A DNA stretch of 64,000 nt from Mycobacterium sp. Root265 (GTDB lineage Bacteria > Actinomycetota > Actinomycetes > Mycobacteriales > Mycobacteriaceae), in assembly GCF_001428895.1 (NCBI RefSeq), contig NZ_LMJA01000028.1:253972-317971 (forward strand), in the 5' to 3' direction. The notes beneath the pieces were generated by a model. That model was not told the DNA's origin, searched no databases, and saw only the letters and a program-made list of their open reading frames with translations. The position numbers and the translations under genes were made by a program. Below, in pieces: positions 1-64,000 of this stretch; the stretch's first letter is position 1; the number at the start of each line of letters is the position of its first letter.

Positions 1-537
1 CATCGGCACCGTCAGCGCGGTCAGTTCCTCGACTGTCGGTGCCACATAGGCGGCGGCCTCGGCCATGGCATCGGGTAGCGCGGGCCACTGGGCCAGCCAG
101 GAGCGGGTCAACTCGGCGGCCAGCCACGGCGGACTACCGGCCTGCATCGCCGCGATGGTGGCGGAAAGCCCTTCCTCGCGCAATTGCTGCGCCGAGTGAC
201 GGGCTGTCAGTGCGGCGGGCGCATTGCCGGGTGCACCCGACCAGGCGGGCAGCGCCGCCAGCACCGCCACGGCCCGGCTGGGGTGCTGCAGCGCCCAGGC
301 GGTGGACACCGCGGCCCCGATGGACACGCCGCCGACAGCGATCGGCGCACCGCTGCGCGCGGCGTCATCCAGTGCGGCCAGGTAGCCGGCGATCAGCCGG
401 GACGGTTCCGGCTCGGGTGTGACGACAATCGCACCCAGTTCGTGCAGCGGCCCGGAAAACGCCCGGTAGACGTAGTCGTCATCGGATCCGGTCCCGGCCA
501 GCAGAACCGTTGTCACACCACGCAAGTTGACCGCCAT
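1..537 (-). CDS. Alpha/beta-hydrolase-like protein, Rv2695 type (3' end outside window)
   Basis: Reading leftwards from an ATG at 537-535 there is an open frame of 179 codons that runs off the window, so the C-terminus is missing. The protein starts MAVNLRGVTTVLLAGTGSDD and contains GGVSIGA near residue 70, which resembles a nucleophile elbow (G-x-S-x-G) of alpha/beta hydrolases and is followed by the usual helix. It is rich in alanine and has no signal peptide. Position next to the OB-fold and DUF3159 genes matches M. tuberculosis Rv2695. The substrate is unknown. The start is divergent from the OB-fold gene, with 120 bases between them. Family identity is likely, activity is inferred only. 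Confidence 0.75.
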   Translation of the reverse strand, partial: MAVNLRGVTTVLLAGTGSDDDYVYRAFSGPLHELGAIVVTPEPEPSRLIAGYLAALDDAARSGAPIAVGGVSIGAAVSTAWALQHPSRAVAVLAALPAWSGAPGNAPAALTARHSAQQLREEGLSATIAAMQAGSPPWLAAELTRSWLAQWPALPDAMAEAAAYVAPTVEELTALTVPM

Positions 538-657
538 CACACGATGGTGACAGTTCCGCCGCAACGCCCGCGCGCGACGTGGCGAATCGGAACCAACAGG
601 TCTACGGTGGCGTTGGTCAGGTAGTGGATCCACGACGGATCCGCGGCAGGGAGAGGT

Positions 658-1029
658 ATGGCTACGGCCGAAGGGTATCTGCGTCGGCTCACCCGCCGAC
701 TGACGGAAGACCCCGAGCAACTCGACGTCGAAGAACTCAGCGACGAGGCCGCCGGCACCGGCGCGCAGAAGGCGATCAACTGTCAGCGCGGCCAGGAAGT
801 CACCATGGTCGGCACCCTGCGCAGCGTCGAGTGCAACGGCAAGGGCTGCGCCGGCGGCGTGAAGGCCGAATTGTTCGACGGCACCGACTCGGTCACCCTG
901 GTGTGGCTGGGGCAGCGCCGCATCGCGGGCATCGAATCCGGCCTGACACTGCGCGTACACGGGCGCCTCGGCCAGCTCGACAACGGCACCAAAGCCATCT
1001 ACAACCCGCTCTACGAGATTCAGAAGTGA
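658..1029 (+). CDS. OB-fold nucleic-acid-binding protein (Rv2694c type)
   Basis: A 123-residue protein. Residues about 45-120 form an OB-fold: a segment beginning GQEVTMVGTLRSVEC, then LFDGTDSVTLVWLGQRRIAGI and a closing strand LTLRVHGRLG, as in tRNA-anticodon-type OB folds. Two cysteines flank a glycine-rich turn (ECNGKGCAGG). The N-terminal 40 residues are charged and probably helical. The purine-rich stretch GGGAGAGGT just before the ATG serves as ribosome site. The TGA stop overlaps the GTG of the next gene, so the two are translationally coupled, as Rv2694c and Rv2693c are. The role is not known; the fold suggests single-stranded nucleic-acid binding. Confidence 0.88.
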   Translation: MATAEGYLRRLTRRLTEDPEQLDVEELSDEAAGTGAQKAINCQRGQEVTMVGTLRSVECNGKGCAGGVKAELFDGTDSVTLVWLGQRRIAGIESGLTLRVHGRLGQLDNGTKAIYNPLYEIQK

Positions 1030-1703
1030 CGGAGCAGAACTCCGAGCAATCCACCGCCGACGCTGCCGCCGAGGAGCCGCCCAAGAAGGGCGCCCAGGCC
1101 GTACTGGAGCAGATGGGCGGCATCAGCGGGCTGATCTACTCCTCGCTGCCGGTACTGGTGTTCGTGCCGGTTTCCACCAACTTCGGGCTGATGCCCGCGA
1201 TCTACGCCGCCCTCGGGGTGGCGGCGCTGGTGCTGGTCTGGCGGCTGATCCGTAAGGAGTCGCTGCAACCGGCCGTGTCCGGGTTCATGGGCGTCGGTAT
1301 CAGTGCGCTCATCGCCTACCTGGTCGGCGAATCCAAAGGCTATTTCCTACTGGGCATCTGGTCATCGCTGGTGTGGGCGTCGGTGTTCCTGCTGTCGGTG
1401 CTGATCCGTCGGCCCGTCGTCGGCTACATCTGGGGCTGGGTCAACAACCACGACCGCGACTGGCGCAAGGTGCGCCGGGCCGTGCTGGCCTTCGACATCG
1501 CGACGCTCACCTGGGTGGCGGTCTTCGCGTCCCGTTTCGTGGTGCAGCGCCACCTCTACGACGCCGACGACACCGGCCTGCTCGGGGTCGCCCGGATCGC
1601 CATGGGCTGGCCGCTGACCGGGGTGGCCGCCGTCATCACCTACTTCGCCATCAAAGCCGCGCAGCGGGCGCTACACGCGCACGAGCCCGCTCAGCGCGCC
1701 TGA
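1026..1703 (+). CDS. DUF3159 integral membrane protein (Rv2693c type)
   Basis: The GTG at 1026 overlaps the preceding TGA (GTGA), and translation from it gives 225 residues. A much longer upstream reading in the same frame exists but crosses the OB-fold gene and is not credible. The first 35 residues are acidic and Ala/Lys-rich, followed by five or six hydrophobic segments (for example IYSSLPVLVFVPVSTNFG and FGLMPAIYAALGVAALVLVW). The arrangement is that of the DUF3159 family, known only from actinobacteria. No function is established. It ends 13 bases inside the convergent ceoC. Confidence 0.88.
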   Translation: MTEQNSEQSTADAAAEEPPKKGAQAVLEQMGGISGLIYSSLPVLVFVPVSTNFGLMPAIYAALGVAALVLVWRLIRKESLQPAVSGFMGVGISALIAYLVGESKGYFLLGIWSSLVWASVFLLSVLIRRPVVGYIWGWVNNHDRDWRKVRRAVLAFDIATLTWVAVFASRFVVQRHLYDADDTGLLGVARIAMGWPLTGVAAVITYFAIKAAQRALHAHEPAQRA

Positions 1704-2356
1704 GGATGCAGCAGCAGCTCGCGTAGTTCGTCCTCGGCGTCGGCGGTGGCCACGAACACCAGCTCGTCGCCGCCCTCCAGCGGCTCGTCGCCCTCGGGCA
1801 CGATCACCCGGGGGCCGCGCAGGATCGTCACCAGGGACGCGTCACGCGGCAGATTGAGCCGCTTGACGGCCTTGCCGCCCCACGGGGTGTCATCGGGCAG
1901 GGTGATCTCGACCAGGTTGGCCTGCCCCTTGCGGAAGCTCAACAGCCGCACCAGGTCGCCCACGGCAACGGCCTCCTCGACGAGCGAGGCCAGCATGCGC
2001 GGGGTGGACACCGCGACGTCGACGCCCCAGTTCTCGTCGAACAGCCACTCGTTGCGGGGGTCGTTGACCCGCGCGACCACCCGGGGCACCGCGAACTCGG
2101 TCTTGGCCAGCAGGCTGAGCACCACGTTGGCCTTGTCGTCGCCGGTGGCGGCGATCACGACGTCGAACTCCTGTAGACGCACCGACTCCAGCAGGCTGAG
2201 CTCGCAGGCGTCACCGAGACGCCAGTGCGCGGCCGGGATGGCGTCGACGTCGATGTGTTCGGGGTCGCGTTCCAGCAGCGTGACGTCGTGGCTGGCGACG
2301 AGTTCGCGGGCGATGGAACGGCCGACTGCGCCGGCTCCGGCGATGGCGACTTTCAT
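1691..2356 (-). CDS. ceoC: TrkA-type K+ uptake/channel regulator CeoC
   Basis: A 221-residue cytosolic protein with an N-terminal Rossmann RCK domain. The dinucleotide-binding loop GAGAVG is at residues 7-12 and an acidic residue (LLERD) ends the second strand. A C-terminal TrkA_C domain starts near residue 135 (VEITLPDDTPWGGKAV). RCK proteins of this kind gate K+ uptake in response to NAD(H) or nucleotides. The ATG overlaps the last base of the ceoB stop (TGATG), giving the ceoB-ceoC operon that corresponds to Rv2691-Rv2692. No K+ pore subunit is encoded here, so the partner must be elsewhere or be the flanking permease. Confidence 0.93.
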   Translation of the reverse strand: MKVAIAGAGAVGRSIARELVASHDVTLLERDPEHIDVDAIPAAHWRLGDACELSLLESVRLQEFDVVIAATGDDKANVVLSLLAKTEFAVPRVVARVNDPRNEWLFDENWGVDVAVSTPRMLASLVEEAVAVGDLVRLLSFRKGQANLVEITLPDDTPWGGKAVKRLNLPRDASLVTILRGPRVIVPEGDEPLEGGDELVFVATADAEDELRELLLHPQAR

Positions 2357-3027
2357 CAGCGGTCGTTGTCCTCGCTCGGCGGCAGGGCCGAAATCGCCAG
2401 GGCCTCGGCGATATGGCCGGAGATGGCGGCGATGAACACATGGTCACCGGCCTGGATGACGGTCTTGGTGTCGGGCAGCAGTCCGGTGCCCAGTCGCAGC
2501 ATGAACGCGACGCGGCCGCCGGTGGCGGCTTCCAGTTCGGTCACCGCGTGGCCCGCCCAGTCTTCGTGCAGTGGTAGTTCGGCCACGCCGACGTTGCCGG
2601 ACGGGTCACGCCATTTGGTGGTCTCGGATTCCCGGGTGAGCACGTTGAGCAGGCGGTCGGTGGTCCACGGCACGGTGGCCACGGTGGGGATGCCCAGGCG
2701 CTCGTAGACGGCGGCGCGCTTGGCGTCGTAGATACGGGCGACGACGCGTTCGACGCCGAAGGTCTCGCGCGCCACGCGGGCGGAGATGATGTTCGAGTTG
2801 TCGCCCGAGGACACCGCGGCGAAGGCGCCCGCCTCCTGAATTCCGGCGCGCAGCAGCACATCCCGGTCGAAGCCCATGCCGAGCACCCGTTCACCGGGGA
2901 ACTCGGGGGACAGCCGGTTGAACGCGGTCGCATCCCGGTCGATCACGGCCACCTCGTGGCCGATCCTGGCCAAGCCGTCCGCCAGCGATGCGCCTACCCG
3001 GCCGCACCCCATCACCACTACCCGCAC
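2356..3027 (-). CDS. ceoB: TrkA-type K+ uptake/channel regulator CeoB
   Basis: An RCK-domain protein of 223 residues, paralogous to CeoC. I place the start at the GTG at 3027 because GAGAGGA lies just upstream and the product then begins MRVVVMGCGRVG, with the Rossmann glycines at residues 7, 9 and 12. A longer reading to 3111 adds 28 residues with no family resemblance. The TrkA_C domain (LPLHEDWAGHAVTELEAATG onwards) fills the last third. It is the first gene of the ceoB-ceoC operon and is divergent from the APC permease, with 111 bases between the starts. Confidence 0.92.
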   Translation of the reverse strand: MRVVVMGCGRVGASLADGLARIGHEVAVIDRDATAFNRLSPEFPGERVLGMGFDRDVLLRAGIQEAGAFAAVSSGDNSNIISARVARETFGVERVVARIYDAKRAAVYERLGIPTVATVPWTTDRLLNVLTRESETTKWRDPSGNVGVAELPLHEDWAGHAVTELEAATGGRVAFMLRLGTGLLPDTKTVIQAGDHVFIAAISGHIAEALAISALPPSEDNDR

Positions 3028-3138
3028 CCTCGGTCCTCTCTGGCCGCTGTCCAGGAATACCGCAACATCGAACACGCCATTCAACCAGCGCACCCGGAAC
3101 GCTACAGCCAAACCCGGGTGCGCTTACTCTTGGCACTC

Positions 3139-5133
3139 GTGTCCAAGCTATCGACCGCCACGCGCCGGCTGGTCCTCGGTAGACCGTTCCGCAGCGACAA
3201 GCTGGGCCACACGCTTCTGCCGAAGCGGATAGCGCTGCCGGTGTTCGCCTCCGATGCGTTGTCGTCCACCGCCTACGCACCCGAGGAGATCTTCCTGGTG
3301 CTGTCGGTGGCCGGGCTGTCGGCGTACTCGTTCGCGCCGTGGGTGGGACTGGCGGTGGCCGCCGTCATGTTGATCGTGATCGCCAGCTACCGCCAGAACG
3401 TGCACGCCTACCCGTCCGGCGGCGGTGACTACGAGGTGGTGACCACCAATCTCGGGCCGACGCCCGGGCTGACGGTGGCCAGCGCGCTGCTGGTGGATTA
3501 CGTGCTGACCGTAGCGGTGTCGATGTCCTCGGCGATGGCCAACATCGGATCGGCGGTGCCGTTCATCGCCCAGCACAAGGTGTGGTTCGCGGTGGTGGCG
3601 ATCCTGCTGCTGGCCTCGCTGAACCTGCGCGGTATCCGGGAGTCGGGCACCGCCTTCGCCATCCCCACCTACGCCTTCATGATCGGCATGGTCGTCATGC
3701 TGGGGTGGGGGTTCTTCCAGATCTTCGTGATGGGCCACGAGCTCAAAGCGGAATCCGCAAATTTCGAGGTGCGGACCGAGCACGGTGAGATCCTCGGGTT
3801 CGCGTTGGTGTTCCTGGTGGCGCGGGCTTTCTCCTCGGGGTCCGCGGCGCTGACGGGTGTGGAAGCCATCAGCAACGGTGTCCCGGCCTTCCGGAAACCC
3901 AAGTCGCGCAACGCCGCGACCACCCTGCTGCTGCTCGGTGCGATCGCCACCACGTTGTTCATGGGGATCATCCTGCTGGCCAAGGAAACCGGCGTGAAGA
4001 TGGCCGAGCGGCCCGCCGAACAACTGGTCGGCGCCCCGGACGGCTACCACCAGAAAACCCTGATCGCGCAGTTGGCCGATGCGGTGTTCCACGACTTCCC
4101 GGTCGGGCTCTTCCTCATCGCCCTGGTCACCGCGCTGATCTTGGTGCTGGCCGCCAACACCGCGTTCAACGGATTCCCGGTGCTGGGATCGATCCTGGCC
4201 CAGGACCGCTACCTGCCGCGTCAGCTGCACACCCGCGGCGACCGGCTGGCGTTCTCCAACGGCATCCTGTTCCTGGCGTTCGCCGCGGTCGCGTTCGTGA
4301 TCGCTTTCCAAGCCGAGACCACCGCGCTGATCCAGCTCTACATCGTCGGCGTGTTCGTCTCGTTCACCCTGAGCCAACTCGGCATGGTGCGGCACTGGAC
4401 CCGCTTCCTCAAGATCGAGAACGACCCCGCGACGCGGCGCAAGATGATGCGGTCACGGGTGATCAACGCGGTCGGCTGCCTGTGCACCGGCGCGGTGCTC
4501 GTGGTGGTGGTGATCACGAAGTTCCTCGCCGGAGCGTGGATCGCGATCCTGGCGATGGCCGTGCTGTTCGTGATCATGAAACTGATCCGCAGGCACTACG
4601 ACACGGTGGCCCGTGAGCTCGACGAGCAGGAAGCCGACCTGGAGGATGTCGTGCTGCCCAGCCGCAACCACGCGGTGGTGCTGGTGTCCAAACTGCACCT
4701 GCCGACCCGTCGGGCGTTGGCCTATGCGCGGGCCACCCGCCCGGACGTGCTGGAGGCGATCACGGTCAGCGTCGATGACGCCGAGACCCGTGAGCTCGTG
4801 CACACCTGGGAGGAGAGTGACGTGAGCACCCCGCTGAAGGTCATTGCCTCGCCCTATCGCGAGATCACCCGGCCGGTACTGGATTACGTCAAACGGGTCA
4901 CCAAGGAATCACCGCGCACCGTGGTGACGGTGTTCATCCCCGAGTACGTGGTGGGCCATTGGTGGGAGCAGGTGCTGCACAACCAGAGCGCGCTGCGGTT
5001 GAAGGGCAGACTGCTCTTCGAACCGAACGTCATGGTGACTTCGGTACCCTGGCAGCTCAACTCGTCGGAGCGGCTCAAGACACTGCAGCCGCAGTCAGCC
5101 CCCGGCGATGCACGAAGAGGATTTCTTGATTGA
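3139..5133 (+). CDS. APC-family amino-acid/K+ permease (Rv2690c type)
   Basis: A permease of 664 residues from a GTG at 3139, preceded by TACTCT eight bases upstream. The protein begins with a basic amphipathic stretch, followed by LPVFASDALSSTAYAPEEI, a hallmark of this APC subgroup, which aligns with substrate-site helix 1 of amino-acid transporters. About twelve membrane segments occupy residues 35-470. The last 190 residues form a soluble domain (from about LPSRNHAVVLVSKLHLPTRRA) of the universal-stress type. The constant pairing with ceoB/ceoC suggests K+ or amino-acid transport tied to those regulators, which is inference. The TGA overlaps the TTG of the following methyltransferase gene. 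Confidence 0.9.
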   Translation: MSKLSTATRRLVLGRPFRSDKLGHTLLPKRIALPVFASDALSSTAYAPEEIFLVLSVAGLSAYSFAPWVGLAVAAVMLIVIASYRQNVHAYPSGGGDYEVVTTNLGPTPGLTVASALLVDYVLTVAVSMSSAMANIGSAVPFIAQHKVWFAVVAILLLASLNLRGIRESGTAFAIPTYAFMIGMVVMLGWGFFQIFVMGHELKAESANFEVRTEHGEILGFALVFLVARAFSSGSAALTGVEAISNGVPAFRKPKSRNAATTLLLLGAIATTLFMGIILLAKETGVKMAERPAEQLVGAPDGYHQKTLIAQLADAVFHDFPVGLFLIALVTALILVLAANTAFNGFPVLGSILAQDRYLPRQLHTRGDRLAFSNGILFLAFAAVAFVIAFQAETTALIQLYIVGVFVSFTLSQLGMVRHWTRFLKIENDPATRRKMMRSRVINAVGCLCTGAVLVVVVITKFLAGAWIAILAMAVLFVIMKLIRRHYDTVARELDEQEADLEDVVLPSRNHAVVLVSKLHLPTRRALAYARATRPDVLEAITVSVDDAETRELVHTWEESDVSTPLKVIASPYREITRPVLDYVKRVTKESPRTVVTVFIPEYVVGHWWEQVLHNQSALRLKGRLLFEPNVMVTSVPWQLNSSERLKTLQPQSAPGDARRGFLD

Positions 5134-6326
5134 CCGCACCCGAGGCTGACCTGATCCTGACCACAGGGCCGGCCGCCAATGGCGGTAGTTGCGTGGCGCG
5201 CCACGACGGCCGTGTCGTCTTCGTGCGCTACGCGCTGCCCGACGAGGTGGTGCGGGTGCGTGTGGTGTCCGAACGCGGATCGTATTGGCATGCCGATGTT
5301 GTCGAAGTGATCGAGCCGTCACCGGACCGCGTCGAGTCACTGTGCACCATCGCCGGCCGGGACGGCGCGGGCTGTTGTGATCTGGCATTCGCCGATCCGG
5401 CCGCCGCCCGTCGCATCAAGGGCGCGGTGGTCGCCAATCAGCTGGAGCGCCTCGGTGGCCACGAATGGTCCGGGGTGGCCGAGGAAGTCGGCGATCGCGG
5501 GGCGACGGGGTGGCGCACCCGGGTGCGCCTGGACGTCTCGGAAGCCGGCCGGGCGGGCTTCCACCGCTATCACAGCGCCGAGTTGGCCGACGACTTGAAC
5601 TGCGCGCAGTTGCCGGACGGGATGCTCGACGGCCTGGACGGGTCGCGCTGGCCGCCCGGGGCGCAGCTGCATGTGGCCCTGGATGACCACGGGCGGCGAC
5701 ATGTGGTGCAGGCCGGTCCGCGTAACGGCGGGCGCAAGGCGAGCACGCAGGTCGTCGAGGGTGACTATGAGGCCGTGCAGGAGATCGACGGTCGGCAATG
5801 GCGGATTCCGGTCACTGCGTTCTGGCAGGCCCACCGCGATGCGCCGCGCGTGTACAGCTCCCTGGTGAGCGAGGCGGCCGGTCTGCAGCCCGGTATGACG
5901 GCGTGGGATCTCTACGGCGGGGCAGGCGTTTTCGCGGCTGTGCTGGCCGAGGGCGTGGGGGTGACCGGGCGGGTGCTCACCGTCGACACGTCTCGTGGCG
6001 CGGCCCGCTCCGCGCGGGCGGCGCTGGCCGATCTGCCGCAGGTCTCGGTGGTGACGGATTCTGTGCGCCGGGCATTGTCGGCGGAGCAGAGCCGGGCCGA
6101 TGTGGTGGTGCTGGATCCTCCGCGGGCCGGCGCGGGCCGGGAGGTCATCGAGCAGTTGGCCGCCGCCGAGGTGTCGCGCATCATCCATATCGGCTGTGAG
6201 GCAGCGTCATTCGCCCGCGACGTGGGGGAGTACCGACGACAGGGCTATGCCGTGGAGCAGTTGCGGGTGTTCGATTCGTTCCCGCTCACCCACCACGTGG
6301 AATGTGTGGCGGTACTCAGCCGGTAA
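5130..6326 (+). CDS. TrmA/RumA-type RNA (uracil-5-)methyltransferase (Rv2689c type)
   Basis: A 398-residue protein from TTG at 5130; GAAGAGGA eight bases upstream supports that start, and the codon overlaps the permease stop. An N-terminal TRAM/OB domain (residues 1-60, CVARHDGRVVFVRYALPDE) precedes a Cys cluster near residue 75 (CTIAG...GCCDLAF). The SAM fold shows DLYGGAGVFAAVLAEG (motif I) and VVLDPPRAGAG (motif IV). The catalytic Cys is in HIGCEAASFARD and the C-terminal general-base Glu in THHVECVAVL. The family methylates uracil at C5 in tRNA or 23S rRNA with S-adenosylmethionine. Which RNA is modified here cannot be read from sequence. Confidence 0.9.
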   Translation: MTAPEADLILTTGPAANGGSCVARHDGRVVFVRYALPDEVVRVRVVSERGSYWHADVVEVIEPSPDRVESLCTIAGRDGAGCCDLAFADPAAARRIKGAVVANQLERLGGHEWSGVAEEVGDRGATGWRTRVRLDVSEAGRAGFHRYHSAELADDLNCAQLPDGMLDGLDGSRWPPGAQLHVALDDHGRRHVVQAGPRNGGRKASTQVVEGDYEAVQEIDGRQWRIPVTAFWQAHRDAPRVYSSLVSEAAGLQPGMTAWDLYGGAGVFAAVLAEGVGVTGRVLTVDTSRGAARSARAALADLPQVSVVTDSVRRALSAEQSRADVVVLDPPRAGAGREVIEQLAAAEVSRIIHIGCEAASFARDVGEYRRQGYAVEQLRVFDSFPLTHHVECVAVLSR

Positions 6327-7592
6327 TCAGGCCGCGCGGTTCACCGTGACGAGATGCACGTCGCGGGTCAGGATGCGCAGACCGCCGGCTATCGGTGGTG
6401 CCGTCGATCGGTAGGTGGCTCCGGTGGGAGTGGTGTGTTCGGCCACGTGCCGCCCGTCCGGATCGAAAAGGGTGCGGACTTTCCAGCCCGGTCGTTCCTT
6501 GACGTAATTGCAGCGCTCGCACGAGCCCCGACCGTTCCGTGCGTTCGTGCGGTCGCCGCGGGAGTGCGGCGCGCTGTGATCGATATGGCGAATCGGCGCA
6601 TCGCAGTACGGGGTTCGGCAGGTCTGATCGCGCAGCCGGATGAACTGTGCCAAGCCCTCCGGGAACGCGCGGGCGCGAGAATCCATCGCGACCAACGCGC
6701 CGCTCTCCGGGACCGCGTAGAGCCGGCGTAGCTCGGCCCAACCCTGTTCGTCGATGGCCTCGGTGATCATCCTGCGCGCCACGGCGGCCGGGATCGGTTC
6801 GTAGTCCTGGACCGCGGCGGCGTCATCGCTGTTCCCCAGCAGGGCCTCATCGGAGATCACCACATTGACCGTGATCGGCACCGGGACGTCAGCCGGGCGT
6901 CCGGTCACGCGCTCGATGAGGGTGTCGGCCATGGTCTGGCCGCGTGAGCGACCGTCGGGGTTGGTGTCGGCGGCGCGTTTCAGGCTCGCGTAGCAGGACA
7001 CGCCCTGCGCCATCGGAAGCAGCGCGGTCAGGTACACCATGTTGTCCGGTGCCGGCCGGCTGGTCACGTTGCGTTCTTCGGGTGCCTTGGCGGCCCGGTC
7101 GACGATGGCCTGCGGATCGAGCGCGTAGGCGATGTTCTTGGCCTTGGCGGTGATCCGTTTGTTGCCCAACCCATCGAGCGAGGCGGGGTCTGCGCACATC
7201 TGATGATCGAGCCGGCGGCGGTCCTCGACCGTCAGGCACGCCGATTCCCGCACGATCAACGTGGCTCGCCATTCCGAGAGCACACCGGCTTCCAAAGCGG
7301 CCAACGTGCAGGGCATTTCATTGACCAACGCCTTCGCGAACCCGAGGTGTTGATCGCCCTTGCTGGTCGAATCGCGGCGCGCGAGCGCGATTTCCGAGGA
7401 GAGGCCGCGTCCGCGCCGCTTGGCCGGCACCCCCGCCCGTGCTTCGAGCCGGCGGCGGATGGCATCCCACTCCGCGGTGTCTCTGGCCTGCTCGGCAGCG
7501 GCGGCCGACTTCTGTCGTTCCAGTTCCGCGATCCGATCCCGCAGCGCCACCTCACGGGCCTGCAGATCATCGGTCGCCAACTGTTCGAACAT
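6327..7592 (-). CDS. DUF222/HNH endonuclease, 13E12 repeat family
   Basis: From the ATG at 7592 the product has 421 residues. The first 250 form the DUF222 domain (QHLGFAKALVNEMPCTLAAL is typical). The C-terminal HNH nuclease module lies at about residues 325-370, with CRTPYCDAPIRHIDHSAPHS followed by NGRGSCERCNYVKE, giving the two Cys pairs and the His metal/catalytic residues. I prefer this ATG to the GTG at 7616 because TATCAT lies seven bases upstream as a leaderless -10. A perfect LexA box overlaps the start, as reported for several 13E12 copies in M. tuberculosis. The gene abuts the methyltransferase gene end to end. Only one copy is present; no inverted repeats were seen. Confidence 0.9.
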   Translation of the reverse strand: MFEQLATDDLQAREVALRDRIAELERQKSAAAAEQARDTAEWDAIRRRLEARAGVPAKRRGRGLSSEIALARRDSTSKGDQHLGFAKALVNEMPCTLAALEAGVLSEWRATLIVRESACLTVEDRRRLDHQMCADPASLDGLGNKRITAKAKNIAYALDPQAIVDRAAKAPEERNVTSRPAPDNMVYLTALLPMAQGVSCYASLKRAADTNPDGRSRGQTMADTLIERVTGRPADVPVPITVNVVISDEALLGNSDDAAAVQDYEPIPAAVARRMITEAIDEQGWAELRRLYAVPESGALVAMDSRARAFPEGLAQFIRLRDQTCRTPYCDAPIRHIDHSAPHSRGDRTNARNGRGSCERCNYVKERPGWKVRTLFDPDGRHVAEHTTPTGATYRSTAPPIAGGLRILTRDVHLVTVNRAA

Positions 7593-7600
7593 GTGTTCGA
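7585..7600. promoter_or_regulatory. LexA (SOS) box over the DUF222/HNH start
   Basis: The sequence TCGAACATGTGTTCGA matches the mycobacterial SOS consensus TCGAAC-N4-GTTCGA at all twelve fixed positions. It spans the proposed start codon (7592-7590) and touches the -10 hexamer TATCAT, read on the minus strand at 7605-7600. LexA bound here would cover the transcription start, so DNA damage should induce the gene. The consensus is established; binding at this site is inferred. Confidence 0.85.
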
Positions 7601-7655
7601 TGATACACGACTCCACTGACTCAACGTTCTGTCAGGGCTGCGCGGATGGTGTCGA

Positions 7656-8201
7656 TCAGTTCGGTAAGGCCGGCCACCACATTGCGATGAGCCGCGACTC
7701 CCAGTCGTCCTGCACATGTCCGGTGCGGGCGCGCTCGGCGATATAGGCGCCGACGATGGCGTCTATCAGCATGTCGGGGTTGACGCGCGGGCCCATGTCG
7801 CCGTCGCTTTTCATCTCCTCGATCACCGTGACGAGGTCGGCGCGCTGCGCGACGAGGACCTCCCGGAAGAGTCCGCTGAACTCGGGATCCTCCTCGGTCA
7901 GCAGGGATGCGAACCCGCCGAACCCGATTCCGTCACCCACTGCGCCGACCGCCTGCCGGATGAGCCAGTGCAAGCGTGCCGTCGCGTCGGTCCGCGGTGG
8001 GGCCGGGGTGGTGGTGATCAATTGGGCCAGCGCCGCCCGCAGCATCTCGCGCCGATCTCGATAGCGGCGGTAGATCGTCGTCTTCGCGACCCCGGATTGC
8101 GCCTGGACGGCCTGCACGGTGACCGACCGCGGCCCACTGGAACGCAGTAATTGCAGTGCCGTCTCGGCGATCCGGTCGCCGACATCGGGGGGCGTCGTCA
8201 T
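7656..8201 (-). CDS. TetR/AcrR-family repressor
   Basis: A 181-residue regulator. The helix-turn-helix lies at about residues 25-52 (VTVQAVQAQSGVAKTTIYRR), followed by YRDRREMLRAAL, typical of TetR. The C-terminal ligand domain is divergent. The start at ATG 8201 is preferred over 8243 because CATAAT sits six bases before it and because two palindromes at 8217-8254 would otherwise lie inside the gene. The gene is divergent from a small membrane protein, the likely target along with itself. The ligand is unknown. Confidence 0.87.
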   Translation of the reverse strand: MTTPPDVGDRIAETALQLLRSSGPRSVTVQAVQAQSGVAKTTIYRRYRDRREMLRAALAQLITTTPAPPRTDATARLHWLIRQAVGAVGDGIGFGGFASLLTEEDPEFSGLFREVLVAQRADLVTVIEEMKSDGDMGPRVNPDMLIDAIVGAYIAERARTGHVQDDWESRLIAMWWPALPN

Positions 8202-8216
8202 GGTGCCATTATGCGC

Positions 8217-8254
8217 TACACTCGGTGTATCGCTACGCTTCACGTAGCGTAGCG
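8217..8254. promoter_or_regulatory. Two adjacent palindromes, probable TetR operators
   Basis: TACAC-TCG-GTGTA (8217-8229) is followed after one base by CGCTACGC, eight bases, GCGTAGCG (8231-8254). Both are perfect in their arms. They lie in the short gap between the TetR gene and the divergent membrane-protein gene and cover the -35 area of the TetR promoter. Dyads in this position are the normal target of a TetR protein, though which of the two is bound cannot be read. Confidence 0.55.
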
Positions 8255-8274
8255 ACTTGAGAGAGGTGTTCGGG

Positions 8275-8556
8275 ATGAGAAAGCCGTCTGGAACGACGGT
8301 CGTGTACGTCGGTTATCTGTTCTTTCTGCTCGGCTTCGTTTCGCTGGGGCTGTTCGTGGCAGCGCTGGCGTTCGGCAGTTCCCTGGCTGCGTGGGCAGGT
8401 GTCGCACTGGTAGGCACTTTCGCCCTTGCCGTCGTCGCGTTCCGCGCCGGTTCGCGCGGGGTGGCGAACATCTGGGCGGAGTCCGTCACGCGCACCGAAG
8501 CGGATCGGTACCGGTCGACGTACAGAGGCGAAGCGCGAGCCCGAGCGGTAAGGTGA
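8275..8556 (+). CDS. Small two-helix membrane protein, unknown function
   Basis: A 93-residue product from ATG 8275, supported by GAGAGAGG eight bases before it; an in-frame ATG at 8257 has no such site. Two hydrophobic segments are evident, about residues 10-32 ([20 protein letters not shown]) and 37-58 ([19 protein letters not shown]), with a basic, Arg-rich cytosolic tail. The frame has the codon bias of its neighbours. I do not recognise the family. Divergence from the TetR gene with shared dyads suggests it is that regulator's target. Confidence 0.7.
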
Positions 8557-8577
8557 CGCGCGGTGTGCCGGGAAGTC

Positions 8578-8604
8578 TGGTCGGCGTTCGTGCGACGCTG
8601 ACCA
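8578..8604 (+). promoter_or_regulatory. Structured nhaA leader hairpin
   Basis: A ten-pair stem, TGGTCGGCGT / ACGCTGACCA with one G-U pair and a seven-base loop (8588-8594), sits one base before the nhaA ribosome site AGGGAG. Just upstream is a purine patch, GCCGGGAAGTCTGG, overlapping the 5' arm. The geometry would allow control of nhaA translation. I could not assign it to a known riboswitch class. Confidence 0.45.
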
Positions 8605-8617
8605 AGGGAGAAACTCG

Positions 8618-9889
8618 ATGACAGAACGCCGCAGTCGTCTGCTGAGCCTCGGATCCTGGCCGGAAACCCAGCGCGTCAGCGAGGTCCTGCGCAAGGAGAC
8701 CGTCGGCGGCATCATTCTTCTCATCGCTGCGGCCGCGGCCATCATCTGGGCCAACTCGCCGTGGGCGGAAAGCTATTTCGCGCTACGAGATCTGAAGCTC
8801 GGCGGCGAACCCTTCGGGTTTCACCTGGACCTCAGCCTCGGCGCCTGGGCGGCCGATGCATTGCTCGCCATTTTCTTCTTCGTCGTGGGTGTGGAACTCA
8901 AGCGCGAGTTCGTCGTGGGTGATCTGCGCGATCCGAGCCGGGCCGCACTGCCGATCGCCGCGGCGATCGGCGGCATGGTGGTGCCCGCGCTGATCTTCGT
9001 CGCGCTCGCCTCGCAAGGGGGCGAGGGTGCGCTGAAGGGTTGGGCCATCCCGACGGCGACCGATATCGCTTTCGCGGTGGCGGTACTGGCCGTGATCTCC
9101 ACCCACCTGCCCGCCGCGCTGCGGATGTTCCTGCTCACGCTGGCGGTCGTCGACGACCTGCTCGCGATCACCGTGATCGCGTTCTTCTACTCCGAATCCA
9201 TCAACTTCGGCGCGCTGGCGTTGGCGCTGGCACCGCTCGGCGTGTTCACGGTCTTGGTCCAGCGCGGCGTCAAGGCGTGGTGGGCGTTGATCCCGCTTGC
9301 CGCGATGACCTGGGTGTTCGTGCACGAATCCGGGGTGCATGCCACCGTCGCCGGTGTGCTGTTGGGCTTCGCGGTGCCCGCCGCGCGGTGCGCAGCTTTC
9401 GAGCATCGGACACGCCCGATCTCCGCGGGCATTGCGATCCCGGTGTTCGCATTCTTCGCAGCCGGAGTGAGCCTTGGTGGTTTCAGTGGCCTCGCTTCGG
9501 CCCTGAGAGATCCCATCACGCTGGGCATCGTGCTCGGTCTGGTGCTCGGCAAACCCATCGGCATCTTCCTCACCACCTGGACGTTGTCCAAGGTCACCAG
9601 GGCCGAACTGGATTCCTCGCTGCGCTGGGTGGACGTGCTGGGCGTCTCGATGCTGGCCGGTATCGGGTTCACGGTGTCACTGCTCATCGGCGACCTCGCC
9701 TATGGGCTCGGCTCGGAACGTGACGAATTTGTGAAAGTCGGCGTACTGGTGGGGTCCCTGCTCGCGGCATTGCTCGCCTCGGTGCTGCTGGCCACCAGAA
9801 ACGCCGCCTATCGGCGGATCGAGCAAGAGGAAACGTCGGACGCCGATCAAGACGGAGTGCCCGACATCTACCAGCCTCGACAGGACTGA
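8618..9889 (+). CDS. nhaA: Na+/H+ antiporter NhaA
   Basis: A 423-residue inner-membrane protein that exchanges Na+ (or Li+) for H+. The whole length reads as Nha[21 protein letters not shown] at the first helix, [21 protein letters not shown], and [14 protein letters not shown]. The two ion-binding aspartates are D179 and D180 in [16 protein letters not shown]. The final helices contain [14 protein letters not shown] 30-residue hydrophilic tail ends with a Ca-binding-like DADQDG. The start is fixed by AGGGAGAA before ATG 8618. The 5' leader contains a stable hairpin that may regulate it. Confidence 0.96.
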
Positions 9890-9904
9890 CGGGTGTTACG
9901 TGGC

Positions 9905-9910
9905 TAAACT
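9905..9910 (+). promoter_or_regulatory. Leaderless -10 element of dxs
   Basis: TAAACT ends six bases before the dxs ATG at 9917, so transcription would begin at or next to the start codon. There is no Shine-Dalgarno sequence between them. This is inferred from spacing only. Confidence 0.5.
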
Positions 9911-9916
9911 GGCGGG

Positions 9917-11839
9917 ATGCTTAAACAGATCCGCGGTCCCGCCGATCTGCAGCACCTGTCCCAGTCGCAGCTCGACGAGCTGGCCGGTGAGATCCGTGAA
10001 TTCCTGATTCACAAGGTCGCTGCAACTGGTGGACATCTGGGCCCGAACCTCGGTGTCGTCGAGTTGACGTTGGCGCTGCACCGGGTCTTCGATTCGCCGC
10101 ACGATCCGATCATTTTCGACACCGGCCACCAGTCCTATGTGCACAAGATCCTGACCGGGCGCGCCGACGATTTCGACCAGCTCCGGATGAAGGACGGCCT
10201 GTCGGGCTATCCGGCGCGCGCCGAGAGCGACCATGACTGGGTCGAGTCCAGCCACGCCAGCACCGCGCTGTCCTACGCCGACGGTCTGGCCAAGGCCTTC
10301 GAGCTGTCCGGGCACCGCAACCGGCACGTCGTCGCCGTCGTCGGTGACGGCGCGCTGACCGGCGGTATGTGCTGGGAAGCGCTCAACAACATCGCCGCCG
10401 CCAAGCGCCCGGTGGTCATCGTCGTCAACGACAACGGCCGCAGCTACGCCCCCACCATCGGCGGGCTGGCCGACCACCTGGCCGCCCTGCAGCTGCAGCC
10501 CGGCTACGAGAAGCTGCTGGAGAAGGGCCGCGACGTGGTTCGCGGTGTGCCGCTCATCGGCGAGGTCTGCTACCAGTGCATGCACAGCGTGAAGGCGGGC
10601 CTGAAGGACGCACTCCAGCCGCAGGCCATGTTCACCGATCTCGGCCTGAAGTACGTCGGCCCGATCGACGGCCACGATGAGCACGCCGTGGAAGCGGCGC
10701 TGCGGCACGCCCGCGGTTTCAACGCACCGGTCATCGTGCACGTCGTCACGCGCAAGGGCATGGGTTACGCGCCCGCCGAAGCCGACGAGGCCGAGCAGAT
10801 GCACGCCTGCGGCATCATCGACCCGCTCACCGGGCAGGCGACCGCGGTGTCGGCACCGGGCTGGACCGGAACATTCTCCGATGAGCTGATCAAGATCGCC
10901 AAGCGCCGGCGCGACATCGTCGCCATCACCGCGGCGATGGCGGGCCCGACCGGCCTCGCGGCCTTCGGTCAGCTCTACCCCGACCGGCTCTTCGATGTCG
11001 GTATCGCCGAGCAGCACGCGATGACCTCGGCCGCCGGTCTGGCGATGGGTGGCATGCACCCCGTGGTCGCGATCTATTCGACCTTCCTCAACCGCGCCTT
11101 CGATCAGATGATGATGGACGTTGCGCTGCACAAGCTTCCGGTGACGATCGTGCTGGACCGCGCCGGCGTCACCGGTCCCGACGGCGCCAGCCACCACGGC
11201 ATGTGGGACCTGTCGATCCTGGGCATCGTCCCCGGTATGCGGGTCGCGGCACCGCGTGACTCCTTGCGTCTACGAGAGGAACTCGGCGAGGCACTCGAGG
11301 TCAAGGACGGCCCGACGGCCATCCGATTCCCACGGGGTTCTGTGGGCGAGGACATTCCGGCTCTCGAACGGCGGGACGGGGTGGACATCCTGGCCAAGCC
11401 GGGCACCGGTTCCTCCGAGGACGTGCTGCTGATCGCGGTCGGATCTTTCGCTCGGATGGGCCTCGGGGTCGCGCAGCGTCTGCAGCAGCACGGCATCGGT
11501 GTGACCGTCGTCGACCCACGCTGGGTGCTGCCGGTGCCAAAGGCCCTGCACAAGCTGGCCTCCGCGCACAAGCTCGTCGTCACCCTCGAGGACAACGGCC
11601 TGCACGGCGGCATCGGGTCCTCGGTGTCCGCTGCGCTGCGTGCGGCCGAGATCGACGTGCCGTGCCGCGATGTCGGCGTGCCGCAGGAGTTCCAGACGCA
11701 TGGCTCGCGCAGCGAGGTGCTCACCGAGATCGGTCTGACCGATCAGCACATCGCTCGTCAGATCACCGGCTGGGTCGCTGCGCTGAACAATTCCGAACTC
11801 GACACCGATGCCGACATGTCGGTGCGGAAGTCCGACTAG
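9917..11839 (+). CDS. dxs: 1-Deoxy-D-xylulose-5-phosphate synthase
   Basis: A 640-residue TPP enzyme that condenses pyruvate and glyceraldehyde 3-phosphate in the first step of the MEP isoprenoid pathway. The TPP motif [16 protein letters not shown] begins at residue 143, and the catalytic Glu is at 365 in GIAEQHAM. The N-terminal [20 protein letters not shown] and [15 protein letters not shown] are diagnostic. The transketolase C-domain fills the last 130 residues. Full length, no defects. It corresponds to M. tuberculosis dxs1 (Rv2682c). Transcription appears leaderless from TAAACT at 9905. Confidence 0.98.
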
Positions 11840-11872
11840 GCAACTCGGCTACCGCTGTAAACCCCGTGGCGC

Positions 11873-12367
11873 TCATTCGCCCTCGTCTTGGAGCGGAGCC
11901 GCCAGACTGCGCTGCCTCAGCACCCACGCTGCGACAGCCAGTACCAGTACCAGTGCGCCGAGCACCCCGGTCTGGACGATGGTCCTGGCGAACTCCGGCC
12001 CCTGACCCACGAGCTTGGCCGCTTCCACCGACTGCACCACAATCTCCTTGATGCAAGCCAGGATTCCGACGATCAAAAACGGCTCGACGGCTATCTCGTG
12101 GGACCGCAGGCTGGTCCGCACGGCGTAGAGCAATTCGACGAAGATGAAGATCAGCAGCACGCCGTCCAGAAGTTCCAGCATGACGTTGGAGGTGGGCGTG
12201 TCCAGTAACGAGAACATGGTTTTGACCTGAGCCACGAGCAGGGCCACCGCTCCGGCCACCAGGATGACCGCGATGGCCCAGTACACGGCGTCTTCGGCGA
12301 TGCTGAGGACGCGGTCGGCGAACCGCTGGCGGTCCTTTTCGTCGTGCGTCTCTTCCTTTTCGGCCAC
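11873..12367 (-). CDS. PsiE-family (phosphate-starvation-inducible) membrane protein
   Basis: A 164-residue protein from GTG 12367 with GGAGGA upstream. A charged 20-residue N-terminus (EEKETHDEKDRQRF type) is followed by four membrane segments, including YWAIAVILVAGAVALLVAQV and VLLIFIFVELLYAVRTSLRS. The middle part, HEIAVEPFLIVGILACIKEI, is the conserved core of PsiE proteins. The function is not established. The tail is acidic. It lies downstream of the RNase D-like gene on the opposite side of its stop, and its 3' end faces dxs. Confidence 0.8.
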   Translation of the reverse strand: MAEKEETHDEKDRQRFADRVLSIAEDAVYWAIAVILVAGAVALLVAQVKTMFSLLDTPTSNVMLELLDGVLLIFIFVELLYAVRTSLRSHEIAVEPFLIVGILACIKEIVVQSVEAAKLVGQGPEFARTIVQTGVLGALVLVLAVAAWVLRQRSLAAPLQDEGE

Positions 12368-12410
12368 GTTGGGCGTCCTCCAGCTCGCAGGTGTCGAGTG
12401 TTCCCGCTCG

Positions 12411-13676
12411 TCAATCCGACGACGCGTCGGGCGATGTCGTCAATGCTGTCGTCAGCACCGGCACCGTCAGCTCACGCTGCCACGGCCGGGCCTTGGCCTG
12501 GACCAGGAATTGCTCGACGGTCGACGCGACGTCCTCGACCGGCTGCCAGTCCCAGCACAGCCGCCGGACGGTGTCGGGCATCAACAGGTTCTCGGTGGGA
12601 ACCGAAACCTTCTGCGAGAGTTGGGACAAACCGCTGCGGGCGGCCTCCAGCCGTTCGGCGGCCTCCGGCTTGCGCCGGGACCAGCGGGCCGGCGGCGGTG
12701 GCCCGGTGAGCGGTTCGGAACCCGTCGGGGGGTCCGGGTCCTGGCGGGCCCTGGCCAACGCGTCGAGCCACACCTGCGCGCTGCGCCGTTGCCGGCTACC
12801 GCCGAAAACCGGTAGCGCCACGATCTTTTCGACCGTATCGGGATCCACCGTGGCGGCATTGATGATCGCCGCGTCGGGCAGGATGCGGCCCGGCGCGATA
12901 TCGCGGCGCTGAGCGATCTGATCGCGCGCCGTCCACAGTTCGCGCACCGCGGCCAGCGCCCGGGGGTCGCGCACCTTGTGAATCCCAGAGGTGCGGCGCC
13001 ACCGGTCACGCCGGGTCACGGTGGGTTCGGCGGTTCGCAGGAACTCGAATTCCTGTGCCGCCCAATCTGATTTGCCCTGCTCCTCGAGCGCGGCGGCCAC
13101 CGCGGCCCGCAACTCCAGGAGCACCTCGACGTCCAGCGCCGCGTAGTTGAGCCAGTCCGCGGGCAAGGGGCGCTTGGACCAGTCGGCGGCGCCGTGACCC
13201 TTGACCAGGCCCAGCCCCAGCAGGCGGCGCACCATCTCGGCGAGGTTCACCCGCTCGAATCCGGCCAGCCGGGCACCCAATTCGGTGTCGTAGAGGCTCG
13301 GCGGCGTCATCCCCAGCTCAGCCAGGCACGGCAGGTCTTGGTCGGCGGCGTGAAGTACCCACTCGTCGGTGGCCAGCACCTTCGCCAGCGGAGCCATCAC
13401 CTGCAGGGGATCGCCGCCATGGTTCACCGGATCGATCAGCACGGTGCCCGCGCCCGCCCGGCGGATCTGCACCAGATAGGCCCGGTTGGAGTAGCGGAAA
13501 CCCGAGGCGCGCTCGGCGTCTATCGCAAACGGCCCGGTGCCACCGGCCAACAGCTCGGCCGCCCGCACGATGTCGCTGGGATAGAGAGCGACCGGCGGCA
13601 CACCGTCGGCAGGTGCCAGTAGGGGAGTCGCTTCCGGTTCGGGTGTGTCGCCGGACTCTTCTTCGGGCTCGGTCAT
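12411..13676 (-). CDS. RNase D-like 3'-5' exonuclease with HRDC domain (Rv2681 type)
   Basis: A 421-residue DEDDy exonuclease. D53 and E55 (AIDAERASGF) form ExoI, LHAADQDLPCLAEL gives ExoII, and YAALDVEVLLELR provides the ExoIII Tyr and Asp. An HRDC domain follows at about residues 225-300 (RELWTARDQIAQRRDIAPGR). It should trim RNA 3' ends, as RNase D does for tRNA precursors. The ATG at 13676 overlaps the DUF3000 stop by one base, so the two are coupled, and the N-terminus is then an acidic linker. A longer frame to 14873 on this strand runs antisense through hemE and was not accepted. Confidence 0.9.
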   Translation of the reverse strand: MTEPEEESGDTPEPEATPLLAPADGVPPVALYPSDIVRAAELLAGGTGPFAIDAERASGFRYSNRAYLVQIRRAGAGTVLIDPVNHGGDPLQVMAPLAKVLATDEWVLHAADQDLPCLAELGMTPPSLYDTELGARLAGFERVNLAEMVRRLLGLGLVKGHGAADWSKRPLPADWLNYAALDVEVLLELRAAVAAALEEQGKSDWAAQEFEFLRTAEPTVTRRDRWRRTSGIHKVRDPRALAAVRELWTARDQIAQRRDIAPGRILPDAAIINAATVDPDTVEKIVALPVFGGSRQRRSAQVWLDALARARQDPDPPTGSEPLTGPPPPARWSRRKPEAAERLEAARSGLSQLSQKVSVPTENLLMPDTVRRLCWDWQPVEDVASTVEQFLVQAKARPWQRELTVPVLTTALTTSPDASSD

Positions 13677-14278
13677 CAGGCGCGGGTGCGGGAACCCAAG
13701 CTGGTCACTCCGGCAGGCGGCAGGCCGGCCGCGTGCTCGAGGACCTCGCAGAACGCCTGCACGTGCGGGCCCAACTCGAGGTTGGTGGCCGTCCAGGAGG
13801 CGCGGAGTTCGAGTTGATGGGCGCGTGGCGGACCGGAGATATCGCCGTAACGGACGGACGTGGTGGCGGTGACGGTGCCGCCCAGTGCGGTGACGGCCTC
13901 GCCGTGTTCGGCGAGCGCGTCCACCAGCCAGCTCCAGGCAACCTCGGGCAGCAACGGGTCGACGGCCTCGGTGGAGTCCAGGTCGGCCTGGATGTAGGCG
14001 ACCAGGCGCATGGTGCCGTCCCAGGCCTCGGCGCCTTCCGGGTCGTGCAGCAGGATCAGCCGCCCGAAGGCATCGCCCTCGGAGCGTTCCGGCACGACCG
14101 GGGCGTCGGGGTGGCGCACTTCGGCGCCCAGCGCATAGCTGTAGGGAGCCAGCCGTTGCGGCGGTCGGATCGGTCCCAACTCGATTTCCGGCCGAACGGT
14201 AGCGGCATTCATGGCCGCAACCGCGGTGCGGAACTGAGCCGGTTCGGCGGACGTCACAGTGTGGGACGCTAGACCCAT
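13676..14278 (-). CDS. DUF3000 protein (Rv2680 type)
   Basis: A 200-residue soluble protein. The conserved core is RLAPYSYALGAEV, then GRLILLHDPEGAEAWDGTMR and an LVAYIQADLDSTEAVDPLLP stretch, as in the actinobacterial DUF3000 family. No catalytic motif or membrane segment is visible. It is always next to the RNase D-like gene in mycobacteria, and here the stop overlaps that gene's start (TGATG). A shared role in RNA processing is only a guess. The gene is divergent from hemE with 58 bases between them. Confidence 0.88.
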   Translation of the reverse strand: MGLASHTVTSAEPAQFRTAVAAMNAATVRPEIELGPIRPPQRLAPYSYALGAEVRHPDAPVVPERSEGDAFGRLILLHDPEGAEAWDGTMRLVAYIQADLDSTEAVDPLLPEVAWSWLVDALAEHGEAVTALGGTVTATTSVRYGDISGPPRAHQLELRASWTATNLELGPHVQAFCEVLEHAAGLPPAGVTSLGSRTRA

Positions 14279-14336
14279 CTCGTCTCACCCGTGCGCAGGC
14301 GCGCCGATCTCCGGACACATGGCACCATAGGGCTCG

Positions 14337-15386
14337 ATGAGCACCCGTCGTGACCTGCCAGAGTCGCCGTTTCTCGCCGCTGCCGCCGGCCGCACCCCGA
14401 GCCGCACCCCAGTGTGGTTCATGCGCCAGGCCGGACGTTCGCTGCCCGAGTACCGCGCCCTTCGTGCCAACCACAAGATGCTGGACGCCTGCTTCGACCC
14501 GGAGCTGGTCTGCGAGATCACCCTGCAGCCGGTGCGCAGGCACGGCGTCGACGCGGCCATCCTGTTCTCCGACATCGTGGTGCCGCTCAAGGCCGCCGGC
14601 GTCGCGCTGGACATCGTGCCCGACGTCGGGCCCGTCATCGAGCACCCGATCCGGTCCCGTGCCGATGTCGGCACGCTCAAGCCGCTGGAGCGGTCCCAGG
14701 TGGCACCCGTCAGCGACGCGGTGTCGCTGCTGGTCGCGGCATTGGGTGAGGTGCCACTGATCGGTTTCGCCGGTGCGCCGTTCACGCTGGCGTCCTACCT
14801 GGTGGAGGGCGGACCCAGCCGCAACCACGAGAAGACCAAGGCGATGATGTTCGGCGAGACCGAGACCTGGCACGCGCTGATGACCTCACTCACCGATCTG
14901 ACCATCGAGTTCCTGGCCGCCCAGCTCGACGCCGGCGTCGATGCCATCCAGTTGTTCGATTCGTGGGCCGGGACGCTGTCGCTGGCCGACTACCGCAGCC
15001 ACGTCCTGCCGCACAGCTCCCGGATCTTCGCGGCGCTGGCCGATCGCGGTGTGCCGATGACGCACTTCGGGGTCGGCACCGCAGAACTGCTCGGTGCCAT
15101 GGGTGAGGCCGGGGCCACCGTGGTGGGCGTGGACTGGCGGACATCGCTGGAAGCCGCGGCGGGCCGGGTGCGGCCCGGCACGGCGCTACAGGGCAACCTC
15201 GATCCGGTCGTCCTGCTGGCCGGCTGGCCGGTGGTCGACCGTGCCGCCCGGGCTGTCGTCGAGGACGGCCGCGCGGCTATCGCCGCCGGGGCGTCCGGTC
15301 ATATCTTCAACCTCGGTCATGGTGTGCTGCCGCCCACCGACCCCGGGGTGGTGACAGAGCTCGTCTCGCTGGTGCATTCATTGTGA
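14337..15386 (+). CDS. hemE: Uroporphyrinogen decarboxylase
   Basis: A 349-residue cytosolic enzyme that removes four acetate carboxyls from uroporphyrinogen III to give coproporphyrinogen [19 protein letters not shown] (residues 25-40) supplies the two binding arginines, and D79 in [12 protein letters not shown] is the catalytic Asp. Further motifs are [17 protein letters not shown] and [10 protein letters not shown] at the end. It is the first gene of hemE-hemY-hemQ. Its TGA overlaps the GTG of hemY. Confidence 0.98.
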
Positions 15387-16738
15387 AACCCACGTACTGC
15401 GTTGTCGGAGGAGGCATTTCGGGCCTCACCGCGGCTTACCGGCTGCGGGTCGCGGCCGGTCCGGACGCCTCGATAACGCTGTTCGATCCGGCCGACCGGC
15501 TCGGCGGGGTGCTGCGCACCGAGCAGGTCGGCGGGATGTCGATGGATGTCGGGGCCGAGGCGTTCATCACCCGCCGCCCCGAGGTGACGTCCCTGCTGGC
15601 CGAGCTGGGCCTGTCCGGACGGCAGGTCGCCAGTGCCGGCGCCCGGCCGTTGATCTACAGCCAGGGCCGGCTGCACCCGCTGCCGGCGGGCACGCTGCAG
15701 GGCATTCCCGCCCACGCCGAGTCGGTGGCCGGGCTGGTCGACGCCGCGACGGTGGCCCAGATCGCCGACGAACACCGCCGCGCCTTCACCTGGCGCCCGT
15801 CCGCCGACCCGTCGGTCGGTGAACTGGTCGGTGACCGCTTCGGCGCGCAGGTCGTCACCCGGTCGGTGGAGCCGCTGCTGACCGGTGTGTACGCCGGGTC
15901 GGCCGCCACCATCGGGGTGCGTTCGGCGCTGCCGGCGCTGGCCGCCGCGCTGGACCACGGTGCCCGCAGCCTGACCGAGGCGGTCCGAAACGCGCTTCCC
16001 GCACCCCAACCCGGCCCGGTGTTCGGTGCCCTCGACGGCGGCTACCGCGTCCTGATCGACGAGCTGGCCCGGCGGGCCGACCTGCGCTGGGCCCACGTCG
16101 GGATCAGCCGGATGGAGCGCACCGCGCGGGGCTGGGAACTGATGGACGATGAGGGTGGCCACTGGTCGGCCGACGCGGTGGTGCTCGCCGTGCCCGCGCC
16201 GCGGCTGGTCCGGCTCGTCGAGCACGTCGCCCCGCGCAGCGCGGCCGCCGCCCGCCGGATCGGGGTGGCCTCGACCGCGCTGGTGGCCCTCGCGCTACCC
16301 GGCGGCACCCCGCTGCCCGATCAGTCCGGAGTGCTGGTCGCCACCGGAGAACAGTTGCACACCAAGGCAATCACCCTGACGTCACGCAAGTGGGGCCGGC
16401 GCGGCAACGTGGAGCTGGTGCGGCTGTCCTACGGTCGGTTCGGGGACACGCTGGCGCGTAGCGTCGGCGATGACGAGCTGCTCAACTGGTCGCTGCAGGA
16501 TCTGCAGAAGGTGTTCTCCATCGCCGCCGACCCGGTGGACTACCGGGTGCAGCGCTGGATCGACGCGATGCCCCAGTACGGGCCCGGACACGCGGATCTG
16601 GTCGCCGAGGTGCGGGCCGGTCTGCCGCCGAACCTGGCCGTCGCGGGTGGCTATCTGGACGGCATCGGGGTGCCCGCATGTGTGGGATCTGCCACCAGGG
16701 CGGCCGCGAAGCTGGTGACCTCCGGCGTGGCACGATAG
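15383..16738 (+). CDS. hemY: Coproporphyrinogen III / protoporphyrinogen oxidase
   Basis: A 451-residue FAD enzyme from GTG 15383, which overlaps the hemE stop. The N-terminal Rossmann loop [13 protein letters not shown] binds [16 protein letters not shown] and the C-terminal [19 protein letters not shown] are typical of HemY. In actinobacteria this oxidase makes coproporphyrin III from coproporphyrinogen III (the coproporphyrin-dependent route), and the adjacent hemQ supports that reading rather than protoporphyrin formation. Confidence 0.95.
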
Positions 16739-16742
16739 GCCC

Positions 16743-17435
16743 ATGGCCAAGCTCGATTACGACAAGCTCAACTCGATGACCCGGTACATGATGATCTCGG
16801 TCTTCGCCGTCCAGCCCGAGGCGCTCGATCAGGACCGGTCGGCCGTGATCGATGAGACCTCGACTTTCCTGAAGCAGCAGGAGGACAACGGCGTCGTCGT
16901 CCGCGGCCTGTACGACGTCACCGGCTTCCGGGCCGACGCCGACTACATGATCTGGACGCACGCCGAGCGGGTGGAAGACCTGCAGGCCACCTACTCGGCG
17001 TTCCGCCGGACCACCCTCGGTCAGGCCAGCGACCCGGTATGGAGCGTGGTCGCGCTGCACCGTCCCGCCGAGTTCAACAAGAGCCACGTCCCGGCCTTCG
17101 TCGCCGGTGAGGACCCCGGTGACTACGTCTGCGTCTACCCGTTCGTGCGGTCGCTGGACTGGTACCTGCTGCCCGACGACGAGCGCCGCAAGATGCTCGT
17201 CGATCACGGTATGGCGGGGCGTGAGTACCCGGACGTGCGGGCCAACACGGTGCCGGCCTTCGCTCTGGGCGACTACGAGTGGATCCTGGCCTTCGAGGGC
17301 CCCGATCTGGGCCGCATCGTCGAACTGATGTGGAAGCTGCGCTATACCGAGGCGCGCAGGCATGTGCGCGAGGAGACGCCGTTCTTCACCGGTCCGCGGG
17401 TTGCCGTCGAGCAGTTGCTGGCAAAGCTGCCGTAA
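16743..17435 (+). CDS. hemQ: Coproheme decarboxylase HemQ (chlorite-dismutase family)
   Basis: A 230-residue protein of the chlorite-dismutase fold, corresponding to Rv2676c. It decarboxylates coproheme III to haem b with peroxide. The candidate catalytic Tyr is Y132 in [15 protein letters not shown], and the proximal His is H155 in [13 protein letters not shown]. The C-terminal [20 protein letters not shown] is conserved in HemQ. Only four bases separate it from hemY, completing a three-gene haem operon. True chlorite dismutases lack this context. Confidence 0.95.
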
Positions 17436-17475
17436 ATAAGTCACGCCGCTGGGACATCGCGCGGCAGAAGTTTGC

Positions 17476-17481
17476 TAGCGT
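17476..17481 (+). promoter_or_regulatory. Leaderless -10 element of the GGDEF-EAL gene
   Basis: TAGCGT ends six bases before ATG 17488, with no ribosome site between. This suggests that the gene is transcribed separately from hemQ although only 52 bases divide them. Confidence 0.45.
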
Positions 17482-17487
17482 CTTGGG

Positions 17488-19821
17488 ATGCCGATAGGCG
17501 TCCGGGTCGGGGTGGGGGCTACGGTCGCCACCCTGGCTTTCTGTGCGTGGCTGCTCGGTGGATGGGGCTCGCCGGCCGCGCGGATCGCCGTGGAGGATCT
17601 CGGCTTCGTCGTCCTCGCGCTGTTCGTCACCGCCTGCTGCGGCCACGCCGCGTGGCGGTTCCGTGGCCGTCAGCGCCGGGTCTGGATCTGCGTGACGATC
17701 GGCATGATCGGCTACGCCGTCGGATCGGCGATCTGGACGTATTACGAGTGGTGGCTGGCTGAATCGCCCTTTCCGACAGCTGCGGACATCGCGTATCTGA
17801 TGCTGCCGGTGTTCGTCTGCATCGGGCTGCTGATGGTGCCCGTGGGCGCTTCGGGATATACCCACACCCGGCTGGCGCTCGACGGGTTCATCGTGGCGGT
17901 CGCGTTCTTTCAGATCGGTTGGTGGACGGTTCTGGGCGAGGTGTTCAACGACTACAGTGACGCCACGCGGTTCGCGGTCGGGGTCGCGCTGGCATATCCG
18001 GTGCTGGATCTGGGTGTGCTCACCGTGGCGGTGCTGGTGCTGGGGCGGGCCCGCACTCCGCAGCGGCGGGCGTTGACGCTGTTGGTCAGTGGCATGACGT
18101 TGATGGCCGTGGCGGACGGCGTTTTCGTCTACACGAACGCCCACGACGACGTCACCGTGCTCACCTACGGCAGCGTGAGCTGGGCGGCCGGTCTACTGCT
18201 GATTGCGCTGGCCGCGCTGAACCCGGAGAAGTGGGTGCGTGGGGCTGCCGAGGCCGACCGCGAGATTTCCCGGATGGCCATGTGGCTGCCGTACGTGCCG
18301 CTGGTGTTCGCCATGATCGCCGCGCTGGTGCGGTTTGCTGCAACGCCGGGCCTGCCACCGGCGCTGCTCGCCTCGGTGGTCCTGATCGTGCTGGTGTTGC
18401 TGCGGCAGTTCATCGTGGTGGCGGAGAACCGCAGACTGCTCCGGGCTGTGGAAGCGCAGGCCCTGCAGGACCCGCTCACCGGTCTGGCGAACCGCGCGCT
18501 GTTCCTGGACCGGTTGACCCATGCGATGGCGCTGCACCGTCGCGACGAGCAGTCGGTGGCGGTGCTGTCCCTGGACCTCGACGACTTCAAGCTCGTCAAC
18601 GACGGCCTCGGCCATCCCGCAGGTGATCTGCTGCTGGTGCAGGCCGCCGAACGCATCCTGGGCGCCGCCCGGTCCAGCGATACGGTCGCCCGCATCGGCG
18701 GCGACGAGTTCGTGGTCCTGATGGAGGGGGACACCGAGGACTCGCATCGCGTTGCCCTGCAGGTGCTGCGCGCCTTCGACGAGCCGTTCGTCATCGACGG
18801 TCACGCCCTGTTGTTGTGCCCCAGCGCCGGCCTGGCCGGTGCCTCCGCGGGTGAGCCGGAGATCTCGGCCGACACCCTGCTGAAGCAGGCCGATGTCGCG
18901 ATGTACACGGCCAAGCGGTCGCGCATCCGCGGGGTGCACGTCTACTCCGCCAGTGACATGCCCGACGATGCCCATCCCGAGGCCGACGATCGCGGGGCCG
19001 CGGCGGCCGCGGCACGGAAGAGCACGGTGGCCTTCCAGCTTCTCGGCCAACTCCGGCACGCCATCGCCAATCAGGAACTCACCCTGGCGTATCAGCCCAA
19101 GTTCGACCTGCGTGACGAGTCGATCGTCGGGGTGGAGGCGCTGGTGCGCTGGCCGCACCCCGAACGGGGGTTGTTGGGGCCAGACCAGTTCCTGCAACTG
19201 GTCCGCGATCACGGGCTGATGCGGCCGATCACCGAACTGGTTCTGTCCCAAGCGCTCAACCAGACCGCGGAATGGCGGGACATGGGTCTGCTGGTGCCGG
19301 TGGCGGTCAATGTGTTCGCGCCGTCACTGAGCGATCTGGCCCTACCGGAGACGGTGGAGCGGGCGCTGGAGGAGCGTGGCCTGCCTCATGAGGTGCTGAC
19401 CGTCGAGATCACCGAGGACCTGCTGCTGGACAACCACGAACGTGCCCGTGCGGTGATCGAGCGTCTGCGCCAGGGCGGGGTGCGCGTCGCGATCGACGAT
19501 TTCGGCAGCGGCTATTCGGCGCTGTCGTATCTGCGGGAACTGTACGTCGACGAACTCAAACTGGACCGTGGCTTCGTCACCGCAGTCCTCGACGACCGGC
19601 GCGCCGCCGCCATCGTGCGCGCCGTCATCGATCTGGCGAACGAACTCGGCCTGACCACGGTGGCCGAGGGCGTGGAAGATCCCGAAACTGCCACGCTGTT
19701 ACGTGATTACGGCTGCCAGGTGGCGCAGGGCTATCTCTACAGTGCGCCGCTGACGCCGCCGGACATGCTCAGTCTGCTGAAGTTGCGCCGGCCGGTACCA
19801 GACGCAGCGATATGGAGTTGA
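17488..19821 (+). CDS. Membrane-bound diguanylate cyclase/phosphodiesterase (GGDEF-EAL)
   Basis: A 777-residue protein. Residues 1-310 hold about nine membrane helices with no recognised sensor. The GGDEF domain follows, with the intact catalytic motif G404-G-D-E-F408 and an RxxD inhibitory site (R395-S-S-D398) five residues before it. The EAL domain has E550-A-L, VEITEDLLLDN, DDFGSGYSAL, KLDRGF and AEGVED, all that the phosphodiesterase needs. Both activities on cyclic di-GMP are therefore possible, with product inhibition of synthesis. Its last 53 bases overlap msrB on the other strand. Confidence 0.94.
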   Translation: MPIGVRVGVGATVATLAFCAWLLGGWGSPAARIAVEDLGFVVLALFVTACCGHAAWRFRGRQRRVWICVTIGMIGYAVGSAIWTYYEWWLAESPFPTAADIAYLMLPVFVCIGLLMVPVGASGYTHTRLALDGFIVAVAFFQIGWWTVLGEVFNDYSDATRFAVGVALAYPVLDLGVLTVAVLVLGRARTPQRRALTLLVSGMTLMAVADGVFVYTNAHDDVTVLTYGSVSWAAGLLLIALAALNPEKWVRGAAEADREISRMAMWLPYVPLVFAMIAALVRFAATPGLPPALLASVVLIVLVLLRQFIVVAENRRLLRAVEAQALQDPLTGLANRALFLDRLTHAMALHRRDEQSVAVLSLDLDDFKLVNDGLGHPAGDLLLVQAAERILGAARSSDTVARIGGDEFVVLMEGDTEDSHRVALQVLRAFDEPFVIDGHALLLCPSAGLAGASAGEPEISADTLLKQADVAMYTAKRSRIRGVHVYSASDMPDDAHPEADDRGAAAAAARKSTVAFQLLGQLRHAIANQELTLAYQPKFDLRDESIVGVEALVRWPHPERGLLGPDQFLQLVRDHGLMRPITELVLSQALNQTAEWRDMGLLVPVAVNVFAPSLSDLALPETVERALEERGLPHEVLTVEITEDLLLDNHERARAVIERLRQGGVRVAIDDFGSGYSALSYLRELYVDELKLDRGFVTAVLDDRRAAAIVRAVIDLANELGLTTVAEGVEDPETATLLRDYGCQVAQGYLYSAPLTPPDMLSLLKLRRPVPDAAIWS

Positions 19822-20197
19822 TGCAGTAGCGCTGGTCGGTCGGCGTCGGGTAGCCCTCGCCTTCGAACACGTGCCCGAGGTGGCTGTGGCAGTTGGCGCA
19901 GATCACCTCGATGCGGGTCATTCCCAGCGAGTCGTCGCGTTTGAGGATCACCGCATCGGAGTTGGCGGGATCGAAGAAAGAGGGCCAGCCGCAGTGGGAT
20001 TCGAACTTCTCGGTGCTGCGGAACAGCTCGGTGCCGCAGGCCCGGCATTCGTAGACCCCGGCGGTCTTGGTGTCGGTGTACTCGCCGGTGAAGGGCCGTT
20101 CGGTGCCGGCGCGGCGCAGCACCGCGTACTCGGCGGGGTTGAGCTTCTCGCGCCACTGGTCGTCGGTCAGCTCGAGCTTGGGACCCGGGATTGTCAT
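19769..20197 (-). CDS. msrB: Peptide-methionine (R)-S-oxide reductase
   Basis: A 142-residue enzyme that reduces methionine-R-sulfoxide in proteins. The two zinc CxxC pairs are CRACGTEL and CANCHSHLGH. The substrate motif is HCGWPSFFDPA, and the catalytic Cys is in RYCINSISLR near the C-terminus. The ATG overlaps the aftC stop (ATGA), so it is the last gene of the Rv2672-aftC-msrB group. The C-terminal codons run 53 bases antisense into the GGDEF-EAL gene. Confidence 0.96.
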   Translation of the reverse strand: MTIPGPKLELTDDQWREKLNPAEYAVLRRAGTERPFTGEYTDTKTAGVYECRACGTELFRSTEKFESHCGWPSFFDPANSDAVILKRDDSLGMTRIEVICANCHSHLGHVFEGEGYPTPTDQRYCINSISLRLVPAGATSAD

Positions 20198-21483
20198 GAT
20201 TCAACGCTAGCGCGCCGACGCTCATCCGTCATCCACGGCGGATCGATACCGGAATCCAGCCGGCCTTCGGCCTTGGCGTCCAGGTAGCGGAAGTACAGCA
20301 CGCAGAACACCACCACCAGCAGCAGCGACCAGCCGTAGGTGATCTTCATGTATTCCAGGAAGCGTCCGGTGGTCGGCCAGTGCCCGAGCAACCAGCGGTC
20401 CATCGTCATGAACCCGTACACCGCCAGCCAGGCCGGCCAGTTGTGCAGCACGGAGTTGCGCAGCACCACCGTCATCAGGAACGGGAACAGCATCGTCGAG
20501 TAGTAACCCTGGCCCAGTGAGAGCACCAGGAACGACGCGGTCAGCAGTACCCCCGAGGAGGTCAGCAGCCAGAACAGCGGATCGCGCTCGCGGTAGTACT
20601 TGTAGAGCAGGTAGAGGCTGCCGGCGGCCAGCAAGGTGAATCCGATACGCAGCGCCAGGATCAGCCACATCGGCAGGCCGTAATAGATGCCGTTGCCCAG
20701 GATCGAGGAGTTGAAGTAGTCGCGGGTCTCCAGGATGTAAGGCACGGTGCGGTGCACGAAGTTCATCGGGTCCGACACCAGCGGCCACGCAGCCGCGTTG
20801 AAGATCAGCGGCACGCCGAAAGCGGTGATCAGGGTGTAGAACTGGCGATTCAGTACCGGTAGCAGCAGCAGCGGTAGCAGCGACGGTTTGACCACCAAGG
20901 TGAGGCCGATGGCGGCGCCGGCCAGCAGTTCCGCGCGGACTCCGCCCTTGAGCAGTAACTGGAAGAACAGCACCGCGCCCAGCAGCATGCAGCCGTTGAT
21001 GTTGGTGAACACCAAAGTGTTGGTGACGGATTCGGTGCAGAACATCGCCAGCAGCAGCGCCGGTGCCGCGACCGAACTCAGCGTGTAGTTGAACATCCGC
21101 AGCAGCAGATAGGCCGCGAGCAGGAAGGCCACCACGTTGAAGGTGATGTACCAGTAGCGGGCGGCGTCGACGGGCAGGTAGCCGAACGGCGCCAGCAGCA
21201 GCGTCCCACCCGGCGGGTACAGGTAGTGCGGGTCCACCTGATGGAAGTTCTCGTTGTAGATGTCCCAGCCCATTTTGAAATTGATCACCGCGCGGTAGAC
21301 CGGGCCGAAATCATCGGTGATGTAGCCGTTGGTGCCCAGCACGTAGCTGCGGTGGATCACCGACAGGATGGCGATGGGCCACAAGATCGACCGCAGAATC
21401 GTTGCGGTGCTGGGCGGTGTGGTGCTGGGGCGAAAGGCGTTCAGCACACCGGAGGGCAGGAACGACACCAGCGCACCGTACAC
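20194..21483 (-). CDS. aftC: Alpha-(1->3)-arabinofuranosyltransferase AftC
   Basis: A 429-residue membrane glycosyltransferase (GT-C fold, DUF2029/GT87) that adds alpha-1,3 branches to arabinan in arabinogalactan and lipoarabinomannan, using decaprenyl-phosphoryl arabinose. NGYITDDFGPVYRAVINFK carries the Asp pair of the first outer loop, and DPHYLYPPGGTLLLAPFGYL follows. LVFTNINGCMLLG and ETRDYFNSSILGNG match AftC (Rv2673). I use the GTG at 21483 because the product then begins MYGALVSF as in the M. tuberculosis enzyme. A longer frame to 21891 overlaps the lipoprotein gene. About ten helices are visible. Confidence 0.94.
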   Translation of the reverse strand: MYGALVSFLPSGVLNAFRPSTTPPSTATILRSILWPIAILSVIHRSYVLGTNGYITDDFGPVYRAVINFKMGWDIYNENFHQVDPHYLYPPGGTLLLAPFGYLPVDAARYWYITFNVVAFLLAAYLLLRMFNYTLSSVAAPALLLAMFCTESVTNTLVFTNINGCMLLGAVLFFQLLLKGGVRAELLAGAAIGLTLVVKPSLLPLLLLPVLNRQFYTLITAFGVPLIFNAAAWPLVSDPMNFVHRTVPYILETRDYFNSSILGNGIYYGLPMWLILALRIGFTLLAAGSLYLLYKYYRERDPLFWLLTSSGVLLTASFLVLSLGQGYYSTMLFPFLMTVVLRNSVLHNWPAWLAVYGFMTMDRWLLGHWPTTGRFLEYMKITYGWSLLLVVVFCVLYFRYLDAKAEGRLDSGIDPPWMTDERRRASVES

Positions 21484-21503
21484 CGCAGTTCGTCGGGGCT
21501 TGA

Positions 21504-23063
21504 TCAGGCGGGGCAGAACGTGTCGGTCTCGGGCAGTTTGCCGCTCTCCAGGTATCCGATGACCGGCGGCAGCGCGCACGCCGTGTAGATGCCGGCGCCG
21601 TGCCCGATGCCCTGCCAGATCACCCGCTTGCTGGTGGAACCGGCGTTGATGACGGTGGCGGCGACCGCGGCCACCCCTTCGTTGCCGACGATCGGATCGT
21701 TCTGGACACCGAGCAGCATGACCGGGATCTTGAGGTCCTTGGGATCCTGCGGTGCGGAGCCGCTGGGCCAGCTCAGGCAGTTGACCATCCGCAGTGCGCC
21801 GACGCTGCCGAACTGCGGGTAGAGCCGGTCCCAGGCGACGACGAGCTCGCGGACCCGGTCCGGGGTGGGCCGGTTGAGCGCGTCGCTGCAACCGTTGACG
21901 AACTGACCGTCGGTCTGGCGGAGGGTGTCGGCCTGGGTGATCAGGTTGGTCATCGCGTTGGTGTCACCGCCGCGGGCGGAGGCGATCGCACCGGCCAGCG
22001 CGTTGGTGGCGCTGACCCGGTCCCCGCGCGGGAAGGCCAGCGCCGTCGTGATGGCGTCCGCCACGGCAGCCTCGGAGGCGCCGTTGGGTCCGTCGCCGTT
22101 GCGGGCGGCCGTCAGCAGGGCGTCGACGGCGCCGCGGGGGTCCGGGCCCAGTGGGCAGTTCGTGGCGGCACACTGCGCGGCGAATGCGTCGAGGGCGGCC
22201 TGCTGGCCCTTGACCATCTGCTCGGTGGCGGCCTCGGCGCCGATGCCCAGCGGCAGCGGCGAATCCAGCACCAGCCGCGCCACCTTGTCGGGGTGCGACC
22301 CGGCGTAGGCCAACGCGACCTGCGCACCGTTACCGATGCCCATCAGCGCGATCGTCGGGACATCCCAGGTGCTGCGCAGCCGTTCGATGTCCTCGGCGGC
22401 GTGGGCGTTGTCATAGGCCGAATCGCCGGGGGCGATGGTGTCGGTGCAGGTGGTGGTGGCGGTCTGCACGATGGCGCTCAGGTTGGCCACCGGGTCGTCA
22501 CCGGGCTCGAACTGGGTCTGGTCGATCATCTCCTGACGGTCGAACAGGTCGCGGCAGTCGATGGCCTTGGACAGTCCCATCCCGCGCCGGTCGACGGCGA
22601 CGATGGGGTTCTTCTTGAGGATGTCGGAGCCGGCGCGGGATAGCCATACGGGCAGTTGCGATGACGAGGGCAGGTCCGTGCCGGTGGTCATCACCAGCGG
22701 GCCGGCGTCGGCGGGGGTGTCCACGGAGGTGGCCCGCACCACGCCGATAGTGATCTTGCCGTTGGCGCCCTTGATCGAATCGAGGTCGGCATCGTAGGTG
22801 GCGCAGTCCAGTGTGATGCCCGGCAGCGCGGGCACGGCAGCGTCACTGAACACTCTGGAGGTGCAGTCCTGCCAGGACAGGTCGTTCTTGGGTGCCTCCA
22901 GCGCCGGTGGCCCGTCGGCCTCGGCGGTGGTCGTGGGCGCGCCCTGAGGTCCGGCGCCGTCGTCGGTGGCGTAGCGCGGGTTGGCGGCCAGCAGCGGGGC
23001 ACACGAGGTCAGCAGCACTGCGACCGACGACACGGCGATCGTCGACAGAATCCCCACACGCAT
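21504..23063 (-). CDS. TAP-like alpha/beta-hydrolase lipoprotein (Rv2672 type), nucleophile lost
   Basis: A 519-residue exported protein from ATG 23063 (TACTGT seven bases upstream marks a leaderless start; GTG 23072 is less likely). The signal peptide ends in a lipobox, LLTSC, so the mature protein should be a membrane-anchored lipoprotein. The fold is that of tripeptidyl-aminopeptidase-like hydrolases, with VDRRGMGLSKAIDC, and NDPIVGNEGV and GIGHGAGIY near the C-terminus for Asp and His. The nucleophile elbow reads MGIGNGAQ, where family members have G-x-S-x-G, so the Ser is replaced by Gly. It is the first gene of the aftC-msrB group. Confidence 0.88.
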   Translation of the reverse strand: MRVGILSTIAVSSVAVLLTSCAPLLAANPRYATDDGAGPQGAPTTTAEADGPPALEAPKNDLSWQDCTSRVFSDAAVPALPGITLDCATYDADLDSIKGANGKITIGVVRATSVDTPADAGPLVMTTGTDLPSSSQLPVWLSRAGSDILKKNPIVAVDRRGMGLSKAIDCRDLFDRQEMIDQTQFEPGDDPVANLSAIVQTATTTCTDTIAPGDSAYDNAHAAEDIERLRSTWDVPTIALMGIGNGAQVALAYAGSHPDKVARLVLDSPLPLGIGAEAATEQMVKGQQAALDAFAAQCAATNCPLGPDPRGAVDALLTAARNGDGPNGASEAAVADAITTALAFPRGDRVSATNALAGAIASARGGDTNAMTNLITQADTLRQTDGQFVNGCSDALNRPTPDRVRELVVAWDRLYPQFGSVGALRMVNCLSWPSGSAPQDPKDLKIPVMLLGVQNDPIVGNEGVAAVAATVINAGSTSKRVIWQGIGHGAGIYTACALPPVIGYLESGKLPETDTFCPA

Positions 23064-23094
23064 GCCGACCACAGTAGCGATCGTCGACGCCGGA

Positions 23095-23865
23095 TCAGTC
23101 GCGGCTGTAGCGCGTGTACAGATAGCCCTCGTCGTCGGTCAGCACGTGGCGGCGCTGCAGCCGGGTGATCAGCTCGCGGTGCCCATCGGCGATCCGCTTC
23201 GACCCGCCGCCCACCACCGTCGGCGCGATGGTCAGGCACAGCTCGTCGAGCAGGCCGTCGGCGATGAAGGTGCCGAGCAGGCTGGGGCCGCCCTCGGCGA
23301 GCACCCGGGTCAACCCGAGGCCGGCCAGGGTGCGCAGTGCGGCGCCGAGGTCGACGCCGGCGGGATCGGCGCCCGAGCAGTCGTACACCTCGGCCAGGCC
23401 GGCGAACCGGGCGCGCGCGTCGGCGGCGGTGTCGCGGGAGGTCAACAGCAGTGGGGGCACTTCGGTCTGGGTGAACACCGCCAGGTCGTGGTCGAGGTCA
23501 GCGGAGCGGGTGACCATGGCGATGGGCGGCACCTCGCGTTGCCCGCGGGCGTGCCGGCGCTGTCGTTCGGCCACCCCGAGTTGGGCGCCGGAGTAGTTCT
23601 CGACGCGCACCGTGCCTGCCCCGACCACCACCACGTCGGCCAGCTCACGCATCAGCCGGAACACGGCCCGGTCCCCGGCGCCCCCGAGCGCACCGGAGCG
23701 GCCGTCGGCCGTCGCGGCACCGTCGAGGCTGCTGATGAAATTGGCCCGTACCCAGCAGGAGCTCAGGTTCTCGGGGTAGGCGTAGTACTGCGCCAGCCCG
23801 CCGTCCTCGGTGGTGGAAACCGGTCCAAGGGCTGTGAGATCCGTCCCAGCGGTGCTATCCGACAT
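23095..23865 (-). CDS. RibD-C/dihydrofolate-reductase-like protein (Rv2671 type)
   Basis: A 256-residue protein from ATG 23865 (an upstream ATG at 23874 also exists). It consists of one RibD C-terminal/DHFR-like domain: RANFISSLDGAATADGRSG, then DVVVVGAGTVRVENYSG, and LTRVLAEGGPSLLGTFIADGL near the end. M. tuberculosis Rv2671 is known to reduce dihydrofolate when overproduced and to confer para-aminosalicylate resistance, so an NADPH-dependent reductase is expected. The deaminase half of RibD is absent. It is divergent from zapE with 35 bases between starts. Confidence 0.87.
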   Translation of the reverse strand: MSDSTAGTDLTALGPVSTTEDGGLAQYYAYPENLSSCWVRANFISSLDGAATADGRSGALGGAGDRAVFRLMRELADVVVVGAGTVRVENYSGAQLGVAERQRRHARGQREVPPIAMVTRSADLDHDLAVFTQTEVPPLLLTSRDTAADARARFAGLAEVYDCSGADPAGVDLGAALRTLAGLGLTRVLAEGGPSLLGTFIADGLLDELCLTIAPTVVGGGSKRIADGHRELITRLQRRHVLTDDEGYLYTRYSRD

Positions 23866-23887
23866 GGGCAACATTGCAGCACGTCGA

Positions 23888-23893
23888 TAGGGT
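23888..23893 (+). promoter_or_regulatory. Leaderless -10 element of zapE
   Basis: TAGGGT ends seven bases before ATG 23901. The spacing decides between this ATG and the one at 23874, which has no such element. Confidence 0.45.
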
Positions 23894-23900
23894 GCCTGAC

Positions 23901-24941
23901 ATGCAAAGCACGGGCGGGGTCGCGGGTCTGGTCGAGCGACGGCCGAGCGTCACCCCGGAGCGGCTGGTCGCGCAGCTGGTCCCGCCGCCCACGTTCGCCG
24001 ATGTCAGCTTCGACACCTACCGGCCCGATCCCAATGAACCGTCGCAGGCCGAGGCGGTCGGGCACTGCCGCAAGTTCTGCGAGCTGGCCAAGGAACGCCG
24101 GGCCGGCAAGAAGAAGCTGTTCGGCAAGCGTGAGGTGCTGCCCGGCGTCGGCGTGTACCTCGACGGCGGGTTCGGTGTCGGCAAGACCCACCTGCTGGCC
24201 TCCACGTATTACACGATGTCCGAGGGCGACGCCCCGGTGGCGTTCGCGACCTTCGGTGAACTGACCCAGCTGGCCGGCGTGTTCGGCTTCACCGAGTGCA
24301 TCGACCTGCTCGCCGACTACGCGGTGGTCTGCATCGACGAGTTCGAACTCGATGATCCGGGCAACACCACGCTGATCTCCCGGCTGCTCTCCGCCCTGGT
24401 GGAGCGCGGCGTATCGATCGCGGCCACGTCGAACACGCTGCCCGAGCAGCTCGGGGAGGGTCGCTTCGCCGCGCAGGACTTCCTGCGTGAGATCAACACG
24501 CTGTCGGCGATCTTCACCACCATCCGCATCGAGGGCCCCGACTATCGGCACCGCGGGCTGCCGCCGGCACCCGAGCCGTTGACCGATGACCAGGTGCGCA
24601 CCGCGGCAGCGGCGAAACCCGGTGCGACACTGGATGATTTCGACGCGCTGTGTGCGCACCTGGCGACCATGCACCCGTCGCGCTATCACGCGTTGATCGA
24701 CGATGTCACCGAGGTGTTCATCACCGGGGTGCACCCGATCAACGACCAGAGTGTGGCACTGCGGTTGGTGGCGCTGACGGACCGGTTGTATGACGCCGGT
24801 ATCCCGATTCTGGCCTCGGGCACCAAGCTGGACACGATTTTCAGCGATGAGATGGTGGCCGGCGGGTTCCGCAAGAAGTATCTGCGCGCCACCTCGCGCA
24901 TGCTGGCGCTGACTGCCGCCGCGCAGTCTCAATCGAACTGA
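23901..24941 (+). CDS. zapE: Cell-division/AFG1-type ATPase ZapE
   Basis: A 346-residue AAA-like ATPase, equivalent to Rv2670c. Walker A is DGGFGVGKTHLLAS (near residue 90), Walker B VVCIDEFELDD, and AATSNTLPEQL is the sensor region. The N-terminal RPSVTPERLVAQLVPPPTF and SRMLALTAAAQ near the end match the family. In Proteobacteria ZapE acts on the Z-ring under stress, and eukaryotic AFG1 aids mitochondrial protein turnover; the mycobacterial role is not known. The following hydrolase gene begins directly after its stop. Confidence 0.93.
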   Translation: MQSTGGVAGLVERRPSVTPERLVAQLVPPPTFADVSFDTYRPDPNEPSQAEAVGHCRKFCELAKERRAGKKKLFGKREVLPGVGVYLDGGFGVGKTHLLASTYYTMSEGDAPVAFATFGELTQLAGVFGFTECIDLLADYAVVCIDEFELDDPGNTTLISRLLSALVERGVSIAATSNTLPEQLGEGRFAAQDFLREINTLSAIFTTIRIEGPDYRHRGLPPAPEPLTDDQVRTAAAAKPGATLDDFDALCAHLATMHPSRYHALIDDVTEVFITGVHPINDQSVALRLVALTDRLYDAGIPILASGTKLDTIFSDEMVAGGFRKKYLRATSRMLALTAAAQSQSN

Positions 24942-25697
24942 ATGACCGGGCCTGCGGTACTGCTGCTTCCGGGGGCCGGTGCGCGCTGCGACGGGTTCTT
25001 CCCCGGTCTGGTGGATTCGCTTGCGGCCGAACCCGGTTGCCGGGTCATCGTGCACGACGTTCCCGAGACACTGGCGCAGGTGCCCGCGCACCTGCATGAC
25101 CTGATCGCGCGGGAGGGCGCCGGGCCGGTGGTCGTGGTGGGCCAGAGCCTGGGTGGTGCGATGGCGCTGCTGCTCGCGCGTGACCATCCCGACGACGTGG
25201 CCGGTCTGGTGCTGCTGGATGTCACGCCGATCAACGATGCCGCGATCTGCCGCCGTGTCGAACGCGCGTTCCGCGCCGTGGCCGTCATCTGCCGAATCCC
25301 GGTGATCCACCGCTGGTTTCGGTCGCGGATGATGAAGGGAGCCGCGCGCGAGGCCCACAGGCTGCGGTTGCGGCCGGATTGCGCGGCGGTCCACTCACGG
25401 GTCGCCGCCGAAGCCGATCTGATCCGGCTCGGACGGGTGGTGAGCGGGCTGTCGGGACTGTCCGCGCAGTTCGACGAAACCGGGCTGCCGCGTGTGCCCG
25501 CCGCCGTCATCACCGCGGATCGCGCGCCCACCGGTGCGACACATGTTGCCCATCAGCGCATCGCGGATGCCCTCGGCGAACCACTGCTCTGCTGGCCGGG
25601 TTCCACGCACTCGGTGCACCTCACCCATCCCGACGAGGTGCTCGACGCCGTGCGTGACGTCCTCGGGCGCACTCAGGCCGAGCGGACCATCACGTAA
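24942..25697 (+). CDS. Alpha/beta-hydrolase
   Basis: A 251-residue cytosolic hydrolase whose ATG follows the zapE TGA without a gap, so it is probably co-translated. VVVVGQSLGGAMALLLA holds the nucleophile Ser, LLDVTPIND the region after strand 6, and STHSVHLTHPDEVLDAV the catalytic His. The oxyanion region is LLPGAGARCDGFF. A substrate cannot be named. The last 25 bases overlap the convergent GNAT gene. Confidence 0.88.
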   Translation: MTGPAVLLLPGAGARCDGFFPGLVDSLAAEPGCRVIVHDVPETLAQVPAHLHDLIAREGAGPVVVVGQSLGGAMALLLARDHPDDVAGLVLLDVTPINDAAICRRVERAFRAVAVICRIPVIHRWFRSRMMKGAAREAHRLRLRPDCAAVHSRVAAEADLIRLGRVVSGLSGLSAQFDETGLPRVPAAVITADRAPTGATHVAHQRIADALGEPLLCWPGSTHSVHLTHPDEVLDAVRDVLGRTQAERTIT

Positions 25698-26197
25698 TCG
25701 CTCTCGACGCTGTCGCCGAGGCGGAAGGTCTTGGTGCCGCTGACCCGGAAATCGGATTTGGCGTAGAAGCGTTGGGCGCGCTGGTTTTCCTGATTGACGC
25801 CCAGCCACACGCTGGCCGCGCCCAGTTGTGCGCAGCGCCGCAACGATTCGGCCATCAGCGCCGCGGACACCCCGGCGCCGTGTACGTCGGGCAGCGTGTA
25901 CATCTTGGAGATTTCCACGGCCGGGAGCAGCGGCACGGCCTGCTGCACGTCGGCGTCTTCGGGCACACCGCGGATCAGCATGGCATAGCCGAGGATTCGG
26001 GTGTCGTCGCGGGCGATCAGCACCACGCGGTCCGGGTTGTTCAGGTAATCGGCGAACGCCTCGACCGACAGGTTCGCCGCGATGAACGCGTTGACGTTGT
26101 CTTCGGTGACGCCCGGCGGGCAGGCCAACGGAAAGGTGGTGGCGGCGACGGCGGCAAGCTCGGTCAGATCTGCCGGTCCGGGTACCTCGACGTGCAC
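25673..26197 (-). CDS. GNAT-family N-acetyltransferase (Rv2669 type)
   Basis: A 174-residue protein from GTG 26197, five bases after the stop of the exported-protein gene. The acetyl-CoA site shows as KMYTLPDVHGAGVSAALMAE, where the usual R/Q-x-x-G-x-G/A is QxxGxG-like but reads VHGAGVS, followed by WLGVNQENQRAQRFYAKSDF, the classic GNAT strand-helix. The conserved C-terminus ends DYVMVRS. The amine substrate is unknown. Reading farther upstream would overlap the neighbouring gene. Confidence 0.87.
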   Translation of the reverse strand: MHVEVPGPADLTELAAVAATTFPLACPPGVTEDNVNAFIAANLSVEAFADYLNNPDRVVLIARDDTRILGYAMLIRGVPEDADVQQAVPLLPAVEISKMYTLPDVHGAGVSAALMAESLRRCAQLGAASVWLGVNQENQRAQRFYAKSDFRVSGTKTFRLGDSVESDYVMVRSA

Positions 26198-26202
26198 GGC
26201 GA

Positions 26203-26754
26203 TCAGGGCAGCGGAGCGCCGGGCTGCCAGATGTTCCACTGGGCCAGGTGCGTTCCGGTCTGCGGGTTGATCATCACCACGTTGGTGACCAGCGCGCGGT
26301 AGACGTCCCAGTAGACGCCACCGTTGACGGTGGACCCGGGGGGCGCGTTCAGCAGTGCCTTCTCCAGCGCGTCCGGGGCGTCGGTGTGCTTGGCGGCGTA
26401 GGCGTCGGCGTAGGGGGTGACGCCGCTGAACGTGGTGGCGATGGACAACTTGTACGGGTTGGGCGCGGAGATGACGTGCACCGTCACACCGGCCCGCCAC
26501 GGGCCGCCCTGGGCGCGCCAGCGCGGGGAGCCGTTCCAGCCCCATCCCGGTGGCACCGGCACGGCCAGCACGTCGTGCACCGTCACGTCGGCGACGAAGT
26601 CGTCGAACTGCACGCGCAACGTCTCACCCAGGTTGCCGATGGGAGTGACTGCAGCCGCGGCGGGCGGCGCGATGCCGACTGCCACCGCGGCGGTCAGGCT
26701 CGTCAGGAGAACCGCGAACCAGGTGCGGACCTTTGCCAATCGCATGCTTGGCAT
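26203..26754 (-). CDS. Exported protein, Rv2668 type (MPT63/DUF1942-like)
   Basis: A 183-residue Sec-exported protein. Residues 5-36 form a signal peptide (basic MRLAK, a hydrophobic core, and PPAAAAVTP around the cleavage site). The mature part has a beta-rich, immunoglobulin-like look: GNLGETLRVQFDDFVADVTV, then GWGWNGSPRWRAQGG, and VYWDVYRALVTNVVMINPQT near the C-terminus. The last segment resembles the DUF1942/MPT63 secreted family. No enzyme motif is visible. ATGs at 26754 and 26745 are both possible. Confidence 0.8.
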   Translation of the reverse strand: MPSMRLAKVRTWFAVLLTSLTAAVAVGIAPPAAAAVTPIGNLGETLRVQFDDFVADVTVHDVLAVPVPPGWGWNGSPRWRAQGGPWRAGVTVHVISAPNPYKLSIATTFSGVTPYADAYAAKHTDAPDALEKALLNAPPGSTVNGGVYWDVYRALVTNVVMINPQTGTHLAQWNIWQPGAPLP

Positions 26755-26793
26755 GATGGCACATGCCCGACCGACACTGCGGTGTTCGGCGGT

Positions 26794-27219
26794 TTAGGCG
26801 ATCCAGGGTCCCTGACCGCCGATGGATTCGATGCGGATCCGGGTCAGGAAGCCGTCCGGTGCGTCGGCCGGCGGGAAGTACTGGTCGGAGCCGAGCAGGG
26901 CGATGGCCAGCTCCTTGAGCAGTTCGGGCGCACCGCCCTCGACGATGCGTGCGGTGCCGGTCACCGACAGGTACTGCCGCTGCTGACCTGGCTGGCTGGG
27001 GCCCAGGATGGTCGCGGTGACCCGCGGATCGCGCCGGATGTTGCGCACTTTCTGGTACTTGTCCGACAGGTGCGCGGACACCAGTTCGTCACCGTCGGGA
27101 GTGGACTGCAGCGCTACCCAGACCAGTGAGACCTGCGGGCTGCCGTCGGCGTTGAGGGTGACCAGGGTGGTGTCGACCCCTGCACCGATGAGCTCGCGTG
27201 CTGCTGCGTTCAGTTCCAT
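26794..27219 (-). CDS. PPOX-class F420/flavin-dependent oxidoreductase
   Basis: A 141-residue split-barrel protein starting MELNAAARELIGAGVDTTLV. TLNADGSPQVSLVWV and HLSDKYQKVRNIRRDPRVTA are typical of the pyridoxamine-phosphate-oxidase-like family that in mycobacteria mostly binds F420. It is 8 bases downstream of clpC2 and probably shares its promoter. A longer frame to 27951 runs through clpC2 in another frame and is not coding. Substrate unknown. Confidence 0.87.
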   Translation of the reverse strand: MELNAAARELIGAGVDTTLVTLNADGSPQVSLVWVALQSTPDGDELVSAHLSDKYQKVRNIRRDPRVTATILGPSQPGQQRQYLSVTGTARIVEGGAPELLKELAIALLGSDQYFPPADAPDGFLTRIRIESIGGQGPWIA

Positions 27220-27227
27220 GAGCTGTT

Positions 27228-27944
27228 CTACAGCGACGGGTCCGCTTTCATTCCCGTGATGGAGGCCAGCAGCTCGATGAGCTTGGCGGTCGTGCGGTCC
27301 TTGTCGACGCCGAGACCGTGCAGCGGACCTTCGCCGTCCTCGGATTCCAGCAGTGCCAACAGGATGTGCTCGGTGCCGATGTAGTTGTGGCCCAAGCGAA
27401 GTGCTTCGCGGAACGTCAATTCCAGCACCTTCTTGGCCGGGCCGCTGAAGGGCACCAGGTCCAGTGTCTGGCCCGTCGCGGGCGGCAGTGTGATCGCCGC
27501 GCGGATCTGATCGGGTTCGGCGCCCTGGGCCTGCAGGATCGCGATGGCCAAGGATTCGGTGTCGCCGAGCAGCCCCAGGATCAGGTGTTCGGGGCCGATC
27601 TCGATGTTCTCCGCGTCGCGGGCGACGCGTTGGGCGGTGACGACGGCGGTGCGTGCACGCGGGGTGAACCGCGCGAAGCCCTCGTTGGGGTCGATGCCGG
27701 CGGCATCGGCCTTGGGGACGAAGCGTTTCTGGGCGGCCTGTTTGGTGACACCCATGCTGGTGCCGATATCGGTCCAGGAGGCGCCGGAGCGGCGGGCCTG
27801 GTCGACGAAGTGGCCGATGAGGTGATCGGCGACCTCGCCGAGGTGCTCGGCGGCCAGTACCGCATCGGTGAGTTGCTCGAGGGCGTCGGTGTGAACGGAC
27901 TTGATGGCGCGGATGAGGGTGTCGAGGCTGACGGAATCGGTCAT
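27228..27944 (-). CDS. clpC2: ClpC2: ClpC1-N-domain-like protein with DNA-binding helix-turn-helix
   Basis: A 238-residue protein equal to Rv2667. Residues 54-75 (ASWTDIGTSMGVTKQAAQKR) form a helix-turn-helix. Residues about 92-230 are a double Clp_N repeat (FTPRARTAVVTAQRVAR...LVPFSGPAKKVLELTFREAL), the domain through which ClpC1 binds partners and the antibiotic cyclomarin. There is no ATPase module. ClpC2 is known to protect mycobacteria from cyclomarin by binding it. Two identical-type palindromes cover its promoter, which fits autoregulation by its own helix-turn-helix. Confidence 0.94.
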   Translation of the reverse strand: MTDSVSLDTLIRAIKSVHTDALEQLTDAVLAAEHLGEVADHLIGHFVDQARRSGASWTDIGTSMGVTKQAAQKRFVPKADAAGIDPNEGFARFTPRARTAVVTAQRVARDAENIEIGPEHLILGLLGDTESLAIAILQAQGAEPDQIRAAITLPPATGQTLDLVPFSGPAKKVLELTFREALRLGHNYIGTEHILLALLESEDGEGPLHGLGVDKDRTTAKLIELLASITGMKADPSL

Positions 27945-27946
27945 GC

Positions 27947-27963
27947 GTCAACCGTAGGTTGAC
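27947..27963. promoter_or_regulatory. clpC2 operator 1 over the -10 element
   Basis: GTCAAC-CGTAG-GTTGAC is a perfect six-base dyad with a five-base centre. It covers the -10 TACGGT, read on the minus strand at 27956-27951, and ends two bases from the clpC2 ATG. Confidence 0.75.
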
Positions 27964-27979
27964 TCTGTGGTTTCGTCAA
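27951..27979 (-). promoter_or_regulatory. clpC2 promoter
   Basis: On the minus strand, TTGACG (27979-27974) is followed by 17 bases and TACGGT (27956-27951), then six bases to the ATG at 27944. It is a near-consensus SigA-type promoter giving a leaderless mRNA. Confidence 0.75.
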
Positions 27980-27991
27980 CTACGAGTTGAC
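27975..27991. promoter_or_regulatory. clpC2 operator 2 over the -35 element
   Basis: GTCAAC-TACGA-GTTGAC repeats the arms and spacing of operator 1, with its centre 28 bases away. It overlaps the -35 TTGACG and stops one base before the end of the SRPBCC gene. Confidence 0.75.
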
Positions 27992-27992
27992 G

Positions 27993-28469
27993 TCAGGGTT
28001 GCGGGTAGCCGCGCCGCACCGTCCGGTCCAGAATGCCCAGGGTGGCGCGCAGCGCGCTCTCTGGGATGACCGGAAAGATGCCTGCCTCGCGCCACTTGTC
28101 GGTGATGTTGGACCAGTCGTAGAACGAGGTGACCAGCGTCCCGTCGCCGGTCGGTTCCAGGCGGTAGCCGTAGACGTGGCCGATCTGCGGTTTGATCTGA
28201 CCCAGGATCGTCCAGGCGATCAACCGGTCCTGCTCGAACTCGGTGATGTCGACGGTGACGTCATACTTGCCCATCGGAAAGTCGTTGAGCGCTTCACGAT
28301 CCATGTGCACGACGAACTGATCGCCCACCTGCCGCGCCGGCGCCCCGGTGGCGTCCTGCAACATCCCGGAAGCATCGATGGCGACGTGTCCCTGCGGGTC
28401 GGCCAGCACCGCGAAGATGTCGGCGGCCGGTGCCGCGATGGTGCGCTGCACTTCGAAGCGTTCGGTCAT
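27993..28469 (-). CDS. SRPBCC-family protein
   Basis: A 158-residue START/Bet v1-fold protein: FEVQRTIAAPAADIFAVLAD at the N-terminus is the typical first strand and helix, and the C-terminal RATLGILDRTVRRGY the long helix. Such proteins bind hydrophobic ligands or act as cyclase/aromatase-like enzymes; none can be named here. It lies 12 bases after the methyltransferase gene and two bases from the clpC2 operator. Confidence 0.83.
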   Translation of the reverse strand: MTERFEVQRTIAAPAADIFAVLADPQGHVAIDASGMLQDATGAPARQVGDQFVVHMDREALNDFPMGKYDVTVDITEFEQDRLIAWTILGQIKPQIGHVYGYRLEPTGDGTLVTSFYDWSNITDKWREAGIFPVIPESALRATLGILDRTVRRGYPQP

Positions 28470-28481
28470 GCGGTGTGCTCC

Positions 28482-29138
28482 TCAACTGGTGGGTGCGGGT
28501 TTGCGGGCGATCAGATACCCCTGCGGTGTCGATTCAACACCGTCGCCCTCGGGTTCTCGGACGAGTCGGGCGTGCACGGGCAGGCCGGCGTCGTTCAGCA
28601 GCTCTGCGACGGCCTCGGGACGGCGGCGGTGAAAGAGCAGGTCGACGCGTTCGCCGAACGCCTCGGTCAGGTGGCGCGGCCGATCGCCGATCTGGAAGGC
28701 CAGCAGCGCCACGCCGCCCGGGATGAGCACCCGGTGGAACTCGGCGAACACCGCGGGCAGTTGATCGTCGGGGATGTGGATCACCGAGTACCAGGCGCAC
28801 ACGCCGCCGGCGCACGCATCGGGCAGGTCGAGGTCGGTCATCGATCCCACGCTGAAGCCGATGTCCGGATGAAGCCTGCGGGCTTGGGCAATCATGTTGG
28901 GCGACAGATCGATTCCCGATACCTGTGCACCATTGTCGCGCAGGATCGTGGTGGCCGCGCCGGTGCCGCAGCCGATGTCGATGACCTGCTGGTTCGGCGG
29001 CACCATGTCGGTGAAGGCCTTCAGCACGGCGAGGTCCAGGGGTTTGTCGTCCAGGTGGTACTGGAATGCCGCGACGTATCCGGCGGCGGTGCGGTCATAA
29101 CCGTCGCGGGTGCGGTCCAGGAACGGGGTTTCAGCCAT
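28482..29138 (-). CDS. Class I SAM-dependent methyltransferase
   Basis: A 218-residue protein from ATG 29138. Motif I is VIDIGCGTGAATTILRDNG, motif II SGIDLSPNMIAQAR, and the motif IV region is GVCAWYSVIHIPDDQLPAVF, as in Methyltransf_11/25 enzymes. The acceptor substrate is unknown. Upstream extension to 29318 would cross the divergent small gene. It heads a probable pair with the SRPBCC gene. Confidence 0.87.
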   Translation of the reverse strand: MAETPFLDRTRDGYDRTAAGYVAAFQYHLDDKPLDLAVLKAFTDMVPPNQQVIDIGCGTGAATTILRDNGAQVSGIDLSPNMIAQARRLHPDIGFSVGSMTDLDLPDACAGGVCAWYSVIHIPDDQLPAVFAEFHRVLIPGGVALLAFQIGDRPRHLTEAFGERVDLLFHRRRPEAVAELLNDAGLPVHARLVREPEGDGVESTPQGYLIARKPAPTS

Positions 29139-29163
29139 CGACGCTGAGGTTACTGTCGACGGT

Positions 29164-29349
29164 ATGCGTATCGCGGTGTTGGTCATCGGAATAGTCGTCG
29201 CCATGTTCGGAACGCTCTTCGCGTTCCAGGGATTCGGGGTGGTCGGCGGCAGTCCGATGAGCGGTACCACCACGTGGTCGGTGCTCGGGCCGATCATCGC
29301 GCTGATCGGAGTGGGCATCGCGGGCTACGCCTGGCGTCTCAAGCCCTGA
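29164..29349 (+). CDS. Small two-helix membrane protein
   Basis: A 61-residue product from ATG 29164; TACTGT ends seven bases before it, marking a leaderless start. Helix 1 is about residues 3-25 (IAVLVIGIVVAMFGTLFAFQ) and helix 2 about 39-57 (VLGPIIALIGVGIAGYAW), with a glycine-rich loop between. The short basic end is RLKP. Proteins of this size and shape are common in mycobacteria; none has a known role to my knowledge. Confidence 0.65.
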   Translation: MRIAVLVIGIVVAMFGTLFAFQGFGVVGGSPMSGTTTWSVLGPIIALIGVGIAGYAWRLKP

Positions 29350-29416
29350 CTCATCCCACGGGCTGTCCCACGCTCGGGGGATAGGAGAGCCGGTTCGGCG
29401 AGCGTAATCTTCGCGC

Positions 29417-29791
29417 ATGAGTGGGGAATTGGGCGTCGCGATCGGTGTCGTGATGATCGCCGCGGTGACTGTCACGGTGGTTGTCGCGCGCCGGCGGCGA
29501 CGGGCCCGGCTGCTGGCTGCCGAGACTCCCGAGGTTAAGTACCGGCGTGAGGTTGCCGCATTGCGGCCCAAGCAGACTCGGGAGGACCGCGCACCCGGCG
29601 GCCCGGCGGTCGAGCGTTACCACGAGCGCAAGCGCAAGGACGTGCGCAACCGGCGGTCCAAGCGGATGTGGGCTGCTGGATCCGCTGGAGCGGTGGGGAT
29701 CGGGCCGGACGGTTTTCCCGGCAGCGGCGGTGACGGTGGTGCGGGCTGCGGTGGGGGTTGCGGCGGCGGTTGCGGTGGGGGTGGGAGCTGA
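29417..29791 (+). CDS. Membrane-anchored protein with Gly/Cys-rich tail
   Basis: A 124-residue product from ATG 29417 (TAATCT six bases upstream). One N-terminal helix (residues 6-24, GVAIGVVMIAAVTVTVVVA) is followed by a very basic segment (RRRRRARLL), a charged middle (YHERKRKDVRNRRSKRMW) and a tail rich in glycine with three cysteines in the pattern C-G3-C-G3-C. The TGA overlaps the next ATG. I do not recognise a family. The pattern suggests a Cys-based modification or metal site at the C-terminus, which is speculative. Confidence 0.65.
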   Translation: MSGELGVAIGVVMIAAVTVTVVVARRRRRARLLAAETPEVKYRREVAALRPKQTREDRAPGGPAVERYHERKRKDVRNRRSKRMWAAGSAGAVGIGPDGFPGSGGDGGAGCGGGCGGGCGGGGS

Positions 29792-29988
29792 TGAACGTAG
29801 TGCTGGCCCTCCTTGCGCTGGCCGCGTTCGTCGGCGGGGCGGGGGCTTACCTGTGGTGTGAGAGCTCGGCCCGCAAAGATCGTGAACGCCGGGGGCAGGT
29901 GTGGCGGCAAGACGGCAGCGGTGGAGGTGGTTTCGGCGACGGAGGTGGTGGATGCGGCGGTGGCGGCTGTGGTGGAGGCGGTGGCTGA
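29791..29988 (+). CDS. Second small membrane protein with Gly/Cys-rich tail
   Basis: A 65-residue product whose ATG overlaps the stop of the preceding gene (ATGA). Residues 2-22 form one helix (NVVLALLALAAFVGGAGAYL), followed by WCESSARKDRERRGQVWR and a glycine tail with the pattern C-G4-C-G5 at the end. It repeats the plan of its neighbour (helix, basic linker, Gly/Cys tail) at half the length, so the two look like related partners. Low-complexity coding makes the call tentative. Confidence 0.6.
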   Translation: MNVVLALLALAAFVGGAGAYLWCESSARKDRERRGQVWRQDGSGGGGFGDGGGGCGGGGCGGGGG

Positions 29989-30004
29989 TGATCCGGGCCC
30001 ACTT

Positions 30005-30032
30005 TTGACGTTCGTCGACCGCGGTGTAATCT
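30005..30032 (+). promoter_or_regulatory. Promoter of the aromatic leader transcript
   Basis: TTGACG (30005-30010), 16 bases, TAATCT (30027-30032). The -10 ends seven bases before the GTG of the leader peptide at 30040, so the leader peptide would be read from a leaderless mRNA. Confidence 0.65.
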
Positions 30033-30039
30033 CACCCTC

Positions 30040-30114
30040 GTGAACATCCGCGTGCGCGCCGGCTATTGGCGCTTTATCGAGGCTCCGGGCGGAGCCGATA
30101 AAGCGCAGCACTAA
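30040..30114 (+). CDS. Aromatic-amino-acid leader peptide (attenuator peptide)
   Basis: A 24-codon frame from GTG 30040 to TAA 30112-30114. Codons 9-12 are Tyr-Trp-Arg-Phe, so all three aromatic amino acids occur within four codons. It sits between a good promoter and a terminator and precedes a DAHP synthase gene, the entry enzyme to aromatic amino-acid synthesis. Ribosome stalling at these codons when charged tRNAs are short would change folding of the RNA downstream. A leader peptide (aroR) before aroF has been described in Corynebacterium. The peptide itself is predicted only from sequence. Confidence 0.75.
   Translation: MNIRVRAGYWRFIEAPGGADKAQH
30069..30106 (+). promoter_or_regulatory. 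Leader hairpin overlapping the Trp/Phe codons
   Basis: Ten pairs (30069-30078 with 30097-30106) plus six (30081-30086 with 30091-30096), a GA bulge and a GGGC loop. Its 5' arm contains the Trp and Phe codons, so a stalled ribosome would melt it. Bases 30081-30093 can instead pair with 30122-30134 (12 pairs, one mismatch), giving two exclusive folds. Confidence 0.7.
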
Positions 30115-30136
30115 GCACGCATCCACCCGGAGCCCA

Positions 30137-30168
30137 GGCAGTGACCACTTTTGGTCGCTGCCTTTCGT
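30137..30168 (+). terminator. Attenuator terminator before DAHP synthase
   Basis: An eleven-pair stem (30137-30147 with 30152-30162, one G-U), a four-base loop and TTTCGT after it. It lies 55 bases before the DAHP synthase start, where only premature termination makes sense. The U run is short, as is usual in mycobacteria. Confidence 0.7.
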
Positions 30169-30222
30169 CATTCAAGGGCGCCCGGGATGTCACTCAGGTG
30201 CCCATACCAGAAAGGCACCATC

Positions 30223-31275
30223 GTGAACCTGGCGCAGACCGCCACCGCACCCGCAACGTCGGACCGGCGGATACGCAGTTTCAGCGAAATCCCCAGCCCG
30301 CATGAGGTGCTCTCCGAGTTCCCGCTGGGCGCCCGCCGTGCCGAACGCGTCGCGCGCGACCGCGACGAGATCGCCGACATCCTGGCCGGCCGCGACGATC
30401 GCCTGCTCGTGGTCGTGGGTCCCTGCTCGGTACACGACCCGGAGGCGGCCCTCGACTACGCCAGCCGACTGGTCAAGGTCGCCGACGAACTCGGTGACCG
30501 GCTCAAGATCGTGATGCGGGTCTACTTCGAGAAGCCCCGCACCACGATCGGCTGGAAGGGCCTGATCAACGATCCCGGCATGGACAACACCTTCGATGTC
30601 ACCCGAGGCCTGCGCACCGCACGGCAATTGCTGCTCGACATCATCGACATCGGCCTGCCGGTGGGGTGCGAATTCCTGGAACCCACCAGCCCGCAGTACA
30701 TCGCGGACGCTGTCGCCTGGGGTGCGATCGGGGCCCGCACCACCGAATCCCAGGTGCACCGCCAGCTGGCGTCGGGACTTTCGATGCCGGTCGGTTTCAA
30801 GAACGGCACCGACGGCAACATCCAGGTCGCCGTCGACGGCGTGAAAGCCGCTGCCGCCCAGCATGTCTTCTTCGGCATGGACGATATGGGTCGCGGCGCG
30901 CTGGTGAACACCGAGGGCAATGAGGACTGCCACGTCATCCTGCGCGGCGGCACCGCCGGACCCAACTACGACGCGGACTCGGTACGCGACACGGCGGCCA
31001 AGCTGACCGCCGCCGGCCTTCCGGGCCGGGTCGTGATCGACTGCAGCCACGCCAATTCCGGTAAGGACCACGTGCGGCAGGCCGGGGTGGCCGCCGAGGT
31101 GGCTCAGCTGGTGCGCGACGGATTGCCGGTCAGCGGCGTCATGCTGGAGAGCTTCCTGGTCGCCGGCGCCCAGGCCCCCGAAGCGCGTCCGCTGACCTAC
31201 GGACAGTCCGTCACCGACAAGTGCATGGACTGGAGCGCAACCGATCTCGTGTTGCGGGAGCTCGCGGCACGTTGA
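30223..31275 (+). CDS. Class I DAHP synthase (3-deoxy-7-phosphoheptulonate synthase)
   Basis: A 350-residue enzyme condensing phosphoenolpyruvate and erythrose 4-phosphate in the first shikimate step. Start GTG 30223 has AAAGG eight bases upstream. VVVGPCSVHDPEAALDYA, VMRVYFEKPRTTIGWKG and GARTTESQVHRQLASGLS are class I (AroFGH) signatures; metal and substrate residues include the Cys of GPCS and the His of DCSHANSGK. M. tuberculosis has only a type II enzyme (Rv2178c), so this is an extra isoenzyme. The leader peptide and terminator upstream indicate aromatic attenuation. It ends 12 bases from the convergent reductase gene. Confidence 0.95.
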   Translation: MNLAQTATAPATSDRRIRSFSEIPSPHEVLSEFPLGARRAERVARDRDEIADILAGRDDRLLVVVGPCSVHDPEAALDYASRLVKVADELGDRLKIVMRVYFEKPRTTIGWKGLINDPGMDNTFDVTRGLRTARQLLLDIIDIGLPVGCEFLEPTSPQYIADAVAWGAIGARTTESQVHRQLASGLSMPVGFKNGTDGNIQVAVDGVKAAAAQHVFFGMDDMGRGALVNTEGNEDCHVILRGGTAGPNYDADSVRDTAAKLTAAGLPGRVVIDCSHANSGKDHVRQAGVAAEVAQLVRDGLPVSGVMLESFLVAGAQAPEARPLTYGQSVTDKCMDWSATDLVLRELAAR

Positions 31276-31287
31276 CCCCGGGTGCTG

Positions 31288-32205
31288 TCATCGGTCGGTC
31301 GCTGCGGTGAGCCGGCGTCCCAGTCGCTTGGTGGCGTCTTCGGCGGTCGGTGCGGGGCCGAACAATTCGGCCTGTCGGGTGGTGTCGGCGACGTAGTTGC
31401 CGGTATCGAACCAGCTGAACATGGCGGCCATGTCCTTGACGATCGGCAGGAAGGGGCTCAGCACCGTGCCGGCGAATCGGGCGACCGGTGCCGGGATCGC
31501 ACGCACCGCGATGTGGTGATCGGTGGCCTCACCGATCAGTCGGGCGGCCTCCTTGACGGCGACCGGCCGGTCCCAACCGATATCGATCCGATCGCCGTCG
31601 ACGGTATCGGCGTCGACGGCCGCGGCGAGGTAGTGCGCGAGGTCGGAGATCAGGACAAAGGTCAGCGGTGAATCGGGCTTACCGATCCAGAGGATGCGGC
31701 GTTTCTTGATCGGATCTCCGCCCATGGTCGCGATCTGGTCCAGGAAAGCGCCCGGCCGCAGCGCGACGAACGGGACGCCGAGTTCCTCGAGCTTGTCCTC
31801 GGCGAGTTTCTTGTGCCAGAAGTGCGGTACGCCGGGGGTCTGGTCGCTGGTGAGGATGCTGGTCAGGACGAAGCGCCGGATTCCGGCGCGGTGTGCGGCC
31901 TGGGCGAGGTTGGCGTTGCCGACGGTGTCGATATCGGTGGCACTGTTGCCGCCGCGGGTATAGCCGGCTGCAGTGGTGATGACCGCATCCGCACCTGTCA
32001 TCGCCGTGACGAGTGACTCGATGTCGAGCATGTCACCGCGGGCGATCTGAACGCCGCGGCTCTCCAGTGCGCTCGCGTCGGTGGTCGGCCGGACGAGAGC
32101 TCGTACGCGTTTGCCGCGCTTGAGCAGTTCGTCGACGACCTGGCCGCCGAGGTTGCCGGTGGCGCCGACAACGAGGACAGGCAGTGGTGAAGCATTGGCG
32201 GTCAT
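31288..32205 (-). CDS. NmrA-like NAD(P)-binding protein
   Basis: A 305-residue atypical SDR from ATG 32205, which overlaps the MarR stop (ATGA). VLVVGATGNLGGQVVDELL is the GxxGxxG cofactor loop, and VRALVRPTTDASAL carries the basic residues that favour NADPH. The family includes quinone reductases and redox sensors (NmrA, HSCARG, QOR2). It is the last gene of the QOR-MarR-NmrA operon, so a redox or quinone stress role is reasonable. Confidence 0.87.
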   Translation of the reverse strand: MTANASPLPVLVVGATGNLGGQVVDELLKRGKRVRALVRPTTDASALESRGVQIARGDMLDIESLVTAMTGADAVITTAAGYTRGGNSATDIDTVGNANLAQAAHRAGIRRFVLTSILTSDQTPGVPHFWHKKLAEDKLEELGVPFVALRPGAFLDQIATMGGDPIKKRRILWIGKPDSPLTFVLISDLAHYLAAAVDADTVDGDRIDIGWDRPVAVKEAARLIGEATDHHIAVRAIPAPVARFAGTVLSPFLPIVKDMAAMFSWFDTGNYVADTTRQAELFGPAPTAEDATKRLGRRLTAATDR

Positions 32206-32681
32206 GTGTTTTCGCTTTCCGGAGGGCCCACTGTCGGGGGCCGAGTGTTGATCGAATCGATGATGGTGCGCGCCGCGGCGAGCAGTGTGTTGGTCTGTTC
32301 GGGTGTCAGGTTCTGGGTGGTGACGTCTTCGAGCTCGCGCCACATCGCCGCGATGGGCGCGCGCATCGCCTCACCCTTGGCGGTGAGACTATTGATCGAC
32401 ACGCGCCGATCGTCTTTGTCGGGGGTGCGGACGATGAGCCCGCTTTCCTGCATGCGGCGCAGCGCCTTGGACATCGTCGAGTGGTCGACGCCGACGCTGG
32501 CGACCAGCTCCGATTGCGTCTGGCCATCCCGGTGATGCAGATGCATGAGGATCAGCTCCTGACCGGGGTGAAGATCCATCCGGCGCAGCAGTGCCGCGGC
32601 GTAACCGCGGTGGGCGCGCGCGAGTTCGAAGATTGCGTAACTGACCTGACCCTCGTCGAAGGGCGCGGTGGAGTCGGGCAT
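32202..32681 (-). CDS. MarR-family regulator
   Basis: A 159-residue winged-helix protein. The recognition part is QTQSELVASVGVDHSTMSKAL and the wing RTPDKDDRRVSINSLTAKGE, classic for MarR. It is the second gene of a three-gene operon (11 bases after the oxidoreductase gene), whose promoter carries a large inverted repeat, so it probably represses its own operon and responds to a phenolic or oxidant. Redox cysteines are absent. Confidence 0.92.
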   Translation of the reverse strand: MPDSTAPFDEGQVSYAIFELARAHRGYAAALLRRMDLHPGQELILMHLHHRDGQTQSELVASVGVDHSTMSKALRRMQESGLIVRTPDKDDRRVSINSLTAKGEAMRAPIAAMWRELEDVTTQNLTPEQTNTLLAAARTIIDSINTRPPTVGPPESENT

Positions 32682-32692
32682 GAAAGGTCCTC

Positions 32693-33598
32693 TCAGTCGA
32701 CGGTGAGCGCCAGTTTGCCCCGGGTGTGGCCGGCGTCGCTGGCGTCCTGGGCGGCCGCGGCCCGCTCGAGCGGGTAGGCCGTGACGGTTGTGATCAGCGT
32801 TCCGGCGGCGGCGTCCCGGGCGAGCTGGGACAGGCGTGCCGAAGAACGTTCGGTGGGCCCGCTGGCGAACGTGATACCGAGCTCGTGGGCCCGGAAATCG
32901 GCGATGGTGACGATGCGGTCGGTGCTGTCACGCAGTGTGATCGAATCCTCGAGGGAGCCTTTGCCTGCCACGTCGAACACGGCGTCGACCCCTCCCGGTG
33001 CCAGTGCCCGCACCCGTTCGACCAGGCCCTCGCCGTAGACGGTGGCGGTGGCGCCGAGCGAGGCGAGATAGTGCTGGTTCGCCGCTCCGGCGGTGGCAAT
33101 CACGCGTGCACCGCGGGCCAGCGCGAGTTGCACCGCGACCGTCCCGACTGCGCCGGCGGCACCGTGCATCAGCAGAACCTCGCCGTGCTTGATGTCGAGC
33201 AGGTCGAGGACGCCGTCGGCGGTGGCGCCCGCGATGGGCAGGGCAACGGCGCGCTCCCAACTGAGGTCGGCCGGTTTGATCGTGACGGTGCTCGCCAGTG
33301 CGTACTCGGCGTAGGCGCCGGTATCGGACCAGCCCAGCACGTGGTCACCCACCGACACCTCGTGCACGTCGTCGCCGACGGCGTCGACGACCCCGGCCAA
33401 CTCAAAGCCGGGAATGGCGGGTAGCGGGGTGGGGAAGGCCGCGCTCATCGCGCCCGAGCGGATCTTTCCGTCCAGCGCGTTCACGCCGGCGGCACGGACC
33501 CGTACCCGCAGCTGTCCCGGACCGGGTTGCGGTGCCTTGATGTCGACGAGGTGTAGTTCGGCGGTGGTGCCGAAACGGTCGAACTGGATGGCTTTCAT
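32693..33598 (-). CDS. NADP-dependent quinone oxidoreductase-like MDR enzyme
   Basis: A 301-residue zinc-free medium-chain reductase. Start ATG 33598 has AAGGGGAG eight bases upstream; an ORF start at 33643 lies inside the operator. FELAGVVDAVGDDVHEVSVGD and the cofactor loop HGAAGAVGTVAVQLALARGA (AxxGxxG) identify the quinone-reductase branch. No Cys/His zinc ligands are present. It is the first gene of the MarR operon. Confidence 0.92.
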   Translation of the reverse strand: MKAIQFDRFGTTAELHLVDIKAPQPGPGQLRVRVRAAGVNALDGKIRSGAMSAAFPTPLPAIPGFELAGVVDAVGDDVHEVSVGDHVLGWSDTGAYAEYALASTVTIKPADLSWERAVALPIAGATADGVLDLLDIKHGEVLLMHGAAGAVGTVAVQLALARGARVIATAGAANQHYLASLGATATVYGEGLVERVRALAPGGVDAVFDVAGKGSLEDSITLRDSTDRIVTIADFRAHELGITFASGPTERSSARLSQLARDAAAGTLITTVTAYPLERAAAAQDASDAGHTRGKLALTVD

Positions 33599-33624
33599 GG
33601 TGGCTCCCCTTCGTGTGTGAACCA

Positions 33625-33677
33625 ATTGGTTGGCTAGCCACATAACTTACACCGAAATATGTGGCTAGCCAACTAAT
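33625..33677. promoter_or_regulatory. Large inverted repeat, probable MarR operator
   Basis: ATTGGTTGGCTAGCCACATA (33625-33644) and TATGTGGCTAGCCAACTAAT (33658-33677) are inverted copies matching at 19 of 20 positions, 13 bases apart. Each copy contains the perfect palindrome TGGCTAGCCA (33631-33640 and 33662-33671), their centres 31 bases (three helical turns) apart. It lies between the MarR operon and the divergent AEC transporter gene. A partial third copy, GGGCTAGCG, follows at 33678. Confidence 0.75.
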
Positions 33678-33748
33678 GGGCTAGCGACGCGCCGTCGACG
33701 GCGTGGCGGATAATTGCCTGATCAAATTCGCGCGGGAAGGGGTGTGCA

Positions 33749-34672
33749 GTGCTGGCGGTGTTGGAAGCCTTCGCCGTCATCGCCATCATCATTGTCGTCG
33801 GTGCCATCGTGGGCCGCCGCAACGTCCTCGGGGACAACGCGCGGATGGTGCTCAACCGGGTGGCCTTCCACGTCGGGGTGCCCGCGCTGCTGCTGCTCTC
33901 GCTCGCCGATTCGACACCATCGCAGGTCTTTTCACTGCCGCTGCTGGTCTCGGCGCTCACCACGATGATCATGTTCGGCATCTATTTCGCGATCGCGGTG
34001 ACGGTGCGGCGCAGCGACCGTGCCGATGCCACCATCGGCGCGTGGGCCGCATCGTGGGTCAACTCCGGCAATCTCGGTATCCCGCTGAGTGCCTACGTCC
34101 TGGGTAGCACCACCGAGGTTTCCGCGCTGATCGTGTTCCAGACGGTGTTCCTGGTGCCGTTCGGTGTCGCCATCATCAATTCCGCGGGCCGGGATTCGGG
34201 TTCGGTGAAATCTCAGATCAAGGACCTGGTGACGAATCCCATCATCGTCGCCAGTGCCATCGGCACGGTACTCGCGTTCACCGGGATAGAACTGCCGCGG
34301 GCCATCCACCAACCGCTGGAACTGCTGGCCGATCTCGCGATCCCCACCGTGCTGCTGGCCTTCGGTATCGCCCTGGTCACCCAGACCGGAGGCAAGGGCA
34401 AGGAAGGCCGGGTCGATCTCTGGCTGGCCATCGTGTTCAAGGTCCTGCTGATGCCTGCCCTGGCCTATGTGCTGGCCCGCTGGGCGTTCGGGCTCTCGCC
34501 GGAACAGACCGCCATCGCCACCGTGCTGGCCGCCCTGCCCGCCGCGCAGAACCTCAACACCTATGCCTCAGTGTTCGAACGCGGCGAGAAACTGGCGCGC
34601 GACGCCACGCTGATCACCACGATCGCGTCCGTGCCGGTGATCGCCTGCATTGCTTACCTGCTGGGGCTCTGA
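33749..34672 (+). CDS. AEC (auxin-efflux-carrier) family transporter
   Basis: A 307-residue membrane protein from GTG 33749 with GGAAGGGG before it. About ten helices in a five-plus-five plan are visible; IGAWAASWVNSGNLGIPLSAYVLG contains the conserved N-x-G-N-x-G-x-P motif. Bacterial AEC proteins export organic anions such as malate. It is divergent from the MarR operon and shares its regulatory gap, so MarR may control it too. The last 19 bases overlap the DUF1697 gene. Confidence 0.9.
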   Translation: MLAVLEAFAVIAIIIVVGAIVGRRNVLGDNARMVLNRVAFHVGVPALLLLSLADSTPSQVFSLPLLVSALTTMIMFGIYFAIAVTVRRSDRADATIGAWAASWVNSGNLGIPLSAYVLGSTTEVSALIVFQTVFLVPFGVAIINSAGRDSGSVKSQIKDLVTNPIIVASAIGTVLAFTGIELPRAIHQPLELLADLAIPTVLLAFGIALVTQTGGKGKEGRVDLWLAIVFKVLLMPALAYVLARWAFGLSPEQTAIATVLAALPAAQNLNTYASVFERGEKLARDATLITTIASVPVIACIAYLLGL

Positions 34673-35214
34673 GCGTCCAGCAGCCCGAGCAGTTTCACGG
34701 TCGTGGTCCAGCTGCGGATCGTCATCTGCTTGTATTCCGGTGTGCCGACGATCTTGCTCATCTTGCTCTTGGTGCGCTGCGCCCCGAGCCGCGCGAAATA
34801 GACCACGCCGGTGCCCGGCCAGGCCTGGTCGACGCCGTCGCGCAGCGCCACGATGCCCATCACCTGCTTGGCGGTCAGCGGAGCCTTGAGGAACACGGCA
34901 TCGGAGTAGTAAGTGTCCGGGTCGGTGCCGAACCCGTTGGGTGCCTTGTCGATCACGCTCTTGAGTTGGCGATGTGACCGCAGCACCACCACCAGCGGGA
35001 CCTTGAACGCCTTCTCCAGCGCGGCCTCGATCTCGCTCTCCAGCGTCTTGGCGGGGCGGTCGGTCTCGAACAGCACATTGCCGGACTGGATGTAGGTGCT
35101 GACGTTCTCCAGGCCGTGCGCCTCCAGTGCCGCCCGCAGGTCCGTCATCGCGATGATGTTCTTGCCACCGACATTGATGCCGCGCAGCAGGGCGACGTAG
35201 CGGGTACGGGCCAT
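34654..35214 (-). CDS. DUF1697 protein
   Basis: A 186-residue soluble protein. RYVALLRGINVGGKNIIAMT at the N-terminus, and VSTYIQSGNVLFET a little later, are the signature of DUF1697. It has an alpha/beta fold with basic C-terminus; no enzyme activity has been shown for the family as far as I know. The ATG overlaps the last base of the methyltransferase stop (TGATG). Confidence 0.9.
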   Translation of the reverse strand: MARTRYVALLRGINVGGKNIIAMTDLRAALEAHGLENVSTYIQSGNVLFETDRPAKTLESEIEAALEKAFKVPLVVVLRSHRQLKSVIDKAPNGFGTDPDTYYSDAVFLKAPLTAKQVMGIVALRDGVDQAWPGTGVVYFARLGAQRTKSKMSKIVGTPEYKQMTIRSWTTTVKLLGLLDAQSPSR

Positions 35215-36044
35215 CAGCCGAACTCCAGCAGGGTGTAGGCGCCCCGGTACTGCTTGCTCCAATTCCACTGCCAGTAGGCGGGAAACAGCTTGCCGAACAG
35301 GAATCCGCGGCCCTTGGGGATGGGCAGATCGTGTACGGCACGGATACCGGGAACCGTGTTGACCAGGTCGGCCAGCTCGGCGGGGGAGAGGCTGAACGGC
35401 ATCGGCGGCACCCGGTACCGGCGCGAGGAGCGCATACCGTTTTTGCGGGTCAGTTTCTTCACGATCACCGGTGGCAGGTCGAAGATCATCTGGCCACCGG
35501 GAAAGCGTTTGGCGCACTCGGCGATCAGGGCCATCGCCTCCTCGGGCTGCAGGTACATCAGCAGTCCCTCGGCGGTGATGAACACACCCTTGTCAGTGTC
35601 CACCTGATCCATCCAGCTGTAATCCAGGGCCGACTGTGCCAGGTTGGTGATCCGCTCCGATGCCGGGAGCAGCCGCTGACGCAGCTCGACGATGGGTGCG
35701 AAATCAACGGTGATCCAACGGAAGTCGGCCTCGGGCAGGGCGGCGCTCAGACGCCAGAAACTGGTCTGCAGGCCCTCGGCGAGCGCGACGACGGTGGCCG
35801 AAGGGTGCGTCGACAGATACGCGGTGGCCGCCCGGTCGATGCCGACGGCGCGCAACGCCATCTCCTGGCCCTTGCGGCCGAACTTGTCGAAGTCGAACTC
35901 GATCGCATCAACCAGCTGGATCGCCATCGGATCCTCGATGACGGGCTTGGGGTGGCGGGCCTGGTGCGCGCGGGCGTTGAGCGTCAGCAGAGCGGTCTCG
36001 GACACTCCGGTGAGATTGCTGGCGTCGGCTTTGCTGCTGTCCAC
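35214..36044 (-). CDS. LCMT/tetracenomycin-type O-methyltransferase
   Basis: A 276-residue SAM enzyme of the PPM1/LCMT/TcmP family. LTLNARAHQARHPKPVIEDP at the start, VVALAEGLQTSFWRLSAALP (the SAM loop), DFAPIVELRQRLLP and FITAEGLLMYLQPEEAMALI are typical. TcmP-like members methylate carboxylates of polyketides, but mycobacteria carry many paralogues of unknown substrate. It is the first gene of a pair with DUF1697. Confidence 0.88.
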   Translation of the reverse strand: MDSSKADASNLTGVSETALLTLNARAHQARHPKPVIEDPMAIQLVDAIEFDFDKFGRKGQEMALRAVGIDRAATAYLSTHPSATVVALAEGLQTSFWRLSAALPEADFRWITVDFAPIVELRQRLLPASERITNLAQSALDYSWMDQVDTDKGVFITAEGLLMYLQPEEAMALIAECAKRFPGGQMIFDLPPVIVKKLTRKNGMRSSRRYRVPPMPFSLSPAELADLVNTVPGIRAVHDLPIPKGRGFLFGKLFPAYWQWNWSKQYRGAYTLLEFG

Positions 36045-36071
36045 GACACCGAAGCTACTAGCATTCGGCGC

Positions 36072-36503
36072 ATGGCAAAGCTCGAACTATCCCGCGAACT
36101 GTCGCTCGATCCACAGACGGCGTGGGATCACGCGTCGAATCTGAACGAGCTGGGGGACTGGCTGGTGATGCACGAAGGCTGGCGTAGCGAGATTCCCGAC
36201 GAGCTCACCGTCGGCACCACCCTGATCGGCGTGGCCGGGGCGAAGGGCATGCGTAACCGCGTCACCTGGACGGTGCGCAAGCTGGATGCACCGCACCTGC
36301 TGGAGGTCGTGGGCAAGGGCGTCGGCGGCACCAAGTACGGGCTGAAGCTGAGTGTGAAGCCCACTTCGTCGGGAAGTAAGTTCGCGGTGACCCTCGAACT
36401 CGGCGGTCCGCCGCTGTTCGGCCCGATCGGATCCGTCGCCGCCCGCACGGTCAAGGGCGATATCGAGCGTTCCATCGAGAAGTTCGAGACGCTCTACACC
36501 TGA
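36072..36503 (+). CDS. SRPBCC-family protein
   Basis: A 143-residue START-like protein from ATG 36072; TAGCAT ends seven bases before it. LSRELSLDPQTAWDHASNLN at the start and the long final helix VKGDIERSIEKFETLY fit the polyketide-cyclase-like SRPBCC group. The core GMRNRVTWTVRKLDAPHLL is a beta-sheet region. No ligand can be named. Confidence 0.85.
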   Translation: MAKLELSRELSLDPQTAWDHASNLNELGDWLVMHEGWRSEIPDELTVGTTLIGVAGAKGMRNRVTWTVRKLDAPHLLEVVGKGVGGTKYGLKLSVKPTSSGSKFAVTLELGGPPLFGPIGSVAARTVKGDIERSIEKFETLYT

Positions 36504-36522
36504 CGCCTCTAAGCTCGCGTGG

Positions 36523-37422
36523 GTGAGGGGGAAATTCACAGCGACGTTGCTGGTGGTGCTGCTGTGCGTGCTGGGGCCGGTATCGGCGGCGCAGGCGGAA
36601 CCACCGAACGCTCAGATCGACATCGGGGGCTTGCAGCGCACGTTCTACCTGCATCTGCCGCCGGGGCCACCGAAGGGCCTGGTGGTGAACATGCATGCCG
36701 CCGGTCAGAACGGCGGGCAGCACGCGGCGCTGACCCATTACGACTCCGTGGCCGACGCGCACGGCTACGCGGTGGTGTACCCGGACGGTATCGATTTCAG
36801 CTGGGCCGACGGACGAGGCGCATCGGTGCCGGACCGCACCGGGGTCGATGACGTGGGATTCATTGTCGCCCTTGTGGATCGGTTGACGGCCGAGTACGGG
36901 ATCCCGGCCGGCCGGGTGTTCGCCACCGGGCTGTCGGCGGGCGGATTCATGGCCAATCGGCTGGCGTGTCAGCGGGCGGACATGTTCGCCGCGGTCGCTC
37001 CCATCGGCGCGACCCTCGGCGATCACGTCGCATGCAACCCGTCGCAGCCGGTGTCGGTGCTGACCTCGCAGGGCACCGTCGATCCGATCGTGCCGTTCAA
37101 CGGTGGGCCGATGATCGGGCGTGGTGGGCCGAGCACCATCCTGGCGGCCTACGCCGTGGTGGATCGCTGGCGTGAACTCAACGGCTGCGCGCCGGACCCG
37201 GTGATCGCGCCGGTGCCCGGATCCGGTGACGGGACGAGCGCCGAACGCGTCAGCTACGAATGCGATGCCGGCACCGAGGTCGTGTTCCTGCGCGTCGACG
37301 GCGGTGGGCACACCTGGCCGGGTGCCCCGGAGATCCTGCCGGCGAACCAGGTGGGCCCTGCGACCCGCGCGTTCGATGCCTCGGAGGTTTCGGCGCAGTT
37401 CTTCGACGCACACGGCAGGTAG
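36523..37422 (+). CDS. Exported PHB-depolymerase/feruloyl-esterase-like hydrolase
   Basis: A 299-residue protein from GTG 36523 (TAAGCT seven bases upstream). A Sec signal peptide covers residues 1-26 (LLVVLLCVLGPVSAAQA). The catalytic Ser is in FATGLSAGGFMANRLAC, the Asp in SQGTVDPIVPF and the His in GGGHTWPGA, all as in the LpqC/esterase-PHB family. It should act outside the membrane on ester polymers or feruloyl esters. The substrate is inferred from family only. Confidence 0.92.
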   Translation: MRGKFTATLLVVLLCVLGPVSAAQAEPPNAQIDIGGLQRTFYLHLPPGPPKGLVVNMHAAGQNGGQHAALTHYDSVADAHGYAVVYPDGIDFSWADGRGASVPDRTGVDDVGFIVALVDRLTAEYGIPAGRVFATGLSAGGFMANRLACQRADMFAAVAPIGATLGDHVACNPSQPVSVLTSQGTVDPIVPFNGGPMIGRGGPSTILAAYAVVDRWRELNGCAPDPVIAPVPGSGDGTSAERVSYECDAGTEVVFLRVDGGGHTWPGAPEILPANQVGPATRAFDASEVSAQFFDAHGR

Positions 37423-37451
37423 TTCGTCCCCGGTATTTCCGGCAGCCCCTT

Positions 37452-37467
37452 TCGAACATATGATCGA
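37452..37467. promoter_or_regulatory. LexA-type box, one mismatch, over a -10 element
   Basis: TCGAACATATGATCGA matches TCGAAC-N4-GTTCGA at eleven of twelve fixed positions. It contains TATGAT (37459-37464), a near-consensus -10, six bases before the GTG at 37471. LexA here would directly block the promoter. Confidence 0.6.
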
Positions 37468-37470
37468 ACA

Positions 37471-37779
37471 GTGGGTGAGATGCAGAGCATCGGGCACGGC
37501 GGCCAGCCTGCGCGGGACGTCTTCCGCCGGGTGGACCCGCCGCGTCCCGTGCTGGTCGATCTGGGCGCCCTTTTCCCACGGCAACCGCACTGCCAGTGGG
37601 GGCGCTATCACCCGCTCGGGTTGCAGATGCACAAGGTGGTCGAGGGGCAGTTGACCTGCTGGGGGCTGTGTGAACAGGGGGCCTGGTGGGGTTTGGTGAC
37701 GTATTCGATCACCTTCGGCGCTTCGGAAAGGCCGGTGACGCATTGGGTTCCGGCCTGGATGCTGACGGTCAAGTCGTAG
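37471..37779 (+). CDS. Small protein of unknown function under an SOS-like box
   Basis: A 102-residue soluble protein starting MGEMQSIGHGGQPARD. The start GTG 37471 is six bases after TATGAT; ATG 37480 is an alternative. It is rich in Trp and His (HCQWGRYHPLGLQMHKVVEG, then TCWGLCEQGAWWGLVTYS), with four cysteines or near, suggesting a compact beta domain. No family is recognised. The regulatory box implies induction by DNA damage. It is followed by a separate gene 18 bases on. Confidence 0.65.
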   Translation: MGEMQSIGHGGQPARDVFRRVDPPRPVLVDLGALFPRQPHCQWGRYHPLGLQMHKVVEGQLTCWGLCEQGAWWGLVTYSITFGASERPVTHWVPAWMLTVKS

Positions 37780-37797
37780 TTCGTTAGTGTCCGGGCT

Positions 37798-38526
37798 ATG
37801 ACGCAGCCGCCGGAGAGCGAGGAACCGACCGGCTATATGGCCGAGGCCGGTGCACCCACCGAGCTCTCCGGTGTCGCGGACGCGAACACCCAGGCGGCGC
37901 ACGCGTGGGCGTTCGACGAGGACCCGGAGCCCGAGCCGCCACGCTTCACACCCGGGCGGATCACCGCATTCGCCGTCGCCGCGGCGGTCGTGGTGATCGC
38001 GGCCGCCTCGGGTGTCGTGGTGTGGTTCCTGAGTGATGACCCGGTCGCCGAGCCGGCCCCGCGACCCGATCTCCTCAACGGGATGTACCGCGTCGAATAC
38101 CACTGGGATGAGGCCACTTACCGCGATGTCGGTGGTAACACCAACTGGGGTGAGGGCGCCGCTGCCGGGCCGGCCCAGGACTGGCTGTCGCTGACGTCGG
38201 CCTGCACGGACACCGACTGCATCGCCACCGGCGAGGTGCTGGGCCAGGACCGGGCGCGCATGCCCGGTGCCCGCACGCTGACGTTCAAACTGACCAATGG
38301 CACATGGGAGGACATCGCACCCGCGCGGGTGAAGTCCACCTGTACCTACGACGACGGCTCGGTCGCGGGGGAGTCCTGGACGACGGTGACGCTGGGCTTC
38401 ACCCCGCGCCCGGACGGCTCGTTCACCGGTGCGCTCACCACCGTCGTCGATACCAACGAGTGCGGGGATCAGGGCAACACGGTGGTGACGCCGCTGACGG
38501 CCGGGCGGGTGGGGGAGGCGGTGTAA
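37798..38526 (+). CDS. Single-pass membrane protein with extracytoplasmic domain
   Basis: A 242-residue product; TAGTGT ends seven bases before ATG 37798. A 50-residue acidic, Pro-rich cytoplasmic part is followed by one helix (residues 59-81, ITAFAVAAAVVVIAAASGVV). The outer domain has four cysteines (SACTDTDC, STCTYDD, NECGDQG) probably in disulfides. The layout resembles the mycobacterial proteins found beside serine/threonine kinases, but no kinase is near. Function unknown. Confidence 0.75.
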   Translation: MTQPPESEEPTGYMAEAGAPTELSGVADANTQAAHAWAFDEDPEPEPPRFTPGRITAFAVAAAVVVIAAASGVVVWFLSDDPVAEPAPRPDLLNGMYRVEYHWDEATYRDVGGNTNWGEGAAAGPAQDWLSLTSACTDTDCIATGEVLGQDRARMPGARTLTFKLTNGTWEDIAPARVKSTCTYDDGSVAGESWTTVTLGFTPRPDGSFTGALTTVVDTNECGDQGNTVVTPLTAGRVGEAV

Positions 38527-38705
38527 GCGATGTTGGGGCCATGGTGGTGTCTACTGCGGGGACACAAACTAGAGACCACGAAGACGCGCAGGGAACAGCA
38601 GTCGGCGCGTAAGTCAGCTACCTGTCTCGACTGTGGGCGTCAGTGGGACACCACGCCAGGGGAGGGTGGCCCCTCGGCAGGGCCGTGATCTGTGGCCCAA
38701 GCATG
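38527..38705. other. Intergenic stretch, nothing supportable
   Basis: Between the membrane-protein stop and the tRNA terminator. Short frames here lack codon bias and match no family. A weak GTGTC...GACAC repeat is the only structure seen. Confidence 0.5.
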
Positions 38706-38730
38706 AAAAAGGCCCGGTCGAAACCGGGCC
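38706..38730 (-). terminator. Terminator of the tRNA-Gly-Cys-Val operon
   Basis: On the minus strand GGCCCGGT-TTCG-ACCGGGCC is an eight-pair stem followed by TTTTT, 20 bases after the tRNA-Val 3' end. Confidence 0.88.
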
Positions 38731-38750
38731 CTCATCTGTACGAACTGTGG

Positions 38751-38822
38751 TGCGCGATACTGGGATTGAACCAGTGACCTCTTCCGTGTCAGGGAAGCGC
38801 TCTCCCGCTGAGCTAATCGCGC
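38751..38822 (-). tRNA. tRNA-Val (GAC)
   Basis: A 72-base cloverleaf with acceptor GCGCGAT/ATCGCGC, discriminator A, anticodon loop CTGACAC (anticodon GAC) and T-arm GGTTCAATCCC. CCA is not encoded. Last of three tRNAs in one operon. Confidence 0.96.
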
Positions 38823-38835
38823 CGGGTCGAAACTT

Positions 38836-38909
38836 TGGAGGTGGAGACGGGAATCGAACCCGTGTGCACGGCTTTGCAGGCCGTTGCCTCACCACTCGGC
38901 CACTCCACC
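38836..38909 (-). tRNA. tRNA-Cys (GCA)
   Basis: Acceptor GGTGGAG/CTCCACC, discriminator U73 as expected for Cys, anticodon loop CTGCAAA (GCA), T-arm GGGTTCGATTCCC. The CCA end is encoded (38838-38836), making 74 bases. Middle gene of the cluster. Confidence 0.96.
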
Positions 38910-38936
38910 ATTGGGGTTGATGCCACTGCACCTTCG

Positions 38937-39009
38937 AGCGGACGACGGGATTCGAACCCGCGACCCCAACCTTGGCAAGGTTGTGCGCTACCAACTGCGC
39001 CACGTCCGC
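38937..39009 (-). tRNA. tRNA-Gly (GCC)
   Basis: Acceptor GCGGACG/CGTCCGC, D-arm with GCGCAGTTGGTAGCGC, anticodon loop TTGCCAA (GCC), T-arm GGGTTCGAATCCC. No encoded CCA. First gene of the Gly-Cys-Val operon, the order also known in M. tuberculosis. Confidence 0.96.
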
Positions 39010-39104
39010 GTGCCTCGGATGAGATCGTCACCCGGTGCGGAAAGGAACATTAGTCCAACCATGCGAGTAACTACAAATCACTTGAAACGACACGGCAATC
39101 GGAT

Positions 39105-39515
39105 CTAAAACAGCTGGTAAACCTGGCGTGCGATCGCGAAGCCGTGACCAGTGTTGCGGTCGAGACAGGTGATACCGCTCTCCGCGCTGTCACATTTCAG
39201 GTCCCCGCGGACGATCGACTGGCCGTAGGCGAGCGGGGTGGAACCGCCCAGCGTGGTGTCCCCGGCGCAGACGAAGGTCGCTGGCTCGTTCGGACCCATC
39301 GCGATGCCCTGGCCGTAATCAAACTCACAGTCCGCGGGCCGCGGCGGGGGAGCCCAGTCCCGTTCGGCGATATCGCAGCGGACGTAGTCGACGTCGAGCA
39401 CGCAGCCGACGTTGCCGCTCGGTGAGACAAAGTCGACGAAACCGTCTTCGGCGGCAGCCGGTGCCGCACACAGCGTCGCGACGGCACCGGCGACGACGAG
39501 CACCCGAAGGATCAT
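39105..39515 (-). CDS. Exported DUF6636-like protein
   Basis: A 136-residue protein from ATG 39515 (TAGGGT six bases upstream). Residues 1-23 are a Sec signal peptide (ILRVLVVAGAVATLCAAPAA). The mature part starts FVDFVSPSGNVGCVLDVDYV and has six cysteines that could form three disulfides, including RCDIAERDW and CLDRNTGHGFAIA. The SPSGNVGC motif recurs in DUF6636 proteins of actinobacteria. Function unknown. Confidence 0.8.
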   Translation of the reverse strand: MILRVLVVAGAVATLCAAPAAAEDGFVDFVSPSGNVGCVLDVDYVRCDIAERDWAPPPRPADCEFDYGQGIAMGPNEPATFVCAGDTTLGGSTPLAYGQSIVRGDLKCDSAESGITCLDRNTGHGFAIARQVYQLF

Positions 39516-39559
39516 GGTGCGACCCTAGCGGCGAAACGAGACCTGGTCAGGGCGAATTC

Positions 39560-40573
39560 TCAGACCGTCAGCACCATCCGGTAGCGGGCCTTGCCGGTGT
39601 CCATCGCCGCATACGCCTCGGCGGCCTGAGCCAGCGGCAGCTCCTGGATGCGGGCCCGCACCCCGGACTGCACGGCGAACTTCAAGGTGTCCTCGACGTC
39701 GCGCGCGGTGCCCGAGGGGTGACCGGTGATGCTCACGCCGGGCGTGATCAGCTGCAGCGGACTGATGGGCAGCGGATCCGGCGTCACACCGACCACGATC
39801 AACTCCCCGCGCGGCAACAACCCGCCCACGGTGTCCGCCATGGCCTGAGAGTTGGCTGCCGTCGCCAGCACCACCGACACCCCGCCGAGCGCCTGCAGCG
39901 CCTCACTCACATCGCCGGCCTTGGAGTCGACGTAGTGGTGCGCACCGAGGTCGAGGGCGTCCTGCTTCTTGTCCGCACCGCGGGCGATCGCGATGGTCTC
40001 GAAGCCCATCGCGCGGGCGAACTGCACACCGAGGTGTCCGAGACCGCCCACGCCGAGTACCGCGACCCGGTCGCCGGGCTTGGCCCTGGTCTCCCGCAGC
40101 CCGTGAAAGACCGTGACACCGGCGCATGCCATCGGGGCGGCCTCGGCGAAGGACAGCTCGTCGGGGATTCGGGCCAGCGCATTGGCCGGGACGGTCACCG
40201 ACTCGGCGTAGCCGCCGGGGTAGTGCCAGCTCGGGATCTGACCGTTGGCGCAGTGGATGAAGTCACCCTGGTGACACGGCACGCAACGCCCGCAGTGTCC
40301 GCCGAACCAGCCGACGGCCACCCGGTCACCGATCGCGTAATCCTGAACACCGTCACCGATCTCGGCGATGGTGCCGGCGATCTCGTGCCCGGGCGTCAGC
40401 GGCCAGGTGAGCCCGGGGAAGGCGCCGTTGACGAACGCGTGGTCGGTGCCGCACACACCGCAGGCCTGTACCGCGATGCGGACGTGATCGCGGCCGGGCG
40501 AGGTGGTGTCCACCTCGGCGAGTTCCAGCGCTGCGCCGGCTGATGCGACATGAACCGCTTGATGACGTGCCAT
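39560..40573 (-). CDS. Zinc-dependent alcohol dehydrogenase
   Basis: A 337-residue medium-chain dehydrogenase from ATG 40573, with GAGG seven bases upstream. Catalytic zinc ligands are the Cys of CGVCGTDH and the His of PLTPGHEIAGTI. The structural zinc site is CGRCVPCHQGDFIHC (four Cys). The NAD(P) loop is VLGVGGLGHLGVQFARAMG. The sequence is of the AdhT/AdhC type active on primary aliphatic alcohols. An upstream extension to 40660 has no support. Confidence 0.94.
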   Translation of the reverse strand: MARHQAVHVASAGAALELAEVDTTSPGRDHVRIAVQACGVCGTDHAFVNGAFPGLTWPLTPGHEIAGTIAEIGDGVQDYAIGDRVAVGWFGGHCGRCVPCHQGDFIHCANGQIPSWHYPGGYAESVTVPANALARIPDELSFAEAAPMACAGVTVFHGLRETRAKPGDRVAVLGVGGLGHLGVQFARAMGFETIAIARGADKKQDALDLGAHHYVDSKAGDVSEALQALGGVSVVLATAANSQAMADTVGGLLPRGELIVVGVTPDPLPISPLQLITPGVSITGHPSGTARDVEDTLKFAVQSGVRARIQELPLAQAAEAYAAMDTGKARYRMVLTV

Positions 40574-40719
40574 CTCAATCCTCACTGTCGGGTCGTGTGA
40601 TTTATGTCTACCCGCGCATGGGTCTTTGGGCAGCCCGGTTTGGGTGAAAACTGGCGCCACCCTGACCAGCCAATTCCAGCTACCCGGTAGGCGCGTGCTA
40701 GTCTTCGTCCTCGTTCCCC

Positions 40720-40791
40720 GGTCTCGTAGCTCAGGGGGAGAGCGTCCGCCTCACACGCGGAAGGTCACTGGTTCGATCCCAGTCGGGACCA
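40720..40791 (+). tRNA. tRNA-Val (CAC)
   Basis: Acceptor GGTCTCG/CGGGACC (one G-U pair), discriminator A, anticodon loop CTCACAC (CAC), T-arm TGGTTCGATCCCA. No encoded CCA. It has its own terminator. Confidence 0.96.
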
Positions 40792-40798
40792 CAAGCAA

Positions 40799-40828
40799 GA
40801 GCCGCCCTCGGGCGGTTCTTTTGCTTTT
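40799..40828 (+). terminator. Terminator of tRNA-Val(CAC)
   Basis: Stem GAGCCGCC / GGCGGTTC with a CTCG loop (40799-40818), followed by TTTTGCTTTTT. A strong intrinsic terminator seven bases after the tRNA. Confidence 0.88.
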
Positions 40829-40852
40829 TCCAGGCGGACCGGAAGAGGTGTC

Positions 40853-41479
40853 ATGGCAGGCGACGGAGCCCATTTCTATCGGCCGGCTGAGGGCACCGGG
40901 CTGCCGCATGATCCGTTCAACGCCATTGTCGGACCGCGGCCGATCGGCTGGATCTCCACCCGCGACGCCGACGGTGTGCGCAACCTGGCGCCCTACAGCT
41001 TCTTCAACGGCTTCAACTACCGTCCGCCGATCATCGGCTTCGCCTCGGTCGGCTGGAAGGACAGCGTGGCCAACATCGAGGCCACCGGAGAGTTCGTCTG
41101 GAACCTCGCGACCCGGGAACTCGCCACCGCCATGAACGAGACCTCCGCGCCGCTCCCGTCCGGTGAGGACGAATTCGACCGCAGCGGGCTGACCGCCGTC
41201 GACTCGACCACCGTCGCCGCGCCGCGCGTGCTGGAGAGCCCGGTCAACTTCGAATGCCAACTCACTCAACTCATTCAGCTCACCGATGTCGAAGGCAAGC
41301 CCGTCGACACCTGGATGGTGCTCGGCCAGGTGATGGCCGTGCACATCGATCAGCAGTGGTTGGTCGACGGCGTCTATGACACCGCCGGCCCACGGCCGAT
41401 CCTGCGGGCCGGTGGGCCGGCGAACTACTCCGAGATCGGACCCGAGAGTGTGTTCACGATGGACCGGCCGACCAGCTGA
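40853..41479 (+). CDS. Flavin-reductase-like FMN-binding protein
   Basis: A 208-residue split-barrel protein. GPRPIGWISTRDADGVRNLA and YSFFNGFNYRPPIIGFAS are typical of the flavin-reductase domain that binds FMN, and SPVNFECQLTQLIQL follows in the core. Such proteins reduce flavin for partner monooxygenases or act on their own. No partner is adjacent. The ATG has GAAGAGG upstream. Confidence 0.88.
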   Translation: MAGDGAHFYRPAEGTGLPHDPFNAIVGPRPIGWISTRDADGVRNLAPYSFFNGFNYRPPIIGFASVGWKDSVANIEATGEFVWNLATRELATAMNETSAPLPSGEDEFDRSGLTAVDSTTVAAPRVLESPVNFECQLTQLIQLTDVEGKPVDTWMVLGQVMAVHIDQQWLVDGVYDTAGPRPILRAGGPANYSEIGPESVFTMDRPTS

Positions 41480-41496
41480 GCGGTCGGGGCGCCCGG

Positions 41497-42303
41497 TCAG
41501 TGGATCGTTCGGGAGTGGGGCAGTACCAGCGGTGAGCCGGTGACCGGGTCGGTGATGATGGTGGCCTCGACGCCGAAGACCTCCCGCACGATGTCGGCGG
41601 TGACGATGTCGTGGGGCAGTCCCTGGGCGATGAGCTCGCCGTCGCGCATCGCGATCAGGTGATGGGCATACCGGGCGGCCATGTTCAGATCGTGCAGAAC
41701 GAGCACGATGGTGCGCCGTAGCTGTGCGTTGATGTCTGTGAGCAGACCGAGCACATCGAGTTGGTGGGCCAGATCCAGATAGGTCGTCGGCTCGTCGAGC
41801 AGCATCACCTCCGGGTCCTGGGCGATCGCCAACGCCATCCAGACCCGTTGGCGCTGACCGCCCGACAACTCGTCGACGGGCGCATCGGCGAGGTGGCTCA
41901 GTCCGGTGGCGCTCAGCGCACGGGTGACGGCCTCGTCGTCGGCCGGACTCCACTGCCGGAACCAGCGTTGATGAGGATGGCGTCCGCGCCCGATCAGATC
42001 GGCGACGGTGATGCCGTCCGGCGCGGTCGGTTGTTGGGGGAGCAGCCCGACTGTGACGGCGAGCTCACGGGTGGCGATCGCGGCGAGGTCGCGCCCGTCG
42101 AGGAGCACCTGCCCGCTGTGTGGGCTCAGCAGACGGGCAAGTCCGCGCAGGAGTGTCGACTTGCCGCAACCGTTCGGGCCGATGATGGCGGTGATCTTGC
42201 CCGCGGGCAGTTCGGTACTGACCTCCTCGACAACGGTGTGACCGGCATATCCGAGGCTGAGCCGTTCGGCGGTCAACCTGACCGGCAGGTCCGGGGTACT
42301 CAT
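41497..42303 (-). CDS. btuD: Cobalamin-type ABC importer, ATPase subunit
   Basis: A 268-residue ATPase of the FecE/BtuD class. Walker A is IIGPNGCGKSTLLRG, the signature VDELSGGQRQRVWMALA, Walker B VMLLDEPTTYLDLAHQ and the switch His in LVLHDLNMAARY. The ATG overlaps the permease stop (ATGA). It is the last gene of an operon with a cobalamin riboswitch in front, so corrinoid import is more likely than iron-siderophore import, the usual call for such sequences. Confidence 0.9.
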   Translation of the reverse strand: MSTPDLPVRLTAERLSLGYAGHTVVEEVSTELPAGKITAIIGPNGCGKSTLLRGLARLLSPHSGQVLLDGRDLAAIATRELAVTVGLLPQQPTAPDGITVADLIGRGRHPHQRWFRQWSPADDEAVTRALSATGLSHLADAPVDELSGGQRQRVWMALAIAQDPEVMLLDEPTTYLDLAHQLDVLGLLTDINAQLRRTIVLVLHDLNMAARYAHHLIAMRDGELIAQGLPHDIVTADIVREVFGVEATIITDPVTGSPLVLPHSRTIH

Positions 42304-43349
42304 CCGGCGGCTCCGATTCGATTGGCGCGGGCCAGCAGCCACAACAGCACCGGGGCTCCGACGATGGCGGTGAGGATGCCGACCGGCATCGCCATGGGGG
42401 CGAACAGAATCCGCGAGGCCAGATCCGCGCCGACGACGAGCAGCGCGCCGATCGCCGCGGACGGCGCCAGCCCGGTGTGCCGTTCGGCCAGCAGGCGCCG
42501 GGCGATCTGCGGGGCAACCAGCGCGACGAACCCGATGGGCCCGGCCGCGGCGGTCGCCATCGCGGCGAGCGTCACCGCCACGAGAACCAGTGCCACGCGG
42601 TGGACTTGCCGTGTTCCCAGGGTCTTGGCGAGGTCGTCACCGAGTTCCAGTAACTGCAGATGACGGGCCAGCACGGCCACGGCCGGAACGGCGACCAGCA
42701 GGGTCACGCCGATCACCGCGACGTGCAGGGTGCTCCGGTTGGCCAGGCTGCCGGTCAACCAGACCGCGGCAGTCATGGCCTCGTGGGTATCGGCGCGGGT
42801 GAGCAGATAGGAGATTGCCGACGTGAGCACCGAGGCGACGCCGATGCCGACCAGCACCAGGCGGAACCCGTGCAGGCCGCGTTTGTAGGCGATCAGCAGG
42901 ATGGCGGCCGCCGTGACGAGCGCACCGATCAGTGCGCCCAGCACGAGTGTCATGCCACTGCCGCCCATCACCGTCAGCACGATCAGCGCGCCAAGGGCCG
43001 CACCGGAGTTGATGCCGATGACGTCCGGGCTCACCAGCGGATTGGTGGCGATGCGTTGCAGGATGGCGCCGGACAAAGCGAACGCCGCGCCGACACCGAG
43101 GCCGGTGAGCACCCGGGGCAGACGGTCGCCGACGACGATATCGCGTTCGATGGGGGTGCCGCCGCCGGCCAGGATGGCCGGTACATCACCGACCGCGATC
43201 GGGAATTCGCCGAGCGTGAGCGATATCGCGGCCACGAAAACCGCTGCGAGCCAGCTGATGACCGCGATGAGACTGCCGGCGCGGCTCATTCTGATCGCAA
43301 TGCGGCCACCGCCGGAGGCCATGACGACGCCATCCCGAGTACTGGTCAC
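42300..43349 (-). CDS. btuC: Cobalamin-type ABC importer, permease subunit (second)
   Basis: A 349-residue FecCD/BtuC-family permease from GTG 43349, which overlaps the preceding stop. About ten helices are visible. RLPRVLTGLGVGAAFALSGA and IATNPLVSPDVIGINSGAAL form the conserved core, and GFVALVAPQIARRLLAERH is the coupling region that contacts the ATPase. It should pair with the other permease as a heterodimer. Confidence 0.92.
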   Translation of the reverse strand: MTSTRDGVVMASGGGRIAIRMSRAGSLIAVISWLAAVFVAAISLTLGEFPIAVGDVPAILAGGGTPIERDIVVGDRLPRVLTGLGVGAAFALSGAILQRIATNPLVSPDVIGINSGAALGALIVLTVMGGSGMTLVLGALIGALVTAAAILLIAYKRGLHGFRLVLVGIGVASVLTSAISYLLTRADTHEAMTAAVWLTGSLANRSTLHVAVIGVTLLVAVPAVAVLARHLQLLELGDDLAKTLGTRQVHRVALVLVAVTLAAMATAAAGPIGFVALVAPQIARRLLAERHTGLAPSAAIGALLVVGADLASRILFAPMAMPVGILTAIVGAPVLLWLLARANRIGAAG

Positions 43350-44407
43350 AGTCCGGAGACCTTCCTATTGCGCACCAGGTACAGAAAGACCGGAGCACCG
43401 GCCAAGCCGGTGACGATGCCGACCTGGAGTTGCTGCGGGGACACCAGGATTCGGCCGAGTATGTCGGCGAGCAGAAGCAGTGTCGGCGCGAGCACCACCG
43501 TCCACGCCATGATCCAGCGGTAGTCCGGACCGGTGATCAATCGCGCGATGTGCGGGACCACCAGCCCGATGAAGCCGATCGGTCCGGCGATCGCGGTGGC
43601 GCCGCCCGCCAGCAGGACGACCGCGAGCGCGGCCGCCAGACGTGCCGACCACAGTCTCGTACCCAGGCTGCGCGCCATCTCGTCGCCCAGTGCCAGCACG
43701 TTGAGGGTGCGGCTCGTGACGATGGCGGCGCAGATCCCGGCCGCGATGAACGGTGCCACCGCCGTGAGGGATGTGCCGTTGGCGCGGGTCAGCGATCCGA
43801 CGACCCAGAATCGGAAGTCCTCCAGGGTGGTGGCATCGAAAAGCGTGATCGCGGAGGTGATGGCGCCCACGAACGCGGTGAATGCCGCACCGGCCAACGC
43901 CAGCTTGACCGGGGTCGCTCCACCCAGGCCGAGCGACCCGAGCGCGTAGACGAACACCGCTGCGACCGCTGCTCCGGCGAAGGCGAACCAGACGTATCCC
44001 GCTGCGGTCGTGACACCAAGGAACGTCATGGCGACAACGACCGCCAGCGCGGCACCGGAATTGATGCCGAGGATCCCCGGCCCGGCCAGCGGGTTGCGGG
44101 TGATCCCCTGCATCACGGCACCGGCAATGCCCAGGGCGGCACCGGCAAGGATTCCGGCAACGGTTCGGGGAATCCGGATGTGCCGCACGATGCGGTCCAG
44201 ATCGGTCTCTGGCGGACCGGATACCGCCGCGATCACGTCGTCGATCGTGACCGCGTAGTTCCCGATCAGGACGGAGGCCACCGCCGCCCCGGCGAATATC
44301 GTTGCCGCGACAGCGAGTCCCAGCAGTCGGCTCCAGCCGCCCTGCAGCAGGCCCCGGCGAATGTCAGTTGACCAGGTCGGGATGGAGGATCGAGGCCACC
44401 ACCTCAA
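43346..44407 (-). CDS. btuC: Cobalamin-type ABC importer, permease subunit (first)
   Basis: A 353-residue BtuC/FecCD permease. IRIPRTVAGILAGAALGIAG, GITRNPLAGPGILGINSGAA and GFIGLVVPHIARLITGPDYR are the family core and coupling motifs. The frame's only usual start is TTG 44407, which overlaps the binding-protein gene by 44 bases; a later non-standard start is possible, so the N-terminal 20 residues are uncertain. Confidence 0.9.
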   Translation of the reverse strand: MRWWPRSSIPTWSTDIRRGLLQGGWSRLLGLAVAATIFAGAAVASVLIGNYAVTIDDVIAAVSGPPETDLDRIVRHIRIPRTVAGILAGAALGIAGAVMQGITRNPLAGPGILGINSGAALAVVVAMTFLGVTTAAGYVWFAFAGAAVAAVFVYALGSLGLGGATPVKLALAGAAFTAFVGAITSAITLFDATTLEDFRFWVVGSLTRANGTSLTAVAPFIAAGICAAIVTSRTLNVLALGDEMARSLGTRLWSARLAAALAVVLLAGGATAIAGPIGFIGLVVPHIARLITGPDYRWIMAWTVVLAPTLLLLADILGRILVSPQQLQVGIVTGLAGAPVFLYLVRNRKVSGL

Positions 44408-45398
44408 CGGCGTGCGCAGCCCGGATGCCGGCAGCCCGATCGGAGAACAGGTAGGGGTGCACCTGACCGTTCTTCACCGCCGCGACACCGGCCAGTGCGG
44501 GATTGGCGGCCAGTGTGGCAGCCTCCTGGGCGCCGCTCTCGCGGGTGTAGGAGATGTCGCAGCAGACGCTGGTCAGGATGACATCAGGGTCACGGCGAAT
44601 CAGCTCCTCGATGTCGACATCGACATGGCGGCGTTGCTGCAGATCGGCGAAAGCATTGACACCACCGGCGTGTTCGAGAATCTGGGTGCCAAAATCGATG
44701 CCGCCTGCGACGCGGTATCCGCCGTCTTCGTCGATGAGCATGATGGCCACGGACGGGCGCTCGGCACCGGCGACTGTCTGCTCGACAGCGGCAATCCGCT
44801 CCTGCTGTTCGGCGATCGCGGTGTCGGCCCGGTCCTCGGCGTCGAAGATCTTGCCGAGGTCGCGCAGATCCTGGTAGATCGTGTCGACGCGCACCGACGC
44901 GGGATCGATGGCCTCATCGGAGAGTCCGTCTGCGCTGGGGCACAGCGGGCTCAGGATCCAGGATTGAATACCCAGCTCTGCCAGGCTGGCTCGGGTTCCG
45001 ACGCTGGTGTCGCCGCTGCCCTCGGAGAAGAAATTGTTGTAGCCGGAGAGGACGAAGTCGGGCTGTGCGGCGAGCAGGCCGTCACGGCTCGGGAGCTGCG
45101 CCGCGTAGGGCACTCCCTGCTGAGCCTCGGCGTACTCGGGCAGTACCTGCGAGTCGAGGAAGGCGGTGCCGACCAGTCGATCACTGATGCCGAGCGCGTG
45201 AGCGATCTCGGTGGCGGGCTGATAGGCGGCGTACACGCGCTCGGGCGGCTGGTCGACGGTCACCTCGATACCGCAGTTCTGGATTGTCACCCCCTCGCCG
45301 TCCGCCCGGCTGGTCTGCTCGGTGGTGTCGGCCGCACAGCCTGCGGCGAGTATCGCGACAACGGCCGCGGTCAGTGTTCGGGGCAATGCACGGGCCAC
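44364..45398 (-). CDS. btuF: Cobalamin-type ABC importer, substrate-binding lipoprotein
   Basis: A 344-residue periplasmic-binding protein from GTG 45398 with GGAGAGG upstream. The signal peptide ends in a lipobox (AILAAGC). The class III fold with a helical backbone starts at VYAAYQPATEIAHALGISD. It corresponds to FecB/BtuF proteins. A paired Cys-Cys (TSVCCDISYTRE) is unusual. A longer frame up to 45479 would translate through the riboswitch and is rejected. Corrinoid specificity is inferred from the riboswitch 42 bases upstream. Confidence 0.88.
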   Translation of the reverse strand: MARALPRTLTAAVVAILAAGCAADTTEQTSRADGEGVTIQNCGIEVTVDQPPERVYAAYQPATEIAHALGISDRLVGTAFLDSQVLPEYAEAQQGVPYAAQLPSRDGLLAAQPDFVLSGYNNFFSEGSGDTSVGTRASLAELGIQSWILSPLCPSADGLSDEAIDPASVRVDTIYQDLRDLGKIFDAEDRADTAIAEQQERIAAVEQTVAGAERPSVAIMLIDEDGGYRVAGGIDFGTQILEHAGGVNAFADLQQRRHVDVDIEELIRRDPDVILTSVCCDISYTRESGAQEAATLAANPALAGVAAVKNGQVHPYLFSDRAAGIRAAHAVEVVASILHPDLVN

Positions 45399-45439
45399 AG
45401 TGAGCCAGCCTCTCCAGATCCTCGTGGATGGGGTACTTC

Positions 45440-45625
45440 TGTAGCCGTGGCCGGTCTCCTGGCTGACGGGTGCAGGCATCTCGGCCTTCCCAAGAACCGG
45501 TGAGGTTCTCAGTGACCCCGCTGCGTTGTGCGCAGAGGAAAGAGATGCTGCATGTCCCGATCACAGTGGCGAGGGCCGCGCCGGTATCGCACCGGCTTCC
45601 CGAACACCACGGCTGGTGGCGAGGC
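45440..45625 (-). promoter_or_regulatory. Cobalamin (AdoCbl) riboswitch
   Basis: On the minus strand the RNA shows GGGAAGCCGGTGCGATACCG and then CCTCGCCACTGTGA, the conserved core, and at its 3' side the B12 box GTCAGCCAGGAGACCGGCC (45467-45449). Order and spacing fit the class, and the element precedes the BtuF-type gene directly. It should shut the importer down when cobalamin is plentiful. The outer limits are approximate. Confidence 0.93.
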
Positions 45626-45632
45626 TATCAGC

Positions 45633-46349
45633 TCACCCGGTCTGCGCCTGCGCGTACCGCGAGGAGACGACATCCCAGTCGACTACCTGCCACCAGTCGG
45701 AGAGATACTCGCCGCGCCGGTTCTGGTGCTTGAGGTAGTAGGCGTGCTCCCACACGTCGTTGCCCAGCAACGGAGTGCCTTTGACCTCGACGACATCCAT
45801 CAGCGGGTTGTCCTGATTGGGCGTGGAGGTGACCGCCAACTGCCCACCCTGATCGACGACGAGCCAGGTCCAGCCCGACCCGAAGCGCTTGGTGCCCGCG
45901 TCATTGACCGCCGACTTGAGTCCGTCCAGCGATCCGAACTGCCGGTCGATGGCACCCTGCAGTTCCGGGGAGGGGCCGCCCGATTGGGCACGCGGCGTCA
46001 TCGTCGTCCAGAAGAAGCTGTGGTTCCAGTGTCCGCCGGCGTTGTTGCGCACCGTGGTCGGCAATGTCCCGGCCCGCGCGACGAGGTCTTCGAGCGGAAC
46101 TCCCTGTAGCGCAGGGTCGGCGGCGACGGCGGAGTTGAGCGCATCGACGTAGGCCTGATGGTGCTTGCCGTGATGGATCGTCATGGTCTCGGTGTCGATC
46201 ACCGGTTCCAGGGCAGACGGTGCGTACGGCAGGGCGGGCAGCACGAAGGCGGGTTCGGCGTTCGCCGGCGCGGCGAGGTGCGTTGTCGTCACACTCGGTG
46301 CGACAAGGGCCGCGGCAGCGGCGAGAGTGATCAGCAGGCGACGTTTCAT
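45633..46349 (-). CDS. Exported Fe/Mn superoxide dismutase
   Basis: A 238-residue protein from ATG 46349 (GGAGAC upstream). A Sec signal peptide, residues 1-31 (LLITLAAAAALVAPSV...APANA), precedes the SOD fold. Metal ligands are the His of TIHHGKHHQAYVDALN, the His of GGHWNHSFFW, and the Asp and His of GNDVWEHAYYLKHQNRRGEY. It converts superoxide outside the membrane. M. tuberculosis SodA has no cleavable signal, so this is a different arrangement. Its stop lies just before the cobalamin riboswitch. Confidence 0.93.
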   Translation of the reverse strand: MKRRLLITLAAAAALVAPSVTTTHLAAPANAEPAFVLPALPYAPSALEPVIDTETMTIHHGKHHQAYVDALNSAVAADPALQGVPLEDLVARAGTLPTTVRNNAGGHWNHSFFWTTMTPRAQSGGPSPELQGAIDRQFGSLDGLKSAVNDAGTKRFGSGWTWLVVDQGGQLAVTSTPNQDNPLMDVVEVKGTPLLGNDVWEHAYYLKHQNRRGEYLSDWWQVVDWDVVSSRYAQAQTG

Positions 46350-46403
46350 GTCGTCGGAGTCTCCAGCTGCTTGCGGCGTCAAACATCGCCGCTGAGGGCG
46401 TTC

Positions 46404-46772
46404 TCAACCGGCCGCCCACTCCTTGGCCTTGTCCAGCTCATCCAGGCCGAACACCGCGAGCTCACCGGGCACCATCCAGCCCAGCGCGTGCATGGTGTGG
46501 CGAACCCAGTCCTTGTCGGACACCACCGCGATCCGCCTGAACGCCGAATGATGTTGCAGCAGTGTGCCGAACCCCATCTTCAGGTCCGCGGCCAGCCCAC
46601 CTGGCCCGAAGCCCTCGTAGTCCGGCGCGATCACCTCGACGATGCGGATCTCTTTCGCCGCGCCCAGTGCCTCCATGGTGGGCGCGAACGCGCGGAAATC
46701 CTCACCAGTGATCCGCCCCGACGCCCGGATGCCGGTCACCCCGTCGGGCATGTCCGTGAGCACCTCGATCAT
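46404..46772 (-). CDS. SpoIIAA-like STAS/SEC14 domain protein
   Basis: A 122-residue protein. GVTGIRASGRITGEDFRAFA, then IRIVEVIAPDYEGFGPGGLA and FRRIAVVSDKDWVRHTMHAL, are typical of the SpoIIAA-like/DUF3478 family, which has a STAS-like alpha/beta fold and binds lipid-like ligands in known structures. No kinase or transporter partner is close. Its start faces the F420-type gene. Confidence 0.85.
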   Translation of the reverse strand: MIEVLTDMPDGVTGIRASGRITGEDFRAFAPTMEALGAAKEIRIVEVIAPDYEGFGPGGLAADLKMGFGTLLQHHSAFRRIAVVSDKDWVRHTMHALGWMVPGELAVFGLDELDKAKEWAAG

Positions 46773-46824
46773 CAGTGTCCCCTTTCGACAAGGTCCAGGG
46801 TCCTCCTCCTGCTATGACATAGGG

Positions 46825-47775
46825 GTGGAAATGGTGGCCACCGCACCCGCGACCCTCGGCCCGGCCGAGATCGGCGCGTTCGCGGCACGCGCCGAACGCC
46901 TCGGCTTCGACACCATCCACGTCTCCGAGACCGTCCACGACCCGTTCATGGTGGCCGCCTTCGCGGTGCAGGCCACCACTGCCATCACCGTGCGCACCAG
47001 CATGGTGCTGGCGTTCCCGCGCAGCCCGATGATCACCGCCTACGCGGCCTGGGACCTGGCGCGCGTGTCCGGTGGCAGATTTCAGCTGGGCATCGCCTCC
47101 CAGGTGCGCGGCAATATCGTCGGCCGCTTCTCCACCACGTGGTCCGAACCGGTATCGCGCATGGCCGACTACATCCGCGCACTGCGGGCGATCTTCCATG
47201 CCTTCCACACCGGTGATCGCCTGAACTACGTTGGCACGCACTACACATTCGACACGCTGCAGCCCTACTTCAACCCCGGGCCGATCGGTCATCCCGCGCC
47301 GCAGATCTGGACCGGTGGCGTCAACAAGCGCATGGTCGCCGTGGCCGGCGAGATGGCCGACGGGTACGTCTGTCACCCCACCAACTCGCACCCGACGATC
47401 CTGCGGACCCAGACGCTGCCGGCGCTGGCCGGCGGGTCACCGAGGGTGATCGCCAATCCGCAACCGCTGATGGCCGCGACGCACGAGGAGATCCAGGCGC
47501 TGCAGGACGCCCGGCGTAGTGAGCTGGCGTTCCTGTACAGCACCCCCGCCTACCGCTGTCAGCTGGAGCGCATCGGCGTCACCGATCTCGGTGCACTCGA
47601 ACAATTGGTCCCGCACGGCACCTACGAGGAGGTTCCCGAGCTGCTCGGACAGTGGTACGCCGGACTCTGCGACGGGCTGACGATCGCGGTGCCGGCCGGG
47701 GATGACGCCGCACTGGCCGACCTGGTGCGGCAATGTCGGGTGATTCCAACCCTGTCCGGTTCGGGCAGTTCGTAG
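46825..47775 (+). CDS. Luciferase-like, probably F420-dependent oxidoreductase
   Basis: A 316-residue TIM-barrel oxidoreductase starting at GTG 46825 (TATGAC six bases before; ATG 46831 is the alternative). RAERLGFDTIHVSETVHDPF and RTSMVLAFPRSPMITAYAAW and RVSGGRFQLGIASQVRGNIV match the TIGR03617-type LLM subgroup found in mycobacteria, which uses F420. The substrate is unknown. It precedes the GAP gene by 13 bases. Confidence 0.88.
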   Translation: MEMVATAPATLGPAEIGAFAARAERLGFDTIHVSETVHDPFMVAAFAVQATTAITVRTSMVLAFPRSPMITAYAAWDLARVSGGRFQLGIASQVRGNIVGRFSTTWSEPVSRMADYIRALRAIFHAFHTGDRLNYVGTHYTFDTLQPYFNPGPIGHPAPQIWTGGVNKRMVAVAGEMADGYVCHPTNSHPTILRTQTLPALAGGSPRVIANPQPLMAATHEEIQALQDARRSELAFLYSTPAYRCQLERIGVTDLGALEQLVPHGTYEEVPELLGQWYAGLCDGLTIAVPAGDDAALADLVRQCRVIPTLSGSGSS

Positions 47776-47788
47776 CACGATTGCCCGC

Positions 47789-48466
47789 GTGTCCGTGTCC
47801 CTGTTCGCCCAACTGGTGGCGCCCGCGCTCATCGTGGCGTGGTCGCCATTCAAGGTTGTCCCGGCACTGGCGTTGGTGTTCAACGCGCCGCGCCCACGGG
47901 CGACCGGGCTGTCCTTCCTGGCCGGCTCGGTGCTCGGGCAGATCGGCGTGACGGCGCTGTTCGTCCGGGCACCGCACCTGGTCGACCGCATCGAGACGAC
48001 CCCCTCGTCGACGATCGGCTGGATCCAGATCGGGTTGGGACTGCTGACACTGCTGGCCGCGGCATATTCGTGGACCCGCCGGGACAAGGTGATCCGCGCC
48101 CCGCAATGGCTCATCGGGCTGACCCGGGTCACCCCGCTGGCGGCGGCAATCCTCGGCGCGGTGCTGGTGGTGACCAACCTGAAGGTGATGGCGGCGAACG
48201 CCGCCGCGGGCTTCCTCATCGGTTCGGCGGCACTGAGTATCGCTGCTCTCGCTGTGGTGCTGGCGCTCTACACCGCGGTGGCCACCTCGACGATCGCCAT
48301 CCCGGTCGCGGGCTACCTGGTGGCGCCCGCACTCGTCGACCGCTGGCTGGCGACCGCGAAGCGCCACATCTCCAGGCACCAGTCGATGGCAACGACGTTG
48401 GCGCTCATCCTGATTGGCGCCGCACTGCTGACCGTGGGTATCGGCACCGTCATCGCGTATCGGTGA
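47789..48466 (+). CDS. GAP/Sap-family lipid-addressing membrane protein
   Basis: A 225-residue protein with six helices in the LysE-like plan of the Gap/Sap group. LVAPALIVAWSPFKVVPALA at the start carries the conserved P-F-K element, and NLKVMAANAAAGFLIGSAAL follows later. In mycobacteria such proteins help bring glycopeptidolipids or sulfolipids to the surface. No lipid biosynthesis genes are nearby. The start is GTG 47789. Confidence 0.85.
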   Translation: MSVSLFAQLVAPALIVAWSPFKVVPALALVFNAPRPRATGLSFLAGSVLGQIGVTALFVRAPHLVDRIETTPSSTIGWIQIGLGLLTLLAAAYSWTRRDKVIRAPQWLIGLTRVTPLAAAILGAVLVVTNLKVMAANAAAGFLIGSAALSIAALAVVLALYTAVATSTIAIPVAGYLVAPALVDRWLATAKRHISRHQSMATTLALILIGAALLTVGIGTVIAYR

Positions 48467-48521
48467 CGCGCCCGGCGACGTCACGCACGACTGAATCGGC
48501 ACACGCCATACTGGACCTCTT

Positions 48522-49139
48522 ATGACAGAGCCGGTGTCCCGAGTGGAATCGACGGGTGACTCGATCGCGCACGCGCTGCGTGAGGACATCTTGGCGGGGC
48601 GCTTGGCCGGGGGAGGGCGTCTGGTCGAAGAGGCGATCGCGAAGCAGTTCGGGGTATCGCGGGTGCCGGTGCGCGAGGCGCTGACCCGGCTGCAGTCCGA
48701 GGGATTCGTGACGATCGTCCGTTACCGCGGTGCGACGGTCTCGGAGACGCTCGTTCAAGACAGCCGGGAGCTCCTGCAGATCCGCCGAGGTCTGGAGATT
48801 CTGGCCGCCCAATTGGCGGCCGCCAACCGTGGCGGCGCGGTCGCCGAGGAACTGACCGCCGTCGCAGAAGAAAACCATCATGACGGCCAGCCACACGGGC
48901 GGTCGTTTCACGAACTGGTCGCAGCGGCTTCGGGCAACCGCCAGCTCGAAGAGATGCTCGCCAACGTGAACCGGCGTGTTCAGTGGGGTTTGGGGCACAA
49001 TCCCGACGCGTCGGTTGGTGACCACCGAGTGCTGGCCCTGGCGATCGTGAATGGCTCATCCGTGCAGGCGGGTTACCTGATGGACGAGCACCTGCAGCGC
49101 GACGAGCGGTACTTCGCGGACAAGTTCGGCGACGCCTAA
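48522..49139 (+). CDS. GntR-family regulator, FadR type
   Basis: A 205-residue regulator. The winged helix is at residues 15-75 (IAHALREDILAGRLAGGGRL, then GVSRVPVREALTRLQSEGFV). The C-terminal FCD domain is all-helical and shorter than usual, with the metal/ligand residues around HELVAAASGNRQ and DHRVLALAIV. It is upstream of, and co-directional with, the MFS gene, whose promoter gap has several dyads; it probably controls that gene. Confidence 0.9.
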   Translation: MTEPVSRVESTGDSIAHALREDILAGRLAGGGRLVEEAIAKQFGVSRVPVREALTRLQSEGFVTIVRYRGATVSETLVQDSRELLQIRRGLEILAAQLAAANRGGAVAEELTAVAEENHHDGQPHGRSFHELVAAASGNRQLEEMLANVNRRVQWGLGHNPDASVGDHRVLALAIVNGSSVQAGYLMDEHLQRDERYFADKFGDA

Positions 49140-49275
49140 CCTCCTAGATTGTATTTCAATCAGTCCCATGTTTTCATGGTCGTAACAGAAAATCCCTGTT
49201 GGGAAATGGCCATGTAACAGGTTTCGTATACAACTGACTCCATCGTGTTTCGTTCTCTCACACCTGGAGTCCCCA
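49140..49275. promoter_or_regulatory. AT-rich gap with three inverted repeats before the MFS gene
   Basis: ATTG-TATTT-CAAT (49148-49160), CCATG-TTTT-CATGG (49166-49179) and AACAG-N7-CTGTT (49184-49200), with a GTATAC core at 49226-49231. The stretch is poorer in G+C than the genes. The dyads are likely sites for the adjacent GntR protein; which one is bound is unknown. Confidence 0.45.
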
Positions 49276-50730
49276 ATGTCCTTCCGTCGCACCGCCACCG
49301 TCCCCCCTGAGATCACGCACCCCAGCACTGATCCCGCAGTTTCCACCGGTCTCACCGCCGTCCTGGACCGCATCGGCTTCGGCCGAGTCCAGGCCGCGCT
49401 GATCCTGTTGTTGATGGCCGGATTGTTCTTCGATTCGCTGGAGCAGAACTCCACCGGTGCGATGGGGCCCCTACTCAAGGAGTCGTTCGGCATCGGCAAC
49501 GCAGAGCTGACCATGATCAACACCGCCACCGTGCTGGGCGGCCTTGCGGGCCGCATCATCGGCGGCTACATCGCCGACCGCTGGGGCCGGCGGATGGCGC
49601 TCAGCCTGAACCTTTTGGTCTACACCCTCGGTGGACTGATCAGCGCCGCCGCAGTCAATTACGAGATGCTGTTGGCCAGCCGCTTCATCGTCGGCATCGG
49701 TCTGGGCGGCGAATTCACCGTCGGCCTGGCGATTCTCGCCGAGATCGTCGCCACCCGGCACCGCGGCACGCTGCTGGCGACACTGAACATTTCCTCCGGC
49801 GGCATCGGCAACATCGCCTCCTTCGGCTTCTTCTGGCTGGTGCTCGGACCCCTCAACGGCGCCCTTGGCGGCAACGACAGCGCGTGGCGCTGGACCTACG
49901 TCATCCTGGCCGTCCCCGCCGTGCTGGTCGTGTTCTTCCGTCGCTACCTGCCCGAGTCGCCGCGGTTCCTGCTGAGCAAGGGCCGCGTCGAAGACGCCAA
50001 CAAGAGCCTGACGCGGTTGGCCTCCGGCAGCATCAGGGGCCTGCGCAAGCCCGGCCCGACCCAGCAGTTCGTCACCATCTCCGACATCCCCGTCAAGGTG
50101 AAGTCGAGCTATGCCGAGGTGTTCAAGGGCGAAAACCTCAAGCGCACCATCGCCATCGGCTCGGCCTCCTGGATGTCCTTCGGAGCACAGGTCACCCTGC
50201 TGTTCCTGATGCCGATCCTGCTGGTCTCCCGCGGCTACTCGCTGTCGGACTCGCTGGCCTTCACCATGATCATGAACATCGGATCGCTGTTCGGCGCCTG
50301 CGCCGCGTCCTATCTGGCGGGTAAGGCGCCCCGGCGGCTGACGGTCAGTATCGCCGCCGTCCTGGGCTGCATCTCCGCGATCTGCTTCGCCTCCTTCGCC
50401 GACACCACCGCGCTGATCCTGGTGCTGGGCATGATCTTCCAGTTCTTCACCATGATGCTCAACACCATGCTCTCGGTGTGGTCACCGGAACTGTTCCCCA
50501 CCTCGGTGCGCGCCATGGGCACCTCCGTGGTGAACGGCATCGGCAATGTGGCCGGAGCAGTCATGCCGTTCGCCGCACTGTTCTTCTTCGACCGCTGGGG
50601 CGTCGCCGGAGTGTTCGCCATGATCGCCATCATGTACGCCCTGCTGGTGGTCGCCGCCCGCTTCGGCCCGGAGACGTTCGGCAAATCCCTCGAGACCGTT
50701 ACCGAGAAGCCGGTTCTGGTCAACGCCTGA
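49276..50730 (+). CDS. MFS metabolite:H+ symporter
   Basis: A 484-residue permease with twelve helices. GGYIADRWGRRMAL is the MFS loop 2-3 motif, and RFIVGIGLGGEFTVGLAILA the helix 4-5 region. PESPRFLLSKGRVEDANKSL marks the sugar/organic-acid symporter branch. It follows a GntR gene and precedes an NMT1/THI5-like protein by 33 bases. The substrate, probably an organic acid or aromatic, is not certain. Confidence 0.92.
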   Translation: MSFRRTATVPPEITHPSTDPAVSTGLTAVLDRIGFGRVQAALILLLMAGLFFDSLEQNSTGAMGPLLKESFGIGNAELTMINTATVLGGLAGRIIGGYIADRWGRRMALSLNLLVYTLGGLISAAAVNYEMLLASRFIVGIGLGGEFTVGLAILAEIVATRHRGTLLATLNISSGGIGNIASFGFFWLVLGPLNGALGGNDSAWRWTYVILAVPAVLVVFFRRYLPESPRFLLSKGRVEDANKSLTRLASGSIRGLRKPGPTQQFVTISDIPVKVKSSYAEVFKGENLKRTIAIGSASWMSFGAQVTLLFLMPILLVSRGYSLSDSLAFTMIMNIGSLFGACAASYLAGKAPRRLTVSIAAVLGCISAICFASFADTTALILVLGMIFQFFTMMLNTMLSVWSPELFPTSVRAMGTSVVNGIGNVAGAVMPFAALFFFDRWGVAGVFAMIAIMYALLVVAARFGPETFGKSLETVTEKPVLVNA

Positions 50731-50763
50731 ACCCCCCTCAACCAACCAGTAAGGAATCCGAAT

Positions 50764-51684
50764 ATGTTGCAGCTCAATATCTCCGCTACCGCTCACGCTC
50801 CCAACTACCTGCCTCAGTACTACGCCGACACCCTCGGGTTGTTCAGCGAACGCGGTCTGCAGGTGAACGCGACGGCCAAGGACCCGTGGACCGGGGTGCT
50901 CGACGACCTGGACAGTGGAGCGGCCGACGTCGCCCTCGGTGGGCTGTGGGTGCCGGCGATGTACTGGAACACGCCGCGCGAGCTGACGGTGTTCGCTCAG
51001 GTGAACCACCAGTTCCCGAAGGCTCTGGTGACCCGCAGCCCGCGAACGGATTTCGGGTGGTCCGAACTGGTTGGCGCGACCGTCTTGGCACCCGGTATCG
51101 GCGGTAGCGCACCGTACGCCTTCACCGCCGGGCTGATCAGGGAGGCCGGCGTGGATCCGGCATCCATCACCTTCCTGCGTGATCTGTCCACCCCGATGTT
51201 CATCGAACTCTTCGAAGCGGGCCTTGGTGAGGCGATCGTGCTGGACCTCGTCAACGCCGAGGTGTTGCAGGAGCGGGGGACCGGATACATCGCCGAGGAG
51301 TACACCCAGACGGGCGGGCTGGGTCCCAACAGCGTGTACTACTGCCGGACCGACCGGTTCGCCGAACTGACCGATCGGTTGGTGGCGTTCACCGCGGCAC
51401 TGGAGGAGTCGATGCAACTGATGACATCGGTCGACCTCGCAGACTTGCACCCGCTACTGGAGCAGCACTGGCCGACGACCCCAGCGGTGCCCCTGCGGAA
51501 GGCGTGCGCGCGGATGCTGGGTTCGCACACCTGGGACACCACCCGCATCGACCCCGCCGCCACCGAGCGGTGGATGCGGATCCTCCTCGACGAGAACATG
51601 ATCCGTCAGGCGCCTTCGTTCGACGCACTGGTGGAAACCACGATCGTCGACCGGATCAGCTCCGCGGCAAAGGCGCTCCGCTGA
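50764..51684 (+). CDS. NMT1/THI5-like substrate-binding-fold protein, no signal peptide
   Basis: A 306-residue protein of the ABC-substrate-binding class II fold (NMT1/THI5-like/SsuA type): PNYLPQYYADTLGLFSERGL, then DLDSGAADVALGGLWVPAMY and GATVLAPGIGGSAPYAFTAG. It has no signal peptide or lipobox (AAGGA precedes ATG 50764 directly), and no ABC permease or ATPase is near. It may be an intracellular binder, enzyme or sensor partnered with the MFS protein. The 3' end overlaps the convergent GntR gene by 29 bases. Confidence 0.83.
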   Translation: MLQLNISATAHAPNYLPQYYADTLGLFSERGLQVNATAKDPWTGVLDDLDSGAADVALGGLWVPAMYWNTPRELTVFAQVNHQFPKALVTRSPRTDFGWSELVGATVLAPGIGGSAPYAFTAGLIREAGVDPASITFLRDLSTPMFIELFEAGLGEAIVLDLVNAEVLQERGTGYIAEEYTQTGGLGPNSVYYCRTDRFAELTDRLVAFTAALEESMQLMTSVDLADLHPLLEQHWPTTPAVPLRKACARMLGSHTWDTTRIDPAATERWMRILLDENMIRQAPSFDALVETTIVDRISSAAKALR

Positions 51685-52342
51685 CGATGTCGAATGCGTG
51701 CCTGCGGTGTGCGGCGAACAGTGCGAGCGCGGAATCAGCGTCGCGGGCGCGCAACGCGCTGACAAGATCGCGGTGTTCGTCGCGCACGTGCTGAACGTAG
51801 CCCCGATTGTCGACACCGATGCGGCTGAGCAGAAAGAGCTGCACCTGGGAGCGAATGGCGAACCAAGCGTCCTGAAGGCGCCGGTGCCGGGCTGCCGCGT
51901 AGACGGCATCGTGAAAGGCGATATCGCAGCTGACCATGTCATGGTCGTCGCTGACCCGTTGCATCTTCTCGGCAGCGCGCTCGATCGCGGTGATGTCCTC
52001 ATCCGAAGCGCGGGTGATCAGACTCTGCACGGCGAGCTCCTCGAGTGCCCCACGCAGGCTGTCGATCTCGGCGATATCGTCCGGGGACAGCGAGGTGACC
52101 GTGGCACCGCGGTGCCATCCTGTGCGCACCAGACCTTCTCGTTCCAGCCGGATCAGGGCTTCGCGGACAGGTCCTCGACTCACGTCGAGAGCCAACGACA
52201 GCTCGACTTCGCGGAGCTGAGTGCCTGGTGCATAACTGCCACTGAAAATTGCCTCACGCACCCGATCGGCGACCTCGTCGGCCAGACCCCGCCTGCGGGC
52301 GGGGGCCACCATGCTGCGTTCGGGCATCGCGGCGGCATCCAT
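51656..52342 (-). CDS. GntR-family regulator, FadR type
   Basis: A 228-residue regulator. The winged helix lies at about residues 18-85 (LADEVADRVREAIFSGSYAP, then DVSRGPVREALIRLEREGLV). The FCD domain includes FHDAVYAAARHRRLQDAW and HRDLVSALRARDADSALALF with metal-binding His positions. Start ATG 52342 is six bases after TAACAT on its strand. It is divergent from the VOC gene and shares a palindrome with it. Confidence 0.92.
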   Translation of the reverse strand: MDAAAMPERSMVAPARRRGLADEVADRVREAIFSGSYAPGTQLREVELSLALDVSRGPVREALIRLEREGLVRTGWHRGATVTSLSPDDIAEIDSLRGALEELAVQSLITRASDEDITAIERAAEKMQRVSDDHDMVSCDIAFHDAVYAAARHRRLQDAWFAIRSQVQLFLLSRIGVDNRGYVQHVRDEHRDLVSALRARDADSALALFAAHRRHAFDIVSGAPLPRS

Positions 52343-52347
52343 GTCGC

Positions 52348-52359
52348 AATGTTAACATT
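52348..52359. promoter_or_regulatory. Symmetric bidirectional -10 / palindrome
   Basis: AATGTTAACATT is a perfect 12-base palindrome. It provides TAACAT to the right (52353-52358), six bases before VOC ATG 52365, and TAACAT to the left (52354-52349), six bases before GntR ATG 52342. Both genes would be leaderless from one symmetric element in a 22-base gap. It may also be the GntR operator. Confidence 0.7.
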
Positions 52360-52364
52360 CAGAC

Positions 52365-52796
52365 ATGGATGGCAACGGAGACACCCGGGCACGCTTTCAC
52401 CTCGCCATGCCGGTCGACGATCTGGCCGCGGCTCGCCGGTTCTACGGCGAGGTTCTCGGCCTACCGCAGGGCCGAAGCTCCGACACGTGGGTGGATTGGA
52501 ACTTTCACGGCCACCAGGTGGTGACACATCTGGCCGCCAGCCGAGCGCAGGACGTCCACAACCCGGTCGATGGCCACGACGTCCCGGTGCCGCACTTCGG
52601 CCTGATCCTCAGCATCCCGGAGTTTCACACGTTGGCCGACCGCCTGCGCAGCGCGGGCGTCGCGTTCGTCATCGAGCCGTATGTCCGATTTGCCGGAGAG
52701 GTCGGCGAGCAGTGGACGATGTTCCTGCTCGATCCTGCGGGAAATGCTCTGGAATTCAAAGCATTTGCCGACGACTCTCAGATCTTCGCGGCGTGA
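52365..52796 (+). CDS. VOC-family (glyoxalase/dioxygenase) protein
   Basis: A 143-residue protein with one paired beta-alpha-beta3 unit. [20 protein letters not shown] is the N-terminal motif with a candidate metal His, [20 protein letters not shown] the second half, and [16 protein letters not shown] the C-terminal Glu. It could be an isomerase, lyase or resistance protein. Divergent from GntR, its presumed regulator. Confidence 0.88.
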
Positions 52797-53143
52797 CCCG
52801 CGACGTTCCGCGCCGGTATCGCCGCCACCAGCGGAGTGTCGGCGCCGACCCGCCCCAGCGCGTGCGCACCGCCCGGTGACCCCAGCGGCGCATCACGTCC
52901 CGGCAAGACGGTCAGGAAGAAGTCCGCATTGTCGGCCAGGTGCGCCAGCTCGTCCTCGGGCAGATCGGTCTCGTACTCGATCGCATCGAGCCGGCACGCG
53001 ATCCGGCACGCGCCGCAGTCGACGCACTCATTCGGATTGATGTACAGCGAACGCGCGCCCTCGTAAATGCAGTCCGCGGGGCATTCCGCCACACACGACT
53101 TGTCCATCACGTCAACGCATGCCGAGCCGATCACGTAGGTCAT
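52778..53143 (-). CDS. fdxA: 7Fe ferredoxin with C-terminal extension
   Basis: A 121-residue ferredoxin (TACTGT six bases before ATG 53143). Cysteines 9, 17 and 50 can hold a [3Fe-4S] and 21, 40, 43 and 46 a [4Fe-4S] cluster, as in FdxA-type proteins; C25 is extra. The usual proline after the last Cys is Arg (RIACRLDAI). After residue 75 there is a 45-residue low-complexity extension. It transfers electrons in the cytosol; the partner is unknown. It ends 19 bases inside the VOC gene. Confidence 0.9.
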
Positions 53144-53219
53144 GAGTCGACAGTAGAAAACCGGACTCCAGCCGCACCGGAGTCCAATGGCACCGCCCCA
53201 GAGGACTTTGGTCCTTTTT

Positions 53220-54464
53220 CTAGCTCAGGAACCGCTTCGAGTACCCGGCGAACCGCGCCCGCAGGTCGTCCTCGTCCAGACCGAACATCTGCGCCGACGT
53301 CGCGACCCGGCCCAACCTGCCGCGGCGGTGACCATCGAGGTAGCCGGTGATCGAGCTGCGCACCGGCTCGTCGAACGGCTCGCCGGCCAGCGCGAACAAC
53401 CTTTCGGCGGTGCCGAGTTCGTCGGCCATGAAATCGTCGAACCGGATGTCGACGGAGCGTTCGACCGGGATGGTGTCGCGTTGGCGCACACACTCGGCGA
53501 GCAGCTTCTCCAGCCGGTTCACCCAGCCCGCCGCGGTGCGCGCGACGTCCACCCGGTCGCGGTGCATCCGCTCGCTGTAGGTGATCATCGCGATCATCGA
53601 CAGCGCCACCGGTACCGGATCGCGGTGGGTGAACGCGACGATCACCCCGGGGAAGACGGCGTCGAGCACCGCGAGCTGGCCGAGGTGCTGAGGCGATTTC
53701 AGCACCCAGCGCCGGCCGCCGCGCAGGAACTGCAACGCCTGCAGTTGGGTGCGCAGGTACTCATACGAACTCGTCTGATCCCGCGACCAGTAGTACTGGC
53801 TCCACCGCGGCACGTCGGCGAGCGTCTCCATGAGCATCGTGGAGAAATCGTTGGCCAACAGCTGAATCTCTTCGTGCACATGCTCGGTGGTCATCTCGTG
53901 CATCAGCGCGAAGTGCGGCATCAGGGTGTCCATCACCTGTACCGCCATGTCCATCCGTGTGACGCGCGGGTCGGGTGACAGGCCCGCTTCGCCCGGTGAG
54001 GGAAACGGCTCGACGCCCTCCCAATACGGCAGGCTGCGAAAGGTCGGGGGAGCCGCCAGCAGGTTGTGCAGGTGGGTGGTGCCGGTGCGGGGCAGTCCGG
54101 CGATGACGACCGGCGGCAACACCTCGACGTCGCGGATCTCGGGGTGGCGCGCCAGTAGGTCGGTCAGCAACAGCCGGTTCTTGAGCCACTGCACCAGTTG
54201 TGCGTGAAAGTTCACCACCCCGGGGGCATGCATGTCGATCTCGCGCAGTTCGGCCACATACCGGTCCAGGCGCTCGCGGTAGTCATCGGGACCGAAGTCG
54301 GTGAGGCCGGTGTCGGCTTGGGCGCGGGCGTGCAGCACCGCGGAATCCAGCGGGAAGTCCGGCGCGATGGCGGCCATCATGTCCCGGATCTGTTGAGCCT
54401 CAACGCTGTACCGCGGCTCGGCCAGGTCGTCGAGGTGGACGATTCCTGCTGTGGTGTCGGTCAC
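53220..54464 (-). CDS. Sulfotransferase-family protein (Stf type)
   Basis: A 414-residue protein from GTG 54464. VVIAGLPRTGTTHLHNLLAA (near residue 120) is the 5'-phosphosulfate loop, and VIVAFTHRDPVPVALSMIA the 3'-phosphate region, so PAPS is the likely donor. LKSPQHLGQLAVLDAVFPGV is conserved in mycobacterial Stf proteins. The acceptor is unknown. Divergent from a TetR gene with 28 bases between. Confidence 0.88.
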   Translation of the reverse strand: MTDTTAGIVHLDDLAEPRYSVEAQQIRDMMAAIAPDFPLDSAVLHARAQADTGLTDFGPDDYRERLDRYVAELREIDMHAPGVVNFHAQLVQWLKNRLLLTDLLARHPEIRDVEVLPPVVIAGLPRTGTTHLHNLLAAPPTFRSLPYWEGVEPFPSPGEAGLSPDPRVTRMDMAVQVMDTLMPHFALMHEMTTEHVHEEIQLLANDFSTMLMETLADVPRWSQYYWSRDQTSSYEYLRTQLQALQFLRGGRRWVLKSPQHLGQLAVLDAVFPGVIVAFTHRDPVPVALSMIAMITYSERMHRDRVDVARTAAGWVNRLEKLLAECVRQRDTIPVERSVDIRFDDFMADELGTAERLFALAGEPFDEPVRSSITGYLDGHRRGRLGRVATSAQMFGLDEDDLRARFAGYSKRFLS

Positions 54465-54492
54465 AGCGACTTATGTTACTCTGAGTTTCGTA

Positions 54493-55068
54493 ATGACGAC
54501 AGAGATCGGGCGCCCCCGAAATCCGCAGATCGACGACGCCGTGCTGCGCGCCACGGTGGAGTTGATCGGTGAGACCCCCTATGCCGAACTCACCGTCGGC
54601 GCCATCGCGGCGCGCGCCGGCACCAGTAAGCCGGCGATCTACCGTCGCTGGCCCAGCAAGGCCGCGCTCGTCCACGAGGCGGTGTTCCCGCTCGATGCCG
54701 GCACCGAACTACCCGACACCGGAACGTTGTTGGGAGACATCCGGGAAATGGTGCGCCGCACGCTGGCGGTGTTCAGCACCCCCGCCGCCCGCGCGGCGCT
54801 GCCCGGACTGGTAGGGGAGATGGCCGCCGACCCCGCCCTGCACACCACCCTGCTGGAACGCTTCGGTGACATCATCGTGCGCGGTCTCGGTGAGTACCTG
54901 GCGGCCGCCGTGGCCCGCGGCGAGATGCGCGCCGATGTCACCGCCACCGACCTCGCCGAATCCATTGCCGGCATCACCTTTGTGGCACTGCTCGCCCGCG
55001 GTGCCGTCCCCGACGATGCGTGGATCGAACGCACCGCCACCCTGATCGTGAGAGGAATCAGTACATGA
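54493..55068 (+). CDS. TetR/AcrR-family repressor
   Basis: A 191-residue regulator. The helix-turn-helix is YAELTVGAIAARAGTSKPAI followed by YRRWPSKAALVHEAVF. The gap to the sulfotransferase gene holds an imperfect dyad (TTATGTTAC, five bases, GTTTCGTAA, at 54471-54492). The TGA overlaps the DUF1214 ATG. It probably controls its own pair and the sulfotransferase. Confidence 0.92.
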   Translation: MTTEIGRPRNPQIDDAVLRATVELIGETPYAELTVGAIAARAGTSKPAIYRRWPSKAALVHEAVFPLDAGTELPDTGTLLGDIREMVRRTLAVFSTPAARAALPGLVGEMAADPALHTTLLERFGDIIVRGLGEYLAAAVARGEMRADVTATDLAESIAGITFVALLARGAVPDDAWIERTATLIVRGIST

Positions 55069-56168
55069 CACACGAATCGACAACGGCCTGGCGGGAATTG
55101 CTCGACACCCTGCGTGACCTGGACCGCTCCTTCCTGCAGGGGGACAAGGCCGTGACCGACGACCGCCACATCGGGGACGGATACCGCATGCTGGCCACCA
55201 CCCTGGGCGTCGCGCTGGACACCTACCTGTTCGCCGACCCGAGCCGCCCCCAGTGGTTGGAGGTCAACTCGCCGTGGCGTCCGGACCGGCGCTGGGGTGG
55301 GGACAACACCGACGCCATCTACTTCATGTGCCCGGTCGACCCGCAGCGGCGCTACCGGATCAGCGGCAATCGTGGTGACAGCGTGTACTTCTCGGTGACC
55401 GCCTACAACGAACCCGCCCCCGGCGCGTGGTCGGACCGGATTGTCGCGCTGTTCCGTGATGACGACCTGGACTTCGACGCCGAGGGGAACTTCTCCTTCG
55501 AGTTCGGCCCACAACCCGACGCCGCCGTGTTGATGACCCGCGACTACCAGGCCGACCCGCACACCGGCACCGCCGTCGCCTGGAACATCGAGGCCCTCGA
55601 TGCACCCGACGCCTTCCGACACGGCGACGCCGAGACGGCCTCGGCGCTGCGCGCCAGCGCGGCCTGGATGCGCACCATGTTCGCGATCCTGCCGCTGGCC
55701 GTCGGCGCGAAGGTCGCCGACAACCACGAACTCGGTCATGAGACAGCCATGGCGGCCAACGATTTCGCAGCGCCCTACCAGGTGCCGGACGCAAACTTCG
55801 GGTGGTCGGCGCGCGATGCCTGCTACGGCTACGGCAGCTTCGATCTCGCCGAGGACGAGGCGCTGGTGATCACCCACCGGCCACCGGCCTGCCGGTTCTG
55901 GAACCTGGTGGTGTGGAACCAGTTCATGGCGACGCCGGGCGTGCGCGATGCCCGCAGTTCGCTCAACGGCCACACCGCGGTACCCAATGGCGACGGTTCG
56001 GTGACCGTGGTGGTGTCCCGGGGCCTCACCGAGCACCCGAATTCGCTGACAACACTGGACTACCCGCGGGGCAACCTGGCCTTCCGCTGGTTCCTGGCCG
56101 ACGAGGTGCCCGACCGGCCGCAGGTGCGGCTGGTCAAGGTCACCGACGCGCCGACGGTTGTGGAGTGA
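55065..56168 (+). CDS. DUF1214-domain protein
   Basis: A 367-residue protein with ATG 55065 overlapping the TetR stop (ATGA). PWRPDRRWGGDNTDAIYFMC, then RYRISGNRGDSVYFSVTAYN and RFWNLVVWNQFMATPGVRDA, show the beta-rich DUF1254/1214 type. Family function is unknown, though it often accompanies lipid or steroid catabolism genes. It overlaps the convergent monooxygenase gene by 29 bases. Confidence 0.85.
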   Translation: MTHESTTAWRELLDTLRDLDRSFLQGDKAVTDDRHIGDGYRMLATTLGVALDTYLFADPSRPQWLEVNSPWRPDRRWGGDNTDAIYFMCPVDPQRRYRISGNRGDSVYFSVTAYNEPAPGAWSDRIVALFRDDDLDFDAEGNFSFEFGPQPDAAVLMTRDYQADPHTGTAVAWNIEALDAPDAFRHGDAETASALRASAAWMRTMFAILPLAVGAKVADNHELGHETAMAANDFAAPYQVPDANFGWSARDACYGYGSFDLAEDEALVITHRPPACRFWNLVVWNQFMATPGVRDARSSLNGHTAVPNGDGSVTVVVSRGLTEHPNSLTTLDYPRGNLAFRWFLADEVPDRPQVRLVKVTDAPTVVE

Positions 56169-57516
56169 GATGCGCGGCCGGCGCCAGACCGAGGTGCTCG
56201 CGCAGCGTGGTGCCCGCATAGTCGCTACGGAACACCCCGCGCTCCTGTAGCAACGGCACCACCGAATCGACGAACGGATCGAGTCCGGCCGGGGTGACAT
56301 GCGGGACCAGGATGAATCCATCACTGGCATCGGCCTGCACCAGCTTGTTGATCTCCTCGGCCACCGTCGCCGGTGACCCGATGAAGTTCTGCCGTCCCGT
56401 CACCTCGATGATGAGTTCACGAGTGCTGAGGTTTTCGCCCTCGGCTTTGGCGCGCCACTCGTTGGCGACGGCGATCGGATCGCGGTGCATCCGGACGCTG
56501 GCCCGGCCCCGGGCGATGGTGTTCTCACCGACCACCGGGTCGACGGACGGCAACGGGCCGTCCGGGTCGTGGTCGGACAAATCCCGGTTCCACAGCTGCT
56601 CCAGGAACTTGATTGCGGTCGCCGGGGACACCTGCGCCAACCGCACCTCGTGGGCGATATCGGCGGCCTCGGAATCGGTGTCGCCGAGTACGAACGTCGC
56701 CGCGGGCAGGATCAACAGCTGATCGTGACTGCGGCCGTACGCGGCCAGCCGTCCCTTCACATCGGCGTAGAACGCCTGACCCTCGGCAAGGGTGCCGTGC
56801 CGGGAGAAGATCGCATCGGCTGAGCGTGCGGCGAACTCGCGGCCGTGATCGGAGTCGCCGGCCTGGAAGATGACCGGGCGGCCCTGCGGGCTGCGCGGAA
56901 CATTGAACCGGCCGGAGATGTCGAAATGCTCGTCCCGATAAGAGAATCCGCCGGCGTCGGGGTCTGACAGGAATGTGCCGGTGTCCTTGTCGGCGACGAT
57001 CTCGTCACCGCGCCACGCGTCGAACAGGGTATGCGCGGCGGCCAGGAAACTCTCGGCACGAGCGTAGCGCTGCTCCTCGGCCAGATACCCACCGCGCCGG
57101 AAGTTCTCACCGGTGAAGGCATCCCACGAGGTGACGACGTTCCAGGCGGCGCGCCCCCCGGACAGATGATCCAGCGACGCGAACTGACGTGCCACTTCAT
57201 AGGGTTCATTGAACGTCGAGTTGATGGTTCCGGTCAGCCCGAGCCGTTCGGTGACGGCGGCCAGCGCTGCGAGCACCGTGAAGGTGTCCGGGCGCCCGAC
57301 CACGTCGAGGTCATAGATCTGCCCGCCCTGTTCGCGCAGGCGCAGGCCTTCGGCCAGGAACAGGAAATCGAACTTGCCCCGCTCGGCGGTCTGGGCGAAA
57401 TGGGTGAACGAACCGAAGTCGATGTGGCTGCCCGAGTTCGGATCGCTCCAGACGGTGGTGTTGTTGACACCGGGGAAGTGCGCGGCGAGATGAATCTGCT
57501 TGAGCGGCTTGGTCAT
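56140..57516 (-). CDS. Luciferase-like FMN monooxygenase, NtaA/SnaA/DszA type
   Basis: A 458-residue TIM-barrel enzyme: QIHLAAHFPGVNNTTVWSDP at the N-terminus, LDHLSGGRAAWNVVTSWDAF and FQAGDSDHGREFAARSADAI are hallmarks of the NtaA/SnaA/DszA branch, which uses FMNH2 from a separate reductase to attack C-N or C-S compounds. The substrate cannot be named. It is 9 bases after the other luciferase-like gene, so they form an operon. Confidence 0.92.
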   Translation of the reverse strand: MTKPLKQIHLAAHFPGVNNTTVWSDPNSGSHIDFGSFTHFAQTAERGKFDFLFLAEGLRLREQGGQIYDLDVVGRPDTFTVLAALAAVTERLGLTGTINSTFNEPYEVARQFASLDHLSGGRAAWNVVTSWDAFTGENFRRGGYLAEEQRYARAESFLAAAHTLFDAWRGDEIVADKDTGTFLSDPDAGGFSYRDEHFDISGRFNVPRSPQGRPVIFQAGDSDHGREFAARSADAIFSRHGTLAEGQAFYADVKGRLAAYGRSHDQLLILPAATFVLGDTDSEAADIAHEVRLAQVSPATAIKFLEQLWNRDLSDHDPDGPLPSVDPVVGENTIARGRASVRMHRDPIAVANEWRAKAEGENLSTRELIIEVTGRQNFIGSPATVAEEINKLVQADASDGFILVPHVTPAGLDPFVDSVVPLLQERGVFRSDYAGTTLREHLGLAPAAHLTPQPSARR

Positions 57517-57525
57517 CTGGATGTC

Positions 57526-58659
57526 CTAGGAGTGTGCGTACCGGTTGGCGGGGCGGGACAGGCCGAACAGGTCACGCAGAGTGGATCCCTGGTAGCCACT
57601 GCGGAACACGCCTCGGCGCTGCAGTTCGGGGACCAGCGCGCCGGTGATCTGGCGCAGATCGTGCGGGATGCTGGCCGGCCGCAAGCGGAATCCGTCCGCA
57701 CCGGCGGTCTGCCACTGCTGCAGCAGGTCGGCCAGCTGCGCGGGGGTGCCGACGAAAACCTCGGCATCGCTGATGTATTCGCGGCCCAGCAGCTCGTCGA
57801 GTTGGGCGCGGTGCGCCGCGGCGGCGGTCGGGGTATCGGCCAGGAACACCACCAGGTCCGGCAAGATCCGCAATGGCGGGGCACCGTCTGTGCGCAGCGC
57901 GGCGATGGTCTCGATGATGGTGCCGACCTCGTCGGCGCCGTGCGGGGTGATGAACCCGATATCGGCACTGGAGGCGATCAGCTGATAGGCCGGGTCGCCG
58001 TGACCGAGCGCGGCGACCAGCGGCTGGCCCTGCGGCGGTCGCTGCGTGATCGACGGGCCCTTGACCGAGAACCAGCGTCCCTCGAAGTCGATGTAGTGCA
58101 GCTTGTCCCGATCGATGAACCGGCCGGTGGCGGCATCGCGGATCTCGGCGTCGTCCTCCCAGCTGTCCCACAGCCGGCGCAGCACCTCGACATAGTCGGC
58201 GGCCTCGGCCAGCGCGTCGTCGGCCACCTGGCGCCCGAAGTGGCCCGCGGACTCGGGGTTGGCGGAGATCTGTACCCGCACGCCGGCCCGCCCGGTGCTG
58301 ACGTAGTCGAGCGTGGCGACGGCCTTGGACAGGTGGAACGGTTCGGTGTGGGTGGTGATGGCGGTGGGGATCAGCCCGATGTGGCGGGTCGTCGGCGCCA
58401 CCCGTGCTGCGATCTGCACGGCGTCGACGCGGCCGCGGACACGGTCGGTGCGGTGATCGGGCCGCCACGGATGATCCGACTGCAGCGCCAGCCCGTCCTC
58501 GATGGTGACGAAGTCCAGCATTCCGCGCTCGGCCTCGACCACCAGCTCGGCCCAGTAGGGCGCGGTCAGCAGGTCGGCGGGTTGGGCGTCGGACTGCCGC
58601 CACGACGCCGGGTGCCAGCCGGTGCCGTCCAGGGCGACGCCGAGGTGAAGGTGTGCCAC
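57526..58659 (-). CDS. Luciferase-like monooxygenase
   Basis: A 377-residue protein from GTG 58659 with GAGAAGA upstream. HLHLGVALDGTGWHPASWRQ, then LDYVSTGRAGVRVQISANPE and PLVAALGHGDPAYQLIASSA, mark it as a short relative of the NtaA type. It is first of a two-gene operon. It may form a mixed pair with its neighbour or act on the next intermediate. Confidence 0.88.
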   Translation of the reverse strand: MAHLHLGVALDGTGWHPASWRQSDAQPADLLTAPYWAELVVEAERGMLDFVTIEDGLALQSDHPWRPDHRTDRVRGRVDAVQIAARVAPTTRHIGLIPTAITTHTEPFHLSKAVATLDYVSTGRAGVRVQISANPESAGHFGRQVADDALAEAADYVEVLRRLWDSWEDDAEIRDAATGRFIDRDKLHYIDFEGRWFSVKGPSITQRPPQGQPLVAALGHGDPAYQLIASSADIGFITPHGADEVGTIIETIAALRTDGAPPLRILPDLVVFLADTPTAAAAHRAQLDELLGREYISDAEVFVGTPAQLADLLQQWQTAGADGFRLRPASIPHDLRQITGALVPELQRRGVFRSGYQGSTLRDLFGLSRPANRYAHS

Positions 58660-58765
58660 AGATCTTCTCGCTTTCGTGCGCGGTCTCAGGCGACAACGGT
58701 CTCCGGCGACGGGTCATTCCACGCTCGCGTCGGGGCCAACACCAGTCTGCGCCGCTGGGCTGCGG

Positions 58766-59146
58766 TTACAAGGGATCCGCGCACCCTGATTCCGGCTGCA
58801 CGGCGGCGATCACGCCGTCGAGCACCGCCCGGGACCCGGTGAGTTCACGGATGGCGCGGTCGAGCCGTTCGCGTTCGGAGGTCAGCTCGTCGACCAGCCG
58901 GCCGGTGGCGTGCGGGGCGGGCCCGCCGTCGTGATCGCGCATACACGGCAGCAGCCCGACGATGGTCCGGCTGGGCAGCCCGGCGGCGAACAGTTCCTGG
59001 ATGTGGATCACGCGGTCGACCGCCTGCTCGGCGTAATCACGCTGCCCGCCGGGAGTACGCGACGACACCAGCAGACCCTGCTGCTCGTAGTACCGCAGTG
59101 AGCGTTCGCTCACTCCGGTGCGCTGTGCCAGTTCACCGATGCGCAT
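58766..59146 (-). CDS. MerR-family regulator
   Basis: A 126-residue regulator. MRIGELAQRTGVSERSLRYY and EQQGLLVSSRTPGGQRDYAE form the MerR winged helix; a dimerising coiled coil follows (LVDELTSERERLDRAIRELT). Three Cys (LPCMRDHD, GCADPL) could bind metal but there is no defined pattern. It is divergent from the deacetylase-family gene, whose promoter has MerR spacing. Start ATG 59146 is six bases after TATAAC. Confidence 0.92.
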   Translation of the reverse strand: MRIGELAQRTGVSERSLRYYEQQGLLVSSRTPGGQRDYAEQAVDRVIHIQELFAAGLPSRTIVGLLPCMRDHDGGPAPHATGRLVDELTSERERLDRAIRELTGSRAVLDGVIAAVQPESGCADPL

Positions 59147-59152
59147 CAGCCC

Positions 59153-59200
59153 GTTATACCGCAGGAGCTTGACCCTGACATCGGTGTCAGCTCCTACCGT
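59153..59200. promoter_or_regulatory. MerR-type divergent promoter and operator
   Basis: To the right, TTGACC (59169-59174), a 20-base spacer and TACCGT (59195-59200), with CTGACA-TCGG-TGTCAG (59175-59190) inside the spacer. The long spacer with a central dyad is what MerR activators need. The -10 ends five bases before ATG 59206. To the left, TATAAC (59158-59153) serves merR. Confidence 0.75.
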
Positions 59201-59205
59201 GCGGC

Positions 59206-60072
59206 ATGACCTCGCAACCCAACCCCCCGTTCCACTACAGCCCGATCACCGAACGGCCCCCGCTGAGCTGGCCCGGCGGCGCCCGGGTCGCCGTGTACAT
59301 CGGCCTCAACGTCGAACACTTCCTGCCGGACCGGCCCTCGACCAGCATCTGGCCCGGCACCGCCGACCTGCAGCCCGACGCGCTGAATTACGGGTGGCGT
59401 GACTACGGAGCCCGGGTCGGTATCTGGCGGACCATCGAGAGCCTCGACCGGCACGGTGTGCGGCCCAGCGTGCTGCTCAATTCCGCAGTCATCGAACACC
59501 ATCCGCAGATCATCGCCGCCGGACGGGAACGTGACTGGGTGTGGTTGGCGCATGGTCGGACCAACTCGATCCTGCACAACGGGTTCGGTGTCGACGAAGA
59601 ACGCCGGCTGCTCACCGAGATCACCGCCGCCATCGCCGAGGCCACCGGCCGCAGACCGCTGGGCTGGATGGGCCCTGGCCTCACCGAGACCCATCACACC
59701 CCGGAGTTGTTGGCCAACCTCGGCTATCGGTACGTGCTCGACTGGACCAATGACGACCAGCCCTACCCGCTGACCGAATACGGGATGCTCAGCGTCCCGT
59801 ATTCGGTGGAGCTCAACGACCTGCTGCTGTTCGGAAAGGGCTTCACCGGTCCGGAATTCGTGCAGATCGTCATCGACCAGTACGAACAACTGTCCGCGGA
59901 TGCCGCGAACGGGTCGGGGCGGGTACTGGCCTTGGCGCTGCATCCGTTCGTCATCGGGCAGGCCTTCCGGCACAAGTATTTCGATCAGGTGCTTGCCTAT
60001 CTGGCATCGCGGCCCGATGTCTGGCTGACAACCAGCGATGACATCGCTGCCGCGTTCTTGGGTACTGTGTGA
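59206..60072 (+). CDS. Polysaccharide-deacetylase-family hydrolase (PuuE/allantoinase-like)
   Basis: A 288-residue NodB-type protein. RVAVYIGLNVEHFLPDRPST is the N-terminal strand where the metal Asp is often replaced, as in the PuuE-like group; VLLNSAVIEHHPQIIAAGRE contains metal-type His, and ALALHPFVIGQAFRHKYFDQ the final His. PuuE-like members open cyclic amides or remove formyl/acetyl groups from small molecules. The substrate is unknown. Its stop is followed at once by the ZTP riboswitch of folD. Confidence 0.85.
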   Translation: MTSQPNPPFHYSPITERPPLSWPGGARVAVYIGLNVEHFLPDRPSTSIWPGTADLQPDALNYGWRDYGARVGIWRTIESLDRHGVRPSVLLNSAVIEHHPQIIAAGRERDWVWLAHGRTNSILHNGFGVDEERRLLTEITAAIAEATGRRPLGWMGPGLTETHHTPELLANLGYRYVLDWTNDDQPYPLTEYGMLSVPYSVELNDLLLFGKGFTGPEFVQIVIDQYEQLSADAANGSGRVLALALHPFVIGQAFRHKYFDQVLAYLASRPDVWLTTSDDIAAAFLGTV

Positions 60073-60073
60073 A

Positions 60074-60139
60074 TCGCGACTGGCGAAGGTGGGACACCAC
60101 CAGGAAGCACACGTCTCGGAAGCATCGACCGCCTGGGTG
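60074..60139 (+). promoter_or_regulatory. ZTP (pfl) riboswitch
   Basis: CGCGACTGGCG (60075-60085), GGTGGGACACCACCAGG (60088-60104) with GTGG-CCAC pairing, and CCGCCTGGG (60129-60137) match the pfl RNA core in order and spacing. It is placed before folD, a known target of this class, which senses ZTP/ZMP when 10-formyl-THF is low. Confidence 0.88.
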
Positions 60140-60160
60140 CTCCTCATCTGCGAGGAGCAC
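60137..60160 (+). promoter_or_regulatory. Expression-platform hairpin hiding the folD ribosome site
   Basis: GTGCTCCTC-ATCTGC-GAGGAGCAC is a perfect nine-pair stem. The 3' arm contains GAGGAG, eight bases before TTG 60166. The 5' arm overlaps the riboswitch end at 60137, so ligand binding should free the ribosome site. Confidence 0.8.
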
Positions 60161-60165
60161 GCACC

Positions 60166-61020
60166 TTGACTGCGAACATCATCGACGGCGTACGCGTCGC
60201 CAACGACATCCTGGCCGACACCCGCCGAAAGGCCGTGGAGTTCGAACACGCCGCAGGCCGAAAGGCCTGTCTGGCAACGGTGCTGGTCGGCGATGACCCG
60301 GCGTCGCACACCTACGTGCGGATGAAGATCAACCGCTGCCGCACCACCGGCCTGTATTCCCGCAGTCACCATGTCGACGCCACGGCGAGCACCGCCGACG
60401 TCGTCGCGTTGGTCGAACACCTTTCGGCGGACGACACCGTCGATGGCATCCTCGTCCAGCACCCGATGCCCGCCCAGATCGATGAACGCGCGGTGTTCGA
60501 GGCGATCGCACCCGGCAAGGACGTCGACGGGGTCACCACGGCGTCCTTCGCGGCCATGGCCCTGGGCGGACACGGATTCCGGTCGTGCACCCCGGCCGGC
60601 ATCATGCACCTCCTCCACGCGTACGGTGTCGATCCGACCGGGCAGCACGCCGTTGTCGTGGGCCGCAGCCCCATCCTGGGCAAGCCCGTCGGAATGCTGT
60701 TGCTGGCCCACAACGCCACCGTCACCTACTGCCATTCGCGCACTGTGGACCTGCCCGGTGTCATCGCCCGCGCCGACATCGTGATCGCGGCGGTCGGGAA
60801 GCCCGAGCTCATCAGGGGTGACTGGATCGCACCCGGGGCGGTGGTCATCGACGCCGGGTACAACCCGGGCAATGTCGGTGACGTCGAGTACGCGGCGGCC
60901 GCCGAGCGCGCCGGGCTGATCACACCGGTGCCCGGCGGCGTCGGCCCGACCACCATCGCCGTCCTCCTGGAGCAGACCGTCGCGGCTGCCCTCAGCTCGC
61001 CGCGGCCGGCGACGGGGTGA
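60166..61020 (+). CDS. folD: Methylene-THF dehydrogenase/cyclohydrolase
   Basis: A 284-residue bifunctional enzyme from TTG 60166. The catalytic Lys is in TYVRMKINRC, with the substrate motifs QHPMP, PGKDVDGVTT and CTPAGIMHLL; GRSPILGKPVGMLLLAHNAT is the NADP site and TPVPGGVGPTTIAVLLEQ the C-terminal signature. All key residues are present. Mycobacteria have a housekeeping folD elsewhere (Rv3356c), so this is an accessory copy controlled by a ZTP riboswitch. It ends 29 bases inside the convergent monooxygenase gene. Confidence 0.95.
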   Translation: MTANIIDGVRVANDILADTRRKAVEFEHAAGRKACLATVLVGDDPASHTYVRMKINRCRTTGLYSRSHHVDATASTADVVALVEHLSADDTVDGILVQHPMPAQIDERAVFEAIAPGKDVDGVTTASFAAMALGGHGFRSCTPAGIMHLLHAYGVDPTGQHAVVVGRSPILGKPVGMLLLAHNATVTYCHSRTVDLPGVIARADIVIAAVGKPELIRGDWIAPGAVVIDAGYNPGNVGDVEYAAAAERAGLITPVPGGVGPTTIAVLLEQTVAAALSSPRPATG

Positions 61021-62383
61021 ACCTGCCTCGCCAGTACCGGGCCGGGTGTCGGTCCGGCAGCGCAGCGCCCGCCCCGAAGATCTTGTCGCGCAGCGTTCCC
61101 GGCGCGTACTCGGTCTGGGCCAGTCCGCGGCGCCGCAGTTCGGGCAGCACGTGATCGATGAACTCCTCGAAGCTGCCCGGAGTGGTGATGTAGCGGATGT
61201 TGACCCCGTCGACCCCGGCGTCCTGCCACCGCTCGAGCGCATCGGCGATCTGTTCTGGCGTGCCGACGATGCGGGTGGACTCCTGTTGCTGGCGGATCAG
61301 ATCGGCGATCGTCGGGTTGGTGCCCGGGGGAGCGGCGGCGATGAGCGCCTCGATGGTGCTGCGGGTGCCCTGCACCCCGGCGGCCAGATCGCCGATGGGG
61401 GTGTGGTGATCCAGCCCGCCCAGGTCGATCCCGATACCGCCGCTGCGATGCGCGATCAGGCCGTCCACACTCAGGTACTCGTCGAGTTCGGCGGCGCGCG
61501 CCCTGGCTTCGGCTTCGGTGGACCCGACGACGAAGGACAGGCCCTGCAGGAACTTGATGTCCCCGCGGCGGCGGCCGGCGGCCACCGCCCGGTCGCGGGT
61601 GTCGTCGATCACCACCTTGGCGCCCTTGGGCGACGCCGAGTTGAGGAACACGCCCTCGGCGTGCCGTGCAGCGAATGCCCGCCCGGCCGTTGACGTTCCG
61701 GCCTGGAAGATCACCGGGGTGCGCTGCGGCGACGGGAAGCTCAGATGCGGGCCCTCCACGTTGTAGCGGGGACCGGCATGGTGGATCTTGTGCACCTTGT
61801 CGGGGTCGGCGTGGATACCGCGTTCCCGGTCCCGCAACAGGGCGCCGTCATCCCAGGAACCCTCCCACAGCTTGTACACCACCTCGGTGTACTCCTCGGC
61901 CCATTCGTAGCGCTTGTCGTGTTCCTCGCGCTCGGCGAGCCCGAAGTTGCGGGCCGAGTTCTTCAGCGCGCTCGTGACCACATTCCAGCCGATCCGCCCG
62001 CGGGAGGCGTGATCGAGAGTGGAGATCTTGCGCGCGAACGAGAACGGATGATCCTGCAGCACCGAACTGGTGATCACCAGGCCCAGATGCTCGGTGGACA
62101 GCGCCAGCGCCGATACGATCGCCGACGGATCATGGTTGGGAATCTGCAGGCCTTCCCGCAAATACGTCTCCCAGCCGCCGCGGTAATCGTCGTAGACGCC
62201 CACCACATCGGCGAAGAACACCGAGTCGAACTTGCCGCGCTCGAGCAACTTCACCAGATCCACCCACACCTGCAGTTGATCGAATTCCCCGCTGCGGGTT
62301 TCGGGACTGCGCCACAAGCCGTAGGACACGTGGGTGGCGGTGTTCATGGTGAACGCGTTGAGGATCAGGCGGGGACGGGCCAT
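60992..62383 (-). CDS. Luciferase-like FMN monooxygenase, NtaA/SnaA/DszA type
   Basis: A 463-residue protein. LILNAFTMNTATHVSYGLWR, then LDHASRGRIGWNVVTSALKN and FQAGTSTAGRAFAARHAEGV match the NtaA/SnaA/DszA branch (family length about 450). It uses FMNH2 to oxidise a C-N or C-S compound. The ATG overlaps the SDR stop by one base (TGATG). A longer frame to 62716 is antisense to nothing and overlaps the SDR gene, so it is rejected. Confidence 0.92.
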   Translation of the reverse strand: MARPRLILNAFTMNTATHVSYGLWRSPETRSGEFDQLQVWVDLVKLLERGKFDSVFFADVVGVYDDYRGGWETYLREGLQIPNHDPSAIVSALALSTEHLGLVITSSVLQDHPFSFARKISTLDHASRGRIGWNVVTSALKNSARNFGLAEREEHDKRYEWAEEYTEVVYKLWEGSWDDGALLRDRERGIHADPDKVHKIHHAGPRYNVEGPHLSFPSPQRTPVIFQAGTSTAGRAFAARHAEGVFLNSASPKGAKVVIDDTRDRAVAAGRRRGDIKFLQGLSFVVGSTEAEARARAAELDEYLSVDGLIAHRSGGIGIDLGGLDHHTPIGDLAAGVQGTRSTIEALIAAAPPGTNPTIADLIRQQQESTRIVGTPEQIADALERWQDAGVDGVNIRYITTPGSFEEFIDHVLPELRRRGLAQTEYAPGTLRDKIFGAGAALPDRHPARYWRGRFTPSPAAAS

Positions 62384-63132
62384 CAGTAGTTCACCGTCCC
62401 CAGTAGGCCGCCACCGGCCGCGACGGCGTCCCCGGTGATGGCGACGCTGCGCGGCGAGGCGAGGAACGCGATGACATCGGCGACCTCGGCGGCATCGACC
62501 ACCCGGCCGATGGCGTTGTTCGCGCTCTCCTTCGTCGGGTTCTTGGTCTCGGTTCGGGTCTGGCCGGGATGCACGACGGTGACGTTCACCCCGTGCGGTC
62601 CCAGTTCGTCCGCGAGGTTCTTGGTGAGCGCGGCCACGCTGACATTGCGGATACTGCGCACGATGGAATGCGTCTGCCGGTAACCCAGGCCGCTGACGTT
62701 GATGATCCGTCCCCAACCTTGCTGCACCTGATGCGGTGCCACCGCGCGAGCGGCGCGCAGATAACCCACCACCTTGACGTTCACATCGGCCCAGAAGTCC
62801 TCGTCACTGGTGCCCGCCAGGTCGGGAAAGCCGGCTCCGACAGCCTGATTCGACGCATTGTTGATAAGGATGTCGACACCACCGAGCTCCTCGACTGCCC
62901 GCGCGACGAGCGCCTTGACCGACTCGTCGTCACCGGTGTCGGTCACGACGGGGATGGCGCGGCGGCCGCTGCGCTCGGAGACCTGCGCGGCCGCCTTCTC
63001 CAAGGTGTCCTTGGTGCGCGCGGCCAGCACCACGTCCACGCCCTCGGCCGCCAGCGCGTGCGCCACGGCCAGCCCGATTCCCTTGCTGCCGCCCGTGATG
63101 ATGGCGCGCTTGCCGGTCAGTTGTAGGTCCAT
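62383..63132 (-). CDS. SDR-family protein lacking the catalytic Tyr and Lys
   Basis: A 249-residue short-chain dehydrogenase. The cofactor loop is ITGGSKGIGLAVAHALAAEG, NNASNQ the adenine region, and IINVSGLGYRQTHSIV holds the usual Ser. The expected Y-x-x-x-K reads R-N-V-S-V (SIRNVSVAALTKNLADEL), so both catalytic residues are absent. It might bind cofactor without reducing. It lies between two monooxygenase genes and overlaps each. Confidence 0.9.
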   Translation of the reverse strand: MDLQLTGKRAIITGGSKGIGLAVAHALAAEGVDVVLAARTKDTLEKAAAQVSERSGRRAIPVVTDTGDDESVKALVARAVEELGGVDILINNASNQAVGAGFPDLAGTSDEDFWADVNVKVVGYLRAARAVAPHQVQQGWGRIINVSGLGYRQTHSIVRSIRNVSVAALTKNLADELGPHGVNVTVVHPGQTRTETKNPTKESANNAIGRVVDAAEVADVIAFLASPRSVAITGDAVAAGGGLLGTVNY

Positions 63133-64000
63133 CGGATCTCCTTGTCAACAGATTCTCGTAACAGCGGGAGCAACTGGTCTCCCACCCGGCCGACCTCGCT
63201 CTTGTACGGGGTGTCGGACAGCACGAAATGGCTGACGCCCAGATCGGCGTAACGCTGCAGGGCGTCGGCCACCTCCTGCGCCGACCCGACCAGCCAGGTG
63301 GTGCCCGCGCCGCCACCGCCGTAACGGCCGGGCGTGGTGTAGAGACAGGAGTCCAGCACCTCACCGCGCTCGGCGAGATCGAGCAGCCGTTGTTGTCCCA
63401 CCGCGGGGCCCTGGTTGCGGCCGTGCAGATCGGGTTTGCCGGCGATTTCGGCGATTTTCGCCTCGGCGTCGTGCCACGCCTGCGCTGAGGTGTCCCGCAC
63501 CAGGGTGGTGACGCGCAGACCGTACTCCAGCGGCGGGTGCTCGCGACCCAGTCTGTCGGACAACGACGTGAGGCGGTCGATGCGTTCGGCGACCCCGTCG
63601 AGCGGTTCGCCCCAGAACAGCTGGACATCGGCCTCGCCGGCCGCGACCTGTTCGGCGGCCGCCGAGGCACCACCGAAGTACAGGCGCGGGTGGCGTCCCA
63701 GTTCGGCTCCGAACGTTCGCGGCGCGACGGTCGAATGCTCGACACGGAAGAACTCGCCGGTGACGCTGACATCCTCCTCGTGCCACAGGCGGCGCACGAT
63801 CTGCAGGAACTCCCGGGTGCGGTCATACCGGCGGGACTTGTCGAACTCGCCGTCACCGTAGGCCGCCAGATCATCGGTGCCGCTGACGATGTTGATGAAG
63901 AGCCGGCCGCCGCTGAGCTGATCCAGGGTCGCGGCCGCGCTCGCGAAATGAGCCGGATGCCAGTAGCCGGGCCGCACCGCGACCAGCGGGGTGAACGTCG
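63117..64000 (-). CDS. Luciferase-like, alkanesulfonate-monooxygenase (SsuD) type, 5' end outside window
   Basis: 294 codons to the window edge. VRPGYWHPAHFASAAATLDQ and LSGGRLFINIVSGTDDLAAY are the SsuD-type motif, and LYFGGASAAAEQVAAGEADV and LFWGEPLDGVAERIDRLTSL follow. FMNH2-dependent enzymes of this kind release sulfite from alkanesulfonates or act on similar compounds. The frame is open to the last base, so the N-terminus lies beyond. It overlaps the SDR start by 16 bases. Confidence 0.92.
   Translation of the reverse strand, partial: TFTPLVAVRPGYWHPAHFASAAATLDQLSGGRLFINIVSGTDDLAAYGDGEFDKSRRYDRTREFLQIVRRLWHEEDVSVTGEFFRVEHSTVAPRTFGAELGRHPRLYFGGASAAAEQVAAGEADVQLFWGEPLDGVAERIDRLTSLSDRLGREHPPLEYGLRVTTLVRDTSAQAWHDAEAKIAEIAGKPDLHGRNQGPAVGQQRLLDLAERGEVLDSCLYTTPGRYGGGGAGTTWLVGSAQEVADALQRYADLGVSHFVLSDTPYKSEVGRVGDQLLPLLRESVDKEIRWTYN

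Follow-up and report, generated by a model that had tools for sequence, protein, structure and literature searches.

The locus analysed here raises the question whether the RNA ahead of aroF, a gene for a class I DAHP synthase, can sense the aromatic amino acids, and by which step such a signal would reach the gene. The window, meaning the whole stretch of 64,000 nucleotides that was analysed, comes from Mycobacterium sp. Root265. The original prediction placed a leaderless leader peptide with Tyr, Trp and Phe codons, part of a ribosome-mediated attenuator, in front of this gene, and comparison with related genomes supports it. We put the probability at roughly 65 % that the element is a ribosome-mediated attenuator which senses charged tRNA-Tyr, tRNA-Trp and tRNA-Phe via one leaderless peptide and controls the class I DAHP synthase. 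Its sensing part is strongly supported by the comparison of sequences; the output step is one that we infer, and some results speak against it.

All features of the locus lie on the plus strand. The aroF gene (30223-31275) starts with GTG and encodes a protein of 350 amino acids that scores 499.8 bits against TIGR00034 (cut-off 173.2) and also matches PF00793. A Shine-Dalgarno-like GAAAGG is found at 30210-30215. The leader ORF (30040-30114), separated from the aroF start by 108 nt, begins with GTG and has 24 codons followed by TAA (30112-30114); the peptide read from it is VNIRVRAGYWRFIEAPGGADKAQH. Its codons 9, 10 and 12 are Tyr (30064), Trp (30067) and Phe (30073), together with Arg forming the sensor stretch TAT TGG CGC TTT at 30064-30075. 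Upstream of it a -35-like hexamer TTGACG (30005-30010) and a -10 element TAATCT of the form TANNNT (30027-30032) are spaced by 16 nt, and the -10 element lies 7 nt ahead of the peptide start. The predicted promoter hexamers, the GTG and the 24 codons with their aromatic residues were thus found by direct reading, at coordinates agreeing within a few bases. A simple scan of 29700-30400 called no sigma-70 promoter. Glycine-rich reading frames occupy the region directly 5' of the leader promoter (29417-29989).

Promoter geometry argues for a leaderless start of the peptide, as had been proposed. All 142 leaders have a TANNNT ahead of the peptide start, its end being 7 nt away in 129 of them and 6 nt away in 13, the starts having been picked by their distance from the conserved core, independently of the promoter. 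As a control, only 6 of the 1551 GTGs in the window have TANNNT at 5-9 nt. A Shine-Dalgarno-like motif precedes the leader peptide in one of the 142 leaders. The -35 hexamer is not conserved, TTGAC occurring in 11 of 142. A leaderless start had also been called an unusual basis for attenuation. This point did not hold, leaderless leader peptides having been reported in other actinobacteria. Indeed, the accessible part of a study on Streptomyces lividans lists eight of them, none for a DAHP synthase (PMC8079986), and the reference list of another paper, seen in excerpt, includes an ilvBNC leader peptide formed without a ribosome binding site (PMC4046766).

Among 397 Mycobacterium genomes searched, 140 contain aroF, and all 140 carry the leader 5' of the gene, giving 141 copies with one leader duplicated. 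The copies were searched in the upstream regions of all 140 genomes with the core TAYTGGCGCTTTATnnnGGCTCCGGGYGGRGCC, allowing up to 4 substitutions, and 131 of the 141 match the pattern exactly. Over all 397 genomes the same pattern was matched in 130, in one of them twice. These matches equal in number the 131 exact copies before aroF, so that by count none remains to be assigned to another gene or to any of the 257 genomes that lack aroF. Nucleotide conservation of the leader is strong, and its ORF has 23-25 codons in 138 of 142 cases. A simpler search for YWRF or YWRY in frame upstream was positive at 14 of 80 loci; the pattern was missing at the remaining 66, of which many lie outside Actinobacteria. 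A type II DAHP synthase was present in all 61 genomes of a further search, that of the window included, which makes the class I aroF a second, optional DAHP synthase. Two irregular loci were encountered. Genome G231 (L133, L220) carries two copies of the leader and aroF sequence at a distance of about 1 kb, and one of the aroF copies matches residues 1-162 only. At L187 (genome G154) segment A of the leader RNA adjoins segment B (both defined below) and the intervening stretch is missing, as if the RNA were locked in its A:B state.

The RNA of this region is predicted to be highly structured: 176 nt from 30047 fold at z = -6.1, and 0 of 200 shuffles folded as low. In the predicted free fold the 5' hairpin (30069-30106) consists of K:K' (30069-30078 with 30097-30106) and A:A' (30081-30086 with 30091-30096). 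The 16-pair hairpin of the original prediction is therefore present, except that its 5' arm holds just the last base of the Trp codon, followed by the Arg and Phe codons. Segment A (30081-30093) can pair with A' or with B, and segment B (30122-30135) with A or with C, according to folds and comparison, with compensatory changes in the case of A:B. The predicted A:B helix of the window joins 30081-30089 to 30126-30134 and 30091-30093 to 30122-30124. Directly 3' of B follows hairpin T (30136-30163), a terminator-like structure of 12 bp (30136-30147 with 30152-30163) with conserved position and compensatory changes, and after it a weak T-rich tail, TTCGTCATTC (30164-30173). Segment C (30176-30189) is predicted to pair either with B, through 30176-30179, 30182-30186 and 30188-30189, or with D, through 30176-30182. 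Segment D (30197-30203) would pair with these bases of C or with D' (30214-30219), which overlaps the Shine-Dalgarno motif. In this way six alternately pairing segments follow in the order A' - A - B - C - D - D'. In the free fold of the window D:D' lies over the Shine-Dalgarno motif, and the aroF start region (30223-30226) is predicted to be paired as well, with TCAC at 30190-30193. A pairing of K' with the 3' arm of T was considered and amounts to only 5-6 bp by eye. A search of the Rfam 15 families gave no match at E up to 1 in 28000-33000, and an Rfam label for the leader was dropped. Known RNA elements were recognized elsewhere in the window. A cobalamin riboswitch (RF00174, 81.1 bits) lies at 45432-45626 on the minus strand, upstream of the minus-strand ORFs 44364-45479 and 43346-44407, which by eye resemble an ABC importer binding protein and permease. 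A ZMP/ZTP riboswitch (RF01750, 46.2 bits) lies at 60066-60145 on the plus strand, just before ORF 60166-61020, FolD-like by eye.

Comparison supports the helices to different degrees. In a MAFFT alignment of 37 leaders (A1), 95.6 % of the cells of A:B and T pair, versus 33.6-49.1 % in slid versions, and both sides have changed at 4 of the 11 pairs of A:B and at 7 of the 11 of T. For 74 model-fitted matches (A3) these counts are 6 of 11 and 10 of 11; A3 having been fitted to the model, its counts lean to structure, and A1 gives the less biased count. The downstream helices were compared with shuffles and permutations, whose figures still contain shared ancestry. A pairing of B with a segment 3' of T scores in the top 5 % relative to shuffles for 140 of 211 leaders (90 of the 97 closer leaders, 15 of the 40 other Mycobacterium leaders and 35 of the 74 other leaders), although reversed B of the same composition comes close (-16.0, -17.5 and -14.7 versus -18.2, -18.4 and -17.2). 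With one leader per distinct B (46), B:C is more stable within its own leader than after swapping (-18.0 versus -16.2 kcal/mol), and 0 of 5000 permutations were as good. L037 and L048 were left out of the C:D and D:D' sets, leaving 140 of 142 leaders. In 124 of these, the pairing of C with the sequence that extends to the start codon ranks in the top 5 % relative to shuffles, and for 23 distinct C segments own partners again surpass swapped ones (-16.0 versus -14.7, equalled by 0 of 5000 permutations). For D:D' such a rank is attained by 82 of 140 leaders (73 of 97 closer ones, 9 of the 43 others). Joint changes are visible by eye: C GGGCCCGG occurs with D CCGGGC, and C GGGCUCC with D GAGCCC. 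In Catellatospora, also by eye, A GGCUCUGGG, B CCCAGAGCC and C CUGGG change together.

The sensor codons are nearly invariant. In the 141 Mycobacterium copies TAT is found 134 times, TGG 139 times, CGC 140 times and TTT 141 times; among the exceptions, CGG stands in place of TGG in two copies, and in place of TAT one copy has CAT and another ATG. TTT makes up 5.5 % of TTT plus TTC in 36 ORFs of the window, used as gene proxies, versus 141 of 141 in the leader copies; for TAT the share of TAT plus TAC in the same ORFs is 24 %. A wider set of 211 leaders spans several actinobacterial families, with near-identical relatives not thinned. Conservation of the aromatic codons in relatives had been set beforehand as a test of the idea, which survived it: F, W and Y all occur within the seven codons before segment A in 182 of 211 leaders. 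The others have F and Y (20), F and W (4), F only (4) or W and Y (1). These seven codons contain 3.0 aromatic residues on average; the aroF product of the window is itself 4.9 % aromatic. The set varies by lineage yet stays aromatic, with versions such as RYPYF, WYAYF, WYRRF, YFWF and WRFYF.

Relatives of the leader occur well beyond the genus. A covariance model of A:B plus T matched 42 of 296 genomes of the class, once each, in 14 genera, and a class I aroF was present in the fetched locus for 33 of the 42 matches. One match (L264) adjoins an apparent tRNA and was judged false. Eight others (L254, L257-L263) precede a different reading frame. Three of these eight proteins were scanned; in Pfam all three hit DAHP synthase I as well as chorismate mutase type II, while their scores fall under the NCBIfam cut-offs shown, and the five remaining ones are similar by eye. 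By reading, the leaders of all eight contain Phe, some also Tyr, and none Trp. A search of the family found aroF in 127 of 151 genomes. Of 48 upstream regions read, 45 have, within 400 nt, a short ORF in which a run of 5 codons includes 3 or more for aromatic residues, and the three remaining regions contain related leaders by eye. Two Corynebacterium-like leaders (L294, L295) encode a WRFYF peptide and share with the others A:B and T by eye, though the covariance model did not find them. In L294, A:B adjoins T and a T-rich tail follows; a partner for C was not seen by eye. The model matched 74 of its 87 sources, and consequently L294, L295 and the YFWF-like loci L300-L308, L311 and L312 stand outside the 211 leaders.

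To see how translation of the leader would act on these helices, 142 leaders (97 closer ones, 40 from other Mycobacterium and 5 from outside the genus) were folded with a ribosome placed on set codons. They were kept from a total of 146; L219 lacked an accepted start, and L187, L192 and L211 lacked the exact B motif, although L192 and L211 carry CCCGGGGCC, which is still able to pair with A. With no ribosome, the 5' hairpin, T and D:D' are predicted to form, and B:C reaches at least 5 pairs in just 47 of 97 closer leaders and in 36 of 40 other Mycobacterium leaders. A stall on Tyr or Trp raises the mean number of A:B pairs from 1.8 to about 9.0 in the closer leaders, where B:C falls from 4.4 to below 0.1, and from 0.6 to about 8.1 in the 40 others, where B:C falls from 7.8 to about 1.5. 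At least 6 A:B pairs then form in 96-97 of 97 and 31-32 of 40 leaders, respectively. The models thus predict mutually exclusive helices, A:A' and B:C versus A:B, with A:B favoured on a Tyr or Trp stall. The five leaders from outside the genus have a dominant A:B even without a ribosome (6.9 pairs).

Other positions gave graded outcomes. A ribosome on the Arg codon yields intermediate A:B. With the standard footprint, a ribosome on Phe leaves no leader with 6 or more A:B pairs, and A becomes free at this codon only if the footprint is short: in 46 leaders (33 and 13 by group) A:B has 8.9 and 8.5 pairs at +8, and 3.4 and 0.6 at +12. A ribosome on Ile or in the middle of the hairpin causes loss of A:B and return of B:C. 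On the stop codon of the leader, A:B is formed too, with 8.7 mean pairs in the 97 closer leaders and 8.0 in the 40 others, and at least 6 pairs in 94 of 97 and 32 of 40, a result that speaks against a simple reading of the switch. The closed state would therefore need quick release of the ribosome at the stop codon. Without a stall, the folds predict a sequestered Shine-Dalgarno motif. At equilibrium in the presence of D', stalling hardly alters access to this motif (from 0.35 to 0.39 and from 0.40 to 0.46), and D:D' of the window remains even in the stalled state. When the RNA is cut before D', C:D is predicted to reach at least 5 pairs in 138 of 140 stalled versus 71 of 140 free leaders; for the window the values are 9.0 pairs stalled versus 0.5 free. 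With C:D predicted before D' is made and D:D' persisting at equilibrium, the opening step would depend on co-transcriptional order.

These data suggest the following mechanism. When ribosomes pass and leave, K:K' with A:A' would form and B would pair with C around hairpin T. In this free state D would pair with D', hiding the Shine-Dalgarno motif and the start codon. A stall on Tyr, Trp or Phe would cover K and block the 5' hairpin, so that A pairs with B. C would then be released and pair with D once D is transcribed, opening the ribosome site of aroF. Hairpin T, situated between B and C, may add a termination or pause step, weakened by the abutting A:B. Conservation of the peptide, the promoter geometry and the helices, together with the predicted A/B switching, has its basis in comparison and folding. 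What we infer beyond this is that the leader responds to amino acids, that translation opens, that T takes part at all and that ribosomes are quickly released at the stop codon.

The place of hairpin T in this scheme bears most directly on the output step. The alternative pairing of the original prediction, A:B, is present and excludes the 5' hairpin; it does not exclude T, with which it has no overlap. In the simulations T averages about 10 to 13 pairs in every state; whatever the position of the ribosome, 8 or more pairs form in 91-97 of the 97 closer leaders and in 40 of the 40 others. Strand exchange between A:B and T was rejected accordingly, T is not the alternative of A:B, and the models contain no antiterminator that overlaps and excludes a terminator. 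It is nevertheless conceivable, if somewhat doubtful, that attenuation is transcriptional only, with T as a regulated intrinsic terminator whose closure in the RNA exit channel is hindered by the adjacent A:B. In 209 of 211 leaders the gap between B and T measures 0-6 nt (0-2 nt in 180), a T-rich tail follows T in most leaders, and in L294 A:B stands beside T with such a tail. The YFWF-like loci lack T in the folds read. There B and C form a local hairpin, with seven T behind it in L311 and six in L307, a simpler version that looks like classical attenuation with A:B as antiterminator. By analogy, these loci hint that in leaders possessing T, too, A:B may oppose termination, in that case from its abutting position. 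C. glutamicum aroF has moreover been described as transcriptionally attenuated in the accessible part of one paper (PMC11802643). Against a purely transcriptional output stand the coexistence of T with A:B in the simulated states and the weakness of the tail. The terminator predicted at 30137-30168 proved to be the 12-bp hairpin with its T-rich tail, but a simple scan of 29700-30400 called no intrinsic terminator, and in Dietzia (L037, L048) the T tract is nearly absent. B:C and C:D, both 3' of T, would also be left unexplained.

These last pairings fit an effect on aroF translation alone, with T as a spacer or pause hairpin, a proposal that we hold just as tentatively. B:C and C:D pair better within than between leaders, D' overlaps the Shine-Dalgarno motif and the start codon is paired in the free fold. 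Cysteine genes of Mycobacterium smegmatis are reported to be under translation attenuation in the part of PMC13236596 that was available. However, T has stronger compensatory support than A:B and mostly keeps its T-rich tail, the equilibrium gain in Shine-Dalgarno access is small, and the Corynebacterium-like L294 lacks a visible C partner. Two further explanations concern the sensing part. An effect of the peptide as such, be it as an arrest peptide or as a small protein in trans and not as a codon counter, would agree with YWRFI-x-APGGA being kept as a peptide across Mycobacterium. It is very improbable, considering that L166 and L174 stop directly after YWRFI while retaining the RNA segments, that the C-terminal conserved residues fall within pairing segments, that rare codons are kept letter for letter, and that other lineages have reordered or replaced the aromatic residues. 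Still less credible is a conserved RNA in which the leader peptide plays no role, for example a riboswitch for an aromatic metabolite; the strong nucleotide conservation and the z-score of -6.1 would suit it, whereas the start, length and aromatic codon content of the ORF are conserved and no Rfam family matched at E up to 1.

The attenuator reading finds its closest parallel in the aroR leader of aroF in Corynebacterium glutamicum, reportedly described by Neshat et al. in 2014. Like aroR, the leader analysed here is a short ORF rich in end-product codons before a class I DAHP synthase. The parallel, already drawn in the original prediction, is apt, other genera of the family having the WRFYF and YFWF versions. 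The two differ in that aroR has Phe-Tyr-Phe and answers to Phe limitation, while the present leader has Tyr, Trp and Phe and, unlike aroR as described, adds B:C, C:D and D:D', which reach the Shine-Dalgarno motif. In the E. coli trp and phe attenuators, too, the position of the ribosome on end-product codons selects the RNA helix, and the antiterminator takes the 5' arm of the terminator; here A:B and T do not overlap and the start appears leaderless. In translational attenuation of the ermC type, a stall frees a sequestered Shine-Dalgarno sequence via alternating segments. The present leader resembles it in its alternating segments and in the proposed freeing of the Shine-Dalgarno motif; it differs in having six segments and a nested hairpin T, and the proposed signal is amino acid supply and not a drug.

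Published work, as far as the sources were accessible, agrees with this picture in part. The C. glutamicum aroF leader is given with Phe-Tyr-Phe (PMC4046766), and aroF transcription is said to rise on Phe limitation via AroR; Tyr availability is reported to have no effect there, which speaks against three-amino-acid sensing (both in the accessible part of PMC11802643). Polycysteine leaderless ORFs of mycobacterial cysteine genes are likewise short, leaderless and amino acid responsive, but concern cysteine and other genes. The available part of PMC13236596 cites them as mycobacterial attenuators (Canestrari et al. 2020) and describes translation attenuation of cysteine genes and transcription attenuation of ilvB1; excerpts of PMC4633059 mention candidate cysteine-rich uORFs. 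The LEU element before leuA in Actinobacteria, from what was accessible of PMC1262725, also combines a conserved leader peptide, structured RNA and involvement of the Shine-Dalgarno sequence. There the sensor codons pair with the Shine-Dalgarno sequence, whereas here it is D that does so in the predicted folds, and the LEU label was dropped. The same excerpts report no conserved RNA structure before the phenylalanine or tyrosine operons of Actinobacteria. A search of open-licence papers found no description of a mycobacterial or streptomycete leader of this kind. What is new here is a structural variant of the aroR kind of attenuator, with a range wider than in the description found.

A bolder generalization is tentative and, on present evidence, on the unlikely side. 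It holds that the leaders make up one attenuator family throughout the actinobacterial class, where a single leaderless peptide reads all three aromatic amino acids, six segments relay the ribosome position past T to the Shine-Dalgarno motif, and A:B both weakens termination by abutting T and opens translation via C:D. If the attenuator reading is true, a regulator found described only for C. glutamicum would be an ancient device in general use among Actinobacteria, and one that senses three amino acids together. Its natural variants would swap amino acids, drop the terminator-like hairpin or precede a different aromatic gene, so that the co-evolution of leader peptide and RNA switch could be tested by comparison. 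It would also provide a case in which a helix beside a terminator, without overlapping it, decides the fate of that terminator.
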